Below are positions 1 to 64,000 of a DNA stretch of 64,000 nucleotides, in pieces. The notes beneath the pieces are model-generated. The model was not told where the DNA came from, made no database searches, and was given only the letters and a program-made list of their open reading frames with translations. Both the position numbers and the translations under genes were made by a program. Origin of the DNA: Pseudisothecium myosuroides (Eukaryota > Streptophyta > Bryopsida > Hypnales > Lembophyllaceae); NCBI GenBank assembly GCA_951799445.1, contig OX637288.1, positions 12,712,501 through 12,776,500 of the forward strand, in the 5' to 3' direction. Within the stretch, counting starts at the first letter, position 1. Each line of letters opens with the position of its first letter.

Positions 1-1181
1 TGAATTTGATGGTCAAAGTATCGGCTCCATTTATACACATATTCCCTAACTCTTCTAAAAGCACTGTAGCATACCTTTCCAAAATTTCAGAGCACTTTCT
101 TCTCAAAAATAGAAGCACCGTCCATTTTTTTCCTACGGCCTTTTATTTAGTAAACTCCAGTTAGCCCCGCAAAACATGTTAAAATGAGATTTTGGAAGTA
201 TTTTATATCCGAAAAGGGCATTAAAACAGAAGGTCTTGGACCTTAACACAGAACTCACTAAGCTCCCATTTACTCTTGGACAGAATTCGAGTCCACCGTG
301 GAACCTCATTTCACCTACCGTAGACTCCTAGTTTTGGCCATTCTGATCCACCACATGAAGTACATCTAAAATGTTTGAATCAGGATTTTCCACAGTCATC
401 CACGCAAGCAATCCCACTGGCATCCATCCATCTTCATCTACAGTACTAAACTTGTATGGTTCATCCAGCCTCATCCATCTAATAGCCTTAGGTTTCCCCC
501 CCGGCCCCCACCTTAGGTTTCAAGACGAAGCTTGCTTGCCACCAAACACGCCAGCCACCATTGCAACAACAACAAGCTTCGAAACAAAACCCTCAAAAAA
601 CAAATCTCATCAACCTTGACAGTCTCTTCATTTGAACAAGCTTAATCATTAGAATCTGCTTTTCTATTCCTTGAACTCCATCTTGTAGCCAGAGCTGAAA
701 GTTGAAAGCTCTAGCCTGGAGCGCTCGGAGTGAAACTGCGTTCCTTTATTCTTGGTTTTGTTTTAGTATCGTTTCTAAACTGTTTTTCATTTGATCTTTA
801 TTTTTCTGATTTCCTTGGACTACTCTTGTGTCGGCCGCCCAAGTTATCTCTGCTTTTGATAGCATTCTATTATTTTTGAAAACCAGCAGTGAGCTCTTCT
901 TGCATTGGCAAGCTCGTTGTTTGCTTCAAGCGCTTCTTCCCGTAAAGCTGGTTTCCAGTTGTGTTGTGCTCTTTTGATGCGATAAGGTCAGGATGAGGTG
1001 GTTTTGTTTAGGTTATGTTGTGCTCGATTGAGATAGTATAGCTAGCTTTTTTCTTCGAAATTGATTTCTCTTTTGAGCTGCAAATGAAAGAGTTTGTTGG
1101 GATTTTTGAGGAAATTTTCTGTGTTAGTTGTTGACTCAAAGTATGATTCATTTGTGAGTTTTTTCAGCTACAAATCTGAAT
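1..1181. other. upstream region without a supported gene
   Basis: AT-rich sequence with several pyrimidine-rich tracts and intron-like stretches. An 82-codon open frame at 371-619 has no recognisable domain and I do not support it. A TTTTTCAG acceptor-like site just before the small frame at 1182 suggests that part of this stretch is an intron or 5' leader of a gene whose other exons I cannot identify. Confidence 0.3.
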
Positions 1182-1268
1182 ATGGATCCTTATGAACCTC
1201 CACAGAAGAGGCTCAGAAAACACTCCACCAAAACACTAATGGAGCCAACAGGGGGCATGGTGGTGTAG
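1182..1268 (+). CDS. short basic peptide frame, possible first coding exon
   Basis: A 28-codon frame begins MDPYEPPQKRLRKHSTK and ends in TAG. It follows a splice-acceptor-like pyrimidine tract ending in CAG at about 1168. The PQKRLRK stretch resembles a basic nuclear-localisation signal. It also recalls the short KRL-containing leader exons of the two TNL genes in this window. No downstream exon was recognised, so it may be a remnant or chance. I do not recognise a function. Confidence 0.22.
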   Translation: MDPYEPPQKRLRKHSTKTLMEPTGGMVV

Positions 1269-2821
1269 TCGATTGCAAGGTCTGTGTTTCAGGTTCTCTT
1301 GTTGTGTATTTTCTTCTCTTAGATCTGGGCTTGCTTTACTATTTACCGTTAAAAATCTGAACAGCTAGTTTCTTTCAATTTGCAAACTAGTTGTATGAGA
1401 CTTTGTAGCAGAAGGAACAGTGTTTTGTTGCTGTGAGTAGGATTATCTAACCATATGGATTCGTCTTTTCAACCTTTGTATTTGATTTATTCACAAGAGT
1501 GGGAAGTGCAGAGTATTTCACAGCTTAGGATCTGTCAGAGGTTGGTTGGTCTTCAATTTTGGCGTGCTTGTGTGTAAACAAGCAGTTTGGTAGTTGAAAT
1601 GGGATGCGAGTTTATCTACACAATGGTCTTTTTCTGGGCACTTGAATTCAATACTCTTTACCAAACAAATGTTTTACTTTTTGATGTATGGCTTGTTTGC
1701 ATAGTCTTGGTTCTGGGCATCTCTACTTTGCATGTGGTTTGCACTAAGCTCCCGGGGGGTTCACTTAGAAAAATTTAGCTGGAATGCTGCGACCAAAAAT
1801 ATGGTGTGTTTTATTTTTTGAAGCTAAAATTTTGAATATTTTTGGAGATAATATAGGGGGGAGAATATATGTGAGAGGCCATTATAATAAAGATAGGGTG
1901 CAAAATAATATATCCAATTTCCTTTTTTTTAATCTAATATAGGGTATGATATAAAGGTTGCCTACTTTGCCTAGGTATCCATGAAGGTATCCCATGGAGC
2001 TGTAAATACAATACAATACTGTATAGTTTCTGCTGGAGGGATCCGAGGGTGGGATGGCTTTTTTGCACTAACTGCTTGGCAGATGCAATCATGAGCTGCA
2101 TTGTAAGTTTTTTGGGGGATTAGGATTTGGTAATTGGTACGTTTTGGATTTCAACAATCAAGAAAGAAAAAAAATTATTTATCTGGGACATCTCTTTTAA
2201 TAAGAGCACTGATTTATTCCACCATCAAATCATAAGCAAACTAACTTAAGCTTCTCATACATTATTTTCTAGCCAAGTGTACCAATATTAGATAAGCTTA
2301 CTGTAGTTCCCAATCATGCATTAAAAAGAGCCCTCAACCACCAAATCAGGATGCATGTCCAGACTTGATATGGGTCACATGTCATCAAGCTTATTTGGGG
2401 GCTAAATAAATTGTTCCATCAGGTACTAATAGTTAGACAATGCTTACCAAGGTATAGCTAATAAAATGATATGTAACATTAACTATAGAAATAAAGAGAC
2501 AATTAAAAATACCATCAAAGGTGGTTTACTTGTGCTTCTAAAATTGGAATTTACACCTAAGATCTATGCTAATCATAAAAAATCTTCTTTTGAACCCTGT
2601 CTCAAAGTCCTAGGTGAACTAATCCCCTTGCTTGGCCCCAAGGAAATATGCTAAAATTTTTTTATTTTCCATACATGATAAAATTTGCAAATTCTAAATT
2701 CATATTTGCAATCAGAGGCCCCAATTAGCTAGGAAGGGTGAATGAGGTAAATGAATTAAGTACAAAATAAGGGGTCTTTTTTGACATGCATGCCTATGAA
2801 TGACTTAACCAAACCAAGCAA
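1269..2821. other. AT-rich non-coding stretch
   Basis: No gene or structured element can be supported. Short open frames at 1587-1778 and 2466-2654 have AT-driven composition and no motifs. Confidence 0.4.
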
Positions 2822-2862
2822 GGGGGTCAGTTCATCTCGACGGTCGGGGTGAACTGACCCCC
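2822..2862. repeat. 13-bp-arm hairpin
   Basis: Perfect inverted arms GGGGGTCAGTTCA and TGAACTGACCCCC are separated by a GC-rich 15-base loop containing CGACGGTCGGGG. The arms stand out from the AT-rich surroundings. It may be a small foldback element or the end of one. No gene is adjacent. Confidence 0.55.
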
Positions 2863-3249
2863 TAGCTCGGCCGCTTTAAGTCAATCCAGGGGTGCAAGTA
2901 AAAAAAAGCCCCCTAGTTTGTGCCCAATGTGCGGAAAATAAAAAAAATTAGCGTTCTTCCGAGCAGTCAAGCGAGGGGCTCAATTCATTCCGACCATCCC
3001 AACCATCTCAAAGCCATCAAAGATGATAGTGTCATAAAAACTTGGAATTTTAATCAAGGTATAAAATCCAAAATAAATGATCCACTATTCCAATTAGTCT
3101 TGTAGAGGTCTTTAAAATTCTAATCCCGACCAGTATCAAGTATAACTTGTCAATTTTCTAGAAAGCTTTTCAAGAAATTTTTTTTGGATAGACGCTTGAA
3201 TTGTAAATCTAGAAAAAAGAAAAAAGAAAAAAGAAAAGAAATGTAATGC

Positions 3250-3445
3250 ATGTTCCTTGTCCACAATAGTGGACTTGAAGGTAATTATGTGCATCTAAAA
3301 GTGACACCTTCCTAATTGCGACACATATCTATAGTTGTCTAAAATTTAAAGTTTGAAATCTTGAACAACTATAGATAGGCGTTGCAAATAGGAGAGTGTC
3401 ACCTTTAGGTGCACATACGTTAGTGTCCACTACTTAATGGCTACA
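3250..3445. repeat. imperfect inverted-repeat MITE-like element
   Basis: The left arm reads inward through GTGCATCTAAAAGTGACAC and ATCTATAGTTGT. The right arm carries the complements ACAACTATAGAT and GTGTCACCTTTAGGTGCAC. The outermost parts pair as GTCCACAATAGTGGAC-like and GTGTCCACTACTTA-like blocks. Size, AT-richness and foldback structure fit a MITE. No clear target-site duplication was identified. Confidence 0.5.
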
Positions 3446-3830
3446 AATTAAAACCCTAAAGGAAAAAATACGAAATGGATTACGTTCTTTGTAATTCACT
3501 CAAGTTTGTGATATTGCATGATGGTTCTGAAGGAGCGTCTTCCAATTAAAATAAATAAATTATAATGAAGATATAGTGTGAAAAATTGACATCCCCATTA
3601 AATTCAAAGTAAGTATAGGGTACTTAAAAATAGGGCAAATTAAAAAATTAGGTAATGATAGGGTCTAATTAATTGGTCCCCACTATCAAAATATCCCCCT
3701 AAATAATACCCCTTGTTCGCACGTGATCTATAAACACCACAAAGAGTGAACCCCCGAGACTAAGCTTAGTACTGTACTAAACCAATACTCAATACTAATA
3801 AGCTTCAGTGAGTGCAGATAGCATGGTCCA

Positions 3831-4060
3831 AGCTCACAATGTACCTGATTGTATCTGATTAAGCCCACAATGAAGCCCACAATGCACCTGATGAAGCCCA
3901 CAATGTACCTGATTAAGTCCACAATGCACTTGATTTCTTCAAATGTACCTGATTAAGCCACAATGCACCTGATTTCCTCAAATCAGCGCCTCAATTAGCA
4001 CCTCAATCAGTGCCGAATCCAACGGAATCAACCTGAATCAACCTGATTTCCTCAAATCGA
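3831..4060. repeat. short-period degenerate tandem repeat
   Basis: The phrases CACAATGYACCTGATT and TTAAGCCCACAATG recur about every 20-30 bases. They then grade into CCTGATTTCCTCAAATC and CAACCTGAATCAACC repeats. Units vary in sequence and length, so this is a decayed minisatellite and not a CRISPR array. Confidence 0.55.
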
Positions 4061-4299
4061 TGGTTATTTTCCAAATTTGGTATACAAAAGGCCTGAAATA
4101 GAAATTCACTCCACTGTGCATGTGGGCAATGGTAAATAACACGTCATAGCCTTGTTGGATGCCAACATGGCAAAGGAAGAAGAGAATAATCCTACGTGGT
4201 AGAAATCAACATAAACCTGTGAGATTGTGTCCGAATCAAGCTCTCCTAATCAACATGACAATTGAACATAAACCAGTTGATTTTTATGCGAAAACGGAC

Positions 4300-5229
4300 A
4301 TGTATTTTTCTACTAGTGCAACATGCCTTTTTTGGCAACATAGATATTTTGGGCAGGTACGTGTGACTGGAGACTTTCATATTTTGGGCTGAAATTTTTA
4401 TAGAAGGTGGGGACGAGGAATATCTTTCATATGCACCAAATTTCATGACATTTGGAAATACAAGTCAAAAGTTATGGCCAAATATGTTGTTTGTTGGTCA
4501 ACTTGGGTAGTTCGGGCAGATCAGAAAAAATTACTTTTTTCAAAACTAAAAATTTTAAATTGTTTTATTAGATTTATATATACGTGGAAAGCTTTGAACC
4601 ATTCCATTCTAATCAAAGAGTCAAACGTTATGAGGATTATTAGTTTGCGGGCAGTTATGGATTGTCTACTCTAAAATAAACTTTGAAGTTGTTTATTTCA
4701 CTCAATTTTCAATATTTTTCAAAAAAAATAAAATTTTAGGGTGTAGATTGTTTATTACAACATTGCAACCATTGTCATTTTTCAATTTCATAATTAACTT
4801 CTTAACAATTTAGTGTTTTGAACCATTCTCTACTTCTTTCTACTTACTATTTTTTTCCTATATGTTGTACAATTCCAAATAATCTGAAAATTTTCAAGCA
4901 TGTAGCCAACTTGCCCTAAACAATGAATCCAAAGAATCACAACTATTTTGGAATTTTTTTCATAATAATCTGACCTTGTGAAGTGCAGCTGCCCGGTTTT
5001 TCGCAGGGCCAAAAAAAGGACTTTTGCTACTTCAAATGCTAATATCTTCCAATCTACATAGTGGAAATTTCTGAAATTTTTTCCACATATTCTCAAACCA
5101 GAATACTACAAGATTCTACAGTTACATGTGTGCAAAAATGATATTTTTCAAAAATTTGGTACTTGTACTAGAAATGGCAGTTTTGGAACATTTTTGGTGA
5201 GAACATAGTCAAGGAACTTTAGGGGTTAA
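4300..5229. mobile_element. TTAA-type non-autonomous element, family copy 1 (left end decayed)
   Basis: The right end is TTTAGGGGTTAA, matching the other copies of the TTAA/CCCCTAAAGG family at 30.9-32.8 and 52.9-55.7 kb. Internal blocks are shared with them, such as TTTTGGGCAGGTACGTGTGACT near the left end and TAGAAATGGCAGTTTTGG near the right. The left terminal repeat is degenerate, so the start is approximate. No transposase frame is present. Confidence 0.6.
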
Positions 5230-7103
5230 AGCAACCGTACACATTACTGGAAGTTGCAACATTTAATTTGCCAATGTTCAAGAAAGCAACAACATTCAGT
5301 CAGAGTGGTCGCAGGCAATGTTCACTACGCGGGAACATTCCTAAACCCTAAACTCCAAGCAACATTCAAAACGCAACACAACTAGTTCACGGATTTGGCA
5401 ATAATGACAAAGACCTGATCCTTCATTGGAAATCCAAACCACTCTAGAGCCACAGATCCAATTTTGGGCCTTCAGCAATGACGATGACAAAATGCTTCTC
5501 TCATCTACAACTCATGCTACAACATTCATCCAATTATTGTAGCAAGTAAGGACTAAAAGGGTTGGTTATACGTAATTTTTTGTAGTTATTCCATTTAAAA
5601 ACATTTTAGAATACCACCATTTTTTGAGGCAATGCACATGTACTATATTTGAATGCAATTGTAAAAAAAATTTATGAGAATTTAAAATTGTGTGACTTCA
5701 AATTAAAATCTTAACAAAAAAAACGAGGAGTTACATCCAACTTGGCTCCTATTAGCATGCTTGCACCCTATATTTTTTGCATCTGATCAGTATTTTTTGT
5801 AGCCTATAGTAACTTTCACAGATTCACCCGTAGTCAAAACGGGTCTGCTTGTTGACATGGCAATACAATATTTTTTTGAACATTCCAAAAAATATCATTG
5901 TATTTGTGTTCATGTCAAATAAAACATCAATGTCAATGATAGCAACAACTTGTTTTATCTACCAACGTTCTACACAACATCCATAGAAATGTACCTTTTA
6001 GGGCCATCTTCATTCTCACATCTTGATGTTTTGCAAAACATCCATATCTATAGTCAGACATCCAAAAAAACACAAGTTTCTTCTAGTGTCTTGAGTTCTT
6101 GTGAGCTATCAAATAAAGTACTAAAACTCCATAAAAACGCATGGTTTGTTCAACAATTTTATGAGATCAGCTACTATGCACCAAGATAAACAAATTTCTT
6201 ACATTAGTGAAGTTCTAGGGAGAACTCAAGTTTGGAACTTCAGCTTCCAAAAAAGGATTAACTACACAAGATAGTGAAATTAGGTTGCCCTACACTAATT
6301 TCTCGACATTTGACACTGTATAAATATTTTCAATTTTTGTACAAGAATACACTACTTCTGAATTAAGTATTGTTGTAATTAGAACTCATGAACCTCCATG
6401 TGTACAAATGGAAATATTTATTAACTTTGATGGCTTGTAAAGTAACTTTCTTGATATAGGGCAACATATTTGTCAAGGCAACCTAATTTCACTATTTTGT
6501 GTAGGTTTGAGTGTTAGTAACATTCAAAAGTATAGTGTCTCATCTTAGACTTATGATTTCAACCTTGCACTGTATAAAAAAATCAAAGTGAGAAAATTCC
6601 ACCCAAAAACAAAGAAGACCACACTAAAATTGCAAACATGTGAAGTGGACTACAAGCAAACCACAGACACCTAGAAATTGAATGCAACACAAATTAATGG
6701 ATGACTAGGTACAATAATCCATTACTTCAACAATGAATTTTTCAATTTGTCTCTTGGTGGTCCCTAGAGAGTACTCAATGGAAAACATTGTGAGTCATAT
6801 TTTGTTCTACCGAGACAAATCTCTCATTCCATCGAGTTGTCAAATCATCTTCTAAATGAATCTCAAAATCACTTGCCAATACACTTTCTAAAAATCAAAG
6901 GTCTCAAATTACAAGCAATGCATTAGATCCAACTTCTACAAAATTGTAAGTTGTTTAAAGGACTCATGCAAAATTTGTAGAATCATAGTACAAAGATCAG
7001 GTGTACCAAGTTACAAAATTTTCCAAACATGGAAAATTAGGCAAATGCTACATGAAATAATAATACAACAAAATAGCTTCAAATTCGAAAGAATTATGAG
7101 GCC
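5230..7103. other. AT-rich intergenic region with an internal inverted repeat
   Basis: No gene is supported. Complementary arms lie at about 6259-6290 (ACACAAGATAGTGAAATTAG and following) and 6474-6505. They would form a loop of roughly 180 bases and may be a decayed MITE. The open frame at 5950-6189 shows no domain. Confidence 0.4.
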
Positions 7104-10100
7104 TCATAAAGACTCGGACAAATTCTTGATTCCACTTTGATTGAGATTCAACTTTTTCAAATTTCGTAGGCCTTCAAATGAATCTGGTAGCTTCTCAAGC
7201 TTTTTACAACCCCACAAATTCAACACTTCCAAGAAAATCAACAATCCAAAAGATTCAGGTAAACTTTGGATTCTACTTTGATTGAGATTCAACTTTTCAA
7301 ACTTTGGAGGCCTCCAAATGAATCTGGTAGCTTCTCAAGCTTCTTACAATCCCACAAATTCAACACTTCCAAGAGGCTCAACAATCCAAAAGATTCAGGT
7401 AAATTTTGGATTCCACTTTGATTGAGATCCAACTTTTTCAAATTTTGGAGGCCTCCAAATGAATTTGGCAACTTCTCAAGCTTCTCACAACCCCACAAAT
7501 TCAACGCTTCCAAGAGGCTCAATGTTCCAAAAGATTCAGATAAATTCTTGATTCCACTTCGATTGAGATTCAACTTTTTCAAATTTTGGAGGCCTCCAAA
7601 TGAATCAGGCAACTTCTCAAGCTTTTTACAACCCCACAAATTTAACATTTCCAAGAGGCTCAACAATCCAAAAGATTCGGGTAAATTTTGGATTCCACTT
7701 TGATGGAGATCCAAATTTTTCAAATTTCGCAAGCCTCCAAATGAATTTGGCAACTTCTCAAGCTTTTTACAACCCCACAAATTTAACATTTCCAAGAGGC
7801 TCAACAATCCAAAAGATTCGGGTAAATTTTGGATTCCACTTTGATGGAGATCCAAATTTTTCAAATTTCGCAAGCCTCCAAATGAATTTGGCAACTTCTC
7901 AAGCTTTTTACAACCCCACAAATTTAACATTTCCAAGAGGCTCAACAATCCAAAAGATTCGGGTAAATTTTGGATTCCACTTTGATGGAGATCCAAATTT
8001 TTCAAATTTCGCAAGCCTCCAAATGAATTTGGCAACTTCTCAAGCTTCTCACAACCCCACAAAATCAACTCTTCTAAGAGGCTCAATGTTCCAAAAGATT
8101 CAGATAAATTGTAGATTCTATTTTGATGGAGATTCAACTTTTTCAAATTTCGCAAGCCTCCAAATGAATCTGGTAGCTTCTCAAGCTTCTTATAACCCCA
8201 CAAATTCAACACTTCCAAGAGGCTTAATGTTCCAAAAGATTCAAATAAATTGTGGATTCCACTTTGATGGAGGTCCAAATTTTTCAAGTTTTGCAGGCCT
8301 CCAAATGAATCTGGTAGCTTCTGAAGCTTCTTACAACCCCACAAATTCAACGCTTCTAAGAGGCTCAATGTTCCAAAAGATTTCGATAAATTTTGGATTC
8401 CATTTTGATGGAGATCCAAATTTTTCAAATTTTGGAGGCCTCCAAATGAATCTAGCAACTTCTCAAGCTTCTTACAACCCCACAAATTCAACACTTCCAA
8501 GAGGCTCAACGTTCCAAAAGATTTCGATAAATTTTGGATTCCACTTTGATGGAGATCCAAATTTTTCAAGTTTTACAAGCCTCCAAATGAATCTGGTAGC
8601 TTGTTAAGCATATGACAATAGCTCAGATTCAACACTTCCAACTTCCTCAAGTTTCCAAATGATTCAGGCAATCTCTTCATCAAAGGATCCTTCCAAAACA
8701 ATATCACCAACTCACTATTTTCAAGTGCCTCTGGAAAGTGTCCCAATGATTCAAGGTCCCTTTTGATGTAATCAAGCCAACGCAAACATTTTGGAAGTGA
8801 TGACATTGTAAAGCCACCATTCCATATCAATATACGCAATCCTTTCATGAGAGAAAGGTCAACTTGAAGTCCAAGACTCGGAGGAAGGATCAAAGTTTGA
8901 AGAGAATGTGGTAGTGGCTACACAAAAACATCCCCCCAAAAGGGATTAAAATCAAAAACTTCCTCTTGGATCAAAGTAGGCACATGTAAACTCAAAAAGA
9001 ATATATTGCATGCTTCAATTATTAAAACTAGAGTAAAACTACATGCATGCACAATAATTTTTGGCTCCTCAGACAATATACAAGACTAAACACTATTCCT
9101 ATATTCAATTCAAAATTTTCTCTGTAATACCGCAAAAAATTTATAAAAAAAATACTCTATTAGAATGATTGACCGATTTAAAGTTCAATGGTTACCACAT
9201 ATACCTCATTCTTCTTCAACAATGCCAAGGATTCAGAACCCCATAAGCGTTTGCAAATACCTAAATTTGATCTTTCTTGCTTGGCAATAGCACGGCCCAT
9301 GTCTCGCACGTGGTCATGCATGCCTAAGGTACCAAATTCATCAACTCTAATCAAGGCCTTTTCTATAAGGCTCCGGATGCCCCATGCTACAGACCAACCT
9401 TGAGATCTCCAAATAAGTTTAGCCATCTCCATAGATGCTCCCAACAATGCACATGCAATATCCAAAAACATTTCTTGATGTTGCTCTTGAAGAGCGTCAT
9501 AGCTGATCCGAAGACAATCAAATATCCTCCTCTCATCCATTATAGCGCCACAATTCAACTTCTTCAAAACTTCCTCCCAAATCTCCACATCCTCCTCATC
9601 CCTCAAAAGAGACCCACACACCTTCAACACCAACGGAACTCCACCACATGCCATATTAATATTTCCAACAAGGCCTTCAAATCTTAGAGGTACTTTCGAA
9701 TCACTTCCAAATGTATGACATGCAAAGACACTTTGAGAATTGCGCTCGCTCAATAATTGAACATCATGAGTGTGAATCTCATGATTGTCATGAAATGAAG
9801 TTGACTTCTCAAATACACGTCGATTTCGAGAAGTGACAATGCATATGCTACCTTCTTTTAGCATTTTGCGTGACATTAGATAATCCATCTCATCATCGCC
9901 ACGAACATCATCCAAAACCAAAAGAATGCATTTCTTCGATAACCTTTCCTCAAGGATAACCTTCCCATTAGATTTGTTTGTAATTTTCACATTCTCACAC
10001 AAGGCTTTTAATATATCTTTTTGGACACTTGTCACACCATCTTGATTCACCTTCTCCACCACATCTTCCACATAACACCTTGCATCAAATCTTTTCCCCA

Positions 10101-11109
10101 ATTGGTTGTATAACTCCCTTGCCAAAGTGGACTTCCCAATTCCACCCATTCCCCACAATCCTAACATCAACACTTTCTTCTGATCAAGGGTTTGAATGAG
10201 GTCCTCAACAACACATTTCACGCCTACAATATGATCACCCACATCCAAGGGAAGGGGCTTATTTGCCAATTCAAAGATCATTTCCAACCACCTCCAAGAC
10301 TAAGTCCTTTTCCAACCTACAAACAATTTGAAACAAATTTCATTAACACTGACTACAATGTCAATGTCAAGTTCAACCACAATGCTCTTCATAACACATA
10401 GTGCAAAGGCACATACTTACCTTAAGTCTCCCACTTTGTACTCCCAACCGCCAATCAAGGAAGCTTTTTCCAAATCGGTCCTCCATTCTCCAATCATAGT
10501 CTCACCATACTTCTTTACCAACTTCATAAATTCATCATCTAGTTGACCCTTTTCTGGAAATTTCACTTCCGATGGCTAGACTTTGTAGAAGATTGGAAGA
10601 AGCACCTTCACTGAAGGAGAGTTCAACATTGCATGTAACTCTTTCAAACACCACTCTGACTGGGTAAAATCCTTGGAAAAGATGACTAGGGCTAGGGGTG
10701 TTGTCCAAATAGCATGATCAATGCATTTCCAAGAATCTGGACCTTTACCAATGGATACACAATCCAAAAAAGGATGCAACCCAGCTTGTTTCAGAGCTTC
10801 ATATAAATAGCCCACGAAACCCATCTTGGTGTCAAGACCTCTGTGACTTATGAAAACATCATAATTCCCATATTCATCTACACAACAACCAATGATCAAT
10901 CTTATTGACAAATCAACACATCCAAATTTCATTAGACAATGTTTGCAATTGCATCCAAAGGTGAGCATTATAAAACTATAAACAATGGTACTTCAAAATT
11001 GAATAAGAAAAGAACAGAGTAGTAGTGAGACCAAGGATAAACTAGCTATACCTTCCATTGCACTCAATCTCTTGGTAGGCCTTCCGTCACTCTCCATGCT
11101 GCTTGCCAT
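7104..11109 (-). pseudogene. TIR-NBS-LRR resistance-type gene, disrupted
   Basis: Four exons are readable: a leader at 11109-11052 (start ATG 11109, with a RPTKRLSAME segment), TIR at 10877-10421, NB-ARC at 10316-9205 and LRR from 8917 to about 7104. Seen: TIR core DVFISHRG; NBS P-loop GMGGIGKST, kinase-2 CILLVLDDV, RNBS-B CIVTSRNRR, GLPL CGGVPLVLK and a MHD-like MHDHVRD. The LRR region is at least 10 units of 47 residues, each two LRRs. TNL proteins act as intracellular immune receptors, with TIR NADase signalling after effector sensing. Lesions: TAG at 10576-10578 where the plus-strand paralogue has CAG; a one-base insertion near 10,280 just inside the NBS exon; TAA at 8573-8575 in place of a Gln; and a one-base deletion near 7288. 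A stable product could be at most a TIR-only protein ending at 10576. Confidence 0.9.
7600..8060 (-). repeat. near-identical 141-bp tandem repeats inside the LRR exon
   Basis: About 440 bp, just over three consecutive 141-bp units, appear identical at the DNA level. One unit starts at 7681 and the next at 7822, with identity lost near 8055. Flanking units of the same exon differ at many sites. This indicates recent unequal exchange or gene conversion inside the LRR array. The long antisense open frame over the same bases (7600-8607) is a by-product of the repeat. Confidence 0.85.
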
Positions 11110-13397
11110 GCTTGCCACTATAGAAGTGTAATACACACCAATGATTGCAAGAAATGAAAAAAGAGTCTATAGTTCTAGCAAAATACACTAGTCTGTAATT
11201 CACCCAACCCACACAAGTCACTCTTTTTGCAATCTTAAAAACCCAAATTCTAAAGCAATTCATGTCAATACAATATACAAGATAATTGATAAAGAAATGT
11301 ATATGGCATGAGTACTCACATATAATGTCAACTTGCTTCTTCTCACAAGTGGTAGCCTTCACAATGTGAGAGTGGAGTTCCAAGATAGAGGTGTACTATG
11401 GTGGTTGTGATTTGCAACAAAAGTTTGCAAACCTTGGTCCATATAGTGTATTTGTAAATCATTGGAAGAACTATTCCTAGGACTTGCCAGTGTCCTTAAA
11501 ATCAATTCTCAAAGAACTCTTGATAAAAATATGGATCTATCCCCTTTAGATTAAATGGTAGTAAGATCTTAACTCGTGAGTCAAAGCTCATCACGAACTC
11601 TCTGCACAACTCACAACAATAATGATCTTATGAGCATCAAGTAATGATCAAGATCATGCAACACAAGTGTTGTCAGTGAAATGTTCCACACATCATTCCT
11701 TATAGATGTGCATTACTTGAATATAACAAAAAACAAATTCTTACACTACAAAAAATAACAAATAAGATTGCAAATCTTCATAAGAAAACATAGACTTGGA
11801 AGATGTTGCAAAAAAATTCACAATGTCCCAATCAAGCAACCAACTTCTTAAGTTAAACGATTTGCAAAACAAAGCAAGGGATGGCAAGATGAACCATTTC
11901 ATTTCATTCTCTATCTTGGTTGTTTTCCAATGTTTACAAGTGTGCCTACAACTAAAACCCTAAAGAACCAAGAGGCCCAACTTCGGTCTCAAATTAATTT
12001 TAGCAATTTTGAAGGGGTCATATGGGAACCATCTTTGGTCCATCTTTGTTTATTTCTAACCAATTTCTGAAACCCAATTTCCAAAATTTGATCAATGAAA
12101 TTTGCCAGTTAATAAACATACATCATTGGTAATTTAGAAGTGAAGAACAGAGCTCTCAAAGAACATCCAGGGATATGGCAAATGCAACATCCTTATCTCT
12201 ACCATGCCATACAAAGCTAGCGTGCACCTCAAGTGTCCCAAGCCCAATTGTGTGAACTGATGGCACAAAAATTGACCCAAAAAACAAAAACTTCACCAAG
12301 TACAAAAGTAAGTACAAATTTGTCCCTCAATTCTACCTTCTAATTCATTAATATTCTACATTCATTAGAATGAAAAGGAGGCCACAAAAGGGCCATTTCA
12401 GGGTTATTCCCCAAATTGTGAACCAACACAGTGCTTGTCAAACTAATATATAATTAAAAAAAATTTAATTATTTAAAATTTTAATTTTTTGAAAAAAAAA
12501 TTAATTAAATAATATTAACTCACATGAGAATGTCTACGCCACATCATAATCTTGATTTTTCAAAGTTCCAAATACTAGGATTCTTTTCCATTTATTAAAA
12601 TAAAAATTATTTAATTAAAATATCCTACACAATTCAAGCCTTTGCAATTTGCTGATTTTTTTAATTATTTTAATATTAATTTTAGTTTTAATTTTATTAG
12701 TTTTTTAATTTCTTTAATTTCTTTTCTCTCTGGATTTCATGACTATCAAGGACCTCCTCAGGACTCCTTTTTCTCATCGTAATCACATGACAAAAGTAGC
12801 CCCTTTTTTTTACTTTTTGAAAAAGTACCAAGATGGCGATCACTTAAAATTTGGTGAAGCATTGTATTTCTACATTCATCCATATTTTGGACCAAAAAAC
12901 ACTTTTCAATCATATTCACGCACTTTTTCATCCAAGTTTGGTGACTTCATCTACATTTTTTATGAAAATGAAAATTTTCTAGCAAAAAAAGATTACTTTT
13001 ATCTGGCGAAAAGCAGACATTTATTTTGAAATGGTGCAATCTGGCCACGTGGTGCCCAAAAAAAAGGGCTGGACAAAAGACCCCCAAATGCCTAGTATAC
13101 ATGAATCTTCAGCACAATTAAAAGGATTTGACCTCTCTTGACAAGTCAAGAGCGAATGCAAGATTCAAAACTCACACAGCAAACAAGATCTGCATAATAT
13201 GTAAACTTCACTATTACGAAGTCAGACAAACAATACAGTTAAATACTCAAGCACAAAGGGTCCTCCTATCCAGAGCTGATCCTTCAAAGCAACATCCAGA
13301 AAACGCTTACCCTTCGCTCTTGGAGGAACAAGGCGTGATAATGATTGGAGAGGCTAGTGATAAGTAATTTTACTGAAGTCGAACCCTCAACATCAGA
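11110..13397. repeat. left arm of the inverted duplication: 5' flank of the TNL pseudogene
   Basis: Read on the minus strand, this region matches the plus strand at about 60.7-62.2 kb. Shared blocks include GCTCTTGACTTGTCAAGAG, CACTTGAGGTGCAC-type sequence and TTCATCTTGCCATCCCTTGC. About 12,370-13,065 is an AT-rich block absent from the right arm (an insertion here or a deletion there). The 96-codon frame at 12,739-13,029 lies inside that block and shows no domain. Confidence 0.6.
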
Positions 13398-14168
13398 CTA
13401 TTGAATACGCTTCTCAGTTCCCCCAACATTGTCCACAGCTTTCACAACTTGTGTGGTTTGCTGGGTAGCAAGAGCGAAGAAGTATGATGCGATCTGCAAG
13501 TCAAATCACAACATAAGGAAGTCTATCATGCTGGTCGAGCAGACTGGAATCCATTGAGAACAAAGCAGCTTTCTAACATTATTGACTCAAGGTCAACATT
13601 AAGGTCTCTTCAAGAAGGAAACAGAGAATGACTGTAGTTTGACATGAAACTCCCACGCAGGGATCCTGAGGCAAAAGTAAGCAGAAATATATGGAATAAC
13701 AAGAAAGGGATACTGAGAAAATCTACGCACACTCAAAGAAAGCAAGAAGTGCACTGCCATACACAGGCAACAAATAAGCAACTGAAAATGGAATGAAACA
13801 TAAGATTTCGTTTCCTGCTAAACCTGAATTGAACAGAAGGGATACCAGCCTCGAAATTGACTTCTCCATCATTGCGAGTGATTTTGTTATTCAATGTGAA
13901 ATGCCAAACCCACTTTCATTGAAGAGGTAGGGATCGATCTAATGAATCATGCTGAGAACAGATGTTGGCAAGCCTTTACTGGAGGTTCATTCACGGATTT
14001 GAAACAGTGCTCACGAGGACATGATCAACCAAGAAAGTCCCACAACTGAGCCCATCCAAAAGCATCACCGTACCTGGAAACAAGAACATTCATGTATCCA
14101 TCGATCATTTCGCCAGTACTAGCGGCGTAAGACTTGTCAGCTACTGGATGTTCCACACATCCTTCCCT
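13398..14168 (-). other. exon-like blocks conserved between the two duplication arms
   Basis: Two blocks with good splice borders are conserved in the right arm. Block 14168-14074 reads on the minus strand as EHPVADKSYAASTGEMIDG and ends at CCAG/GTACGG. Block 13493-13398 follows TTGCAG, reads IASYFFALATQQTTQVVKAV and stops at TAG. The right-arm counterparts (about 59,990-60,057 and 60,641-60,720) keep most residues, with a few changes. The simplest joining of the two blocks does not keep phase, so exon structure, and even coding status, is uncertain. I do not recognise the protein. Confidence 0.35.
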
Positions 14169-15100
14169 CTAGATCTGCGTATATACGCCCCGTAAACCAA
14201 TTTCTTAATTCAAAGACAATAGATACGAAATGGACTGCAAAGCTACGTAAGAGAAAACGAGTCATAGGCATTTCAGCAAATTTGTTCAATAATATGCCGC
14301 ACAAAGTCACACCTCTCAATCAAGCGTCCAACTTGACAAGCAAAATGACTACAGTAGCACAACATGGCAAGAGATTGGCAAGCTGAACCAGGGTTACCAG
14401 AAAACGAATCATTGCATGTGTCACTACAATTTCTAAACAGACTCTTCCAAAATGTAAGTAAGGAAACACCGTCTGAGCAAATCAGAAACGCCGCTAAGAA
14501 ACGATAAATTAACAAAAGATTCCGTTTGTCGGTAATCCTGCCGCTACAGGATTCGTTAAGAGGCTCACAACCTAATCATATTCGTGGACATCGAAATGGC
14601 ACAAATGTACAATAATACTCTGATTAGGGTTAAGAATCCGCACCAGTGACAACAGTAAGTAGCAGACCCAGAAAGCCGATTCCAGATAGAAGTGCACTAG
14701 TTCAAACCATAAGCATCGAACAGGGAACATCCAACATATCCGAAAATCCGCCGCAATAAAGTAAGAGCAAGCATTAACGACCTTCAAATCCTAGTAAGAA
14801 ACGCGGTCTCTGGAAACCGACACGCTCATACCGACGAAAAGGTAGGTAGAAGCCTCAGTGCAGTACAAACCCTTCTAAGCTCGAAGCTGCATATGAAAAG
14901 AATCCCAACTCAACAAAAGCTCTAAGCGAACTAAGCTCGAAACTGCATATGAAAAGAATCCCAACTCAACAAAAACTCTAAGCGACAAGCAAAGCACGAG
15001 GAAATCGTAAAATGGTGAAATGACGAAGAGCTGAACGAGGGTGAAACAAACGGAGTACTTGTTGCGGACAGAGGCAAGTGACGGTCTCCGGTGACCGTGT
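14169..15100. other. non-coding flank with a 57-bp tandem duplication
   Basis: At 14,877-14,989 two near-identical units contain TGCATATGAAAAGAATCCCA. The remainder holds small open frames with no motifs. It may be leader or intron sequence of the minus-strand gene suggested at 13.4-14.2 kb. The part up to about 14.4 kb is still homologous to the right arm, near 59.7 kb. Confidence 0.45.
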
Positions 15101-15121
15101 TCAGTCACCGGTCACCACGAA

Positions 15122-15160
15122 TTTCCGAGCTCCCAAGACCGGACTCACAATTTTTTCATG
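15122..15160. repeat. 39-bp direct repeat, copy A
   Basis: Begins TTTCCGAGCTCCCAAGACCG and ends TTTTTTCATG. It differs at two positions from the copy at 18,448-18,486. The pair brackets the aminopeptidase fragment exactly, as an unusually long target duplication or repair-made repeat would. Confidence 0.85.
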
Positions 15161-16459
15161 GCGTTTAGCAACCTGTGTAGCCAAACTTTTGGAGACAATC
15201 TCGAAAACATCATCCGACAAACCGTTCGTGCCTGTGATTCGCTCCAGCTGCGCCTGCACAAATAGTCACATAGCAAGTGGAGATGAGCATCACGATGTAA
15301 TGCCAAACCACGTTCATTTCCAGCCCAATTTCACTAGGTCATACTGGATTGAATGCGCAGGCTAGAAGTATGGCCAGGAAATATCTGAAAGACCGCAAAT
15401 GAATCCTGAACTCTTCCAACTCATCAAGATTCATGCACTTACTTTGGACAAGGCCTGCCGTTCCTCATCAAATCTGCGCCATCTTGAGAAAGCAGACGCC
15501 ATGCGGGATGCAACCTACACGAACAATTAGTTTAGCAAACGATCCTCATATATCAAGATGACAGCGATTATGTCGCCTGTAGGCTTTCCTTAACACTTTA
15601 TCAAGAGTCCGAAGTCTATGGAATGTAAATATCAGCAACAGCATCAGTTATATTATGCTTAACCAACCTGAGGGTTCAGTTTATCCAATTGGAGAACGAT
15701 CTCAGCTAAAAACTTGTATCCTGATCCGTCTTTAGCGTGAAAATTCACAGCAGATGCGCAGAACCCACCGATCAAGGAACAAACCTGCACAACAGAAGAG
15801 CAGTTATGTTGCAGCCAGATCGACTTCACACAGAAAAGAGGGGTCCGTGCTAGTGGCTGAAATGAAGAATGGAAACACACCTTGTTTGGATTACGGATGT
15901 CAAAAGCAGGATGGTCCAGCAAACTCCGCACATTCTCCACATTGCCAGGAACATCGGACATGGCTTGCACACCAAGCCACTAAATGGTTAGGCATCTCAG
16001 AGACATTAAGCGTGAATAATGAATCATAAATTCTAAAGCAGATGTCAATCGCATGTTCAACAGATAAGTCAGAATATTCTGAACGAAGCATACCAAGGCG
16101 TCATCTTTCCACTGCTCGTAGAAGTCTGACAGAGACCGCGAGTGAGCATCTCCGGGGTTCTGGCAAATAGCTGCTAAAGCAGAAACTTGATCGGTCATGT
16201 TGGTGGCGTTCTTGAATTCATTGACTGCCAAATCCGTTGTCTCAGGTTCATCCAGAGCTGCCAAGTAACCTGCAAATAAAATTGACAAGGGAGGATAAGT
16301 GAGAACTGTGCTTCTCCTAGATTGAAGTGATTTACAGTTAAAAAATCTAATAGCTGCTACAGACTATCAAGAGATTGAGTTTCAGCCTCTTAAAAAGATT
16401 CTGAACAGGTTCTTCACTAGCAGAAAAAAAAGTCGGTACTGGGTGCACAAAGACCCCCA

Positions 16460-17192
16460 GGGTGATTGCACGAAACACCTGTACTATTTGTTGCATTTTA
16501 TAATAGTACTCATGATTTTTTTTGGAGTACTTTAAAAATTAGGAAATCAATTTTTTTTTAAATTAAAAAATATGGCCAATGTATGCACCTTTAAGATGAA
16601 GGTAACCACCAAAGGAAATTCATTAAAAAATTCTCTAAGTAGGAGAACTAGAAAAGTGCCAAATCTTAAGAAAATATATACTTTGATGTTTTAATTAGTA
16701 GAAAATAGGAAAAAATAAAAATAAAAAAAATAAAAATTGGCCATTTGTGGCAACTCTATGGAGATGGTCATTCACCAAAAAATCCACAAAAATAATTTTT
16801 TACATGCTTCAAAATGCTAGTAGAAAGGGACTCAATTTGTGAACTTCTACACCACACAAAATTAAGTATTTTTAGAATTCCTTTGGATAATAGCTACAAG
16901 TCTACTAGAAGACCATCTCTACCAAATTTCAGCTCCAAATTTGTTTTTATGGGTACTAAATAGTACTAAAAACCTCCAAATTGGCATTTGTGACATAATA
17001 TCGGGGGCTATTATTAATTAGTAAAACATTTCTTAAAAATTCCAAAAAAATAGACAAGGTGTATAATAGTCATCAGTACTTTGTCTATGAATTTTGAATC
17101 ATTTGGAGTCAAAACCCAAGAATTATGGCCAATAAACTAATCAGCACAAGACGTGTGACAGAAAATAGTACAAGTGTTTCATGCAATCACCC
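16460..17192. mobile_element. GGGTGATTGCAAGAAA-family element, copy 1
   Basis: Inverted ends read GGGTGATTGCACGAAACACC on the left and the complement GTGTTTCATGCAATCACC on the right. Interior is AT-rich with no frame. It lies inside an intron of the aminopeptidase fragment and so arrived in that intron before or after its capture. Flanks are C-rich on both sides (CCCCAG/CCCCAA) and an exact target duplication is not clear. Confidence 0.75.
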
Positions 17193-18447
17193 CCCAACGC
17201 TGATATTGTTGTATTCAAGTTGTGGACACAAAGCCAAAGGAACTCCGGAAAATAACAAAATTCATGTCCACACAGGTCAAGAAGAGAATGCGTACCCAAA
17301 GCAATATTTTTCAAAGACCGTCGAGCCCTATGTTCGTGGCTAGGGTCACAAGTCACTGAGCTTTGATTTGCTTCCCCCTGCATTTACAAAACATGTTAAG
17401 TAATCGATACTTGAATTCGAAGGAGGAGTAGGTTTACTTAAACAGATGGCTCGACCGACGAACTGGAGGTAATACTGATTTGATATACAATTTTTTTAAT
17501 GCAGAAACAGAAAAGAAAATATGGATAGGAATAATAGGTGAAAAGCCATGAAAAGGAAATGATAGGGCCACATAGGTGTACTAAACTTAAAGTTCAAGAA
17601 AGCTTTAAATGTCAATATGAGTACTCGTTATCATTGTAGAATGCTATTATCATACTTCATACGAACCTCTTTTTCCGTTTCTCTTTTGATCATCACATTC
17701 TTTATGCACTGCCAAAAATTTTGCAACTCTAAGTTTGCAAGGAGTAGGAGTGTACATTCTAATTATACCACAGTAATTATCATAAATTGACCAAATACAA
17801 TGTTCAGGTTAAAATCAGGCTAGCAAACATATCAATGTTGCCACTCCTGAAACCAGTTATCAAAGAGAGTTTTACAAAACTGAACATACCGTATGAAGGT
17901 CCTCGCGGAGATTAGCAGCGATCTCTTTTATGACAAATCGTCTTACATTGTGAATGGCATCTGGATCGGCCACATTCATGAGGTCGGCAATCTCACTTTC
18001 CCCAGGTAATGACAAGCATTTTGCCGCAAACTCCTGCAATATTAATATTTTTAAAACACCAGATGAGGCACTGTAACTGAATGCAATCCCAAATCTCTAT
18101 GTAATTTACAAAATCAATCATAGCCAAGAAAAGGAACCACAAACATATATTCTAATAAAGCTTTCGCACATCGGAAGTAGAAGTTGACTTTCAAAGTGAC
18201 CTGATCAAGTGATGAGTTTGTCAAGGTATGACGGATGCCTTGAATAAAAGCACTGTTAATGCTGAGTTTTGTCCTTTCTGCTCAGCAACAATCAGGTCCA
18301 GGCGTCCAGCATATAGAAAGGCCGTATCAACCCAAATGATAATGATAATCGTTCTCATAGAAATCAACCAAAGCATAAGATGAGACTACTACCCATACCG
18401 ATTGAATTGATCGGAATCATGAGCAAGGAGGAAGAAGAGATCGTCGT

Positions 18448-18486
18448 TTCCGAGCTCCCAAGACCGAATTCACAATTTTTTCATGC
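18448..18486. repeat. 39-bp direct repeat, copy B
   Basis: Second copy of the repeat at 15,122-15,160, with AAT for GAC in the middle. The outer flanks of the two copies would rejoin into one continuous sequence if the aminopeptidase fragment were removed. Confidence 0.85.
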
Positions 18487-19372
18487 TCTGTTTTTAAGCT
18501 GTAAGTGCCCATAAAATGATTCAAGATGATAAATTGATGATGATAAGTGCAAAATGATGATAAATTCAATAACTTGACAGTCCATTACGGTCCAAGGATT
18601 CATAGTTCCCTGCTACATACTAGCTGATTTGAAATGAATGTAATGTCATACTCCGTACTTATATACTTATAATTATACCCCCCCTCCCAATTCCTTCCAC
18701 ACAATACACATAACTGTGCGACGCTCAGGGTATGCCTTGCAGTCTAACAGTTGCAAGTTCACATCCTCTAACATGCTCCTCCGCTTACCAAAGCATGTTA
18801 ATTTCTCCAAAACTCAATCCCCCAATCTTCATTACACATTAACATTGAAGAATCTAAAAACCATTAAAACCCATCAAATACAGATCCGAAATGAATGTCC
18901 TCCATTACAAAATTCACCCCAAACAAATGCAATCTCAGGGTACACAATGCAGAACAGTTGCTCGTTGACATTCCCTCAAGTGTACACACACCACATGGTT
19001 TCAGTCCACCAACAGCCAATTCAACATGCTCCTCCGCTTGCCAAAGCACATTTCTCTGCAACGCAATCTCACAATTAAACATTGAAGAATCACAAACACC
19101 ATATATTCCTGCACGTACTTGCTAACATAACAGGACTTCGATTCTTGCACGTACCAATCCGAAATGAATGTCCTACTCTATAGAATTAAAATTATCCCCT
19201 AATCTTTTTTTTCACTTTCTGTACGGATCGCAACAATCTCTGCTCAATTGAGAGGTTCTCTCCGGAGAATATTAATTCCTCCCAAACAAAATCAATGCCA
19301 TGCACTGCAATCTTCTATGTGGATTGAATTATGCAGGGGGTGAGTGATCTAGTTGGAAGCGGGCTCAGCTAG
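18487..19372. other. intergenic region, no supported gene
   Basis: Contains a diverged internal duplication of AACATGCTCCTCCGCTTRCC-like sequence (near 18,770 and 19,024). Overlapping short frames on both strands at 18.7-19.1 kb show no recognisable domain. Confidence 0.35.
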
Positions 19373-19620
19373 CTAAACGACCCCAGCAGGGCAGAAGGTG
19401 ATGGCGTAGTTCTGCGCTTTGCTAGTGAAGGTGCTGCTGGAGTCGTCATAAGCGTAGCTGTAGGCTGTGGGGCAGGCGGCCTTGAAGGGGAGCGAGTATT
19501 GAGTGGGGGGGACACGTGATGGGCGCTCCATATGCACCTGTGCAACAGTATTGCGGGGCTCCGAAGGCTGCGCAGGCGCTTCGGCATCCGATCGATAATA
19601 TTACTCCATTGTTTCCTCCA
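19373..19620 (-). pseudogene. thaumatin-like protein (PR-5) 3' fragment
   Basis: The minus strand encodes the C-terminal part of a thaumatin-like protein. Visible are GCRSACAAFGAPQYCC, GAYGAPITCPP, FKAACPTAYSYAYDD and the terminal YAITFCPAG before TAG at 19,373-19,375. These fit the cysteine pattern and the AYSYAYDD signature of PR-5 proteins, secreted defence or glucan-binding proteins. The frame changes by one base at a run of seven C residues (plus 19,505-19,511 region), and a stop lies just upstream of 19,620. About two thirds of the protein is missing. It is a decayed or captured fragment, unless the homopolymer is a sequencing error. Confidence 0.8.
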
Positions 19621-19859
19621 ATCATATTACTTCATTTATCTACAATTCTTGACCGGTGCACTTCTCTACCAAAGTGTAAAGCGGTCCTAAAAGAGTGATA
19701 TCCGCACAACCCTGGTAATAAGCACGCTCACTCTGATAATTAGTGTGGGCTCAACTCCCTCCGTGAGGGCGCTCCAAGGAAGTTGGCGCCACGAGTGTGC
19801 GTGTGCGTGTGTTGCGAAGGAGATCTCTCTCCCTGAGCCTCTGCAAATTTCGATTGGCA

Positions 19860-20048
19860 ATGGGGCGAGAGGAGGACGCAGCCAAGGTGCTGCGCCTTCT
19901 GCGCAGTGCAGACATCGCCTTGCAGGGCAGCAGTAGGGAGGGCATAGTCTGGCTCCTGGGCTTGTCGTCGCAGCACAATTCCCACACCACAATTCTCTCC
20001 TCTGGAAAAACGCAACAGCAGCAACAGCAACAACGCTGCCGAGCCTGA
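19860..20048 (+). CDS. hypothetical 62-codon frame in a GC-rich patch
   Basis: The frame starts MGREEDAAKVLRLLRSADIA and ends with a run of seven Gln and RCRA. The local GC-rich composition, unlike its surroundings, suggests a real promoter or first exon. I do not recognise it. It may be the first exon of a gene continued at 20,611, but no joining splice site was proven. An upstream in-frame ATG at 19,797 would add a basic stretch. Confidence 0.3.
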   Translation: MGREEDAAKVLRLLRSADIALQGSSREGIVWLLGLSSQHNSHTTILSSGKTQQQQQQQRCRA

Positions 20049-20610
20049 CCTCGTCGCGTCGCCGGTAAGCCCAACGCCATGGATTCGTGGGAGTTCACTT
20101 ACTTTTTCTCTTCTTTTGGATCTTGATCATGGTGAGGCGATCAATAAGTGAAGGATCGGGCGATCGAAATTGGTCGCTGGTGCACTTTGTGAGTGAGATT
20201 AGGGTTTAGGGTTCAGCGTTCATGTGCACGAGAGTGCATTGAAATTTTTAGCTTTTTTTGCATGTGAATGGTAATTGAGTGTTTATGGTTAAGATGAATT
20301 GCTTATCGTCTGAAATTCTGTGGATCAATTATTCATTTGAGTGCCGAGGAACGAGATGCGAAATTCTGAAGGATGGAAGGGAGAATCTGTTGGTTGCAAA
20401 GCTTATGAAAGAGTCCTGATTTAGGGGTTAAATTGTGGATTTAAGAGCATCCACCTGATTATCAACAATTGAAGACTAAATTGGTTCACTAGAAGAAACG
20501 AGACCTCAGGTAATTAGCTGAAGATAGCCTGGTAGGCGGTGTGTGAAACCCACTAGTATTCTGCTAGGTCTTAATCGTAGAGTTTCTGTAATTTGAAAAA
20601 TGGGGTGTTT

Positions 20611-20938
20611 ATGGAGGCAGAGGAGCTGCGGGTACTGTTGCCCAGGGCCCTGGAAGTGCTGGGGGCAGTAGATTTTGAAGCAGGTGCGTTGAGAGCGGGA
20701 CAATTTGCTCTGAAGCTGCGGGAAGGAGCTTCAGTTGCCAGTCAATGGATGTATCGTGGCTGCGGCTAGCTCCAGTTTGAAGTTGGACTACAGCTGGTAC
20801 GAGGCTGGAATCAGTCCAGCTTACACGCCTTTGATGTGCAGGAGTTTGAGGGCAGTCCTTGGGATGAGAGCACTTTCCTTCGTTGCCAATTGCATTTGAG
20901 TTTGCCCCTCTACTTGCCACAGACCGCAACTCCCTCAG
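20611..20938 (+). pseudogene. unrecognised coding frame interrupted by TAG
   Basis: From ATG 20611 the frame reads MEAEELRVLLPRALEVLGAV and stays open to TAG at 20,767-20,769. The same frame then continues with LQFEVGLQLVRGWNQSSLHA and DVQEFEGSPWDESTFLRCQL to a possible donor (TCAG/GTTTGC) at 20,938. Amino-acid composition on both sides of the stop is protein-like. A piece at about 21,911-22,000 (IRNIVEDLKSSK, also with an in-frame stop) may be a later exon. No family is recognised. It is likely a dead gene with nonsense changes. Confidence 0.45.
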
Positions 20939-23906
20939 GTTTGCACACTCAAACCTCTTTATGTTCGAAAACTTACTGCAAGAGTTAGGGTTTGATATGC
21001 GTAACTTCACCACAATTCTTCGTGAGGAACTAAGGAAAAGTGTAATCTTAAATTGAGAAACACAATTTTGCAGCTCTGTACTGTGCCTGTCACTGTTTGG
21101 AGAAGGGGCGAGCAGCCTCTCAAAGAGTCCCACCTCCAAGAGCCACCTCCACTCAAACCTCAAAGTTCTTAATGTTAAGTTAGTAGGCATTAGATTCATA
21201 TAGTCCTCATGTCGAGTGGCAATTTAATGCATCTAACTATCTGGGATCTTCAAAATTCAGGGCCATTTAAGAATTCTAGCATAAAGGCATAGTAGAATTT
21301 CACACCTTATATAGTACATTTGCTTCTAACGTGTTTTGAGTCATATGAAAATTTGAGATTTTGGAAAGAAACCAATTTGAATACTGGTATTGATAAAACC
21401 GGTTTTATACGATTTTAAGAAATTTTGAGGTCTAAATTTTGTTTGAGCCGAACTTCTTCATATTTGATTTTGCACACATCTGACGCCAAATTGAGATTGT
21501 AACTGTACAGATGTAAGCTTTTCTTGACTCATAACTACTCTCCTTTGAACCATCACAGGGTTTGAGCATTTGAAGGCTATGATCCAAACTAATCTCAATT
21601 TTTCAGAAAGAGCTCTACGAGTTGATGTTGGTGTGATGTTGATGTTGGTGTGATGTTAGTATAGTTACTGTCAATGTGATAGTACATTGTCTCCTACTAA
21701 GTTAACAAGTCAACTTTAATTGGCATTAATTTAACATTATTCTAATATTGATCTAATGTCGTTATAGATTATCATCAACCGACCGTGAAGAGTTTTTCAA
21801 TCTAGTAAGGTATATTTTGACATGTGTTCTGTGCATGGTTCTAAGTTGATTGGTCGAAAGATCAGAAAGTATAATGCTCGGTTGATTGATGTTTCAACAC
21901 CTGTTATGCAGAGTACAAGGAACAAGCTGCCTAAGCCATTAGGAACATTGTTGAGGATTTGAAAAGCAGCAAGGTGCGGTTTTTGGCTGAAGGTCCACAG
22001 GGAACGATATTGTTGTCCCTCGTAAGATTTGCGAATCCTGACTTTGTGTCGTCACTTTATTCCAGTCTTTATTCAGCTCAGCCACTTTCAACTCCAAAAG
22101 GACAGCAAGTTACCGATATAGTTGTGTACTTAGATCCATCCTTCTGTATAATCCGAAAATTTCCAAGATAAAAGTAGAGCTTTCACTTTGAAAGTGAATC
22201 ATCGATTATAGGGCCTTTCAGAACTTACTTTTATTGTTAAAGTGTGTACGGCATGATTTCTTCTTTCTATTGGTATATTTTGCTATCTTGAAGCGTCCTA
22301 CAATGATTCATTCCTATATGGTAGTGATCACTTTCGATGATTTGGGCGTTGAAAAGGAATTCTACTTAGAATTTTCTATGATAAGCTAAGAAGGGTAGCT
22401 GTGAGTTTATTTACTATTATGACGTTAGGCCCATGTGGATTTTGACATATGGTGAAAACACTCAAAACCGTCAATATTAGCAATTCAGCATAGTTGGAGG
22501 CACCTTTTCCTAAATATAATATTTTTGTAGTATTAGCAAGTGAAAATCATGAATATTCAAAAAAAAATTAGATTTTTTGGATATGGTATGTAATTTCTAT
22601 GATTTTTCAAAGTGTCAGCTCCCTAGACCACTGAAACTGTCACATAGGTGCACCTTGAACCGAAATCTGCAAAAATCAACAGTCAGCGAATCAGAGTTAA
22701 ATATGTGTCCTTCAAATTCATCAACAAAGAAGAGTTAAGTATTTATAGGACACATTAACAAATGTCTAGGGACACATTTAGTGGACCTCTAGGGTACAGG
22801 AATGGGGACAGGATGCTTTTGGATGTTTCTACCTTAGATTCTGGCACTAGTCAAGCTATGTGCCATGTTCTGCTCTTCAATGGAGAATAATACATCTCTA
22901 CTCATGGGGGACCTCCCTGGTACAGTTTCTACATGTTCATGGGGGCATGTGATTAGTTCATCTTACATTGCAGAGGATTTTTCGAAATGATATTTAAATT
23001 TTTGCACTGTGGTTTTATTTGGACATGTTGAATATACATTATGTGTGAATATTTTCAGCTGGTTAGTTTTTCCTGTGTATATGCCTTTACAGCAAGGACA
23101 CCAGAGGCAATGCAACTTTTGAAGCTGAATGTGGGCATGCTTTGTGTGGCACCCAGTCATGTGTGGTTAGTGTAGGCTGTCAAATCTCTATTATAAGTTA
23201 CTTGGTCTTTGTGATCAATGGATGTCAATGTCCAAGATGGTAAAGAAGAATGCATCTCAAAACCCCAAAGTATAGTCTATTCCATTTTGGTGGTTTACAT
23301 AAGCACCCGCACGTGTTATTAATTTTATCATTTGAATTCCTTTAAAAAAAATGAAGTGAATAGATGTTAATTCCTTACATTTAAATTTAAAATATCAAAT
23401 TGACTTGTATCTTGTTAATGTGCTCAATTTTTTTCAATAATGAATATGAAATATTTTGTTGAATATTTTATATGTATTTCAATTTATTTCTTCAACATAA
23501 TAAATTCTTAAACAAGTGACGATAGGACATTTATATATTTTAGTTAAAAGTTTGAAAGATCAAATTTATTTTGGAAAGAATTGAAAAATCTATTTTCAAA
23601 ATTTGAGCATCGTGATTATGCAATTAGCGAAATGTTTAAATTTTAAATTTTAGGAGGATATACTTTTATAAATAACCAAGGGACTCAACTATTGAATCTA
23701 CAAAAAATATTAATATAAAAATAAAATTCTAACATTGCTTATGAGAATGTGATTTGGGATAGTTTTTGGCCAAAATGCATCAAAAGAACTTTAGGGATTC
23801 ATTAAACCATAATTTCTTTTTGCATGGCTTATGCAGCAATGCAATACATATAAAAATATTCTTCGCGTATACTTGTATAGATGATAAGCCTTGAATCTAC
23901 ATCCTC
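20939..23906. other. AT-rich region with possible exon relics
   Basis: Apart from the coding-like relic near 21,911-22,000, nothing supports a gene. A short repeat of GTTGATGTTGGTGTGATGTT occurs at about 21,620-21,655. The open frame at 21,959-22,171 is probably partly that relic. Confidence 0.35.
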
Positions 23907-23985
23907 TAAACCCCTAAAGGACCATAAGGCCACCAGGTGGCTTCTATAACACTATTTTTTGTACCCCTGGTCTTTTAGGGGTTAA
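23907..23985. mobile_element. 79-bp TTAA-type mini-element
   Basis: Ends CCCCTAAAGGACCA and TGGTCTTTTAGGGG, followed by TTAA on the right (TAAA on the left), enclose only about 50 bases. It looks like an internal-deletion derivative of the CCCCTAAAGGACCG family. Confidence 0.6.
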
Positions 23986-24530
23986 CAAAAGTTAAAACTT
24001 ATTCCAAGGTCATTCACTCAATTTGTATTTATTTTTAAAGAATGTGCATGATTCAATAAATATGTATTCAACCCATATATGGTCACCTTTCTATCCATTC
24101 ATTACATATCTTGGAGGCAAAACCTATATTTGTAATTGTACTATAAGTATATTAATATTCTAGATTAAAAAAATTATTCAACCTCCATATAACATCTGCA
24201 CCTTGGGATATAGCATGTGGTACTAGCTACATGGCATTTGACATAAACAATGGTGAATGGAAGGATACTTTTGTGAAGGTCAAACAAGTTTTTGACCTTC
24301 CTAGAGAGACGCTAAAGAAAAGAAGGAGGGTGTATTAGAAGTCTTTGAGATTTTAATTGACACTTTATTAAGTGGCCAATCATGACAACATTATATTGTT
24401 TGGAGATGTAGTTGGAATAAATATTATGAGATTTTGGAAATAAAATGAGATAAGATAGTTTAAATGATTTATTTAAATCCCAAAATAAATATTATGACCA
24501 AAAATACACATCTACCTTCAGGGTGATTGC

Positions 24531-25245
24531 AAGAAACACTTCACCTTTTTTTTGTCCCCTTCACCTTGGACAGGTAGTTTTTTGCTCATAACTTTTGCAT
24601 CGTTTGTCCATCCTCTATGGAACTTGAAATGAAAGTACATGTGGTAGTTGCAGATGTTGAGTAATTTTTTGGGTTTTCTTAAAATTATTTTACTATTTTT
24701 AAACTGCCCCCGATTGGATGTCTACCTTGGCCATTTTGAAGGGTTTTAGTACTATTTTTTGCCCAAAATTCCGAATTTGAAGCTCAAAATTGGTATACTA
24801 GGACTTCTACTAAAGTTACACAATCTTACCAAAGATTTTCTAAAAATAGTTAATTTTCCATCTTCCACATGTGCTCAAAGTGCACCACCTTTGCGCAAGT
24901 GTAGAGAATACAATTTTATTTTCCCAATAGTGAAAATTGGTGAAAAGGAGCATCTATAAGTTAGGAAAAATGGCTTTTTCTTTAGAATTTTTAGAATTTT
25001 TTTACTATTTTTTAAGAATTAAATTCCAAACTGTCTATTTTCTTGCATTTTTCAACCCTCTTTGATCGTGCATAACTCTTAGAGATAAAAAATTTTAGGT
25101 CTGAATTTTTGCACATATCATTTTTTAATGCTTTACACATTATCCATATTTTATTTTATTTAAAAAAAAATTATTCCAAAATCCACAAACAGGAGTGAAA
25201 TGGCCGTTTTGAGCCAAAATCGGCAGGTGTTTCTTGCAACTACCC
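24531..25245. mobile_element. GGGTGATTGCAAGAAA-family element, copy 2
   Basis: Left end GGGTGATTGCAAGAAACACT; right end CAGGTGTTTCTTGCAACTAC, then CC. The sequence CCTTCA appears just outside both ends and may be the target duplication. The interior is AT-rich, non-coding and partly foldback. Confidence 0.75.
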
Positions 25246-25375
25246 TTCAATAATTTTTTTGTCTCCATTGGCTCAACACTTTAATAGTTTGAAGTTTTGA
25301 CATACAACGTGTTGAATATACAATGTGCAACACCAATAATTATGAGCTAAAATAATCTAATTTTAGATTAATTAA

Positions 25376-26446
25376 GGGTGATTGCAAGAAAGACCTACCG
25401 TTATTTGTCACGCTTGGGTAGAACAAATTGTCCTCTTCTATAACTTTTGAATTATAAACATTATGCCAAAAAAAAAACATTTATAGATATCTTGATTGTA
25501 ATTGTATCCCTTATTTTTTTTAAATTTAAAAAAATCATTTAATATTTATATTCAATTTCTCTAATTTGTCACACTGTCAAATTTAGGGGTTTTGAATACT
25601 AATGAGCAGCTTAATTTAATGATTTTCAGTTGAAATTTTTATGGTTCATTCCTCTAATAGGCAAACATATTCCTACCAAAGGACATCTAAAAATACATTA
25701 TTTTATGTCTTCTACGTTTGTGCAAAGAGGCCTCCCTTGCGCGCGCACTTGTGAACAATAGAAATGGTTTTGACCTCATTTTTTTGGTTGAAATTCATTA
25801 TTAGGAAGTCCTCCCAAATAATCTATTTTTAGTTTTTTAATTATTTTTTTCTTATTTATTACAAATTAAAACTTCAAAGTATGTATTTTTTGCCAGAATT
25901 CTTGAACATAGATTTTGTCCCCAAAAATACATACTTTGTCATTTTAATTTGTAATAAATAGGAAAAACAATTATTAAAAAAACTAAAAATAGGCCATTTG
26001 GAAGGACTTCCTAGTGATGAATTTCAACCAAAAAAATGAGGTCAAAACCATTTCTATTGTTCACAAGTGCGCTCGCAAGGGAGGCCTCTTTGCACAAACG
26101 TAGAAGACATAAAATAATGTATTTTTAGATGCCCTTTGGTAGGAACATGTGTGCTTATTAGAAGCATGTACCATACAAATTTCAATTGAAAATCATTAAT
26201 TTGAATCGCTCATTAGTATCCAAAACCCCTAAACTTGAAAGTGTGACAAATTAGAGAAATTGAATTTTAAATATTAAATGATTTTTTTAAAATTTGGAAA
26301 AATAAGGGATATATTAAAAAATCAAAACATCTAAACTACTTTTTTTTTGGATTTAGCATTAGGTTCATAATTCAAAAGTTATAGCAGAAGACAACCTAGT
26401 TTTGTCAATGTGTGACAAAATTGGTCGGTCTTTCTTGCAATCACCC
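25376..26446. mobile_element. GGGTGATTGCAAGAAA-family foldback element, copy 3
   Basis: A 1,071-bp near-complete inverted repeat centred near 25,910. Both arms carry the same landmarks in mirror order, such as CCTCATTTTTTTGGTTGAAA and TAGAAGACATAAAATAATGT. TTAA lies directly outside each end (25,372-25,375 and 26,447-26,450). Transcription through it would give a very long hairpin RNA. No coding frame. Confidence 0.85.
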
Positions 26447-26450
26447 TTAA

Positions 26451-27810
26451 ATTGTCATCCAAACACAAAAAAGAGCCACTAGGATGGAGCTAACCAACTT
26501 CATCATCTACTTTGAATCCATGAAAAGATTCAACCAGTTAATCAAATGGAAAAAAATTTATATTTCTGTCGTTACTTTGATATGAACAATGAGTGTCCAA
26601 ATAAAAAATAAAAAATCAGAGAGGAATGGATAATGAAAAAAAATGAAAAAAATTGATTAAAATATTCAATGGAAAGTTGGAGGATTAAAACATTTCCCTT
26701 CTGTTGGTGTTCAGACTATATCCATTTAATGTATAGATTAAGTTCTAAACATTGAATAGACTTGCCAAAAGATCAAATTTTTCATCTAAAAATAGTTTGT
26801 GGAGATAAATTCTCCAAAAATTATAAGTAATTATTTAGTTTTGTGAATATAATGCTCACAATATTTTGAACAATGATAATAAAATTTATATAGATAGAAT
26901 CAAGTGTTTGTGATTTATGATTTGCAACAATGTGTCTTAGCCATCATTTATGACATTTCTAATTTTGACACTTTTCAATATACAACATTATTGTCAATTA
27001 GTTAGCATGAGCTTTAGTAGTATTTAGCTATTATATTTTTTTAGAATCATATAATAGTCTTTTTAATGGATAGTAGATTTATATACTTTTATTAAAAAAA
27101 TTAAAAAAAAATTAAAAAAACAGCCATTTCAAATTGAGGTTTTGAAAAAGTCAATATGTATGTTAAATGATCAAAGTTTAATATAGTCTTTGCATAGAAA
27201 TATCCAAACCTTTAGAAAGTTGATTTTGTTGAATTCTTTCAAAAACATATCCACAAAATCAGGCTATTAGTTGTCACAATAATATTTTCTACACTTGATT
27301 AGAAGTTGTCTTGTGGATCCTAAGGGTTTTTTTTTCTTTTGTATACATACACTATGTTTCTACTATGTTTCTACTAGTGTAGGTATTTTTTTGGCTTCTT
27401 GTAAAATTTTCATTAATTCTCATCAACCATTTGATCCGTCTTCCATCTTCTCCACTATTTTGTCTTATCATTCTAATTGTTCTATTTGAGCTTAATGTAC
27501 AAATGTGTACAATGTTTTCTAAAATGATGGTCTTGTAACTAATTTGAAAATGTCATGAATGGACAATCAAAAGTTGAAAACTTCCATAGAAGCTCAAAGC
27601 ATAAAGAGAATCAAACTAGTAAGGTAGGGAGCCCATTATGGATCCAAACCCAATTCAATACAAATCTACATTAGTCCAACATTACACAGCCCAATATACT
27701 AGACTTATATAGATTTGCACTAAGTTGGGGTGAATTTTTATATTTGTGATTATAATATATCTAAATTGGACCATGAACTAATTGATTTCCATGATGTTTC
27801 TTAGCTAATA
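26451..27810. other. AT-rich intergenic region
   Basis: No gene or paired repeat could be supported. The small open frame at 27,295-27,489 is low complexity. Confidence 0.4.
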
Positions 27811-28381
27811 CTCCCTCTGTCCCACTAAAAACCTCTAAATGAGGCACAATTTCTGTCCCACTAAAAAACTCCATTTATTGATTTTGACCATTGGGTAAGC
27901 ATTGGTTGTATTAAATGACTTTGTGGGAATAACTGGCAAGCAATCAAGGAACATTATTCTCCTAGCAAGCTTAGCCTTGCCCATATGAGGCACCTTACAC
28001 TTGCTGCTTCGCCAAATAGTTGTGTTGACAATGGATTTAGGGACCACTTTGGCACTATGGAGATTTGTTCATGAAGGGAGCTAGGTTTTGTAGATGTGGT
28101 ATTTAGGTTGGGAGCATGTATTTCTACAATCCCATGGTTGCCACCAACCTTTAAATCATCAGAAATGACAAGCTGGCGGCATTTATAAAGGATGCTCAAA
28201 TATGACACTTTCCACATAAATTTGGGATGCCTAAACGATGGCGCCTAAGTTGGAGATTTTGCATAGATCTAGGGGATAGTTTATTAGTTCTAGAATGTAT
28301 GTATCATTGGTACAAAGACTAAAAATATAGTAAATACTTCATGGGAAAGGTTTTGGGAGGTTTTTAGTAGGACAGAGGGAA
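27811..28381. mobile_element. Stowaway-like (Tc1/mariner) MITE
   Basis: Terminal repeats CTCCCTCTGTCCCACTAAAA and the complement of TTTTTAGTAGGACAGAGGGA, with TA on both flanks. CTCCCTCYGTYCC is the classic Stowaway end in plants. The 571-bp length is on the long side. No transposase frame. Confidence 0.85.
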
Positions 28382-28575
28382 TAAGACAGTTGGGAATCCA
28401 AAATTTGCATCAATTCTTTCTATTTCAGAGAATAAAACCACTTACTCTCAAATCTCTACATTATGACCTTTTAAAATGACATCCCCTGGCTCGAAGCAAT
28501 CCTGGCACACTGAAAACACTAAACACACTTGTCAGACATTCAATCTAGTATGTCTTAGTTCAAAAGAAGGAAGCC

Positions 28576-28967
28576 ATAATTTCTAGGAACAATGGAGTTT
28601 TTACTCAATCTAGGTGGACCCAAGACTTTGTCCAAAATGCCTTATGGAATGCATTACTAGATTCTGAACAAGCACCGCAATTTAAAGCTTAACTTGGGGC
28701 TCACCAACATCCTACTCATGCCGCTAGAATTTGAGCTAAGTTTGACCTTAGTTGGATCCACTCTCCTACTTTAGCTCATAGGTCTGGCTCTAACATAGTT
28801 TGGAGCAAGAAGGGTCCTCCTCTTGCTTGTTTCAGTAGCTTCTTGTCTCTCTAGTTCCTACTTGGTTTTCTTCATTGTCCAACCTTGCAGCTTGGTTGTT
28901 TTTGGTTTAGGTTTTTTTAATGCAATGGTTCTACCATTTGTTAAAAAAAAAAAAAAGAAGAAGAAGG
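28576..28967 (+). mobile_element. 5'-truncated LINE-like 3' end with poly-A
   Basis: About 390 bp end in a run of A residues at 28,943-28,956 and are flanked by AAGGAAGCC at 28,567-28,575 and 28,968-28,976, a target-site duplication. The 3' part reads like the tail of plant L1-type elements, with a Ser/Leu-rich stretch before the poly-A. The reverse transcriptase is absent. Confidence 0.6.
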
Positions 28968-29902
28968 AAGGAAGCCGGCAAGTGGTAAGACTAAAGAGGT
29001 TTGAGTGTACTTCAGAATCAATGTCCTCTCTGAATTTTTGCTCCATTGAAAGTTCAAATTTTGATTCAATTCTGATTTCATCCTGAGGGTTTAGTGAAGT
29101 TCATGCATCAGTACTGACAAAAGAAGACGCCAAATCCTCCAGAATCAAGTAACATGTAATACTGGAGATGGTACCTACAGCCGCGCTTATAAGTGCACTC
29201 TATTTCGGAATTGTTAAGCAGAATTCTAAGTAGTCCCAGCTAGCTGCATACCTGAGGATTGATTGATCAGGTTGATTAATCAATCAATCCACTGTTACAT
29301 GATTCTCGTTATGGAAATCTGAAGTTTCCCTTTTTTGTTCATGTACAACACAGAATTCACTTTCAGGCATATGATAACCTAAACTCATAATCACCCATCT
29401 GCACGTGACTGATACAAGTTGGAAACCATAGAATATAATGCTTGTATAATATAGAACTCGCAAGGGAAGTTCATGGTATGCAGCAGTAATAACCAAGATT
29501 CAGTACTTTAATAGGACCAATTTGATTGCTCATATTGTAAGAACTGTAACTCACACAAGGCCAAATTTTATACCACCAGAATCAGTGAATCTGAACATTG
29601 CATATTCTGGGTCAGGGAGAAATATAATTGGACAAAAGAAATTAAAGTCCCTGTATGACTCCATCAGAAGTGCCAAAAAAAACACATGATCGAGGCCCCA
29701 TGAGAGCCTCTTGGTCTTTTGGAAAACTCTCTACCATAGATGGTCATTGATTTTGACAAGCATGTGAAAGGTGATTGCAGTAACAACACATTCTCCTGAG
29801 TCATGGAGACCTTGAATTTGGATAGTCACGCACAACATGCAATCAAACATATAATTAGTCCATCGGCATTAGAATTGAACGGTCATTGGAGAGTAGGCTG
29901 CG

Positions 29903-30817
29903 GGGTGATTGCAAGAAACACTTGTCCTATTTTTCATCACACGTTTAATGCGGAAGTTGTTTTATGCCATAAGTACTGCAAAAATGATTGAATAGGATGG
30001 CTTCCCTCCTTTGCAACTTTTTTTAGTGCACTGTCTCTTTTAAAAATAGTGATTTGATTCTATAGAACAAGAAATTCAAAAGCAAGCTTCCAATAGCAAT
30101 AGAAAATGCACTTGAATTATTTCAATTTTTTCAAAATTAATTCAATAGGTGAAATTGAATTTTGAATATATGTCACACATGCTTTTTGGGTGGTTTTTAG
30201 TACTATCAAGTACCTTTTTTGAAGAGTTACGTGGTTAGATTTGGTAGGCTAGCTCTTCTAATAGAAATACACCTTCTCAGGAGAGGGATTTCCAAAATCA
30301 TGTTCCAAGTGTGTTTTACATTGGCCTAAAGTGTGCTATATTCAGGTTGAATATATGTTGAATTAAAAATGATTTTTTAGTTCTAGCTTTGATCTTCTTG
30401 CTTTGCTCTTAGTTGGCAACAATGGTCACTTTTAAAATAAGTTTTTCAAGTTCATTTTCTAATTTAAAAAAATAGAAACGTGAAAGTCTCATTTTCTAGG
30501 ATAAATTGTAGCATGTGGCTCAAAATAGCACTACAGGGGATACAAAAAGACTCAATAGTACTGGTGGGGGCTTGTAGGACCTCCTATCTACCAACGTAAA
30601 CTGTTTATTAATGGCAAATTAAGTATTTCCATCGATTTTTGCCATCCAATGATGAACATCACATGTTGTCAAAATAGGAAAATTTGAAATCCAATTGACC
30701 ATTCAGATTTTATATTTGACACTTTCAATAGTACTGAAGGTGACTCATAGTAAAAAACGTACTAAAAGGCTGAAAATAAAAAAACGCAACAAATAGTACA
30801 GGTGTTTCTTGCAATCA
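29903..30817. mobile_element. GGGTGATTGCAAGAAA-family element, copy 4
   Basis: Left GGGTGATTGCAAGAAACACT and right ACAGGTGTTTCTTGCAATCA, about 915 bp apart. The interior is AT-rich with no frame. No clear target duplication was seen. Confidence 0.75.
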
Positions 30818-30856
30818 ATCTACGACCTCTTGTCCTAATAGCAAACAATTTGAATG

Positions 30857-31792
30857 TTACCTCTAAGGTTCCGTGACTATGTTTTCACCAAATACGCTCA
30901 AAAATTGCCATTTTTAGTACATGCACCAAATTCTTTAAAAAAAAAAAATTTTTTTGCATATGTAACCGTAGGATCTTATTCTAAAGTGTTTTGAAAATAT
31001 GTGGTAAAAATTTCAGAAAAACCCACAGCATGGATTGAAAGATATTAGTAGTATTTGAATTGACAAAAATCCATTTTTTAACTCTTTCCAAATGGTTAGA
31101 TTTCATCTTACAAACATTTTATACAAAAATCAGTATATTCTACAACTTGTTGCTCTCCATAATACTTTGAAAGAATAAGTTAGGAATACATACAAAAAAA
31201 TTCAAAACAAAAAAATTTCATATTCATATTTGAAAAAAGTAGAAAGTGGAAAGAAGTAAAGTATGTTTCAAAATACTAAATTGTTAATAATTTAGTAATA
31301 GAATTGTAAAATTCCAATGTAAATGGTTCTAATGTTGTAATAAACAATATACATCCAAAGGCTTTATTCTTTTTCTAAAAGATTGAAAATTGAGTGAAGT
31401 AATGGACTTCAAAGTTTATTTTTGATTAGAGATTCCATAACTGCCCACAAACTAAAATTCTTCATAACTCTCACTTCAACTATTGAAATGGAATGTTTCA
31501 AAGCTTTTCACATACATATAAATCTAATAAACCAATTTCAAATTATTTTTTTATAAAAAAGTGATTTTTTTTTATCTGCCTGGACTGCCCAATTATGAAA
31601 AAAAGTAACATATTAGGCCATAACTTTTGAATCCTATTTCCAAATGTCATGAAATTGAGTGCATATGAAAAATATTCCTCACACCCACCTTCTATTAAAA
31701 TTTTAGCTTAAAATATAGAAATGTCTAATCACACGTACCTGCCAAAAATTTCTATACAGCCAAAAAATGCATGCCGGTCCTTTAGGAGTTAA
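30857..31792. mobile_element. TTAA-type element, family copy 2 (inverted)
   Basis: The right end is GGTCCTTTAGGAGTTAA. The left end is decayed (TTACCTCTAAGGTTCC) but matches the complement of the right end of copy 1. Internal landmarks run opposite to those of copy 3, which starts 90 bp downstream. Non-coding. Confidence 0.75.
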
Positions 31793-31881
31793 TATTGAAA
31801 GAGTTTAAAAGTCTAACCATTAATATTTAGGTGCGACTAGTTGTTGGGAAATCTTATTTGATGCCTCCGTTCTACAAATGA

Positions 31882-32824
31882 TTAACCCCTAAAGGACTGG
31901 CATGCGTTTTTTGGCCGTATAGAAATTTTGGGCAGGTCCGTGTAACTAGAGATTTCCATATTTTACACTGAAATTTTAATAGAAGGTGGGCGCGAGGAAT
32001 ATCTTTCATATGCATTAAATTTCAACACATTTGGAAATAGGAGTCAAAAGTTATGGCCAAATATGTTATTTTTTGTTGTAACTGGGCAGTCCGGGCAGCA
32101 AGAAAAATTTGGCAAAATTTTGATTTTTTTTTTAAAATATTTTTTTTCGTGTAGATTATATTTTTGTATATCTGGAAAGCTTTGATTCATTTCATTTGGA
32201 TTTGTTATGAAATAGTTATGGACATTCTTGTTTTTCAGGCAGTTAGAGCATCTTCTTGAAAAAAATAACTTGTAGGATGCATTTCTAAATGCTTTTTTTG
32301 CAATTTAAAAAAAAATAAAAATTCTCATGGTTTAGTTTACTTGCTAGAACAATCTCACCATTGGGATTAGTGTATTTTAATTCCATCTAAAATATATTAA
32401 TGTTTTAGATTTTCCTTCTATCTCGTACCTACTTCTACTTAATAAATTTTTTAGGAATGATAATTAAGTTTTTTTGAATACCTTTTTTTCCCCTAGACTT
32501 TCAACTCAATTCTCCACTATAAAGATTTGAAGCACAAAACTCTGTAGTGCAAAAATTTTAAGTGAAAAATGTTTAAAGTCAAAAAATCTAGTCCCGCAAT
32601 GTGCTGAAATACTTGTTTTTTCCACTTTAAACACAGATATCTTGCAATCTGAGCGGTCAAAAATTCTGAAATTTTTTCCACACATTCTCATACTAGTTAG
32701 GTGTAAGATCCTATGGTTAGATGTGAAAAAAAAACATTTTTCATTTTTTTTTACTCCTTGATATAGAAATGGCAGTTTTGTTGGTTTTTTGGCAGAAAAA
32801 AAGCCTTGGGTCTTTAGGGGTTAA
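31882..32824. mobile_element. TTAA-type element, family copy 3
   Basis: Begins TTAACCCCTAAAGGACTGGC and ends GGGTCTTTAGGGGTTAA. TTAA is present on both sides. 943 bp, no frame. It forms an inverted pair with copy 2. Confidence 0.85.
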
Positions 32825-32979
32825 ATATTCAAGCTTCCCACAGCTTGTGTCTTGAAGCATGGGTGATGAAGTTTGTCTAGTGTAGGGTGCTGTGAAAGCG
32901 ACCCAGCTTTAAAAGCGACCTCTAACACAGAGGTACATTTTGCTTTCTTCAATGTACCCACAGTGAACATTTCAGGAGG

Positions 32980-33065
32980 CAACGACGCTAGCGTGTGAGC
33001 GTGGAGCGGCGAGCTTGTGAGCTGCGAGCGTGGAGCTCGTGAGCCTAGAGCCTGAAAACTATTTT
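32980..33065 (+). repeat. left terminal inverted repeat
   Basis: After CAACGAC comes GCTAGCGTGTGAGCGTGGAG and further GAGC-containing units to about 33,050. It pairs with 50,222-50,281. The conserved core is GCTAGCGTGTGAGC; the inner units have diverged. Confidence 0.7.
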
Positions 33066-33439
33066 TTTAAGCATATTTTTAGCCGAAATTTTTTTTTCAA
33101 ATTTTTTTTTGAAAAAAGGAAAAAACTTTCTATTTATAGTAAATTTTAGGACCTATGCCCGATTTTCCTATTACCGTGGATTTCAGTTTTAAATTTTTTA
33201 TTCTCTAGCAATTATCATTTACTACAAGATAAGACCTTCACACTTCTATGCATAGTTTAGGACTTTCCTCTTCCACTACAATTATATTCTATACACAATT
33301 GAAGATTTTGTATAAAACATAATTTAATCAATTGAGCAAATAATACTCATAAAAACAAATGTGGATTTAGGATAGCATGTACTACAGCTGCTCTAAAGCA
33401 ACTTCGAATACTAAGCTCAGTATAGATAATGCGCCCACT

Positions 33440-33545
33440 AGCATAATTAGGGGCCTCACGGGATTCGAACCCGGGCCATCAGCTTTCAGTCTCATCGACT
33501 CCTCACAAATATACTCCAATCTAAAGGAGTGACCACCCCTTTCAG
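33440..33545 (-). other. tRNA-like B box, possible SINE or tRNA relic
   Basis: The minus strand carries GGGTTCGAATCC at 33,472-33,461 within a GC-richer patch. This fits a tRNA T-arm/B box. No full cloverleaf or clear A box was found, so a tRNA gene is not called. Confidence 0.25.
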
Positions 33546-33840
33546 AAAACAAATTATAAAATGCAGAAGACGTCTTCCAGAAGATTAAAAATAAAATGAA
33601 AGCAATAATAAAAGGAAAAACAAAATTGAAAAATGATGGAAAAAAAAATTCAAAGAAAAAAAATGGATAAGAATTAGAAAGGGAACGTGACAAGAAAGGT
33701 AAAATGGAAATAAAAAAGGATGTCAAAGAAATGGAAGAAATAGAAAAAATCCAATTACATGAATTGATTTCATCGGCATACTTGCATTACAAGATTTGGG
33801 GTCAACGTTGTAATTGTTTAGAGTTCCAATGTTGCCACCT

Positions 33841-36800
33841 CTACTCTGGAACAGTGATGATTCCTGCTCGAAGTAAAAGAAGCTTCAACTCGTTGAAGCT
33901 GTAACTAGGCGCATGAATGAATTGGTCATCATGCACGTCCATCTTGCAAAAATATCGATACAGGTAGTACAAGTGCTTGCAATTCACATATGCTTGACGC
34001 CCTCCAATAGCAGAAACAGACATTTGAACAAAGTCTGGGCATGTGCACGACGGGAACATACCCAATGTAATTCGGTACACATTTTTGTTAGGGTCTGTCC
34101 CGGTCTCTAGTGATACTATTGCACCTAGGCCTGGAAAAGGAAGCAAGGTCACTCCCACAATCTCCCCTTTCACATTTCCAGCACTCTCCCACTTGTTTTG
34201 CTGCTCAATAGTTGGTACATTTGCATTTCTCCGTATGGTTCGGTTGTTCCTAACCGTCGGATACACACTTGCATCTTGTGGCGACGGTTGATCATACAAA
34301 ACACTCTTGAATATGTTTGACATGTTGAAGAGTCGTCGTGGAGACAATGTAGGGCGCTCTTGGAGATGGAAACCTGCATGTTGTAGATAAAGTGTCTCTT
34401 CTCGATTCAGGTTGGTCCCAGTCAAAACAGGCCAAACCTCGGGAACCTCAGGCCTATCAATAACATACTTGCGTTTCGTACCTTTAACACATCGTTCAAT
34501 ATCATTCCAGCAAAACCAAAAGTCTGCCACCACTTCTCGCTTACTCCCGTAATCTTCCTTTCTTCCATGATACGTGGGAGCAGGGGTGCCCTTCCGTCCT
34601 CTTGCAATCTTGGCAGTGCACTTGATGTTGGACGTTCGTTGCTGAGCTTGACATCTGGCGTTTGACTTGTGGCTAATCCTTGCAATGTGCCACTTTGACG
34701 TGTCACAGTCGCTTTCAAATGCAAGAGTAATATGTCGGGATGGTTGTATCTCAGTCAGCTTTCCTTTGTCCGTTGAAGTCTCCAATACAGCCGTAGTTGA
34801 CCTTGTTCGTACACGAGGTTGAGAGAAATTGACTTTGTCAGGTCGATGTGAATCTCCTGCATCGCCAATTGGAACGTCCAGCTTCCTCTTTGTGCTTCCA
34901 AATATCTCTTCACCTTCCAAGTGTGGTATGCGAGTTCCAACACCCTCGGCTCCAGGTAATGTGTTCAGCGCCTCTGCCATTTTCTTTGGGTCTCCGCTTC
35001 GTCGTGCAGCTCTCAATTTCAATTCTCCCTTAGACGGACCAGATCCACTTGTATGTCCTTTCAAGTAAGCATTGTAGTTTGTCATCTGTGACCATGCTCG
35101 GATACTGTCATCGCAAGTGGCGTCAAACAAATTGTTGCCTCTGTTGCCGGACATTTGAAGCCATTTGTTATGAATTGTTTCCGATAAGTTGCACGAAGGC
35201 ATGTCCGCCAGCTCCTCCAAACTCAAATCCTACAAAGCCATTCCAAAAAATCATAATTTCAATAGTTACATTTCATACATCAAAGCTTACAATCCCTATG
35301 AACTAAAAGAACTTAGTTCATATTGATTTCAAATGAAATTCTAAACATTCCAATGCTCCAAACAAAATATATACATTCATGTTCTTCCTCTATAAAGTAA
35401 CATTGCTACTATTACCCAATTTCAATTATAAAATAGAAAACAACAAATTTCTCCTACCATTTTTTTTTTTTTTTTTGGTGGTGCAATTGACCCAAAATGG
35501 GGGTACCGCGAGGGAGTCCAAATACCCCTTTCGGATCCGACAAGGGTATTGGGAGTCCCATGTGGTACCCCCATTTTAGGTCAATTGAACAAAAAAACAG
35601 AAAAAAAAGGCCCGTGGTTATTCCAAATTTGTACTCAAAACTCACGCACGCCTACTTCAATACAATTTATTTATTTTGAAAATTGGTCACTAAAATTGCA
35701 AACTATCAAGTGAAACTTAAGTTCAAATTCAGTGTGCACGTACCATTTGCATGAAGCCTCCCCACTGCCGATACTTAAAATGCCAAAATGCAAGCCAATG
35801 GTCCAAGTGATGAAGTGCATCTTCAGTGGCAGCTCCAGACGAGAACCACCAAGATTGTATTGCAAGGTAACGTGTCTCCGCTTCTTCCATAGTCTTTGCA
35901 TCTTTATATTGTCTGCATAATGTGTTGTGTTGCTGCTGAAATGCTTCTTTGATGTGCTTTTGAGTATGTTTTTGGAGAGAAGTACTCCAATGCAACAAGC
36001 ACGTTCTTTCACGATTCTCCATTTTGTCATTGGCAGAATCTGATCCATACACAATACGAACCGCATTCCAATTGGCCATAGCGCTATCTGCCATGAACCC
36101 CTTGAAATTTGGATGGTCTATTCCGTGTTGTGACATGACACTATTCAAGCACTTCCAAAATTGTACTTGGATCTCTGTATCTTCGGATTGCATGTCGCAT
36201 GTTGAAATGGTCATCACCTTCTTGTACTCTGGATCATACACGTGGCAAGCCATTGTCGTCCAATCTCTCACACGCTTCACGTGGTCAAACATCATCTACG
36301 CATTCTGTAGATTCCCTCCGGGTTGCATGCGCCTCACCAGGTCCACTCCACTTCCAGGTCCTTCGGTTAGCATCTTGAAAACGTACACCTTCTCTTTCCC
36401 TTGGCCAGGGAAGACGCTGTCGTGAATGTATTTGAACCTTGACTCTTTCTTCATGGTCATAATGTTGTCGATAACACCTCCCCGATTGTTTGAGCGAAAT
36501 GAAGATATCACGTTCCGTATATTTGGACTGCTCAAATACTGGTAGCGATCCATGACCTCTTCTAGTTCCTCCTCCTTCAACATTTCTTTTTCTCCCTCTC
36601 CACTGTGAAACAGATAGTTTGTGAGGAAGTCCTTGCTAGCGGAGAGAGCAATTGCAGAGTTGGTGGCCGTCGGGGTCTTGGCCACTTGCTCTGCAATGAG
36701 TCCGCAAATCTTTTCTGCAGAATCTCTATACATGCCCTTTGCCACTGGGTGAGCATGTTCTCCAAAATGAATGGCGGCCCTACTCATTTTTGGATTGTCA

Positions 36801-37903
36801 TTGTAACAATAGTAAATCCTAGCATCACATGTCTTCAAACACGTCGGTTTTGTCTTGCATAGCTTGCAAGCTAGAGTACACTCATTGGGAGGGCTACTTC
36901 CTACTGTGAGAGGGAACAACGTATAACTAGTCCACTCTGTTTCATTGCGTTTTGAAGCCCTCTTCAAGTAATCACATTCTGCATTATCACAAACAAGATG
37001 ACCGGCGCAGTATGACTTACGGAACTTCAGGTTGTCGGAGTTGTGAATGTTTGTCGTCACCAACTTACACCAAGGGTGTCCATCGTAACGCCGGTCCATT
37101 CCCTCCAAGTTACGGGCCGCAGAGGAAGTCGAAGATGCACGACATGGAGGCAGTTCAAAGATGACGTTGCCGTTGAATACTGCTGGAAGATATTGAACAC
37201 GGTGATGCTTCACGGCGTTCAAATCCATTGTGGACAATTCGTTTCTAGAACGATGCATAGCAGACAATCTCCTCAAACACTCCATTATGCTAACTCTATC
37301 AACTGGACTTGGATGCAATGGTGGACGTGACAATAGAGATTGTACAAGACTATTGGACGGGGTACCAGATTCTAAGTTCACTACAATCTTATCATGCGAT
37401 TCAATTTGCATAGAGGTTGACTGGTTAAGAAGTGCCAAATCCGAAGACTCTCCTTCCGACTCGGTTGACAACTCTATAATAGTATCTAACTTTTCAACTT
37501 TCACTGGTCGAAGAATTGTAGGCTCTCGAAGGACAGGAAACACCTCTTGAGGTGAAATAGGAGAGACAGCGTGTGTGATGTAAGGCATATCAACCGTCGA
37601 TGCATCGGACTGCCGACTCAAAATCTCAGTTGACACAACTACCATGGACAGAGGAAGTCCATAAGCTCTATAGTTACCTACTGCAAGATACCAACAGTGA
37701 CCATCTTCTTCCATGGACTTCACTACAGGAACCGACTGCTGCACTTCACCTGATTCCGACTTCCTCTCTTCTTCGACATAAATAGAGGATTCAATAAATC
37801 TGAAGCGGACGTGAAGAAGATGGCTGAGCACTCTTGCACGTCCTCCCTCATCTACCGGAAACACAAGGGGAACCTCATGACCATCTACGCGAATGAAAGC
37901 CAT
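33841..37903 (-). pseudogene. MULE-type transposase with GCM/WRKY-like zinc cluster and SWIM finger
   Basis: Exon 1 runs from ATG 37903 to donor 35744 and exon 2 from 35229 to stop 33841, in phase, about 1,181 codons. Residues 279-385 hold a Cys/His cluster (HPWCK, CAGHLVCDNAECDYLKR, CKLCKTKPTCLKTCD, HFGEHAHPVAKG) of the GCM/WRKY type used for DNA binding by many MULEs. The core carries MMFDHVKRVRDWTTMACHVY and FKGFMADSAMANWNAVRIVY, with the expected acidic residue in MADS. Near residue 1115 a SWIM finger (CTCPDF...NCKHLYY) follows. Codon 536 is TAG at 36,296-36,298, directly before MMFDHVK, in the same frame. It probably replaced a Trp codon. Without readthrough the DDE core and SWIM are lost, so this copy is likely non-autonomous. 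A hairpin sits in the single intron. Confidence 0.85.
35484..35587. repeat. intronic hairpin 1 of the GGGGGTA family
   Basis: 104-bp imperfect foldback with outer arms CAATTGACC/GGTCAATTG, then AAAATGGGGGTACC/GGTACCCCCATTTT, and a central TCGGATCCGA between CCCC and GGG runs. It lies in the transposase intron. Confidence 0.85.
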
Positions 37904-38593
37904 GATACAAACTACGTTGTTCGAGAATACTCCAACTAGAAGAAACTACTTCTTCTTTAGTGTTGTTGGATATTGCTCAATGAATAATACTTCAGCCTAC
38001 GTGATACCTTCGCCCCCATTTGATCAGGATAGCAGGACATAAGCAAGTGGATTAATGTTACAGTCATTAAAGAGTGGAGTTGTCAGTCCACCGTCGAAGC
38101 AAACTATTAATACCTCCACTTTCGAAAACATAAAGTGTATAAGGCGGCTGTGTCAGGCATGTTCCAGAAGCTTGCATTTGAAATTTTGGCGCAACTACTG
38201 CATTTATCAAACATTCTAAAATTTCAGGAGGCAAAAGGAAATGGTCAGTGTCAGAGTGCTATTCAAAGTTTAGGGAATTCTGGCGCACCTACTGCATTTA
38301 TCAAACATTCTAAAAGTTCAGGAGGCAAAAGGAAATGGTTAGTGTCAGAGTGCTATTCAAAGTTTAGGGCGCTGTAACACTACTATTGACGGCGCATTAA
38401 AGAAGTTGCCAGCTATTGTGGCTGTCAATTTCTAATGGCGCCGTCTGTTACCAACCTACTTGAGGGTGATGCATTGTAGGCTAAGTGTTAAGGCCGTTTT
38501 TGCGCTTATAAGTGCTCTCCACTTCTCCAGAGCTTAGTCTTTCTTGCTGCCTTCATAGTCCAATACGTTTTGCTTCTCACCTAGTTTGGATGT
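37904..38593. promoter_or_regulatory. divergent promoter region of the transposon genes
   Basis: This is the only gap between the two start codons. On the plus side a TATA-like CTTATAAGT (38,505-38,513) lies about 85 bp before ATG 38594. A 94-bp unit starting TGGCGCA is duplicated in tandem at 38,187-38,280 and 38,281-38,370. A GGCGC inverted pair lies at about 38,388-38,448. No clear TATA box was found for the minus gene. Confidence 0.5.
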
Positions 38594-41500
38594 GTGTGCT
38601 CTCATTTGATGTTTATAGACGACTGTAGCTCTCCACCTCTTGTTCCAAAGCAGTGCATTAAGGGTAGGAAGCGTATCTCTCTCTACTTCTCCTCTAGGAA
38701 GGCACTTAGGATATCTAGAATGAATCAAAGAAAGAAAGCTGTATCAAAGACAGGTCAATCAACACCTGGGAACTTGAAGAAAGCTCTTCGATTTCAAGGA
38801 GGAAGCAGCGGCGCACCGGAGGATGATCAGTTACAAAGCTTGGACACAATCCAAGAAATATTTGAGGATACCACTACCGTATAAGATCTTTCAGAAGTAG
38901 AAGGAGTGCAACATGTAAGCAGTTCTCTATTCTATTTCTTTACTTTGAATAATTTTGGACTCAACTTGTTGATGTTGTTTCATTGGCAAAATATTTTGAA
39001 ATGTAAGAATCAGTTAATTGTGCTGTGGTATTAGGCATGTTTTCCTTCAGTAGTCATCAGAGGTGGATATTTTTATTACAATACTATGAACTCGTGCAAA
39101 AACTATGCGTGTAGATCCAGAAAGTGGAAAAACGTTAAAGTAAGCAATATTATGGCATAATATGTGTACATTTCATGAGAAGGGTAGGATATGATGCGCT
39201 AGCGAGTTCCGTTCTTCACGTGGTCACAGCATGTGTTTATATTGAACAACACTAGTGAACATGTTTGAGTCAGTGCTGTATACAAAGTACATATGGTAAC
39301 TTGTGAACATGAAACGCCTCATATAGATATAGATACACAGATGTATATGTATGTGGTATATGCATGATTAAGGTATACTAGTGACGTATGAAGGACTCAG
39401 GAATGAGAGGACTTTGCAGAAGTATATTTCAAAACTGAAAATGAAACGAATCTTTGAAAAAATGGTCTAAATAAGAACACATAGAATGAATTCATCTTCT
39501 TGGATCAATATTTCAGAAATCTTTAATTTTGAATTTCCATAATTATGAGGATATAACAAGCTAGCAGCTAATTTCACGTCAATACAATATGCACTATTTT
39601 TACACATAGTTTCCAATGATTTCTTGTCTATTCACTACTTCACAACTCACTATTCATGTTCCAATTAGAAAATCCCAAAATATAAATTAATTTTGAGAGT
39701 CTTCTTAGACCAAGGTGGTCTATGTTATATATATAGTGACTTCAAAATCAATAAAATAAAAAAATATATTTAGTGCTAAATAATAAATTCCTGGAATTTG
39801 ATATTTAAATATCATAAATGCTGGCCGTAATTTCGAAATCACTTTATACAAAATGCTTATAGTGACACACATCAAGTTCATATTCCTGCCCTCCTAGGGC
39901 TCAGACCAGCATCATTTCAAGAGATTTAATAGTAATCAGAACTGTTCTATTTTGAAATTTTGCTCTTGTTTTTGACATGTCTTTCAGGAAAAATATTAAA
40001 GGGGACCAATAACCTAGTGTTGGGATAAATTTAAAATAAATATAAATTATATGGTATGTGTAGAAAGGATTGTACTATACTAAATTTATTATGCTGCTTT
40101 ATTCTATTCTATAAAGTTTTATGCTTTATTTTATTCTATGTAGAATGGACTAGAGGTTATCCTTCAATAGACCACTTTTGCTATTGAATAAATCATGAAT
40201 AATTTTTTTTCTAACGTGAGAGCCAATCATTGTCTTTGGTTTCCTGAAATCACTTTCAAAATTGGAAGGGGACGGATTTTGAGATACCTAGTGTCACAAA
40301 TAGGTACCTACTACTGAAATCTTTGAAAATTCATAACTATTTCAAAAATTCTTCAAAAAATATGAAACCACTTGTGTTACGTTTTGCATCTACTGTTCTT
40401 TCTCTGAAAAATGAGCTATAAATATTTTGGTTCATGTGCATGTATGAAAGAAGCGGATCAGCCCTTAAAGGGTCACGATTTCAGACTACTACCTTAATTC
40501 ATGTGGGAGATGACCAGCAGGTGTATGCGACTAGAATTCCTTGTCTGTTGCCATAACTGTTCAACTTTATTTTCCTACTTTGCGTACAATACTGTTTAGG
40601 AATCTGGGCTGGAGCTATTGTCAGACTAGTACACTGGAGAATAATTCTCCAGAACTACTGGAACTCTCCAATTGATGACTGTAATCTAGGTTTACTTCCT
40701 GAACGATGTGAAAGCTAAATTTGCAGCCATTTCAGGGTGCTGTCAACGCTAGATTAACCTGTACATGCAAGATTGAAGATCGTCATTGTTAGTAAGAAAA
40801 TCGAGGAATTCTTCACCGACCATAGGGCCAAGCCACAGAAATATCATCGCTTTTAACACGTACTTCAAATGCATGCCGAGAACTGGGCAACCGAAAGCAA
40901 GAATTAAATGCAAAATTCTATTTGAGATATTTAAAGGCTTGTCTTACTGCCGAATTAGCGGTACTGATAGAGGAAGTGATGGGCACCCATATCCTGCCAA
41001 AATCAAACAAAATGTCTTGGACGTCCAGGCTTCTCGGAATCTCCAAGCATGACGGTGGCACCGCCGAGCTTCCTTCTTAGCCAGAACTCGGCAAGTGGGC
41101 GCCTCGTCTCCCTGTCAGTGTTCTATTAAATTCCATGGTCTGTATTCCATACTAATCGGTTTGGAGTGCTGTCCCTGTTGATTTCAGTGCAGCAGCAAGC
41201 CGAACCTCAGATCCAGTGCTTCGGAACTACAGAGAATGTCATACGCGATGAAGCCAACAACAAGGAGTCAAGCCAGGGAAAGTGATGAGAAGGCCATGGA
41301 AGACCAGGCACCGGAGGAGCTCGCGTCCACCGAGGTGAAGTCTACACTTTACGTTTTTCGATTTCCTGATTTTGCAGGAGTTATGAGTTCCTGCGTTGAA
41401 ATGGGAGAGCTGATTCTACTGCGTCCGTTACACTAAGATTCATTTGTAATCGTGATTTCATGTAACTAGTTCACAACGAAGTACTCTGGTATAATGGTCT

Positions 41501-44500
41501 ACGTTCGGTCATCACTTTTCAGTTCTCAATTAAGTTGTGGAGTGTCAGGCACAAATAGTTATCATTCAATAATGCCAGTGATCGAGTAGTCGCGCAGTCC
41601 CTCACTCTGCAACTGAGCAGGACATCTGATTGAGATAACAAGTTCAGTATATTGAATTATTTCCGAACATGCAATGTGAATGTTCTGGTACCGCAACAAT
41701 TCCGTTTGCGTAGATTCGATTGCTACGTGAGAGTCGTGAGATTCGTTACTATGTTCGGACTTGTGAGGAGATTTCTCTGCGTGGACTGTAGATTCGTGAG
41801 AATTGAAAACTCTGAAATTTCGGTTCTAGTAACCGTTGTGTTCATTTGTCGTCACTCCTGCAATGCTGAAGGTATGGACAGCCCGTTGCATGGAGATTGG
41901 TGCGCATTCAGATGAAATCATAAATTGTCAAGATGTAGACAATAACCGGGAAGCGTGAAACCCGAGGTAGATTTCGAAGGCTCTGATCTGGCCTTGGCAC
42001 TCTTAGCACGGGAGATTTTCGGTACCGATTAAATTTGGCAGGCAGAGAATCCTTGGAGGTTCATAACCTGCTGAAGTACCAGGACTTGGAATTTGGAGAC
42101 TTCGTATGAAAAATATAGTACTGTTTTCATGCCTCCCGGGCGACCTCGGCAAAACGTTTCTCAACCATCGCAGCAAAAGCAACAGTGATTTGCAGATAGA
42201 ATACAAGAACTGAGCCTTGCTTGAGTTTTTCTTGTGCGATGGTTGAGCCAGATTTAAGATCACAAGACAGCGCTTATCTTTCGGTATTAGCAGTACTCCG
42301 TTGAATTTCTTTGCTTTGATTGAGTCAGAGCTTACCTTCCGATCGATGTGACCATCTCAGGCTGATCAGAGTCAGAGCTTATCTTCCGATCGAGCTTATC
42401 TTCCGACCGATCTTCCGATCGATTGAGTCAGAGCTTATCTTTCGATCTACGTGACAATCTCAGGCTGATGACCCAAAACGGGGGTAGCGCGAGCTACCCC
42501 CCGGACCCCTGTCGGAGCCGACAGGGCTCTTGGAGGTAGCTTGCGCTACTACCGATTTGGGTCATCAACGATTTTAGAATGGAGCTTGTTCCGCAAAGCT
42601 AATGAGAACTGGCAGTTAGGCTATGAACTGGCAGTTAGTTGCCATGTTAAAGAATCCAAATTGTTTGACGCTGCAATCTCTCATGATGACTTTTCTTTTT
42701 GCACTCGCAGCCAGAAATAATGCAGTCTGATGTAAATTTGAAAATATAGCCGATTAAATCTTAAGAATGAAAGCCCAGTTACTGCCCAAGGAACACCCCC
42801 CTCTGAAGATTTGACTTCTCAGTCTTTTAGATAGATCTGTGCCTTACTGCCTCTGCCAAATTATTACTCAACAGCTTCGAAACTTTTAACTGATTGATAA
42901 TTATGTATGGAGAAAGCTTTTCACTGATAGTGCGAGGTCTTTATTTGGTTTATATTTTTTGGAGCTATAATTAAGGCGTAGAGAGCTCCAAATTGTTCAA
43001 AAACAATTAATCTAAGACCTTTACAGAGTAAATTTGATGTTCACCACAGTGCTTAGATAGAATTTGAGTGTTTGAAGGTTCATTCACGAGTAGTGGAGCA
43101 ATATATGACGCCAATGTAGAAAATAGTTGACAAATTTACTTTTCTTGACCGGAAACAGGGGTAGCTCGCGCTACCCCTGTTTCCGGTCAAGAAAGAGGAA
43201 TGACGCAAATAAGATTCCTCTTGCTTTTTATTTTTTTAAACTTTCACTCTTGTGCTGATGTTGGCCAAAGAAAGGATGTAATTTTTATTTGGAAATTGAG
43301 GAATTTACAGTTTGTCTAGAATTGATATTTCATATATGAGTAACAATATAGTTTGAAATTTGAAGATTTTAAATGCATGTGAACCTGATTGATGATTTAG
43401 TTCATGATTTAGAAGAAGAATAATTTCCTTAGAAGTTTAAATGATTTACTTTAAATCATAAGTATTTTTCAAGATGTTTATTTTATTTCAAATATATATT
43501 ATTTTTGAAGGTTTAAATTATGCCACTAAAGTAGATAATTTTCAATGTTATCCCTACCAATATCTTCTATAGTTGAATATTATTTTGAAACCAACCCCTA
43601 GGAATTATAAACCACTCAATTGTAACAAACAAATTGAACAGCATTAAAAAAATAGATGTTTGAAGAGGTACACTTCTAGATAATATTTGAGTGGTTAATA
43701 TCTTCCTTTATACACTTTGCTAATTGTGTTGTGAAAAATTATAGTGTATCATTTTTCAACTAGTGGAGATTTATGTTCATGCATCTAATACTTGAACTTC
43801 TTACTCCAAGTCTTGTCCTCTATGCATTCTTGTTTTTGAATGTTTGCTGGTAGTCTCTTCAAGTGCAATTACTTAACTTTTAGACTGGAATGGAATAGTT
43901 GACATAAACATTTTTTGTTGTGCAGGTGGAAACACATGAACTTCACATAGGGCAGGTCTCATCCACAGATGGAGCTGTTGCAGTCCCGACTACGAATTTG
44001 GCAGGGCCTTCGGAGCCACTATCTCCAAGAGTCACCAACGTGGTGATTTCGAGCGACTCTGTACCAGTCGATGTTCCAGACGTGGTAAGTCTTGGAACTA
44101 GATTGGCCATCATAGATCGATTCTATGATTATGTGGAAGAGCCACACTTGAGTCGATTTAGTGCCCCGAAAATTCGCAAACGGAAACAGCCAGTGTGGTC
44201 ACCTGAGAGTTCTAGCACAGAGTACAGTTCAGAGTGTCATTCTGATGTTTCCGTATGCAGTCCTCAATTGGAGGAGTTCTGTACTTGTGCCTGCAGTGCT
44301 GAAGTGGGCAGGCATGAGATTGTGTTGATTCACTTGAGTTCAGACTCAGATTGTACCATTGATTCAATTTGAAAAAATATGATAATATTTATGTGTTATT
44401 GAATTTGCAAAATTCTTTCACAATCATATATTGCAATGATTAGATTGTTTCACTTTTGTAGCTTATACTAAGTCATCACTACTGTCACGTGAATGACAAT

Positions 44501-47500
44501 TTCGTTTCTTTCTTATGAATTGAGTTAGACTTCATTCAATTGAAAAATTTAATTTCAAGAGTTTCATTGCTATTGCAGATGGATGAGTCTCCGTTGGCGT
44601 TGACCCAAGTAGATCAACCAGTTGTGACGCCAGGGACGGATGAGACTACCCAGCCCGAGATCATTGGCCAAGATGAAGGAGAATTTTCATTAGAAGGCGT
44701 TCCTGATGAAGAAGGGGTGAATGATTTACTGGAAGACGATCTTCGGAGGCTACAGAAGGTGGACACTGTGACAACCATTGCTAGTCTGAGAATGCGGCCT
44801 CATAAATTCTCACGACTGCACATTCCACTGATCCGGTTGGTGGCAATGCCCATGGTGAGGCCAACTCTTTCTTCAGACCTTGTGAAGTTGGAAAATGAAT
44901 TTGCTCACGGTTATCGTGAAGGAGCGGCCGTCTTTTATGTTTCTGTGACAAACAAAGCCGGAGAGAGCTCTGAATTCACTCCGGAAGAGATGAACGGTTG
45001 GAGCCACTTGTGGAAGAAACTCAACAATGAATTTGTGGAGTATGTTGAGTCAATTCCTGAGTTGAAGTTCATGAAGAACTTGAAGTTCTTCGTATGCGAT
45101 GGGAACCATCGCCGCATTGCTTGGATGAATGTGATTGACCGCTTGTACTCTGAGGATCCAAGATTTCACAATGTCGTCGATAGCATTGTATTGGAAACAA
45201 AGGGGAGAGTTGAACTAGTCATGCAAATGATGCATGATATAAACAAGTGAGTGAATTTCATTTATATTACTATTTTCCTTATTTTCTGTATTGTCTGTGT
45301 TTTCAAACTTAATGAGCATTATTCATTTCAGATGTTAAAATATCTTTAATTTTTTATGTAAATTGCAGGTCAACCGAAGACTCTCATGTGAAGACAAACT
45401 TGGTACATACTCTGTACCGAGTCCAGAAGTATGGAGTGACTCCGTATGAACGATTTGATGAAATGCTGAGACCCTCGGAAAAGATACGTTGCAGTGTCCC
45501 AGGTGGGAAGAAACAGTGGTCCTCTATGCCTCAAGGAGTTTTCACGACATTTCTTTTTCGGGTGAGAATCTTATTTTCTGAATGATCATGAATACATGTC
45601 ACTACATTTGATTGTACTGCATTATTGTACGTTTTTTAGGTAAAGAATTTGTAATGCTAATGCTCTTGAATGTTTGCAGCAAGAGATTTCACAAGCGGCG
45701 GATGCTGCAGTGCGTAAGTACAATGAGACAAAAACTGTGGAGGAGAGAACTCCAGAGGGGGTTGCAGAAGCCATGAGAGTTGGTGCTAAGGTGATGGCGG
45801 GCAAGATGTATGCCAAAACGGGAAAGTTATTATCGGTGGCAAGCCCGGTAAACGGACCCGAATTTCTTCCAGAGGTGCTTTTCTTCTCAAATCCATTCTA
45901 ATATTTTTATTTTTATTTTGTTGACATTTCTTTTGAATGTAACCATGATTCTTCGATTGTACAGGTTGAAAAGCACTGGACGGCAAACGAAGTCCCCGAG
46001 ATGACTCTGGAGAAATTGCAAATGGTTGCCACATGCAACACATCTGCATTCCAGAAAACTAAGTTTCTGAAATGGTGGAACTCTTCAATGCCTTCTCGAG
46101 AGGCTAGGCGGTTTCCACCGAAGCCAGTTTCTGAAGATAAACTTAATTCCTTCCTCAATAAGTGCGTTTGGTGGGCAGGGGTAAATTTTTGACTATATCT
46201 TTCATAAATTTTGATGCATGCAAATGTTTACTTAATGAATGTATAAAATTTGAAATTCTTCCTCGTCATTTGCTTCTAATTCTGTTAGTAATTTATGATT
46301 GCGACTTATTTTCAGATTCAGGATGCTTCGGTTGACTACTTTGCAAAGGTAGAGAAGGACGACAACCTCAAAATCAACATGGCATCCCCACTTGAACCTG
46401 AGCTTCTTACAGAGTATATTGAGGGATGGAGGAGGAAGATATGGGATCACGCGTTTAACCCAACTCTAAAGGGTCAACATTCATTCAAGAAGTTTGATGC
46501 ATTCTTGAATTATGATGGAGCAGATCAGGCCGTTCGAAGAGTTATTTTCCGGTACTTGTTTCAACTTTTTCAATCACAATTTCATTCATTGTAATTTACA
46601 GTTAACGCGATTGAAAGTTGTAAAAAAAAGTCGAAAAAATTGAAAAGTTTGAAGCCATAACCAAAAGTGGGGGTACCGGTAGGTACCTCTAGTACCCTTG
46701 TCGGGTCCGACAAGGGTATTTGAGGTACCTACCAGTACCCCCACTTTTGGTTATGGCTTCAAACTTTTCAATGTTTTAATTTTTTTTGTATGATTGTATT
46801 TGTTTTTTGTTAATTTTGATCCATTTATTAAAGTTGCATTCGGTATTTTTTTGGTCATTATGAAATTGTATTAACTAATCAATAAAATGCTGAATTGTTT
46901 GTGAAATATTTTTTTGGTTGCAATGTACTCACTAAATTTTCATGGATCATTGTGGGCCGCTGAATCTAAAGTGGGGGTAACGTGAGGTATTTCAAATACC
47001 CCTTCTGGATCAAAAAGGGATATTTTGAGTACCTCACGATACTCTTACTTTTGGTTTATGCTAGTAATGTTAAAGAGATTTTACTACTTTATTTTGACAA
47101 TTGTTTTTCTAATGTGAAAATTCAGTTTGATATTTTACAAATGTATGCAAATGATGTTTAGCATGTAGCAATGGACTAATACGGAAAGCAATGCTGGGTT
47201 TTTTGTGCCTTCTATGTGTATTTTCAATGTAGACACTAATGAATTTTTCTATATTGTGTTGCAGTTACTTCAAGCTTGAGCTCGTGCCGAAGAACGCCAT
47301 TGCTAAAGAGGATCTCCCTCCATTCCTAACCACATGGCTGGATCGAAGTGCTGAAGAGTGCATGTATACCGGACTCCAACTTCGGTCGTTCACAACAGCA
47401 CATCTTTCCGGTGGAGGGTGGTACCTTGAATGTCCAACAACATTCACCCATCCGTCCGAGACAGCTTTTCGGCAAACATTTGAGGGACGTGGGGTCATTG

Positions 47501-49470
47501 ACTTGAATATTCCCGAGTTTGCTGATCTTACTGACGCACAGAAGAAGAGGGCCATTGCAAAGAGGACGGTGGCTGACAAGAAGAAAGAAGACAAAGTACA
47601 AGAGGCTCGAGAAAACAAAGAAAAGAGAGAATCAGAGCGGTTGGTGAAGATGGCAGAGAAAGCAAAAGAGGCGGAGAAGGAGAAGAAGGAAAAGGGCAAA
47701 GGTAAAAAGAAGGTCAATGATGCGAAACAAGTTGTAGCATCTTCCACGGTGGACCAAGGCTCCCAGATGCAAGGCGAGTCTGGAGGTGGAATGAAGAGGA
47801 AAGCGGTCCTTCAAGAGCTCACGGAGGATATGGTTACACAAGGTACTCAAGTAATATGCCTTGGTGATGATGACGACGTCACCTCCGAGGAGTTGATTCT
47901 AAACGTGTCCATTATGGAAGTGCAAGAAAACGAAACTGAAGACGCGCCAAATTGCTACACCGAGGTGATGGACTTCTTGAAAAAGGTAAGCATGTGCTAA
48001 TTTAAAATTAGAAATGCATAATATTATGGAATGATGTGTTTATTTCTTTAGTAATGGATGACTAACTGGAAAACTGTGTGGTTATAGATGGCGGTAGGGA
48101 AGGCTCGCACTTATGATGGTGTAGTCAACAAATGGCCAGGAGTGGACCTCATTCTGTTTGACTGCCCAGAGAATTTGCCCGTTCCAGAAATACCTTTTCC
48201 GATGCACGCGGTACCCGCGTGGAACTCGGACGTGGAGTGCGTGGTCCTGAATAATGTGTTTTCCTTTGCTGAGAAGCACTTACAGGATCATGGATGTTTG
48301 ATTGTTTTTCATTCACGTTGTGGCGCTTCGAAGAGCAACATTGCAGGACTCTGTGCGGTGTACCCATCATTGGTGGAGAAAGAAGACTGGTTGGGCATGA
48401 ATCGGATGCACCTAACCTCACCCTTGGACAAGACGGCGACGGTACGACTTTTGCAAATCTTCAAGACTTGTTTGAAGTTTGGCATTTTTTTATGTATTAT
48501 TTTTTCTGATTGATGATTTCTCCATCGCTTGCAGACATTGAAGTTCGGAATCACCGTCTTGGTGAAGGATATTACCATGAAAGGAAAAGCAAGGTTCCAA
48601 TACAAACGGTCACAGGCCATGGCAAAGGCAAAAGTGGATCTTCGAAAAGACGACATATACATGAACTACATCAACGAGGACACTCAATTGATGAATACGG
48701 CAACTTTCATGCCATGGCGGGGGGCTCGCGAAAAAGACGCTAGGTTCTTGCAATTCTTCATAGAAGGAACAACTGAAGAAGGAGACTTGGTTTTGGATTG
48801 CACAGCTTCTACAGGTCAGTTTTGAATTCAATGATTGTGCATTCAATTTTGTAATTCATTTTATGCAAAAATGAACTAATGAATTGCATATTGTTTATTG
48901 CAGGGGCATCCATTACAGCATGTCGCGGCACTAGACGCCACATAGTGGCTTTGGAGGCGGACAAGGACATTTTTAACGCTATCCTTCTACCCATGAAGAA
49001 GATCATTCCGGCTACAGTGGCAGCTGAAGTCACACAATTGCCACCGCCGGTTGAGTCTTCACAAGATCCGGATGCCGTGACCGTGGTGCCCAGGAAGTTT
49101 GTTCGCATAGATAGAGCTAGTAAGTAAGTTTAAAAATTTCTAATTTGTTTTTGTGCAGGCTACTTTTTATATTGTATGAGTCTGACATTGATTTATTTGT
49201 ATTTTCAGACAAGAAGAAGTGATGCATGCACAGACATTGACGAAGAAACGAAGACTTCTTTTGAGTCCTAAGAAGTCTTTTGATCTTCCCGTGTATGCTG
49301 AGCAGATGGCATCGGCGTTTGAGGAGTTTGGATGCTCTAAACGAAAATCCCGTAAACCTAGATACGCTCTAAATGTTCTAGAGTTTATAGATAGGTCAGC
49401 ATCGGAGGGTGGAGAGACTTCTGAGTCATCTACGACTCAGGATTCTGCGACTGAGTCCACCGCCACTTAG
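38594..49470 (+). CDS. ParB-like domain / DNA N4-N6 methyltransferase-like fusion protein
   Basis: Splice sites and phases give 13 coding exons: 38594-38878, 41188-41334, 43926-44084, 44579-45246, 45369-45561, 45680-45874, 45965-46180, 46316-46551, 47265-47985, 48088-48441, 48535-48814, 48904-49123 and 49209-49470, about 1,311 residues. The first two exons are the least certain. The N-terminus is acidic and disordered. Around residue 371 the motif FVCDGNHRRIAW fits the ParB/Srx-like nuclease fold. A Lys/Glu-rich coiled coil (exon 47265) links to a C-terminal domain. There a motif-IV-like LILFDCPENLP (about 961) precedes motif-I-like LVLDCTASTGGA (about 1143) and VALEAD, the order of beta-class N4/N6 DNA methyltransferases. 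Canonical (D/S)PP(Y/F) is DCPE here, so activity is uncertain. Substrate is likely DNA, in the nucleus. All frames are open, unlike the partner transposase. An intron-retained 3' end at 44,372 is possible. Confidence 0.8.
38879..41187. other. first intron of the methyltransferase gene with repeat debris
   Basis: AT-rich. Around 40,325-40,400 it holds AAAATTCATAACTA/AAAAATATGAAACCACTTG-type sequence that recurs outside the transposon at about 50,325, 51,030 and 54,300 (reverse). The 88-codon frame at 40,786-41,052 has no domain but is GC-richer and might be an alternative exon. Confidence 0.35.
42466..42567. repeat. intronic hairpin 2 of the GGGGGTA family
   Basis: 102-bp foldback: TGATGACCCAAAACGGGGGT pairs with ACCGATTTGGGTCATCA. 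The centre is CTGTCGGAGCCGACAG. It lies in the 2.6-kb intron between exons 41,334 and 43,926. Confidence 0.85.
43141..43194. repeat. intronic hairpin 3, perfect 25-bp arms
   Basis: TTTCTTGACCGGAAACAGGG and GTAGC are mirrored exactly around a four-base TCGC loop. It shares AGGGGTAGC with hairpin 2 but lacks the long inner part. Same intron as hairpin 2. Confidence 0.9.
46639..46772. repeat. intronic hairpin 4 of the GGGGGTA family
   Basis: 134-bp, nearly perfect foldback: ATTGAAAAGTTTGAAGCCAT outermost, then ACCAAAAGTGGGGGTACC, with central TGTCGGGTCCGACA. It lies in the intron 46,552-47,264. Confidence 0.9.
46966..47058. repeat. intronic hairpin 5 of the GGGGGTA family
   Basis: Decayed foldback: TAAAGTGGGGGTAACGTGAG against CTCACGATACTCTTACTTT, with CAAATACCCC and AGGGATATTTTG inside. 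About 200 bp from hairpin 4 in the same intron, and the most diverged member. Confidence 0.75.
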
Positions 49471-50221
49471 ACTCAAGAGATTGACATATCTCTTGAGTCA
49501 AACTATTATGTGTTGATTTTTATTATGATTGGATTTGTGTGTTTTATGGCTACATTTTGGGTGTCATTTCTTCCTCTATGCAATTTTGGATTTTTTTTTT
49601 AAAGATCATTTTTTTTTGTGTTTATAATTTGATTACTATTCATTATTATAGGTTTTTCATTATGACCCTAAACCCTTAACAGAAACCTTGTTTCTAGAGT
49701 TTTTGATTTACACATAGTCCTTTCTTTTTAAGAATTTCAAAAGATCTTTATGTATGTAAAAGTTCTTTTTGTTAATTTGTCACATTTTCAGATTTAGGGA
49801 TTTTTTATACTACTGAGCAAATGAATTTAATGATTTTCAACTATATCTTTTATATCCTCTACATTCGTACAAGTAGGCAAGTGTGAATCTACTTTTAAAA
49901 TGTCAAAGTGGTTTTCAATTCATTTTTCTGGTTGAATCTCAATACCATACACTCCTTCCAATTTTCAGCCTTATTTTTGGTTATTTTAATCTTGTTTTCC
50001 TATGTCTACAACATCCTAAATGCTCTCACCCAGTTTTTGTGGAACAAATTCTTGAACATCAAATTCTAGTGATGTCCAATTAGTTGTTGCAATTAATGTT
50101 ATTCAAATCTGGTTGTAAGTGACTAAAATTTTGGGAAAAATGAACTGAAATTTTTGATATATTAAGTTATGTACTTCCACGGTCATAGGACCATCATCCA
50201 TTTTTTCCAAAAAAAAATTCC
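49471..50221. other. 3' flank of the methyltransferase gene inside the transposon
   Basis: AT-rich with T runs, no gene. It leads into the right terminal repeat and probably contains the 3' UTR and polyadenylation signals. Confidence 0.4.
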
Positions 50222-50281
50222 CGCTCACAGGCTCACGGGCTTACAGGCTCACGCTCACAGGCTCACACGCTAGCAACCCTG
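50222..50281 (-). repeat. right terminal inverted repeat
   Basis: Plus strand CGCTCACAGGCTCACGGGCT and following AGGCTCAC units end in CACACGCTAGCAACCCTG. On the complement this begins CAGGGTTGCTAGCGTGTGAG, matching the left end core. Confidence 0.7.
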
Positions 50282-50291
50282 TTTCAGGAGG

Positions 50292-51686
50292 GGGGCGCTT
50301 ATAGTGACCACTAGGTTTCAACTTCAAAAATTCATAACTAATTCCACGAAGGTTCAAAAAATATGAAACGACTTGGGTTAGATGCCAATTCCATTTTTCT
50401 TCCTATCAAAATTTACTGAAAATTATTTCAAGGAATTTAGCTTCCTCCCAAATGCAATCAGCTCTTAAAAGGTTACTTTAAGAGCACACTACACTAGATT
50501 GTATACAACTTACTTTGACATCTATGGAACCCTCTTGGTAAGAGGACTGATTTGGTCCACAAATTGATCCCATTCTGAGAGGTATCCATCAGCAACTTGA
50601 TATAAGGTAGGGGGCTCAAAAAGGGACCCTCTTCTTCAAATAGTCATATAGGGAGCTCTAAAATGGGAAGTAAGTGGTTCTAAAATGGACTGTCAACAAT
50701 GTGAGAGCAAAATTAAGACTTGTCATATATTGCTTAATGCTTCGCCAATGGTTGGAATAAGAGCCAAGGAGGGTCCATTTCAAAGCCAGGGTATGTCCAC
50801 TTAATTTTTCTAAATGAGAATTGATTGCCCAATTGCCTTTTTACAAATGTTAAAAGAATATAGGGTCCGTTTAAGTTTAGTAAAGGTCACATTTAGGAAC
50901 CTTGTGTATTACTTTTTGAATGCTGCAATGCTTGTTTTTGGTCAAGCCATATTTTTTTTCAGATTGCGCGTGTGTGATTTTTGCAAGGCCTATGAGTCAG
51001 AAATATGTGCCTACAACAAAAAATTTTGGAAATTCATAAGTAATTCATACATGCTCTGAAAAATATGAAACTGCTCGTATTAGATTCCACATCAATTTTT
51101 CTTCAAGTGAAAAATATAGGAAAGTATTTTTGAGCATCTGAAAGCCATCAAAAAGGTCCAACAGCCCTTACAGGTCGCCCTCGGATTCAATTTTCCACAT
51201 TCCTACAAAGTGAGCTGCCACTGGTGCATCATTGCCTCCGCCTATTCGTGTTAATTGAAATAAAACTTCTTCATGAGTTTTTGACATGTGGCACTCTAAT
51301 GTAGGTTGTCTTTGTAGTTCATGTCATCCTAGAGAATGCTTGACGTTCTGTTGATGAATTTTTTAGTCTACAGGCTCAATTTTTTAACGAACATAAAAGG
51401 TACAAAGTAGAGGCCCATGCCCACTGCCCCTTTCTAATAGTCTGCCCAAATAAGGTCAAGGCAACACTTTTTTCATGTAGGACACATCAAATTCTTTTCA
51501 AAAACTACACATGTTCACTTTCATCTATTTTTTCCTTCCTCCTGCTATCACTAATACTATTATTGTCACCATCAATCAATCCCAAACCCGTATCGGAACC
51601 CTCAAAAAAATGGATGAATGAAATCTCCATTGTCTTCGTCTTCAGTGAGTGCTCAACTTTGTTTGTCGTCCACTTTTTGGACGTAG
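50292..51686. other. repeat-derived intergenic region
   Basis: Two diverged copies of one interspersed repeat (ATTCATAA then AAAAATATGAAACGACTTG-like) lie at about 50,325-50,395 and 51,030-51,100. The same repeat occurs at 40.3 kb and, reversed, at 54.3 kb. No gene was recognised. Confidence 0.4.
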
Positions 51687-51703
51687 GAGCGCTCCAGGGT
51701 TAA
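51687..51703. mobile_element. orphan right end of a TTAA-type element
   Basis: GGAGCGCTCCAGGGTTAA-like end, preceded by GTCCACTTTTTGGACG. Its mirror image starts at 52,281. By orientation it closes an element lying upstream, whose left end I could not find. Confidence 0.45.
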
Positions 51704-51915
51704 AGGGTCGCTTTTTGAGCCACCTACCTTACAGTACATCACCATAGCTGAGTCCACACAAAATGCATCAGGTTGTTCCTACAATAATTTAATCATGTTC
51801 ACCTCATTTGAAAAAAAGGCTAGACTTCAGTGCTTTCCCATTACCTTTCTCTTGTAGCCGTGGATGAAAACATAACATTCTGTAGTAGTACAGCAGACTG
51901 CCTTTGCTCCAATTG

Positions 51916-51982
51916 AATGGTGTGGAATATTTCACACCATTTCATCCGCCGGATGATATGGTGTGAAATATTCCACACCATT
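51916..51982. repeat. nested palindrome
   Basis: AATGGTGTGGAATATTTCAC is repeated in inverted form around CATCCGCCGGATG. Each arm is itself almost palindromic, so a cruciform with sub-hairpins is possible. No gene is adjacent. Confidence 0.85.
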
Positions 51983-52280
51983 TAGTAGCTAAAAACCACG
52001 TGTCAAATTTTATCAGCACTGGGTTGAAAACTGAACACACTGGAGAACTTGGCTAACTGGGCCATCTGACAACTGGCTCATGAATTAATTCTACTTGATG
52101 GCATGTCAAGCTAGAACTCAAATTAGAATTAACTTTTCTGCAATGAAATTCCATTTCATTTGTGTCAAAAAAGAAAAAGAAAATTAGAATTAACTTAGGC
52201 TAATGATGTCAAGATGAGTCAATTGCAATGCATGAGTGGATGATGGGAGTTTGGGGATTTAATTTGGACTGACTCCATCA

Positions 52281-52857
52281 TTAACCCTGGAGCGCTCCGA
52301 CGTCCATTTTCTGGACGATGAACAGAATCAGATCCTTGTTTCTGTCTCATTGCTGCTTGGATGAAAGTCGTCCTAATTTTTGGTGATACTTTATCAAGTT
52401 GTTGTCCTATCCATCGGTTGGATTTGGTGTTATTAGAATATATACATTTCTAAAATTACAAATGTGGAAGTATGTCAAGTGGTCAATTTGAATTGACTTT
52501 AGTTCAAAACTAGATGTGCAAAAATGAGGTCAAAGATGTAAAGGTCACAAAAGTTTCAAAAAATCACCATATGAAGAGAACCTTATTTCAAATCCATTCC
52601 AACAAGTTTTACTCAAAAAATGATAATATTTTACTTGTAATTGAATTTAGAAGGAATTCTGAAATTTTCTTTTCAAAATTTATAGAAAAAGATTGGTGAT
52701 AGCATTAGTAGATCTAACCATACGGATAGAATTTAAAAATCAAAATCTACAGCTTTCATTTGTATACCAATTCCAAAATATTCTTCCAAATTATAGTTTA
52801 TAATGGTTTTTCTCGAATTGTCAATTTTGGAGATGAATCCAGACATTTAGGGGTTAA
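52281..52857. mobile_element. probable TTAA-type element with CCCTGGAGCGC end
   Basis: The left end TTAACCCTGGAGCGCTCC is followed by GACGTCC. The first downstream closing end is ATTTAGGGGTTAA at 52,854-52,857. The two ends share little beyond TTAACCC, so the pairing is tentative. Confidence 0.4.
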
Positions 52858-52936
52858 GACACCATCAAGCCAACAACCTCAATTAGCACAAGGATTCCAG
52901 TTTGCTTCCTTGTACCAAATTGTCAAGCATAGGCAC

Positions 52937-53870
52937 TTAACCCCTAAAGGACCGTTTGTCCCCTCGGGGGACAATTTGGATCCGGGCAGGTTCCTATTGT
53001 TTCAATTTTTAGTGATATTTTTTGGGATTTTTTGAGGTTGTGTATTTTTGCGAGAGCTTTGTGAATATATAGTTTTTATTTTAATTGATGCCCGGGAGAA
53101 AAAATTATGGCACAATAAGCAAAAATGGAGTTTGGCGGGCAGCTCAAAAAAAATCACAGAAAATAAAAATAATTTTTTTTCAATTTTTTTTCTCAAAGAT
53201 TATATTTTTGTCTACATGTGAAGCTTTGTTTCATTCAATTTGGACTAATAATGAGAAAGTTATGGACAATCTTAGTTTTTCGGGCAATCTAAGCATCTTT
53301 TTGGAAAAATAACTTTTAGAATTCATTTTTGAATGCAAATTTTAGAATTTTTCAAAATTTTTTTTTTAGAAAGGGTTAGATTTTCTTGCTAGAACAATCT
53401 CACAGTTGGGATTATTGTGATTCAATTCCATCTAAAAGCTATTAACAATTTAATTTTTTCTTCAATCTTGAACCCACTTTTATTTAACAATTTTTTAATG
53501 AGTGAAAATTAAGTGTTTTTTTCCTAAATTTTTTTTTGTAGATTCTCAACTCAACTACTTAACATAAATAAGTAGAAAATCAAAATCAATAGTGCAAAAA
53601 TCTTGAACTAAAAAGATTCAAAGCCAAAAAATCTAGTCAAACAAGGTACAAAAAAACTTGTTTCTCTCACTTTAAATGCATGTATCTTGCAATCTACACA
53701 GTCAAAGTTTTTGAGATTTCTTCCACGTATTCATATACTAGTCAAGTATAAGATCTTACGGTTGGATATGCAAAAAAAAACAATTTTAAAAGTTTTTTGC
53801 ACTTCACAATAGAAATGGCAGTTTTGAGTGTAGTTTGATGGAAAAAAAGCCTCGGTCCTTTAGGGGTTAA
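52937..53870. mobile_element. TTAA-type element, family copy 4
   Basis: Clean ends: TTAACCCCTAAAGGACCG on the left, CGGTCCTTTAGGGGTTAA on the right, 934 bp. A small stem, GTCCCCTCGGGGGAC, lies just inside the left end. No transposase frame. Confidence 0.9.
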
Positions 53871-54578
53871 AATCAAGGATGATTTTGGTGGATGAGGCCT
53901 CCAGAGAGGAAAAGGCAGCCTCTCTGGAGGCTACTAAATATTATGAACCTTCGATAAGACTGTTCACCCAGGATTGGAGCAGATATGAAAAAATTCCTCT
54001 CTCCCCCACATATGTTTCCCATCTTTCAACTTGCGTCCCACCTTGCGAAACTACCTGTACATACAGATTTGCATGTACATCAATGAATTGATAATTATTG
54101 TAGACCTGCAAATAGACCTGCAAGTAGACCTGCACCGAATGCAAATTACTCCTTGGATGCTGGAGACAAGTAAGATAACAGGTTCAGAAATTGCCCACCT
54201 AAAAGCTGAAACTGAATTTTGGGGAGGTGAAACATCTCAAAATATTTTTTCAGTAATTTTTCCTTGAAAGACAAAAGGAATTGGCATCTAACCCAAGTCG
54301 TTTCATATTTTTTGGAACCTTCTAGGATTAGTTATGAAATTTTGAAGTTGAAGTGGCATACGGCTCTGAAATCGCCCATCCCCTAAAATGTACATTGTTT
54401 GTACAAAGCTGAAGGCTATGAAAAAGCAACATGTATAAGCAGTGTACATTTGAGTAGGGTGGACGATTGTAGAACTTGTGCAATTTCAGGACCTCCTACC
54501 TTAGCAAGTTAGAGCATAATTAGATTCAATTCTTTAGTGAGAAGGCCGTTAGCTGAACAAAAACTGGGCTTTTGGTCA

Positions 54579-54808
54579 TTAACCCTTGAATGCCGGGCTG
54601 GTGACCGTGGACATCATCCCTTTTGGCATTGGATGACATTGTCTTCTTTGAAAAAATCAAAAGTGCTCACTGGAGGTCAAACTACTATTCATGACCTTTC
54701 CTTTCCATACAAAATTTTGAGGATGGATAGTTGCACTTTTGTCTTACACAGGAGATTCTCTTGTCATTCATCGGCCGCAAAACGTCCACTTTAGCATTTG
54801 AGGGTTAA
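54579..54808. mobile_element. 230-bp TTAA MITE with CCCTTGAATGC ends
   Basis: TTAACCCTTGAATGCCGGGC at the left and GCATTTGAGGGTTAA at the right. CCCTT-type ends with TTAA targets are the hallmark of piggyBac-like elements. Its right TTAA is also the left TTAA of the next element. Confidence 0.8.
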
Positions 54809-55720
54809 TTCCTAAAGGACCGTTGTCCCTTCGGGGGACAAATGTGTTTTCGGGCAGGTACCTACGAGCTGAAATTTTTTGCTGATTTTTTGAAACTTTT
54901 TTTGGAGGTAGAAAAGTTGAATAGCTTCGTGGGAATATAATTTTTTTCACAATTGATGCCCGGGAACAACAATTATGCCCAAATAAGCTCAAAACAAGGG
55001 ACGGGGGCAGCCCAGGCAACAAATTTTTTTTGCTAATATTTGAATTTTTTTCTTAATATTTTTTTCTCATAGATTATATTTTTCTCTACCCAAAAAGCTT
55101 TGATTCATTTCATTTGGATTTGTTATGGACATTCTTGTTTTTGGGGTAGTTAGAGTATCTTCTTGAAAAAAATAACTTGTAGGATTCATTTCTGAATACA
55201 ACTTTTCAAATTTTTCAATTTTTTTTAACATGGTTTAGTTTACTTGCTAGAACAATTTCACCATTGGAATTAGTGCATTTTAGTTCCATCTAAAATATAT
55301 GAATATTTTAGACTTTCCTTCTATCTGGTACCTACTTCTACTTAATAATTTAAAAAAAAATGATAATTAAGTTTTTTTGAATTTTTTTTTCCTAAACTCT
55401 CAACACAATTCTCCACTATAATTATTTAAATCTCAAAACTTTATAGTGCAAAAATTTTAATTTAAAAATGTTCAAAGTTATAAAAATCTAGTCCCGCAAT
55501 GTGCTGAAAAATTTGTGTTTTCCACTTTAAACGCAAATATCTTGCAATCTGTGCGGTCAAAAATTCTGAAATTTTTTCCACACTTTTTCATACTAGTTAG
55601 GTGTAAAATCCTATGGTTAGATGTGAAAAAAACAGTGAAATTTTTTTTAACTCTTTGCTATAGAAATGACACTTTTATTGTTTTTTGGCAGAAAAAAGGC
55701 CTCGGTCCTTTAGGGGTTAA
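54805..55720. mobile_element. TTAA-type element, family copy 5
   Basis: Starts TTAATTCCTAAAGGACCG, with the same inner GTCCCTTCGGGGGAC stem as copy 4, and ends CGGTCCTTTAGGGGTTAA; 916 bp. Internal sequence closely follows copies 3 and 4. Confidence 0.85.
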
Positions 55721-56117
55721 AGAACTGGTTGTCGAAGGACTATTAGAATTTCCGTAGTCATCACACTTAAATTTTATACTAGTATTGCACTAGTTATTGA
55801 GGATGAATAGTGAATTATGACGGTGGCTTCAGCCGTCTTCCCACTTCCACATCACAATGGCTCTACGTTGCTTCATTGTAGTCTCTAGTCCACTTGTCAT
55901 CTGGTAGTCATCTTTTATGCAAACATTGTGTATACATGATTATTCCTTTCACCTTGTAAGGTCGCGGCGCACATGCACTAAGTGTCCGATGAATGACAAG
56001 AAGTGCAGATGTTCTTCCTTGAAGTTTTGTATGAAAAAGCGAGGTCTTGCACAATAATTCGACCTCCTTTTCACACATAACTCTAAGGATGAACATCTCC
56101 ACTTCTTGTTTTACGTA
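55721..56117. other. intergenic sequence, no supported gene
   Basis: Short stretch between transposons. The minus frame at 55,908-56,201 overlaps the next element and has no recognisable domain. Confidence 0.35.
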
Positions 56118-56899
56118 CAGTGGTTGGCATAAATACTTGTACACTTTAGAAATTGCCATAACTAAATGTAAAATTAGATTTTTCCAACAATTTTTGGTCA
56201 TGTTGAAGTATAAGTAACATAGTTGTAAAAAATGATTTTAAATTTTTTTAAAAATCCTTTTTGATATTTTCTATAATTTAATGAAATTTATTAGTGAAAA
56301 AAAACTTTTAATACAAGTAAGTTTTTTTAAAGACTTTTTAGTAATTGGAATGAAAATCCTTTTTAGAATTTTTTGGTAAGAAATCCTCAAACTTTGAAAT
56401 TTTCTTGAGTGAAATATTATTGACCAAAGTTTGCTTCCAAATTTCTCTATTTCTTATAATTCATTCCAAAAATCTCCAAAAAATCATGAAAATTTGAAAA
56501 GTGTATTAAATGTTACTATATTATTTTTCATGATTTTTTGGAGGTTTTTGGAGTGAATTATAAGAAATAGAGAAATTTGGAAGCAAACTTTGGTCAATAA
56601 TATTTCACTCAAGAAAATTTCAAAGTTTGAGAATTTCTTACCAAAAAATTCTAAAAAGGATTTTCATTCCAATTACTAAAAAGTCTTTAAAAAAACTTAC
56701 TTGTATTAAAAGTTTTTTTTCACTAATAAATTTCATTAAATTATAGAAAATATCAAAAAGAATTTTTAAAATTTTTAAAAATCATTTTAAACAAGTATGT
56801 TACTTAAACTTCAACATGACCAATTTTTTTTGGAAAAATCTAATTTTACATTTAGTTATGGCAATTTCTAAAGTGTACAAATACTTATGCCAGCCACTG
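56118..56899. mobile_element. 782-bp Tc1/mariner-like foldback MITE
   Basis: Ends CAGTGGTTGGCATAAATACT and, complementary, CAGTGGCTGGCATAAGTATT, each next to TA. The two halves are nearly perfect complements meeting near 56,505. CAGTGG...GTACA ends and a TA target fit Tc1/mariner. Non-coding; a transcript would be a roughly 385-bp duplex. Confidence 0.9.
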
Positions 56900-56901
56900 T
56901 A

Positions 56902-58114
56902 GAAGGATTCCTTGGATGAACTTTCCAATGAAGTTTCCGTTGCTGGATGAAGGATGATTAGGGTTTTCATGTCGGGGCGCTGTGCATTTTAGGTTTCACT
57001 CAGATTCAAGGTGGCGGCTTCCCATGTGAGGTTTATTGATAGGTAATGTTTTCACGCGGCGCGTTGGACTTTTGTTGTGCGTTTGGTTCTTTCAAGTTCT
57101 TTTAGTATTGCGTCGTTTTTCTATGCTTTTCGCAAGGTCTGTGTCTGTCTGAAGCTGTTACAGAAGCTGCTACGGAAGGTGTTTGTTTCGCTTAGTATCC
57201 AAGGTGGCTTTTTGGGTTGAGGTTTTCCTCTGTCTGCTATGAGTTCACACACTTCATTCCGGCCAAAGTCCCACTGCACCGGCTACAATTTCGACCTCTT
57301 CTTCGCAATCGCTCACCACCGGCCGTGCGCTCACTCTTCAAGTACTTGCAACAGAGTCCATTGAAAGTCCGTTGCGAACAATTGAGTCCGCCGTGGAATT
57401 TCTTGTGCGGAGTTTGAGTCCCCGGAAAGGTGGTTGGGATTTGAGGCGGCTGTGATTCGTGTCGGTACGGTCCTGCGGCAGGTTGGAAGAGAGAGTGGTA
57501 AGCCTCTGCGACGGAATTCTTGGCGTTTTCGCAGTCCCGTTTTCGTGAGAAGTCTCCTTGTCTGAGTTTGTAGCCTGTGTGTCAAATGACTCCCAGGAGT
57601 TTAGTGGTTGTAGCTCTGGTATTTTGTTACACTCTCTTGGGGTGTAGATTTGATAATGATAGGTTGTGGTTATCGTCTTGTGGTTATCAGATTAGGTGAT
57701 ATTAGGTGGAAAGCATTGTTGTAGTCATTCATCTTTGAGTGCCGCACGTCGCTTGTCGATGTGCTGTGGTGAAGTTAATTCAATTTCGCCATCATCGATG
57801 TAGACCTTGTTAAACGCACAATGCGATTGATCACCTTTTGGCTATTTAGGCAACTCTCCCTGCTAATTTCGCTTGTGTTTGCATGTGATGATTCTGACTT
57901 TGACGTCCTTTACTACAGGTGCAAGGAATCTGCTATTAAATTCAACTCGAGACATCGGTTTTCGAACTAGTGGCACAGGTATGTTTCCATTTAGCCAATT
58001 TGTAGCGTCACCTGTTTTGATTTAGGGTTTTTAGAACATTGGAACAGATCAGGAAATGTATTCGTGCTTCCATACTTTCTGGCGAAGAAACTATTCTTAC
58101 TTGTAACTTCTGCT
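56902..58114. other. GC-richer region upstream of the DeSI relic
   Basis: Base composition rises compared with the transposon-rich flank. Several splice-like sites occur, but no frame gives a recognisable protein. It may be the 5' region of the relic at 58.1 kb or of another dead gene. Confidence 0.3.
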
Positions 58115-58540
58115 GTGGAACATGACGGATTCAAGGTCAAACTTTATGTGTATGACCTTAGCCAAGGGCTGGCTCTTCAGCTGTCTTCCCAATTTCTCGG
58201 CAAAATAATTGAAGCCATTTGACACACAGGTGAAGGAGTTTATGAAAAGGAATATCTCTGTGGTGGTGGGATACAGAGTGTACCGCTGAAGCGAGGTCTG
58301 CATGTAAAGCCTGCGCAAGTAGCAGAGCTAGGTACCACTCAGGTCCCCCAGGAGATTTTCGAAGAGTATTTGCGAGACATACAACCGTGGCACACGCAGG
58401 AAACTTAGAACCTCATGAAACACAGTTGCAAGAATTTGTCAGATGAGGTCTGCCAGTTTTTGGTGGGATCAGGCATTCCTGAACATATACTGCGTCTGCC
58501 TGAGGAGGTTATGAATAGCGCCATGTCTACAGACCGGTGA
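58115..58540 (+). pseudogene. DeSI-type PPPDE peptidase (deSUMOylating isopeptidase-like) pseudogene
   Basis: One uninterrupted frame reads VKLYVYDLSQGLALQLSSQF, then LGKIIEAI-stop-HTGEGVY, YLCGGGIQSVPL, TTQVPQEIFEEYLRDI, and MKHSCKNLSDEVCQFLVGSG, IPEHILRLPEEVM. This follows the PPPDE (peptidase C97) fold of DeSI-type proteins: the first block, the catalytic His after WHT, and the catalytic Cys in HNCN-like HSCK. TGA at 58,220-58,222 replaces the Trp before His, TAG lies at 58,406-58,408, and the start position has GTG. No introns interrupt the domain, which suggests a retrocopy. Family members remove SUMO or act as thioesterases; this copy cannot make the full protein. Confidence 0.75.
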
Positions 58541-59740
58541 GAGGAAAATGATCGTTTCGAAGCTCCAGGCTGATCACCAACCGATTCCTATCTGACTCTC
58601 CAGATGCCAGGTCCTCGTCACTTTTCCTCGCAAAATCGTCTTCCACTGTTCTTGTGGACTGCTTGCAGCAAGAAGGAATGTTGAAATCTGGTAGCCAAAG
58701 CTCTGCCAAAGTCCACAGAATAAAATCTGAATCCAAGATGAAAAGAAATTAGTGGTTCTGGAGTGCGATGTGTCTTTAGTTTGTCTCCATCTGCGCCTCG
58801 GGGAGTCTGTCTCATATCGGTCAGTTCCCTGTTCTTACGAAATTACAGACCCGTACGCCCGTGTCAATAGAGCTTGAATCCGTCTTGTCCAGGTTAGTGT
58901 GATCTCTCCCACTGCATAGACTTGTTATTGTGGGAGTAGGCCTTTCCCATAGAGGTACGGCAATTTTCTGGAGAAATTGAAGCAGCAGATGAACTCCTTC
59001 CCTCGATCAGTAGTCGCTGGAGAGTGTCTGAAAAGTGAGAGAGACGATCCCAGGTGCTCTTGGATCCTGACGACAGTAACGTGTGTACACTGAAGTGTGA
59101 GTCTGAGTGTAATTCCCAGCATTACGTTGCTTCACACTTGGTGGGGTTTTGATAACACTGGAATAAGCATTTCAGCAAGACGTAGGGTGTCATTCTGGTA
59201 TACCGTGAGTGAAGTTTGCATCTTGGAAGTACTGTTATAGGTGTTCTTAGCCTCGGTAGGCTCTTCTGTTTGGCTCATGTGTTTGACGTTGTTGATTTCA
59301 GTTTTTGTCCTGCTCTGTTCGTGCAAGCTCTTTTTCTGGCTGGTCTCGTGGATTTCGCCATAAGCTCGCACTTAGTGAATGCTGGTAGCAATAGTTGCAC
59401 GAACAGCCACATTGTGGAAAGTGGGTTTAGGTGGGGTCAAATTGTTTATCACCACAATCAATGAAGAACATTTCTTGTGCTGGTCTGAAATTAATAGAAG
59501 TGGACCAAAGATGGTTCCATCCTCAAAACTGCAAAAATGAAATTGAGACCCAAGTTGGGCCTCTTGGTTCATTAGGGTTTCATCCATAGGCACATATAGA
59601 ATGAAAAACGTTCAGGATGGAGAGTGAAATGAAATGGTTCATCTTGCCATCCCTTGCCATGTTTTGCAAGTCATTCTGCTTGAGAAGTTAGTTTGGAAGA
59701 GGCTGTTTAAATGCTATATTTACACATAATTTTTGGTACT
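58541..59740. other. region between the DeSI relic and the right duplication arm
   Basis: No gene recognised. A segment at about 59,405-59,700 (CACATTGTGGAAAGTGGG, TCAAATTGTTTATCACCA) recurs directly at about 61,352-61,560, so part of the TNL 5' flank is duplicated in tandem. Confidence 0.4.
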
Positions 59741-62253
59741 CATGGTTCAGCTCGTCATCCCTTGCCATGTGTGCTAGTCATTTTTGCTATCAAGTTGGTT
59801 GCCTGATTGGGAAGTGTGACATTTTACAGCATCCAACAGCTTATTGAACAGATTTACTATTAAACTCCATGTGATTTGTGTTCTCTTACCTGTTGTGCAG
59901 TCCATTGGAATAGCCTGTTAATTAAGGTTTCTGGTGTGTATTTCTTGACGTGCAGATCTAGAAGGACTGACTTGTGGAACATCCATTAGCTGACAAGTCT
60001 TGCGCCGCTAGTCCTGGCGAAATGATCGATGGATTCATGAATGTTTTTGTTTCCAGGTACGGTGATGCTTTTGGATGGGCTCAGTTCTGGGACTTTCTTG
60101 GTTGATCATTGTCGGAATGGTTTAGATCATGTGAGCACTGTTTCAAATCCGTGATTGAACCTCCAGTAAAGGCTTGCCAACACCTGTTGTCAGCATTATT
60201 CATTAGATCGATCCCTACCTCTTCAGTGAAACAGGGTTTGAGAAAATTGAATAACAAAATCCCTCCCAATGATGGAGAAGTCCAATTCGAGTCTGGTATC
60301 CCTTTAGTTCATCTCAGGTTTACCAGAAAACGAAATCTTATGTTTCATTCCATTTCAAGTTTCTTATATAATGCTTGTGTATGGAAGTGCACTTCTTGCT
60401 TTCTTTGAGTGTGCTTAGATTTTCTCAGTATCCCTTTCTTGTTATATTTCTGCTTACTTCTGCCTCAGTTCATCCCTCTGTGGGAATTTCACGTCAAACT
60501 GCAGTCATTCTCTCTTTCCTTCTTGAAGAGTCATTGATGTTGACCTTGAGACTCGTTAGAAAGCTGCTTTGTTCTCAATGGATTCAAGTTTGCTCGACCA
60601 GCATGATTAACTTTCCTCTTGTTGTGATTTGACTTGCAGATCGCATCATACTTTGTCGCTCTTGCTACCCCGCAAGCCACCCAAGTTGTGACAGTTGTGG
60701 ACAATGTTGGGGGAACTGAGAAGCGTATGTTGTTGAGGGCTCAATGGTCGTAAAATTAGACCACTCCAATCATTATGACGTCCCGTTCCTCGAAGAGCCA
60801 AGAGAGTAAGCGTTTTCTGGATGTTGCATTGAAGGATCAGCTCTGGATAGCAGAACCCTCTGCGCTTCAGTATTTAATTGTATTGATTATCTCATTTCGT
60901 AATAATTAGTTTTATATTATGCAAATCTATGTAGATCGTCTGTTTTTGTTTGTTATGTTTATTGTGCTGTGTGAGTTTTGAATCGTGCCGTCGCTCTTGA
61001 CTTGTCAAGAGAGGTCACATCCTTCTAATTGTGCTGCAGAATCATGTATACTCAAGCATGTGGAGGTCTTTTGTTGTGCGATTTCAATTTATGGGTTAGA
61101 AGGCAGAAGGGACAAATTTGTGCTTCTTTCTGTGCTTAGTGAATTTTTTTTTGTTTTCTTGGTTACCTTTTGGGCCATCAGGTTCATGCAGTTGGACTTG
61201 GGACACCTTGAGGTGCACAATAGCTCCGTATAGCATGGTGGGGATAAGGCTATTGCCTCTGCCGTACACTTGGATGTTCTTTGAAGACTCTGTTCTTCAC
61301 TTCTAAATTACCAACGATGTGTGTTTATGAATTGGCGAATTCCATCGATCACATTGTGGAAAGTGGGGTTCAGATGGGTCAAATTGTTTATCACCAAAAT
61401 CAATGAAGAACATTGCTTTGGTGCTAGTCAGAAATAAATAAAAAATGAACCAAAGATGGTTCCCATATGACTTCAAAAGTGCCAAGTTGGGCCTCTTTGG
61501 TTCATCTTGCCATCCCTTGCCTTGTTTTGCAAGTCATTTTGCATAAGAAGTTCGTTGCTTGTTTGGGTTGGTGTGGCCTTCTATAGCATGCACCAACAAA
61601 TGTTACAATTGATGATCTTGCTCAAGTGCTTATGTGCATAATAAGTTTGTTTTTTCTTATGAAGTTGTCCCATGTAGTTTGTTGTTTCTTGTAGATTATG
61701 AAATTGGTTTCATATTTATCCAGGTACGCATATCAACAAGGAATGATGTGTGGGACATGCATTTGTTAAGAACCCTTGTGTCATTGATACCACCTTGATG
61801 TTAACATGGTAACTACTTTTGTGAGTTGTGCAGAGAGTTCGCAAGGAGCTTTGACTCATGAATTCAAGGTGGTAGGTGTTATTGCCATTTGATGTATAGG
61901 GGATATGTTCATACGTTTTTGAAGAGCTCATAATTTATCAAGTGATTTCATGAGGACCACTTGTCTTGCAACATACAACAATTGTATTAGGCTTGTAACT
62001 CTTCACTCACATTGTGAAGACTACCATCGACTGAGAAGAAGGAAGTTGGCAATGTATGTGAGTACCCAAGCCATGAACATGTCTATCAATTATCTTGTAT
62101 ATTGTGGTTGTATGATTCCTTTAGAGTTTGGAATTTCAAGGTTGCAAGAAGAGTGACTTATATGATTCACAAACTAGTATATTTAGTCCCAATTGGAAAC
62201 TCTTTTTTCATTTCTTGTAGTTATTAGTGTGTTTCAATTTTGAAGCAACAGGC
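59741..62253. repeat. right arm of the inverted duplication: 5' flank of the plus-strand TNL
   Basis: Matches the complement of about 11.1-14.4 kb block by block: GACAAGTCTTGCGCCGCTAG, GATGATTC/TACTTTGTCGCTC-type exon-like block, CTTGACTTGTCAAGAG and AATTGGGCTTGGGACACTTG-like blocks. It lacks the AT-rich 0.7-kb block present in the left arm near 12.4-13.1 kb. Confidence 0.7.
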
Positions 62254-64000
62254 ATGACAAGCGATATGGAGAGTGACATTGGTGACACAAGTGATGCAAA
62301 GAGATTGTGTGCAAGTGAGGCAAGGCCTAGCAAGAGATTGTGTGAAAGTGACAATAGGCCTGGCAAGAGATTGTGTGCAATTGAAGGTGTGGTTATACCC
62401 TTGGTCTTATTAGTAACTTGTTCTTTTTTTATACAATTCTTAAGTATCAACCTTTATGGTTTTCAAATGCTCACCTTTGGATGCGGTTGCAATTATTATT
62501 TTCTTGATGACATTTAGACGCGTTGATTTGTCAATAAGATTGATCATTGGTTGTATGTAGATGAATATGGAGACTATGATGTTTTCATTAGTCATAGAGG
62601 CCCTGACACCAAGACGGGTTTTGTGGGCTATTTATACGATGCCTTGAAAAGAGATGGATTGCATCCCTTTCTCGATTGTAAATCCATTGGTGAAGGCCAA
62701 GATTCTTGGAAATGCATTGATCATGCTATCAAGACAACACCCCTAGCCCTAGTCATCTTTTCAGAGAGTTTTGCACAATCAGAGTGGTGTTTGAAAGAAT
62801 TGCATGCAATGTTGGAGTGTCCTTCAATAAAGGTGCTACCCATCTTCTACAAAGTGCAGCCATGGGAAGTGAGGTATCCAGATGAAGGTGTGTTAGCTAT
62901 TGGATTTGCAAAGTTGACCAAGAATCATGATAAGCCTCTCCTAGAAGAATGGAGGGGAGATATGGAAAGAGCTTCAAAATTGAATGGTTGGGAGCACAAT
63001 GTAGGAGACAAGAGGTAAATATGTGGGTATGCACTATTTGTTATGAAGTGTTTGTGGTTGACATTCAATTTTGACATTGTATTTGGTGGTAATGCAATTT
63101 TGTTGATTTTGTTTGTAGGCTGGAAGCTGATTTGGTGCAGGAGGTGGTTGGAAAGATTTGTGAATTGGCAAATAAGCCCCTTCCCTTGGATGTGGGTGAT
63201 CACATTGTGGGTGTGAACCAAGTTGCTGAGAAACTCATTCAAACCGTTGATGAGAAGAAAGTGTTGATGTTGGGATTGTGGGGAATGGGTGGAATTGGGA
63301 AGTCCACTTTATCAAGGGAGTTATACAACCAATTGGGGAGAAGATTTGGTGCAAGGTGTTATGTGGAAGATGTGGCAGAGAAGGTGAATAAAGATGGTAT
63401 GACGAGTGTCCAAAATCATATTTTGAAGGACTTGTGTGAGAATGAGAAAATTACAAACAAATCTAGTGGGAAGGTTACCCTTGAGGAAAGGCTATCTAAG
63501 AAATCCATTCTCTTAGTTTTGGATGATGTTCGTAATGATGATGAGATGGATTATCTAGTGTCGTGCAAAATGTTGAAGGAAGGCAGCATGTGCATTGTCA
63601 CTTCTCGAAATCGACGTGTATTTGAGAAGTCAAATTCTTTTCACCTCAATGAGATTCACACTCATGATGTTCAATTATTGAGCCAACAAGATTCTCAAAG
63701 TGTCTTTGCATGTTATGCATTTGGAGGTGATTTGAAAGTGAAACCAAGATTTGAAGGTCTTGTTGGAAATGTTAGTAAGGCATGCGGTGGAGTTCCTTTG
63801 GTGTTGAAGGTGTGCGGGTCTCTTTTGAGGGATGAGGATGATGTTGAGATTTGGAAGGAAGTTTTGAAGAAGTTGAATTGTGGCACTATCGTAAATGAGG
63901 AGCAGATACTTAAATGTCTTCGTATTAGCTATGACTCTCTTCAAGAAGAATATAGAGAAATGTTTTTGGATGTTGCATGTGCATTGTCGGGAGCATCTGT
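62254..64000 (+). CDS. TIR-NBS-LRR resistance-type protein, truncated by window end
   Basis: Exons: 62254-62386 (from ATG; it may have an upstream leader exon since CAG precedes it), 62561-63014 (TIR) and 63119 onward (NB-ARC), all in phase. The leader encodes three KRLC units (AKRLCASEARPSKRLCESDN...). TIR: DVFISHRGPDTKTGF and LDCKSIGEGQDSWKCID. NBS: GMGGIGKST P-loop, SILLVLDDV, CIVTSRNRR, CGGVPLVLK. No stop or frameshift is seen up to the edge, unlike the mirrored pseudogene at 7.1-11.1 kb. The leader, TIR and NBS exons have the same borders as that copy. Role: intracellular immune receptor, by family. MHD and LRR parts lie outside the window. Confidence 0.9.

Follow-up and report, generated by a model that had tools for sequence, protein, structure and literature searches.

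The window analyzed here is a 64,000-nucleotide stretch of contig C2 of the Pseudisothecium myosuroides genome, and genome-wide searches covered the 388-Mb assembly. Within it, positions 32980-50281 constitute a single DNA transposon of 17,302 bp, as delimited by further copies and end pairs. Its termini read 5'-CAACGACGCTAGCG...CGCTAGCAACCCTG-3' and are bounded on both sides by TTTCAGGAGG, a 10-bp target-site duplication (32970-32979 on the left, 50282-50291 on the right). The ends are related inverted repeats of GTGAGC-like units. The 5' terminal repeat (32980-33060, plus strand, outermost bases CAACGACGCTAGCGTGTGAGC), in which GTGAGC-type sub-repeats are abundant, and the 3' terminal repeat (50218-50281, minus strand, outermost bases in reverse complement CAGGGTTGCTAGCGTGTGAGCC), both with inner limits of our choosing, have GCTAGCGTGTGAGC in common and are imperfect beyond it. 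An initial annotation, made from the sequence alone, had proposed both the related repeats and the flanking duplication, and other copies of the element bear this out. One on contig C3 (L041 and L042) is 98.7% identical to the window in DNA sequence over 33009-43177 and 99.1% over 43158-50252, has the same terminal bases, and is flanked by its own 10-bp duplication, TTTCCTAAAC; a third, diverged copy (C1, 54.8 Mb; L045 and L046) is flanked by TTATTTGTTG. The duplication was 10 bp long, with a different sequence each time, in all three copies examined at both ends. Because the C3 and C1 copies end alike with duplications of their own, the ends of the window element are not a product of chance.

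Genome-wide, the 3' end pattern (≤1 mismatch) had 147 matches vs 1 for its reversed control, and the 5' end pattern (≤2 mismatches) had 421 vs 0. End pairs at three other loci span 17,309-17,433 bp. When ends were paired among the matches listed, element sizes were 17.3-17.4 kb (n = 4, window included), ~18.2 kb (n = 2), and otherwise 7-42 kb, together with four small elements of 0.38-0.44 kb that are probably small derivatives moved in trans. Elsewhere in the window, a TIR open reading frame at 62527-63018 is similar to plant NLR proteins, which indicates a plant host.

The element carries two divergent genes, separated by an intergenic region (37904-41235) that includes a 94-bp tandem repeat (38182-38369). 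Gene 1, on the minus strand, is the predicted transposase. Its exon 1 (35744-37903, 720 codons) is modeled to encode a Ubl/PB1-like N-terminus, a WRKY/GCM-like zinc region and an IS256-like catalytic region, and exon 2 (33841-35229, 462 aa plus stop; splice sites read by eye) includes a SWIM-like CxC...CxH finger (33970-34077). The best structural match of the predicted model was the IS256 family transposase ISCth4 (PDB 6XGX/6XGW), suggesting a resemblance to the IS256/MULE-type RNase H catalytic fold. The earlier identification of a MULE transposase is thereby upheld for the modeled fold, and the CxC...CxH residues of a SWIM-like finger are present, but the corresponding profiles gave less: Pfam MULE (PF10551) had no match in a 62-row alignment of the window copy and 61 relatives, and the finger scored 12.7 bits against a Pfam SWIM cut-off of 19.6. 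Transposase_mut (PF00872) matched one of the 62 rows (E = 0.034), and the 41 places in the assembly matched by PF10551 do not include the window element. The model thus has a catalytic fold like that of IS256/Mutator transposases, whereas the Pfam MULE profile misses both this transposase and its scanned relatives. Target duplications of MULEs are given as 8-11 bp in PMC6446971, a range that includes the 10 bp found here. The window copy's transposase is disabled by one in-frame TAG (36296-36298), at a position that holds a nearly invariant W in aligned relatives, so any movement of this copy would be in trans.

Gene 2, on the plus strand, was modeled with 12 coding exons (41236-49470, 1200 aa) separated by 11 GT-AG introns. 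Exon 1, with the modeled start (41236-41334), and exon 2 (43926-44084) are followed by exon 3 (44579-45246), which encodes the ParB/DndB-like core with VCDGNHRR at 45092-45115. Exons 4 to 7 (45369-45561, 45680-45874, 45965-46180 and 46316-46551) lead to exon 8 (47265-47985), which covers the middle region and a Lys/Glu-rich linker. The methyltransferase motifs fall in exon 9 (48088-48441), with the motif IV position (FDCPENLP, 48157-48180); exon 10 (48535-48814), where motif I starts (LDCTASTG, from 48793); and exon 11 (48904-49123), which completes motif I and carries motif II (ALEADKD). Exon 12 (49209-49470) ends with the stop codon. The gene looks spliced, and its structure is compatible with splicing; the divergent gene first described with 13 exons is modeled here with 12, a 13th being possible because the frame is open 5' of the modeled start codon.

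The N4/N6 methyltransferase-like domain noted originally was also recovered by profile searches: all five gene 2 members matched PHROGs DNA methyltransferases (best 4.5e-7) and Pfam N6_N4_Mtase (best 6.6e-5), the latter, wherever bit scores were given, below the Pfam cut-off of 26.7 (13.9 for the whole protein, 18.4 for member 1 and 20.5 for the relative P0015). These matches point to an N6/N4-methyltransferase-like domain at the C-terminus. The ParB-like assignment of the N-terminal part rests on a DGNHR motif and marginal profile matches (DndB, E = 0.0048, two of five members; DGQHR, E = 0.095, three of five), and unrelated families appeared in single members at comparable E-values (0.014-0.23). 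The ParB-like domain of the initial annotation is therefore retained in a weaker form, since the ParBc profile matched none of the gene 2 members; a PDB sequence search with this part likewise gave no match.

To assess how regularly the two genes occur together, their positions were compared across the assembly. The best 39 of 1475 candidates were scored in the first gene 2 search and the best 62 of 792 in the transposase search; 28 gene 2 loci were then grouped by hand out of 141 matches, and some of them were placed by extrapolation from an exon further downstream. Among the matches listed, and counting divergent transposases only, 16 of the 28 loci had a transposase no more than 40 kb away (in 14 cases no more than 14 kb), corresponding to 16 of the 62 listed transposases. 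At least 21 of the 28 gene 2 copies had a 3' end within 25 kb, when 53 of the 147 3' end places were used. Since these lists are incomplete, gene 2 was predicted at 12 further places from the position of a transposase or 3' end, and 1.5-2.5 kb was fetched at each. Gene 2 was found at 11 of them (L053, all eight of L054-L061, L062 and L063), each time on the strand opposite the transposase, including next to transposases of only ~60% (L062) and ~54% (L063) identity. The twelfth place (L064) had no gene 2, its stretch being tandem-repeat-like. Among the listed transposases, 46 lacked a listed gene 2 copy. Of these, 16 had a 3' end downstream (nine tested, all nine with gene 2), and 30 had none among the matches listed (three tested, two with gene 2). 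The two genes are repeatedly paired across many copies and long divergence.

This pairing bears on two of the alternatives. A chance nesting or juxtaposition of two unrelated elements might be suspected from copy c27, near which lies an old, broken gene 2 fragment followed by a 3' end. That fragment points to a long history of the family in this genome. A chance origin is contradicted at several loci, where both genes lie between the same ends in like order and orientation and with similar spacing. Chance nesting or adjacency is refuted by these copies, and we give it almost no weight. The initial annotation had named the lack of any other copy with both genes between these ends as grounds for rejecting its own reading, which survives this check. 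MULEs often capture genes, and the function of gene 2 is a prediction only, so gene 2 might instead be cargo, i.e., a host or foreign gene captured in the manner of a Pack-MULE and of no service to the element. Such cargo would hardly be expected beside transposases that range from 97-100% down to ~54% identity to the search query, nor in divergent orientation at all 11 of the predicted places that contained it, and its low dN/dS across subfamilies (see below) is unlike that of an unselected captured gene. We consider this origin quite improbable.

Between subfamilies, dN/dS of the whole of gene 2 was 0.13-0.21 where countable (six pairs were saturated, and several dS values exceeded 2), for example, 0.18 for the window vs c18 and 0.21 for c26 vs c27. 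The ParB-like region gave 0.07-0.10 (4 countable pairs of 19), the methyltransferase domain 0.15-0.37, and transposase exon 1 0.10-0.18. Values for recent pairs were relaxed, both for gene 2 (0.66 for window-c02, 0.53 for c26-c24) and for the transposase (0.51 for window-c02). These estimates indicate purifying selection on both genes between subfamilies, a pattern consistent with genes that are needed in long-term spread and decay after insertion. In between-subfamily pairs, dS was higher for gene 2 than for the transposase, which could reflect exchange between elements. Alternatively, gene 2 might benefit the host (e.g., in antiviral defense or as a chromatin protein) and owe its spread to the transposon. 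DndB-like and phage-type methyltransferase domains occur in prokaryotic systems that modify DNA or control its modification, and the presence of these kinds of domain would suit a host function. Gene 2 copies decay as transposon genes do, through stops and truncations, and we regard a host benefit as very improbable.

The methyltransferase-like domain itself bears on whether gene 2 modifies DNA. The canonical motif IV of N6/N4 DNA methyltransferases is [DNS]PP[YFW], and DPPYN of DpnA aligns with DCPEN of gene 2. Motif IV was readable in 22 of the 39 loci scanned (window included); position 4 is occupied by E, K or D at these loci and in no case by Y, F or W. FDCPENLP occurs at nine of these loci, FDCPKNLP and FDCPDNLP at four each, and FDCLENLP, FDCSKNLS, FNCPENLP, IKCSENLP and FDCQENLP at one each. 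Among 23 outside relatives, the 14 that cover the motif all have D-C/V/I-P/Q-E/K, again without the aromatic residue, which is also absent in L062 (DIPD) and L063 (DVPE). Most loci therefore have D-C-P-E/D/K, and distant relatives have D-V/I-P-E/D. Motif I reads D-C-x-A-S/A-T-G, with the middle Gly replaced in gene models. Hence, the predicted catalytic site is conserved but not canonical.

The initial annotation had suggested that the transposon modifies its own DNA, and gene 2 could indeed be an active enzyme that binds the element, deposits 6mA or 4mC on it and thereby marks the ends for the transposase or blocks host silencing. Residues of motifs I and II are conserved, the domain is under apparent purifying selection, the outside relative P0015 retains a more canonical motif I (DLTAGTG), and self-methylation is proposed for a ParB-plus-methyltransferase gene of Ectocarpus (PMC12477816). 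Nonetheless, motif IV lacks its base-stacking aromatic wherever it could be read, which puts self-methylation in doubt; the gene models also have another residue in place of the middle Gly in motif I. We regard self-methylation as unlikely.

Loss of the motif IV aromatic usually means that amino-methylation does not take place, as in METTL14, and for this reason we prefer a role in binding. With modest confidence, we interpret the element as a long-lived, two-gene transposon of the MULE/IS256 type in which gene 1 encodes the transposase and gene 2 an accessory protein predicted to serve the element, with a DGNHR-bearing (ParB/DndB-superfamily-like) N-terminal region and a C-terminal domain of the N6/N4 methyltransferase group. 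This protein would bind DNA of its own element, either at the repeat-rich ends or in the intergenic region, and once bound may help the element to escape silencing or to build a transposition complex. It would more likely be a SAM-fold DNA-binding factor, or one of altered chemistry, than an ordinary writer of 6mA or 4mC, although methylation is possible.

The closest functional parallel to this proposed accessory role is VANC of the Arabidopsis VANDAL MULEs, for which no sequence-based likeness is claimed and which, to our knowledge, has no methyltransferase domain. VANC accessory proteins of VANDAL/Hiun MULEs are described as counteracting the silencing of their own element (PMC5735166, PMC10398659). 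In domain content, gene 2 resembles a gene of Sola1-1_Ec32, a giant 21.5-kb DNA transposon of the brown alga Ectocarpus, which is reported to encode a 1104-aa ParB-like and N4/N6 DNA methyltransferase protein on the strand opposite the transposase (PMC12477816). In both elements, a single gene opposite the transposase joins a ParB-like N-terminus (marginal here) to a methyltransferase C-terminus, but Sola1-1_Ec32 belongs to the Sola1 superfamily and a brown alga, whereas the window element is of MULE/IS256 type and from a plant, and the two are likened by description rather than by sequence. The same source refers to similar ParB-plus-methyltransferase transposon proteins in green and red algae (Iyer et al. 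2011; Petroll et al. 2025, via PMC12477816) and to giant EnSpm elements with accessory genes in red algae (via PMC12477816); the algal proteins resemble gene 2 by description, not by sequence or carrier superfamily. DNA-modifying enzymes are also carried by fungal DNA transposons (TET/JBP dioxygenases; PMC12730594) and by retrotransposons (cytosine methyltransferases; PMC5890265), where they are discussed as counter-silencing or arms-race genes. These are of dioxygenase or C5-cytosine type, whereas gene 2 is of N6/N4 type with a ParB-like part.

The initial annotation considered a plant transposon of this kind undescribed. Algal transposons with ParB-plus-methyltransferase genes are already in print, and that view overstated the novelty. 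A gene of this sort from a MULE or a land plant was not found in the open-access literature, and on this basis its occurrence in both appears to be new. What is new here is the MULE/IS256-type carrier, the plant, the deep co-conservation of the two genes and the altered motif IV. With this element, a recently described class of transposon helper proteins reaches beyond algae to include a plant and the MULE/IS256 type, and since one genome holds many copies, both selection and pairing can be measured. It is possible, though short of probable, that a MULE lineage of land plants retained, over very deep divergence, a ParB-like, methyltransferase-fold protein in which a conserved D-x-P-E/D took the place of the catalytic site, so that a DNA methyltransferase of prokaryotic type became an element-specific DNA-binding factor or one of new chemistry. 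If so, unrelated transposon superfamilies (Sola1, the red-algal elements and MULE) would have such a helper in common. The altered motif IV makes the published self-methylation proposal directly testable, and if the gene 2 protein binds its element, the system would offer a direct test of how transposons evade plant silencing by means of a part of prokaryotic kind.

Short foldback repeats (n = 5) were observed inside introns of both the transposase gene and gene 2, at window positions 35463-35608, 42466-42567, 43141-43194, 46621-46790 and 46963-47056. Their arms span 25-84 nt with 74%-100% complementarity, and the repeats contain a GGGGTA-type core; they probably represent a separate small foldback family that inserted into the transposon. 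Between the two genes lies a 94-bp tandem repeat (38182-38369), which is also retained in the ~99% identical second copy of the element on contig C3. Within this repeat, the 13-mer TTTCAGGAGGCAA (at 38222) is identical to one at the left junction of the element (32970), a match that is probably a coincidence. On both sides, the transposon is flanked by pieces of TIR-NB-LRR type resistance genes (window 7289-10992 and 62527-63018; ORFs read by eye, plus a TIR match), and these pieces include an LRR stretch with numerous near-identical repeats.

Elsewhere in the host assembly, gene 2 is broken by a gap of ~6 kb in copy c28 (loci L039/L040) and of ~12 kb in copy c11 (C11:12.5 Mb), and therefore other sequence has inserted into both. 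Contig C11 (16.9 of 388 Mb) carries 8 of the 28 gene-2 loci grouped from the first search, and is perhaps a repeat-rich or sex-linked chromosome. The assembly also holds at least four elements of 0.38-0.44 kb with both family ends (C2:1479166, C2:2397010, C3:43584949 and C1:4806833), which are probably MITE-like derivatives mobilised in trans.
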